NCBI GenBank assembly: GCA_946479855.1
Contig: CAMLHL010000078.1
Location: 1-11,526, forward strand
DNA: 11,526 bases
From: an uncultured Pseudomonadota bacterium
Lineage (GTDB): Bacteria > Pseudomonadota > Gammaproteobacteria > Burkholderiales > Rhodocyclaceae
Direction: 5' to 3'
Shown here piece by piece: positions 1 through 11,526 of this stretch. The notes beneath the pieces were generated by a model. That model made no database searches and was not told where the DNA came from. It saw nothing but the letters and a program-made list of their open reading frames with translations. The position numbers and the translations under genes were made by a program. Numbering within the stretch: position 1 is the first letter of the stretch; each line of letters opens with the position of its first letter.

Positions 1-35
1 GACCATTCCTGAATTCTACTAGAAGCCCAACTGAC

Positions 36-1391
36 ATGCTCGATAACCTGACCAATCGCCTTGCCCGCGTCATGAAGACGCTGAAGGGCGAAGCGCGCCT
101 GACCGAATCCAATATCGCCGATGCGCTGCGCGAAGTGCGCATGGCTCTGCTGGAGGCCGACGTGGCCTTGCCGGTGGTCAAGGATTTCATCGCTGCGGTC
201 AAGGAAAAGGCGGTTGGCGAGGCAGTGATCGGTTCGCTCAGTCCGGGGCAGGCGCTGATCGGCGTCGTGCACGCCGAGTTGACCAAGCTCATGGGCGATG
301 CCTACGAGGGCATCAACTTTAATACCCAGCCACCGGCCATCGTGTTGATGGCCGGTCTGCAGGGCGCCGGCAAGACGACGACGGTGGGTAAGCTGGCCAA
401 GTTCCTCAAGGAAAATCACAAGAAGAAGGTACTGGTCGTTTCCTGCGACGTCTATCGTCCGGCGGCTATCGAGCAGTTGAAGTTTGTCGCCGGTCAGGCC
501 GGGGTCGATTTCTTCCCGTCGGCGGTCGGCGAGAAGCCGGAGGCCATCGCTGAGGCCGCCATCGACTGGGCCAAGCGCCATTACCACGATGTGCTGCTGG
601 TCGATACGGCCGGCCGTCTGGCCATCGACGAAGAGATGATGGCGGAAATCAAGCGCCTGCATGCGGCGATCAATCCGATCGAGACGCTGTTCGTGGTCGA
701 TGCCATGTTGGGTCAGGATGCGGTCAACACGGCCAAGGCGTTCAACGAGGCGCTGCCGCTGACGGGCGTCGTGCTGACCAAACTGGATGGCGATGCGCGC
801 GGTGGTGCAGCGCTGTCGGTGCGCCATATCACCGGCAAGCCGATCAAGTTCGCTGGCGTCGGCGAAAAACTGACCGGGCTGGAAGCCTTCCATCCGGAGC
901 GGATGGCCTCGCGCATCCTCGGCATGGGCGACGTGCTGTCGCTGATCGAGGAGGCGCGCAAGGGGCTGGACGAGGAAAAGGCTGTTGCCTTTGCCAAGAA
1001 ACTGAAATCCGGCAAGGGATTCGATCTCAACGATTTCAAAGAACAGATGGCCCAGATGCGCAGCATGGGCGGCCTGTCGGCGCTGATGGACAAGATGCCG
1101 GCGCAGATTGCCCAGGCCGCCGGTCAGTTACCGGCCGGTACCGAGAACAAGATGATTGGCCGTGTCGAGGGCATCATCAATTCGATGACCCCGGCCGAGC
1201 GCGCCAAGCCGGAATTGATCAAGGCTAGCCGCAAGCGTCGTATTGCGATGGGGGCCGGCGTGCAGGTGCAGGATGTCAATCGCCTGCTCAATCAATTCGA
1301 GCAGATGCAGAAAATGATGAAGCAATTCACCAAGGGCGGCGTCGGCAAGCTGATGCGCGGCATGAAGGGCATGTTGCCGGGCATGCGCTGA
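36..1391 (+). CDS. ffh: Signal recognition particle protein Ffh (SRP54 GTPase)
   Basis: Ffh binds 4.5S RNA and signal sequences of nascent inner-membrane proteins and, through GTP-dependent pairing with FtsY, delivers ribosomes to the Sec translocon. The 451-residue length is normal (E. coli about 453). In order: a helical N domain (about 1-90), then the NG GTPase with P-loop GLQGAGKTTT (107-116), DVYRPAA (138-144), DTAGR (190-194) and TKLDGDARGG (248-257), then a methionine-rich M domain (about 325-451) holding the RNA-binding RRIAMGAG (401-408) and many Met residues (MQKMMKQ, MRGMKGMLPGM). The ATG at 36 gives the standard N-terminus; only a weak AGAAG at 21-25 serves as Shine-Dalgarno, and the promoter lies outside the window. 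It stands alone, facing the proS / transglycosylase pair tail to tail, and its stop codon lies inside the long inverted repeat at 1386-1460. No anomalies; identification is very secure. Confidence 0.98.
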   Translation: MLDNLTNRLARVMKTLKGEARLTESNIADALREVRMALLEADVALPVVKDFIAAVKEKAVGEAVIGSLSPGQALIGVVHAELTKLMGDAYEGINFNTQPPAIVLMAGLQGAGKTTTVGKLAKFLKENHKKKVLVVSCDVYRPAAIEQLKFVAGQAGVDFFPSAVGEKPEAIAEAAIDWAKRHYHDVLLVDTAGRLAIDEEMMAEIKRLHAAINPIETLFVVDAMLGQDAVNTAKAFNEALPLTGVVLTKLDGDARGGAALSVRHITGKPIKFAGVGEKLTGLEAFHPERMASRILGMGDVLSLIEEARKGLDEEKAVAFAKKLKSGKGFDLNDFKEQMAQMRSMGGLSALMDKMPAQIAQAAGQLPAGTENKMIGRVEGIINSMTPAERAKPELIKASRKRRIAMGAGVQVQDVNRLLNQFEQMQKMMKQFTKGGVGKLMRGMKGMLPGMR

Positions 1392-1460
1392 TTTTGGCCG
1401 TTTTATGGTGTTGACCGTAGGAACGTTGTGGTCAACGCCGATAAACAGCAAAAATCAGCG
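1386..1460. terminator. Long inverted repeat at the convergent 3' ends of ffh and the lytic transglycosylase
   Basis: The arms are 1386-1416 and 1430-1460 around a 13-nt loop. Outer arms pair perfectly for 10 bp (CGCTGATTTT with AAAATCAGCG); inner arms pair for 10 bp (GGTGTTGACC with GGTCAACGCC, one G-T wobble). The middle pairs with two mismatches and two single-base bulges, giving about 28 pairs in total. The ffh TGA (1389-1391) and the transglycosylase stop (1455-1457, read on minus) lie symmetrically in the outer arms. No T-run follows on either strand, so it is not a canonical intrinsic terminator. It may be a two-way transcription end acting with Rho, or a 3'-end barrier to exonucleases. 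The structure is seen directly; the role is inferred. Confidence 0.6.
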
Positions 1461-2066
1461 GATTGCTTGCGCCAGGCGGGCCGGCTTTTCGTAGCCCCAC
1501 TGGTTTTGCCAGGCGGCGCGCACCATGTTCGGATATTCCGGCTTGCCGAGGCTGCCGTTGTAGCGGCCGAGAGCACGGAACAGGTCGCCGCGTTCGATAT
1601 CCAGGTAGTGGCGCAGGATGGTGCAGCCGTAGCGCAGGCTGGTGCGCAGGTCGAACAGGTTGTCGTCCGGCCGGCCGATGATCTTGACCCAGAAGGGCAT
1701 GACCTGCATGTAGCCGCGGGCGCCGGCCGACGACACGGCGTATTTGCGGAAACCGGATTCGACCTGCATCAGCCCGAGCACCAGTTGCGGATCCAGTCCG
1801 GCCCGCGTCGCTTCATAATGCACGCTGCGCAAGAGATCAATGCGGTATTCGCGGTTCGGGATGCGTTTTTCCAGCCGCGGCGACATGGTAGTCAGCCAGT
1901 CGACAGCCTCCATCGGTGTCTTGAATGAACTGACCGCCGGGCGCGAATCCGAAACGGCCTTGTGCAGTGCGGCTTGCACGCTGGCTGATAGCGGTTCGTA
2001 CTTCTGCGCGCCGGCAAAAGCTGCCGACGCGCTGTAAAAAAGCAGGGCCGCGATCAGGCGGCGCAC
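1455..2066 (-). CDS. Exported lytic murein transglycosylase (SLT domain)
   Basis: A small periplasmic transglycosylase expected to cleave the MurNAc-GlcNAc bond of peptidoglycan, forming 1,6-anhydro ends. The start is GTG (2064-2066) with AGGGA four bases upstream. Residues 1-20 form a signal peptide (RRLIAALLF core, likely cleaved after AFA at 18 or AGA at 20; no lipobox Cys). The SLT fold follows: catalytic Glu103 in MQVESGF, then [13 protein letters not shown] (about 112-124) and the AxxRYN-type segment GRYNGS (167-172). Total 203 residues. Its start overlaps the end of proS by 13 nt, so it is probably translationally coupled to it. Position next to proS matches a neighbourhood I remember from other betaproteobacteria. 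Family assignment is firm; which MltE/Slt-like subgroup is unknown, so no symbol is given. Confidence 0.93.
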
Positions 2067-3784
2067 AGCTTCCCTTGCAGCAGGGAGAGGATGTCGGACT
2101 GGGCAACCATCGTTGCTTCGGCATCGGTCCGGCCCTTGTATTCGAACTGTCCGTCCTTCAGGCCGCGCTCGCCGATCACCACGCGGTGCGGGATGCCGAT
2201 CAGTTCCATGTCGGCGAACATGACGCCCGGACGCTCGTTGCGGTCGTCGAGAAGGGCATCGACTCCGGCCTTTTTCAGGTCGGCGTACAGCTGGTCGGCA
2301 GCGGTCTTGACCGCTTCGCTCTTGTGGTAGCCCATCGGCACGATGCAGATCTCAAATGGTGCAATGGCCGGCGGCAGGATGATGCCCCGGTCGTCGTTGC
2401 CTTGCTCGATCGCGGCGCCGACGATGCGTGATACGCCGATGCCGTAGCAGCCCATTTCCATGATCTGGCTCTTGCCGCTTTCGTCGAGATAGCTGCAGCC
2501 CAGCGCCTCGGCGTATTTCTGGCGCAACTGGAAGATGTGGCCGACTTCGATGCCGCGCAGGATTTCCAGTTGGCCGCGGCCGTCCGGTGAAGGATCGCCA
2601 GCGACGACGTTGCGGATGTCGAAGATTTCAGGTTCCGGCAGATCGCGGCCGAAATTGACGCCGCTCAGATGGAAGCCGGCTTCGTTGGCACCGCAGACAA
2701 AGTCACTCATGGCGGCGACGCTGCGATCAGCGAAAATAGCCACTTTTTGACCGTCGACCGCAGTCGGGCCGATGTAGCCGGGCTTGCAGCCGAGATATTG
2801 CTCAACTTCACCTTCGGTGGCAAAACGGAAGGGGTTGATAGCGGCGATCTTGCTGGCCTTGATCTCATTCAGTTCGTGGTCGCCGCGCAGCAGCAACAGA
2901 GCGAAGGTAGTGCTGCCGTCTTCTTTCTCGCTGAGCACGGCGATCGCCTTGACGACCTTGTCCAGTGTCACTCCGAGGAATTCGGCAACATCGGCGCAGG
3001 CCATCTTGCCCGGTGTGGCGATCTTTTCCATGGCTTGCGTCGCCGCCGCGCGCGGATTGCTCGGGGCGACGGATTCGGCCAATTCGACGTTGGCGGCGTA
3101 ACCGGAGTCCGGGCAGAAGGCGATATCGTCTTCGCCGGAATCGGCCAGCACATGGAATTCATGTGATCCAGTACCGCCAATCGAGCCGGTATCGGCGGCC
3201 ACGGCACGGAATTTCAATCCGAGGCGGGTGAAAATACGACTGTAGGTGTCGTACATGTTGCCGTATTCGCGCTTTAGATCATCGAACGAAGTGTGGAAAG
3301 AATAGCCGTCCTTCATCAGGAATTCGCGGCCACGCATGACACCGAAGCGGGGGCGGATTTCGTCGCGGAACTTGGTCTGAACCTGATACAGGTGAATCGG
3401 CAGCTGGCGGTAACTCTTCACGTCGCGGCGTACGACATCGGTGATCACTTCCTCGTGGGTCGGTCCGATGACGAATTCGCGCTGGTGGCGATCCTTGAAG
3501 CGCAGCAGTTCCGGGCCGTATTGCTCCCAACGGCCGGATTCCTGCCACAGTTCGGCCGGCTGCACGGCGGGCATCAGTAGTTCGAGGGCGCCAGCCCGGT
3601 TCATCTCTTCGCGGACGATGTTTTCGACCTTGCGCAGCACGCGCAGGCCGAGCGGCATCCAGGTGTAGATGCCGGCGGCGGCACGTTTGATGTAGCCGGC
3701 GCGCAACATCATCTTCTGACTGATGACTTCGGCGTCGCTCGGGGCTTCCTTGAGAGTGGTGAAAAAGAACTGCGAAGTGCGCAT
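2054..3784 (-). CDS. proS: Prolyl-tRNA synthetase, bacterial type with editing insertion
   Basis: Charges tRNA-Pro with proline in the cytosol. At 576 residues it has the long bacterial architecture (E. coli 572). Class II motif 1 lies around 55-80; motif 2 covers about 136-159 ([12 protein letters not shown] then RGREFLMKD); motif 3 is GCYGIGVSR (445-453). GPTHEE (107-112) is the proline-site loop. Between motifs 2 and 3, about residues 224-407, is the YbaK-like insertion that hydrolyses Ala-tRNA-Pro; VVKA with Lys279 matches the known editing-lysine position of the E. coli enzyme. The anticodon-binding domain follows (about 475-576). The ATG at 3784 has only a weak AGAG-type ribosome site. 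It is transcribed divergently from rppH across 112 bp and is followed by the overlapping transglycosylase gene. No truncation or missing motif. Confidence 0.98.
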
Positions 3785-3815
3785 GGGATGCTCTTGAATT
3801 CGTTGCCAAACCTCG

Positions 3816-3821
3816 ATTTTA
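3816..3821 (-). promoter_or_regulatory. Possible -10 element of proS (TAAAAT)
   Basis: Read on the minus strand, TAAAAT lies 32 bases before the proS ATG. I find no good -35 hexamer at 16-18 bp. The same TAAAAT hexamer, also without a clear -35, lies upstream of the OsmC-family gene and tyrS, which lends modest support to all three. Confidence 0.35.
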
Positions 3822-3896
3822 CACGGTCCGGCTTCTTTGCATGTGAACGCCCTTTGTGAAAGAATCGGGGTAACTATTAATTTTTGCAGGATTTTT

Positions 3897-4451
3897 ATGC
3901 TCGATCGTGAAGGCTATCGCCCGAACGTCGGCATCATTCTTTGTAACGCCAAGAACGAGGTATTCTGGGGTAAGCGCATACGGGAGCATTCCTGGCAGTT
4001 TCCACAAGGTGGCATCAAGCGTGGCGAAACGCCCGAAGAGGCCATGTTTCGTGAACTGTACGAAGAGGTCGGGCTGTTGCCCGAGCACGTGCGCATCCTC
4101 GGAAGAACCAAAGGCTGGCTACGTTATGAAGTGCCGACACACTGGATCAAGCGCGAATGGCGCGGTTCCTACAAAGGTCAGAAGCAGATCTGGTTCCTGC
4201 TGCGCTTGGCCGGGCGCGACAGCGATGTCAATCTTCGCGCGACCAGCAAGCCGGAATTCGATGCTTGGCGCTGGAATGATTATTGGGTGCCGCTTGATGC
4301 GGTTATTGAATTCAAGCGCATGGTTTACGAGCAGGCACTCAACGAATTGGTGCGCTTTCTCGATTTCGACCGCAAGGGTGCGCGCCAAAAGAAAGATTCT
4401 GTCGAGCCGCCGTTGGCTGTTGGAGACGATGCAGTTCGTGGTGAGGAATAA
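3897..4451 (+). CDS. rppH: RNA pyrophosphohydrolase RppH (Nudix)
   Basis: RppH removes pyrophosphate from 5'-triphosphorylated mRNA and so opens RNase E-dependent decay. The 184-residue protein carries a full Nudix box at 38-60: GG at 38-39, Glu44, then R52-E53-L-Y-E56-E57-V-G59; E53, E56 and E57 match the metal-binding glutamates of the E. coli enzyme. [15 protein letters not shown] at the N-terminus and [16 protein letters not shown] (24-39) are typical of RppH rather than of other Nudix enzymes. I chose the ATG at 3897 because GCAGGA precedes it by about six bases and because [12 protein letters not shown] is the family start; an in-frame extension to 3837 has no such support. The tail after about 160 is charged and probably disordered. 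First gene of an rppH / CNP1-like / coq7 cluster; the next gene starts 2 nt after its stop. A clear promoter is not evident in the 112-bp gap shared with proS. Confidence 0.95.
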
Positions 4452-4453
4452 GC

Positions 4454-4990
4454 ATGCGTGCTCTGCGTAATTCGCTACTTTCGTTGATGCTCGTTCTCGG
4501 TGTCGCATCCTCGGCGTGGGCTGATTTCGAGGAAGATTACGAAAACAAGAAGTGGCAGGAGATGGATGTTCAATTCCCTGCTGCGCCCAGGCAGGAAAAT
4601 CTACTGCCGTTTGAGGTCAGTGCTGCATCCAGCAATCGCTTTTTTGTTGATGGCTCAACGCTGAGCGTTGGTAGCGATGGTGTGGTGCGCTACGTTCTGG
4701 TTGTCCTCTCTCCGGAGGGGGGGCGTAATGTCACTTTCGAAGGCATGCGCTGCGAGGCGAGGGAGTATCGAATCTATGCCTCCGGTCGTTTGGATGGCTC
4801 CTGGTCAAAAGCGCGCAAGAACGAGTGGGTGCGCATTCAGGAGGCTTATGCCAATCGACAGCATGCGGCTCTTTTTCTCGACTATTTTTGTCCGGTCGGC
4901 GTCATCGTGCGGGATGCCGCTGAGGCGCGGAACGCGCTGAAGCGAGGGGTGCATCCGGATGTGGAGCATCCGGATAGCTATCGTTGGTGA
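4454..4990 (+). CDS. CNP1-like family exported protein, function unknown
   Basis: A 178-residue protein that resembles the CNP1-like family (named from a Neisseria 'cryptic' protein), found mainly in betaproteobacteria. Residues 1-23 are a Sec signal peptide ([13 protein letters not shown] core, AWA cleavage before DFEEDYE). The mature part has acidic [17 protein letters not shown]-like PFEVSAA, a [12 protein letters not shown] strand and a pair of cysteines (C99 in GMRCEA, C146 in DYFCPVG) that could form a disulphide in the periplasm; it ends with [12 protein letters not shown]. No catalytic motif is recognised. The ATG at 4454 has GAGG seven bases upstream and lies 2 nt after rppH, and the gene ends 5 nt before coq7, so the three are very probably cotranscribed. 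A near-terminal pair of GCATCCGGAT repeats (4951-4960, 4966-4975) could form an mRNA hairpin just before the coq7 start. Family assignment is from memory. Confidence 0.8.
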
Positions 4991-4995
4991 GGCGT

Positions 4996-5619
4996 ATGAC
5001 GCCGGATCAGCTAATCATGGAATTCGACCGTGCTTTGCGCACGGTGTTTGCCACTGCTCGCACTGTTCGCCCTGTTCCCGGTGCAGAACAACCTGAAAGG
5101 GCGCTGGCTGGTGACGAAAAGCGCCATACCATCGGGCTCATGCGCGTTAATCATTGTGGTGAAATCTGCGCACAGGCCCTGTACCAGGGGCAGGCGCTAA
5201 CTTCCCGCGATCCTGTTGTGCGGGAGGCTTTGCGCGGCGCGGCTGACGAAGAAACCGAGCATCTTGCCTGGACCGAGCAGCGTATCACCGAACTGGGGGG
5301 GCGCAAGAGTATGCTGAATCCGCTCTGGTACGCAGGGTCGTTAACGCTGGGTCTCGCAGCCGGGGCTTTGGGCGACAAGTGGAATCTGGGCTTCCTTGCA
5401 GAAACTGAGCGGCAGGTTGAGGCTCATCTGGATGGTCATTTGCTAACTCTGCCCACCGACGATCTGCGCTCACGAGCCATCGTCGACCAGATGCGGCTGG
5501 ATGAAATCCAGCATGCCGAAACGGCCGTTCGGCATGGTGCTGCCGAACTTCCTGTGCCGGTAAAGATAGCCATGAAATTGATGGCCAAACTGATGACCGG
5601 CACCGCCTATCGGCTTTGA
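4996..5619 (+). CDS. coq7: 3-demethoxyubiquinol hydroxylase Coq7 (diiron)
   Basis: Performs the C6 hydroxylation of 2-polyprenyl-3-methyl-6-methoxy-1,4-benzoquinol, the penultimate step of ubiquinone synthesis, at the inner-membrane face, using O2 and a carboxylate-bridged diiron centre. Family-typical motifs: NHCGEICAQ with Glu56, EETEHLAW with Glu86 and His89, [10 protein letters not shown] with Glu138, and RLDEIQHAE with Glu170 and His173, which together give all six iron ligands. A hydrophobic segment (about 108-130) suits membrane association. The ATG at 4996 (207 residues, MTPDQLI) is preferred over TTG 4984 and GTG 4987 because MTxDxLI is the usual start; the AGG Shine-Dalgarno is only three bases away, which suggests translation coupled to the CNP1-like gene. 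Using Coq7 rather than UbiF is usual in betaproteobacteria. The O2 requirement implies aerobic ubiquinone synthesis. Confidence 0.95.
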
Positions 5620-5634
5620 GCGGGCTGTGGGCGA

Positions 5635-5649
5635 GGGGACTCAGTCCTC
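5635..5649. terminator. Small hairpin between coq7 and the OsmC-family gene
   Basis: GGGGAC (5635-5640) can pair with GTCCTC (5644-5649) around TCA, which is the stop codon of the minus-strand gene. There is no T-run on either side and the stem is short, so termination here is only a guess. Confidence 0.25.
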
Positions 5650-6069
5650 GTTGATGATTTCGAAGTCGTAGGTGATCGCGGCAGTTTTGCTCATCATGAT
5701 CGAGGCAGAGCAATATTTGTCCTTCGATAGTTCAATGGCGCGAGCTACTGCGTCCGGCTTTAGTTGCCTGCCTTTGACGCGATAGTGGAAGTGGATGCCG
5801 GTGAAGACTTTCGGGTCGCTGTTGGCGCGCTCGGCTTTTAGGCTGACATCGCAGCTGCTTACTTGGTGACGTCCCTTTTTTAAAATCAGCACGACATCAA
5901 AGGCAGAGCAGCCGCCGGTGCCGGCCAGCACCATTTCCATTGGGCGCAGGCCGATATTTCGCCCTCCTGCTTCCGGTGCGCCGTCCATCACGACTGCGTG
6001 TCCACTACCGGTTTCTGCGACAAAGGACATCCCGGCGTCGTCGCCCATCCATCTTACGGTGCATTCCAT
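5641..6069 (-). CDS. OsmC/Ohr-family protein (YhfA-like)
   Basis: A 142-residue OsmC-fold protein. The two conserved cysteines of the peroxidatic family are present: Cys54 in TGGCSAFDVV and Cys120 in DKYCSAS, with the general PMEMVLAG (43-50) active-site helix. Many members reduce organic hydroperoxides as dimers with paired thiols, but the YhfA-type subgroup that this resembles in length and in the ending SKTAAITYDFEI has no settled function. The ATG (6067-6069 on minus) has AGGAG six bases upstream. It is a single gene converging on coq7 with 21 nt between. Upstream is a TAAAAT -10-like element and a perfect 8-1-8 dyad (6135-6151). Whether it is OsmC, Ohr or YhfA cannot be decided by eye. 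Confidence 0.9.
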   Translation of the reverse strand: MECTVRWMGDDAGMSFVAETGSGHAVVMDGAPEAGGRNIGLRPMEMVLAGTGGCSAFDVVLILKKGRHQVSSCDVSLKAERANSDPKVFTGIHFHYRVKGRQLKPDAVARAIELSKDKYCSASIMMSKTAAITYDFEIINED

Positions 6070-6093
6070 ATTGGTCTCCTGGCAAGACTGCGA

Positions 6094-6099
6094 ATTTTA
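6094..6099 (-). promoter_or_regulatory. Possible -10 element of the OsmC-family gene (TAAAAT)
   Basis: On the minus strand TAAAAT sits 25 bases before the ATG, the right distance for a short leader carrying the AGGAG site. No convincing -35 is found 16-18 bp upstream, so an activator may be used; a dyad lies further upstream at 6135-6151. Confidence 0.35.
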
Positions 6100-6134
6100 G
6101 CGGATATCGAGCCGCTAAGGCTGTGGCTGGGTTG

Positions 6135-6151
6135 ATGCTGCGCCGCAGCAT
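6135..6151. repeat. Perfect 8-1-8 dyad upstream of the OsmC-family gene
   Basis: ATGCTGCG and CGCAGCAT flank a single C. The next bases, TGAATTCA (6152-6159), are a second palindrome. If the -10 at 6094-6099 is right, the dyad centre is about 56 bp before the start site, where a dimeric activator could bind. No plus-strand gene or T-run makes it a terminator. Confidence 0.4.
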
Positions 6152-6250
6152 TGAATTCATTGTTCGGTTGCCGCAGGCGCTGGCCTTTTTTGTTTATTGT
6201 ATGGTGAATTATTGTTGGTAAATTAGATTTAACTCAGTATTTACAATGAA

Positions 6251-6294
6251 TTGATTGTGATAAATAATGATTATTTGTGAATAATAATTAGAAT
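6251..6294 (+). promoter_or_regulatory. Candidate FNR/ANR-dependent promoter of the putative small RNA
   Basis: TTGAT-TGTG-ATAAA at 6251-6264 matches the FNR/ANR consensus TTGAT-N4-ATCAA at 9 of 10 positions. A TAGAAT -10 lies at 6289-6294, with no TTGACA-like -35 at the proper spacing. A start near 6299-6301 puts the box centre (6257.5) at about -41.5 to -43.5, the class II activator position. CAATGAATTGATT (6244-6256) also fits the IHF consensus (YAA-N4-TTGATW) exactly and shares the TTGAT half-site. AAATAAT-G-ATTATTT (6262-6276) is Fur-like. The matches are seen directly; factor identity is inferred. Confidence 0.5.
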
Positions 6295-6298
6295 GGTG

Positions 6299-6461
6299 CG
6301 ACGCACAAATAATTCTTGCGACTCGATCGTGGTTCGGGCAGAATGTGAAGCGTTGGAGCTGTAGCAACTTAATAGCGATAAGTTCTTCAGTTCAGATTTG
6401 TCTCCTCCACCCTCCTCCTTTGGTGTGGATTTAACGCGGCTCAGCGAGCCGCGTTTTTTTT
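6299..6461 (+). ncRNA. Putative trans-acting small RNA with CU-rich anti-Shine-Dalgarno hairpin
   Basis: The 501-nt gap between the OsmC-family gene and rplM ends in a strong plus-strand intrinsic terminator that no upstream plus-strand protein gene can use. Between the candidate promoter and that terminator are about 160 nt with RNA-like order. There is a 6-bp hairpin AACTTA / TAAGTT (6366-6371, 6379-6384, loop ATAGCGA). A single-stranded CU stretch TCTCCTCC (6401-6408) runs into a hairpin whose TCCAC (6406-6410) pairs with GTGGA (6425-6429) and whose C6411-C6412 pairs with G6422-G6423, leaving loop TCCTCCTTT. The terminator follows. Two CCTCC copies are complementary to Shine-Dalgarno sequences. 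A 23-codon frame (ATG 6293 to TAG 6362-6364) has no ribosome site and its ATG precedes the expected 5' end, so I do not call it a gene. The start and the function are inference; I cannot name an RNA family. Confidence 0.55.
6433..6461 (+). terminator. Intrinsic terminator of the putative small RNA
   Basis: AACGCGGCTC (6433-6442) pairs perfectly with GAGCCGCGTT (6446-6455) around an AGC loop, and the stem runs into eight T (6454-6461). On the minus strand the stem is followed by only TTAAAT, so it is directional for plus-strand transcription. It lies 30 bp before the rplM promoter and insulates it. Confidence 0.92.
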
Positions 6462-6490
6462 GTCTCTTTGTCGGTTTTGTTGATAAGGCA

Positions 6491-6520
6491 TTGACAGTTG
6501 CACGTAGAGTCGACTAGAAT
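6491..6520 (+). promoter_or_regulatory. Sigma70 promoter of rplM-rpsI
   Basis: A perfect TTGACA (6491-6496) and TAGAAT (6515-6520) are 18 bp apart, followed by a GC-rich CCGCGCC discriminator. Such discriminators are typical of growth-rate and ppGpp-controlled translation genes. The start is expected near 6527, giving a leader of about 44 nt before rplM. Confidence 0.85.
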
Positions 6521-6570
6521 CCGCGCCTTTCTCCAATCTGCGCCCAAATTTTTCAGGACGGCACACTTAT

Positions 6571-6999
6571 ATGAAAACGTTTTCCGCCAAGCCACATGAG
6601 GTGAAGCGCGAGTGGTTTGTGGTAGACGCCACAGACAAGGTGCTCGGCCGCCTCGCTACCGAAATTGCTCGCCGCCTGCGTGGCAAGCATAAGGCTATTT
6701 ACACTCCGCACGTTGATACCGGCGATTTCATCGTTGTTACCAATGTCGAAAAACTGACCGTGACCGGTAACAAGGCCGAAGACAAGAAGTACTACCGCCA
6801 CTCCGGTTATCCGGGCGGTATCTACGAAACCAACTTCAAGAAGATGCAGCAGCGTTTCCCGGGGCGCGCCCTGGAAACCGCCGTCAAGGGTATGCTGCCG
6901 AAGGGTCCGCTGGGCTACGCCATGCTGAAGAAGCTGAAGTGCTACGCCGGTGAACAGCATCCGCACACTGCCCAGCAGCCGAAGGCTCTGGAAATCTAA
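6571..6999 (+). CDS. rplM: 50S ribosomal protein L13
   Basis: L13 is an early-assembling large-subunit protein that binds 23S rRNA. The 142 residues equal the usual length. Family signature: [20 protein letters not shown] then YAGEQHPH (about 108-134); the start [20 protein letters not shown] is standard. The ATG at 6571 is preceded by AGGA at 6555-6558, an unusually long 12-base spacing, so leader folding or another contact may help initiation. In E. coli L13 represses its own operon through the leader; this leader is not obviously similar, so that control is only possible here. It is cotranscribed with rpsI, which starts 9 nt after the stop, from the strong promoter at 6491-6520. Confidence 0.99.
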
Positions 7000-7008
7000 G
7001 GGGTCATC

Positions 7009-7401
7009 ATGGCTGAAAGTTATTTCTACGGTACCGGTCGTCGCAAGAGCGCGGTTGCCCGTGTGTTCATGAAGCGTGGTTCCGGTGCTATCGTTGTGAA
7101 TGGCAAGCCGGTTGATCAGTTCTTTTCCCGCGAAACCGGCCGCATGATCGTGCGTCAGCCGTTGGCACTGGTTGAGCAGCTGACTGGCTTTGATATCAAG
7201 GTTAACGTGATCGGTGGTGGCGAATCCGGCCAAGCCGGTGCTGTTCGTCACGGCATTACCCGTGCTCTGATCGAATACGATGCAGCATTGAAACCCGCGC
7301 TTTCGAAGGCTGGCTTCGTTACTCGCGACGCTCGTGAAGTCGAACGTAAGAAGGTTGGCTTCCACAAGGCACGTCGCCGCAAGCAATTCTCCAAGCGTTA
7401 A
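7009..7401 (+). CDS. rpsI: 30S ribosomal protein S9
   Basis: S9 is a small-subunit head protein whose basic C-terminal tail reaches the P-site tRNA anticodon loop. The 130 residues equal the E. coli length. The family signature [19 protein letters not shown] is at about 68-86, the start [16 protein letters not shown] is standard, and the tail [11 protein letters not shown] keeps the conserved terminal SKR. AAGGGG (6998-7003) overlaps the rplM stop and is five bases before the ATG. The gene is the second and last of the rplM operon, closed by the hairpin terminator at 7418-7445. A long open frame on the opposite strand across rplM-rpsI is a codon-usage shadow. Confidence 0.99.
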
Positions 7402-7417
7402 TTCGCGTCGAGTACAG

Positions 7418-7445
7418 AAAAAGCCGCCCTTGGGCGGCTTTTTTG
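7418..7445. terminator. Intrinsic terminator after rpsI
   Basis: GCCGCC (7423-7428) and GGCGGC (7433-7438) form a stem around CTTG. It is preceded by an A-run (7418-7422) and followed by T (7439-7444), so the stem extends through A-T pairs. It could work in both directions, though no minus-strand gene abuts it. Confidence 0.92.
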
Positions 7446-7461
7446 TTTTTTGGGTGCGCGG

Positions 7462-7467
7462 TATCAT
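7462..7467 (+). promoter_or_regulatory. Possible -10 element of argC (TATCAT)
   Basis: TATCAT matches TATAAT at five of six positions and lies 25 bases before the argC ATG, just beyond the rpsI terminator. The -35 region at 17 bp falls in the terminator T-run and is poor, so the promoter is tentative. A separate promoter is expected because the upstream operon is terminated. Confidence 0.35.
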
Positions 7468-7491
7468 GCACCTTCCTTTGGGAGAAATTTC

Positions 7492-8520
7492 ATGATCAAA
7501 ATTGGTATTGTTGGCGGCACCGGATATACCGGTGTAGAACTTCTTCGCTTGCTGGCGCAGCATCCTCATGCAGAAATCTCGGCGATTACGTCACGCGGTG
7601 ATGCCGGTGTGGCAGTCGCAGATATGTTTCCGAGTCTGCGTGGCCGGGTGGGCTTGAAGTTCGAAGATCCCGCCAAGGCCAATCTGGCAGGATGCGATGT
7701 GGTCTTTTTTGCCACCCCTAACGGTATCGCCATGCAGCAGGCGCCAGCGCTGCTTGATGCGGGCGTCCGGGTAATCGACCTGGCCGCCGATTTTAGAATT
7801 AAGGATATCGCCGAGTGGGAAAAATGGTATGGCATGTCCCATGCCTGCCCGGAATGGGTTGAAAAGGCTGTCTATGGTTTGCCGGAGGTCAATCGCGAGC
7901 GGATTCGCTCGGCCCGGTTGATTGCCAACCCCGGTTGTTATCCGACAGCTGTGCAGCTGGGTTTCAGGCCTTTGGTGAGTGCCGGTCTGGTTGATCTAGG
8001 GTCGCTGATTGCCGACGCGAAATCTGGTGTTTCCGGAGCAGGCCGCAAGGCGGAGACGCATATTTTATTCGCCGAGGCTTCCGATAATTTCAAGGCCTAC
8101 GGTGTGGCCGGGCATCGGCATTTGCCAGAAATTCGCCAGGGCTTGGCAAGCATGGCCGGTGCGTCTGTTGGGCTGACCTTCGTGCCGCATTTGACGCCAA
8201 TTATTCGCGGTATCCATGCCACCCTCTATGCAAGGATTCGTCAGGAAGCCGACTTCCAGGCATTGTTTGAGCAGATATATGCCAACGAGCCATTTGTCGA
8301 TGTTTTACCCGCCAAGTCGCATCCGGAAACGCGTTCTGTCCGCTCGGCAAATACTTGCCGTATTGCGGTTCATCGCCCACAGGGGGGTGATACGCTCGTG
8401 GTCTTGTCAGTGATTGACAATCTGGTCAAGGGGGCGGCTGGCCAGGCGGTGCAGAACATGAACTTGATGTTCGGGCTCGATGAAGCAATCGGCCTATGCC
8501 AACTCCCGCTGTTACCCTGA
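7492..8520 (+). CDS. argC: N-acetyl-gamma-glutamyl-phosphate reductase ArgC
   Basis: Third step of arginine synthesis: NADPH-dependent reduction of N-acetylglutamyl-5-phosphate to the semialdehyde, in the cytosol. The N-terminal Rossmann motif GGTGYTG is at 8-14. ANPGCYPTA (145-153) holds the catalytic Cys149, KSGVSGAG is near 177-184, and GHRHLPEI (197-204) supplies the active-site histidine. It ends with [19 protein letters not shown] and a short tail; 342 residues is normal for the short (type 1) class. I chose ATG 7492 because GGAG lies seven bases upstream and [14 protein letters not shown] is the family start; the upstream in-frame extension runs through the -10 and terminator region. 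Its last 25 nt overlap the next gene, suggesting coupled translation of an unrelated envelope protein. Confidence 0.98.
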
Positions 8521-9230
8521 AGTTAAAACGATTCCGGCGCCGATTTGGGATTTCGGCGCCGCGGGTCGTGGTGCGCAGTCATTTGTCTTGGCGGTGGTCC
8601 GTCCTCCTTGGTGCTGTGCTAGCCCTCTTGTTGGGTGCGGTTGGCTGGTTGATAACGCAGCGCAATGAGGCTGGTGTTTTGGGGCGGGAGCTTGAAAGCC
8701 TGCGTCAACAACTACAGACGCAGCGTAGGGAGCTGGATGTCCTGCGGTCAACTGCCGGAACTGGGCAAAACGCGGTCAGTATTGAACGAGCGGCACAACA
8801 GCAGTTGCTCGGAAGAGTTCGGGCTCTCGAAGCGGAAAATGCTGGGCTTAAGGAGGATGTCCTTCTTTATGAACGTCTGGTGTCGGTTACTGGTGATAGC
8901 GCTTCGGTCCGCGTTGAGAACTTCAGGCTGTTCGACGAATCCGGAGGGCGCTTTCGCTATCGTTTGTTGGTTGCCTTTCAACCAGACAAGCAAAATCCGG
9001 ATTTTCTAGGGCGTCTGCAAATCGTGATCAGTTATGCCCGCGCCGGCAAAACAATGCAGATGCTTCTGCCCGAAAAGCAGAACAATAGTGCCGAATATCA
9101 ATTTGAGATAAAGCGTTTTCTGCGCCGTGAGGGAGGATTTGAGTTACCTGCGGGGGCAGAGCTTCGGGAGGTCGAGGCGCAAATTTTGCAGGGTGATACA
9201 CTGAAATCCAGAAGAGTCGCCCAACTTTAG
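8496..9230 (+). CDS. Inner-membrane coiled-coil protein, DUF6776-like
   Basis: Unknown function, 244 residues. A short basic cytoplasmic segment ([10 protein letters not shown], 9-18) is followed by one membrane helix at about 34-53 ([19 protein letters not shown]) and a long coiled coil at about 56-128 rich in L, Q, E and R. A compact C-terminal domain (about 136-244) contains [19 protein letters not shown] and [18 protein letters not shown]. The topology would place the coiled coil and C-terminal domain in the periplasm. I assign it to DUF6776 from memory of that family's layout and its usual bactofilin neighbour. The ATG at 8496 lies inside the end of argC with no good Shine-Dalgarno, so it probably relies on coupling; a 9-bp GC-rich hairpin (8535-8561) lies just inside the gene. 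The next gene, a bactofilin, has its ribosome site overlapping this stop codon. Confidence 0.75.
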
Positions 9231-9239
9231 GAGTGCTTG

Positions 9240-9641
9240 ATGTTCGGAAAAAGAAGCGAGAGTAAGCCTCATGGGCGAATCGATAGTTTGATCGGAGCTG
9301 GAACCAGGGTCGAAGGAAGTCTTTTTTTTACCGGCGGATTGAGAATCGACGGAGAGGTAAAGGGTAGCGTCCAGGCGGTAGAGGGAGCGTCTTCCTCCAC
9401 CCTGGTGCTTAGCGAGCATGCACGTATAGAAGGCGGTGTCATCGTTGCGCATCTGGTTACCAATGGCACAGTGGTCGGACCTGTCATTGCGACAGAAACC
9501 CTTGAAATGCAGCCTAAAGCCCGCATTATTGGTGATGTGGAGTATGTGTCCATTGAAATGCAGCAGGGAGCTGTGATCGACGGGCGGCTGCTTAATACGG
9601 TCGGCAAATCGCCGGAACTAAAGTTGGCATCAACAGCCTAA
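9240..9641 (+). CDS. Bactofilin (polymer-forming cytoskeletal protein)
   Basis: Bactofilins self-assemble without nucleotide into filaments, often membrane-bound, and organise cell-wall enzymes, stalks or polarity. This 133-residue protein has the typical plan: a short N-terminal tail ([12 protein letters not shown]), then a right-handed beta-helix core of repeating short strands and glycines (about 15-120; [42 protein letters not shown]), then a short tail. I prefer ATG 9240 to TTG 9237 because AGGAG (9229-9233) is six bases from the ATG but only three from the TTG. That AGGAG overlaps the stop of the preceding membrane coiled-coil gene, so the pair is translationally coupled and likely works together. 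A run of eight T (9322-9329) in the coding sequence is not clearly functional. Confidence 0.93.
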
Positions 9642-9646
9642 TCTTA

Positions 9647-9675
9647 TTGACCGGCATTGCACTGGCTCGCATAAT
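9647..9675 (+). promoter_or_regulatory. Sigma70 promoter of erpA
   Basis: TTGACC (9647-9652) and CATAAT (9670-9675), each one mismatch from consensus, are separated by the optimal 17 bp. The start is expected near 9682 and gives a short leader of about 24 nt with AGGAG at 9693-9697. No IscR-like dyad is obvious over it. Confidence 0.75.
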
Positions 9676-9705
9676 CTCGCACAAATTTTCTCAGGAGTTT
9701 TCCCC

Positions 9706-10056
9706 ATGAACGCAGTTAACGAAATGGCTGTCCCTCTTGTCTTTACCGACAGCGCTGCCGGCAAGGTCAAGGAGTTGATCGAAGAGGAGGGCAACCCCAG
9801 CCTCAAGTTGCGCGTCTTTGTCACGGGCGGGGGGTGTTCCGGTTTTCAGTATGGCTTTACTTTCGATGAAGAAGTTGGTGAGGATGATACGACCATGGAA
9901 AAAAATGGCGTGACCTTACTGATTGATCCGATGAGCTATCAATATCTGGTTGGTGCAGAAATCGACTATTCGGAAGGGTTGGAAGGGTCGCAGTTTGTGA
10001 TTCGTAATCCGAATGCTGCCTCAACCTGTGGTTGCGGATCTTCGTTCTCTGCATGA
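9706..10056 (+). CDS. erpA: A-type iron-sulfur cluster insertion protein ErpA
   Basis: Cytosolic A-type carrier that receives Fe-S clusters from the Isc machinery and hands them to target enzymes; in E. coli, ErpA is needed for isoprenoid synthesis through IspG/IspH and for respiratory enzymes. All three ligand cysteines are present: Cys44 in [11 protein letters not shown] and Cys108/Cys110 in [25 protein letters not shown] and [11 protein letters not shown] are typical; 116 residues against 114 in E. coli. The extended acidic segment EEVGEDD and the [11 protein letters not shown] start fit ErpA better than IscA, but the distinction is by resemblance. The ATG at 9706 has AGGAG eight bases upstream. 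It has its own promoter (9647-9675) and terminator (10075-10104), so it is a single-gene unit although it follows the bactofilin by 64 nt. Confidence 0.94.
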
Positions 10057-10074
10057 TCTGCTTGCGTGTTGAGG

Positions 10075-10104
10075 AAAAGGGCGGCTGAGGCCGCCCTTTT
10101 CTTT
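10075..10104. terminator. Intrinsic terminator after erpA
   Basis: GGGCGGC (10079-10085) pairs perfectly with GCCGCCC (10090-10096) around TGAG. Flanking AAAA (10075-10078) and TTTT (10097-10100, then CTTT) extend the stem and give the T-run. Confidence 0.93.
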
Positions 10105-10153
10105 GGGCCTTGCCAAATCAATTAATCAACGATCGGTAAAAAAAGGAATGCGC

Positions 10154-10159
10154 TAAAAT
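10154..10159 (+). promoter_or_regulatory. Possible -10 element of tyrS (TAAAAT)
   Basis: TAAAAT lies between the erpA terminator and tyrS and would start transcription near 10166, 63 nt before the chosen ATG. The -35 at 17 bp (GATCGG) is poor. The context (CGC-TAAAAT) resembles that in front of the OsmC-family gene. Confidence 0.4.
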
Positions 10160-10228
10160 GCCGCTCTTTTCCATCGAATGAATGACTTGGCGTCGTTTGC
10201 GCCAGTAGTGTGGATCAGGAGTAACAAA

Positions 10229-11428
10229 ATGGTAGATGTCGAGCGCAGCCTGCAGTTAATTAAGCGTGGTTGTGATGAATTGCTGATCGAAGCGGATTTG
10301 GTTGAGCGTCTGAAATCGGGGCGCTCGTTGCGTATCAAGGCAGGTTTCGACCCCACGGCACCGGATTTGCATTTCGGGCATACGGTTTTGATCAACAAGT
10401 TGCGGCATTTCCAGGAACTGGGCCACCACGTCATGTTTCTGATCGGCGATTTCACTGGGCTGATCGGTGATCCGACTGGCAAGAATGTTACTCGTCCGCC
10501 TTTGTCGCGTGAGCAGATTTTGGAGAATGCAAAAACCTATAAGGAGCAGGTTTTTAAGATTCTTGACCCTGAAAAAACAGAAATCTGTTTCAACTCGGCT
10601 TGGTTTGATGCCTTGGGGGCTGCTGGCATGATCAAGTTGGCTGCCCAGCATACCGTGGCGCGTATGCTTGAGCGTGATGACTTTGCGAAACGCTACTCCG
10701 GCGGGCTGCCAATCGCCATCCATGAGTTTCTATATCCCTTGTGTCAGGGGTATGACTCTGTCGCGATGCGCGCCGACCTGGAGTTGGGGGGGACCGATCA
10801 AAAATTTAACCTGCTCGTAGGGCGGGAACTTCAAAAGCATTATGGTCAGCCCGCGCAGTGTGTATTGACGATGCCTTTGCTTGAGGGGTTGGATGGCGTC
10901 AACAAGATGTCGAAGTCCCTCGGTAACTATATCGGGATCAATGAGGCGCCGCGCGAGATATTTGGCAAGGTCATGTCGATCTCCGACTCCCTAATGTGGC
11001 GCTACTACGATTTGTTGTCGTTCCGTGAGACAACGGAAATTGCGCGCTTCAAACTCGATATAGATGAGGGGCGCAATCCGCGTGATATCAAGGTGCTTTT
11101 GGCGCAGGAACTCGTCGAGCGTTTTCATTCCCGTGTTGCTGCTGAAGAAGCGCTCGCAGAATTTGAAGCGCGTTTTCGCCAAGGGGTGTTGCCTGAAGAT
11201 ATGCCGGAACTCACTGTGCAAAGCGATGGTGTTGCCGTGCCGGTAGTTAATGTACTAAAGCTTTCCGGATTGACAGCAAGCACTTCGGAGGCTTTGCGTA
11301 TGCTTGCCCAGGGAGCCATTCGGGCAAATGGTGAAAGAATAGCCGATAAGGGTTTGACTTTTGTGGCGGGAGACTCGGTTGTCCTGCAGGTTGGGAAGCG
11401 TAAATTTGCGAAGGTGCTGATTGCCTGA
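10229..11428 (+). CDS. tyrS: Tyrosyl-tRNA synthetase
   Basis: Charges tRNA-Tyr in the cytosol. Class I signatures: HFGH (48-51) within [15 protein letters not shown], and KMSKS (226-230) within [23 protein letters not shown] (73-85) and the tyrosine-site [11 protein letters not shown] follow family pattern; the C-terminal S4 RNA-binding domain spans about 335-399. The KMSKS form, instead of the KFGKT of E. coli TyrS, puts it in the TyrZ-like branch. At 399 residues it is normal for that branch. I chose ATG 10229 because AGGAG (10217-10221) precedes it by seven bases; the in-frame ATG at 10178 would add 17 residues, has no ribosome site and is close to the expected transcription start. Upstream is the erpA terminator; downstream, without a visible terminator, a strong promoter follows within about 45 bases. 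Confidence 0.97.
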
Positions 11429-11471
11429 TTTGAGTGCTGGAAAAAATTTGGGTTGTTGCTTCATTTAGGTG

Positions 11472-11499
11472 TTGACGGCCGGCTTGGTATCTATATAAT
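11472..11499 (+). promoter_or_regulatory. Strong promoter, probably of a stable-RNA operon beyond the window
   Basis: TTGACG (11472-11477) and a perfect TATAAT (11494-11499) are 16 bp apart, followed at once by a GC-rich GCGCCCC discriminator, the hallmark of ppGpp-sensitive rRNA and tRNA promoters. An A-run (11442-11447) and T-rich bases before the -35 could act as a modest UP element. The remaining 27 bases show no ribosome site or start codon. An rRNA or tRNA operon next is the best guess. Confidence 0.7.
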
Positions 11500-11526
11500 G
11501 CGCCCCTCTCCTGCGGTGCCGGGGTT

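Follow-up and report, generated by a model that had tools for sequence, protein, structure and literature searches.

What gene ends at the intrinsic terminator that stands ahead of rplM in this Rhodocyclaceae DNA, and what controls it? In the window, by which we mean the whole 11,526-nt stretch of DNA analysed, the gene order is coq7 (+), an OsmC-like gene (-), a short RNA gene (+) and then two genes which we take from their translations to be rplM and rpsI. The terminator ranks first among 18 terminator-like sites of the window, and no plus-strand protein gene stands between the OsmC-like gene and it, just as the first-pass annotation had it: the only plus-strand open reading frames of at least 60 aa from coq7 on (5918–6100 and 5940–6221) run antisense to osmC over all or most of their length. 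From this layout an undescribed Hfq-type trans-acting small RNA (sRNA) of no recognised family had been proposed. The type of object holds, by analogy with the Bordetella sRNA S17, but "undescribed" does not, since an Rfam/Infernal-type check places 6399–6462 (+) in family RF02278 (Betaproteobacteria toxic sRNA), with a match over the full length of the model that scores 64.4 bits, above the curated cut-off of 50. Membership in NmsRb (RF02877, 28.8 bits against a cut-off of 52), Bp1_781 (RF02423, 26.9 bits against 80) or ncS16 was rejected, as the scores of the window fall under the Rfam cut-offs. By its sequence, then, the sRNA gene is genuine and its family already described; the RNA itself is an ordinary further member of RF02278, and the novelty lies in the pair of PhaR-type operators upstream of it.

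Table 1. Features of the sRNA locus and its neighbours, in window coordinates.
Feature	Position	Strand	Remarks
coq7		+	in the window, to the left of the OsmC-like gene
OsmC-like gene (osmC)	5641–6069	-	divergent neighbour; Pfam PF02566, 60.3 bits; start codon at 6069
Distal PhaR-type operator (predicted), ATGCTGCGCCGCAGCAT	6135–6151	.	centre at about -208 from the putative start; 2 mismatches to YTKNTGCRNYGCANMAR
AT-rich spacer	6152–6292	.	length conserved (139–141 nt, 15 loci), sequence not; AT 0.71 against 0.44 for the window
Proximal PhaR-type operator (predicted), ATGGTGCGACGCACAAA	6293–6309	.	centre at about -50, just upstream of the -35 hexamer; 1 mismatch to the R. eutropha consensus
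-35 hexamer TTGCGA	6316–6321	+	from the alignment; TTG part conserved; 17-nt spacer to the -10 hexamer
-10 hexamer CAGAAT	6339–6344	+	GATAAT in several relatives
Primary sRNA, ~111 nt (putative)	6351–6461	+	deduced from promoter position and terminator; fold z -3.9
5' hairpin	6352–6397	+	sequence variable, structure kept
RF02278 core	6399–6462	+	Rfam match 64.4 bits, E 2.1e-11, cut-off 50; model 1–64 of 64
Anti-Shine-Dalgarno pairing site UGUCUCCUCC	6399–6408	+	equivalent of S17 Site 1; role assigned by analogy
Hairpin 2 with CU-rich loop	6406–6429	+	from fold and alignments
Intrinsic terminator	6433–6461	+	10-bp stem 6433–6455, T-run to 6461
Separate promoter-like site TTGACA-18-TAGAAT	6491–6520	+	before rplM; 11 of 12 matches
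rplM (ribosomal protein L13)	6571–6999	+	downstream neighbour of the sRNA

Comparison of rplM loci reveals which parts of the locus are under constraint. The core is found upstream of rplM in 40 of the 80 loci that we fetched, in addition to the window; these 40 were chosen by the presence of the word GTCTCCTCCA upstream of rplM, and 15 were aligned with the window. The nearest relatives by rplM (99% at the protein level) are Dechloromonas, Azonexus and an uncultured Rhodocyclaceae. Two contigs filed as Chloroflexi and Malonomonas MAGs (L008 and L014) carry rplM genes 96–97% identical to the window protein and are probably misbinned Rhodocyclales contigs. In alignment A2 the 31 nt from 6399 on are shared without a change by all but one (L045) of the 21 rows from L001 to L049; only 21 of these nt count as evidence, since GTCTCCTCCA (6400–6409) was the word by which the loci were selected and its invariance is uninformative. 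The ordered hairpins and CU-rich sequence that had been read from the window are there, the latter in the core, with folding z-scores of -3.9 for 6351–6461 and -4.4 for 6398–6461. Alignment of the regions upstream of rplM, the check for covariation proposed at first, gives a positive answer for two elements. In the terminator stem 8 of 10 pairs are changed on both sides (62 such cells against 16.3 in shuffles, 30 sequences across Betaproteobacteria), and in the 5' hairpin 10 of 17 (16 cells against 6.0, with none of 500 shuffles reaching 16; 15 sequences, putative start to terminator). Versions of the whole structure slid out of register give only 4–9 both-sided cells against the 16 in the 5' hairpin, while hairpin 2 is invariant and the terminator almost invariant in the same 15 sequences. 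Conservation is thus not confined to the terminator: the core, the promoter, the palindromes and the covarying 5' hairpin are kept as well.

Where does the RNA start? The alignment of the 15 relatives with the window, together with a scan of the DNA further upstream, shows the following order from left to right: a first palindrome (centre 6143), AT-rich sequence without conservation, a second palindrome, the -35 hexamer, the -10 hexamer and the RNA. The conserved promoter, TTGCGA-17-CAGAAT at 6316–6344, lies 3' of the second palindrome, which stands directly before and across 6299, the start proposed at first. Judged by the positions of promoter and terminator, the transcript would run from about 6351 to 6461, that is over ~111 nt. 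A short form may be processed from it near 6399, in analogy to the 67-nt S17S. Family membership, the promoter position, the three hairpins and the two conserved palindromes are all established by comparison of sequences.

The proximal palindrome, TTGTGC-N3-GCACAA, reads TGGTGCGACGCACAA in the window, where it ends at 6308, and occupies the same place in close relatives. It resembles the consensus deduced for Ralstonia eutropha PhaR, YTKNTGCRNYGCANMAR (PMC12849132, as far as the available text goes), from which the site at the promoter (6293–6309) differs in a single position; the PhaR homologue of Herbaspirillum, PhbF, a tetramer, is reported to give a footprint on a TGNTGCN3GCAA site (PMC3206438, available part). 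Within 150 nt upstream of the core, a site with at most one mismatch is found in 22 of the 41 rplM-linked loci and one with at most two in 36, counts to which the relatives contribute as non-independent samples, while 1934 control windows from the same loci yield 0.31% and 2.12%, respectively. When the palindromic consensus is permuted 200 times, the count never gets to 36 (mean 1.3; highest 29, from near-copies of the true consensus), and among rplM loci without the core, searched up to 300 nt, a site occurs in 4 of 39. The remaining five of the 41 have 3 (three loci), 4 and 5 mismatches, and L043 and L074, both among the 36, have their best match away from the promoter palindrome. The significance comes from conservation across loci and not from the window, where matches to the consensus with at most two mismatches are not significant on their own (4 against an expected 2.46, and 54 of 200 shuffled sequences give at least 4). 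On this basis we predict that both palindromes, 6293–6309 and 6135–6151, are PhaR operators.

The same palindrome connects the sRNA with phasin genes. A search of 10 Rhodocyclales genomes for exact TTGTGCNNNGCACAA gave 18 places, one to three in each genome, and none for the reversed-pattern control. Five of these places are the sRNA locus and six are at Pfam-confirmed phasin genes; the other seven (L081, L083, L086, L090, L094, L095 and L097) are elsewhere, with no phasin recognised by eye or the gene not identified. At the phasin genes a second operator follows 56–60 bp on, which recalls the footprinted two-operator layout of R. eutropha phaP1 described in the accessible part of PMC12849132. 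An order survey of 150 genomes found RF02278 in 99 (59 over the cut-off) and PhaR (PF07879) in 102, a number that includes one genome with a fragment; 89 RF02278 loci were fetched, 81 of them with a readable core. Of the 38 genomes with phaR, 27 have a site with at most two mismatches, as compared to 1 of the 16 without (Fisher p = 1.2e-5); with at most one mismatch the numbers are 11 of 38 and none of 16 (p = 0.023), and per locus, with at most two mismatches, 32 of 57 and 1 of 24, all contrasts that are inflated by kinship and copy number. In 11 of the 38 phaR-containing genomes there is no site at this two-mismatch threshold. The presence of RF02278 itself does not depend significantly on phaR in the survey (72 of 102 genomes with phaR, 27 of 48 without, p = 0.098), and so the idea that the family occurs mainly where phaR does was rejected. 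In several phaR-less genomes (L141, L146, L149, L157, L176, L188 and similar) the region upstream of the sRNA shares by eye a promoter sequence like ATATTAGATAAT, which suggests another regulator there.

The distal palindrome raises the question of how the two sites work together. They are 158 bp (15 helical turns) apart in the window, and 156–158 bp apart in the window and 14 close relatives, with the distal site within two mismatches in 12 of the 15. The spacer between them is nearly random from species to species in these 15 loci, with an ungapped identity of 0.37 as compared to 0.30 when shuffled and 0.91 for rplM, and is 58–83% AT. Since the spacing is constant while the sequence in between is near-random, the pair is best read as the two ends of a putative DNA loop held by a PhaR tetramer. 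PhaR is reported as a tetramer in two relatives; the R. eutropha paper, in its available part, assumes dimers (PMC12849132). An alternative that we regard as possible, though less likely than not, is that the distal palindrome serves osmC, which is divergent and whose start codon is 66–82 bp away, and that the spacing is fixed simply by back-to-back promoters. The operator spacing varies, however, by only 2 bp in 15 loci, as against a core-to-rplM distance of 161 to 235, and it is 143–147 bp, or about one helical turn less, in a set of seven loci (L022–L025, L027, L029 and L040) from Thauera, Zoogloea, Aromatoleum and the like; L043 has 156 bp. The argument from fixed spacing is in turn weakened by the loci at 155 (L019), 154 (L032) and 165 bp, by others which differ more (66 to 205 bp), and by four loci with a proximal site where the distal site was not found.

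The position of the operator in further copies of the family bears on its role. In eight paralogues (L107, L110–L113, L116, L117 and L121) it is centred 31–33 nt before the core, over the -35 hexamer, and because of this position these RNAs may start at or near the core itself. Two of the eight, L113 and L121, score just below the RF02278 cut-off. The operator lies over the -35 also in several Burkholderiaceae-type loci, while none was found in the paralogues L099, L108 and L119 of one Zoogloea genome or in the weak matches L114 and L120. The order survey yielded in addition six weak RF02278 matches (L213–L218; 32–40 bits, below the cut-off) within ~1.2 kb of phaR, which may be relatives of the family or lookalikes. 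In four of them (L213, L214, L215 and L217), and perhaps in L216, a double hairpin scoring 33–40 bits follows 0–67 nt after the stop of a phasin-like open reading frame (Pfam-confirmed in L213 and L215, by eye in L214 and L217), so that sRNAs from phasin 3' ends are possible in these four. Beyond the hairpins there is a phaB-like gene in L213, L215 and L216. The match in L218 (982–1061, minus strand, 32.4 bits) lies divergently to phaR and is preceded by a TTGACA promoter-like site and two PhaR-type operators. A phasin 3'-end copy as a general feature was rejected: among 20 further phaR neighbourhoods a weak RF02278 match was found only in L301 (28 bits). Weak RF02837 matches occur in four of the same 20 (L298, L299, L301 and L305).

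Which messages could such an RNA act on? In seven genomes of the Dechloromonas/Azonexus type, GGAGGAGAC stands shortly before an ATG in 60 rows, as compared to 8 for the reversed pattern. Recurrent orthologous predicted targets are an AMP-binding, acyl-CoA-ligase-like gene in six of the seven genomes, which we take to be FadD-like, a second ligase in four, a solute-binding protein in four, DctP in three, another solute-binding protein in three and ETF-QO in two, with one member of each of the six groups named by Pfam. The predicted duplexes have energies of -20.8 to -25.2 kcal/mol in eight examples. The enrichment is weak (AC follows GGAGGAG in 9 of 71 rows, with ~4.4 expected from a dinucleotide control in one genome), and it may be that bacteria of this kind have many GGAGGAGAC-type ribosome sites anyway. 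The carbon-uptake and acyl-CoA genes are to be taken as predictions.

With a probability of roughly 0.73, we propose that the locus encodes an Hfq-type sRNA of the RF02278/S17/NcS27 kind, putatively controlled by PhaR, which would close ribosome sites according to the status of polyhydroxybutyrate (PHB). In the mechanism that we envisage a PhaR tetramer would bridge 6293–6309 and 6135–6151 across the 15-turn AT-rich loop and, as we lean to believe, repress the sRNA. PhaR comes off DNA on sticking to PHB granules, and once the granules have taken it up the ~111-nt RNA would be made. Cleavage near 6399 may then yield a short form, as happens with S17. With its UGUCUCCUCC tail and CU loop the RNA would cover the ribosome sites of solute-binding proteins, acyl-CoA ligases and ETF-QO, so that the inflow of carbon would be damped during storage.

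Is PhaR a repressor here? We consider this somewhat the likelier sign of control, because the proximal site is placed as at phasin promoters, and over the -35 in the paralogues and several Burkholderiaceae-type loci. The same sRNA and operators could also work with the opposite sign, free PhaR in the absence of granules switching the sRNA on and metabolism being restrained when storage is empty. The centres at about -50 and -208 do resemble the sites at roughly -70 and -200 of R. eutropha phaP3, which is PhaR-activated according to the available part of PMC12849132, no operator overlaps the putative start, in contrast to phasin promoters, and Burkholderia relatives are raised also by starvation (PMC5688073, in part). 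We regard activation as unlikely all the same. Relative to the -35, the proximal operator sits where it does at phasin promoters, which are reported as PhaR-repressed in R. eutropha (PMC12849132) and Herbaspirillum (PMC3206438) in the portions of these papers available, and an operator over the -35, as in the eight paralogues, fits repression.

It is improbable, in our judgement, that the palindromes bind a different regulator and resemble PhaR sites only by accident. PhaR binding is deduced here from likeness of the sites, seven of the 18 exact palindromes are neither at the sRNA nor at a confirmed phasin gene, and three core-bearing loci from phaR-containing genomes have no promoter-proximal site: L034 and L045, where neither the proximal nor the distal site was found, and Burkholderia L074, the nearest to NcS27. 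Loss of phaR as an explanation for L034 and L045 was tested and failed, as both genomes have it; phaR is present in 37 of the 38 genomes with an rplM-linked core that were asked, including those of L034 and L045. Against an accidental likeness stand the six exact palindromes that accompany confirmed phasin genes, arranged as at phaP1, and the co-occurrence of the site with phaR.

The original reading, an undescribed RNA of ~160 nt starting at ~6299 from a promoter that ends near 6294, perhaps under FNR- or Fur-type control, now has very little in its favour. A sigma70-like site with 10 of 12 matches at 6240–6268 and AT-rich palindromic sequence are indeed present, and at ~6250–6285 this sequence was, to our reading, plausible in the window alone as an FNR- or Fur-type site. 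Yet this promoter, including the proposed -10 (TAGAAT, 6289–6294) and its AT-rich surroundings, is unconserved in the 15 relatives, promoter-like sites in the window number 8 against 5.1 expected, the conserved promoter lies further on, and the family is already in Rfam. The suggested regulation by aerobic and anaerobic growth went the same way: no conserved site stands behind it, and the sites that are conserved match PhaR operators. A cis-acting leader or attenuator of rplM, in spite of the recurrent position upstream of that gene, can be practically dismissed, as a terminator closes the RNA, a separate promoter-like site serves rplM (6491–6520, near-consensus for sigma70, between the terminator and the gene) and RF02278 copies are found also at other places of the same genomes.

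A broader proposition, to which we would give even odds, is that the betaproteobacterial "toxic" anti-Shine-Dalgarno sRNAs form the RNA arm within the PhaR regulon. Uptake of PhaR by PHB granules would open a helically phased DNA loop, and the sRNAs thereby switched on would close the ribosome sites of carbon-uptake and acyl-CoA genes, in a wiring arrived at independently of the alphaproteobacterial MmgR, lost or replaced in phaR-less lineages, and with a related RNA in the phasin mRNA 3' end of some Burkholderiales. In the open-licence PMC literature we did not find a link of PhaR to RF02278-type sRNAs stated. The describers of the Burkholderia sRNAs call the regulator of their accumulation unknown and mention an upstream motif common to three of them (PMC5688073, available part), and a 2021 review describes the riboregulation of PHB storage as undeciphered in Cupriavidus necator (PMC8401924, likewise). 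If the proposal is true, the conserved operator pair would answer both questions with one testable hypothesis and would connect a storage polymer that matters to industry with a widespread family of sRNAs.

How does the sRNA compare with known systems? The RF02278 RNAs of Burkholderia cenocepacia (NcS03, NcS05, NcS27 and NcS62) have the core, double hairpin and terminator found here, and NcS27 is described as longer and processable to a short form (PMC5688073, in part). The available texts report slower growth on NcS27 overexpression (PMC5688073, PMC10987360) and greater abundance of its relatives in glucose medium, starvation and biofilm (PMC5688073). The window differs from them in its PhaR-type pair upstream of the -35, a site which in some Burkholderiaceae-type loci overlaps the -35 and in L074 was not found. 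Bordetella S17, in the accessible part of PMC11722255, shares pairing site 1, the terminator and nearly the same core, and coq7 is beside it as it is in the window; the paper also notes a 27-nt region identical in several Betaproteobacteria. Its 67-nt form arises from a longer precursor, which the authors ascribe to RNase E; S17 co-precipitates with Hfq, represses by pairing at the ribosome site, as compensatory mutations demonstrated, and many of its predicted targets are transporters, while S17S reportedly leaves E. coli unimpaired in exponential growth (PMC11722255). S17 is raised in the Bvg+ mode (same source). At our locus, osmC sits between coq7 and the sRNA. The Neisseria RNAs NmsRA and NmsRB likewise have two anti-Shine-Dalgarno motifs and differ in that their levels rise in a relA knockout (PMC5362039, in part). 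One alphaproteobacterial family, that of MmgR, is not known to be among the six Rfam families listed for the window. MmgR of Sinorhizobium meliloti (alpha-r8 family) has 77 nt and is reported to lower phasin proteins, an effect not predicted for the sRNA here, and the available parts of PMC12542648, PMC9049629 and PMC8401924 describe it as a PhaR/AniA-repressed sRNA tied to PHB storage.
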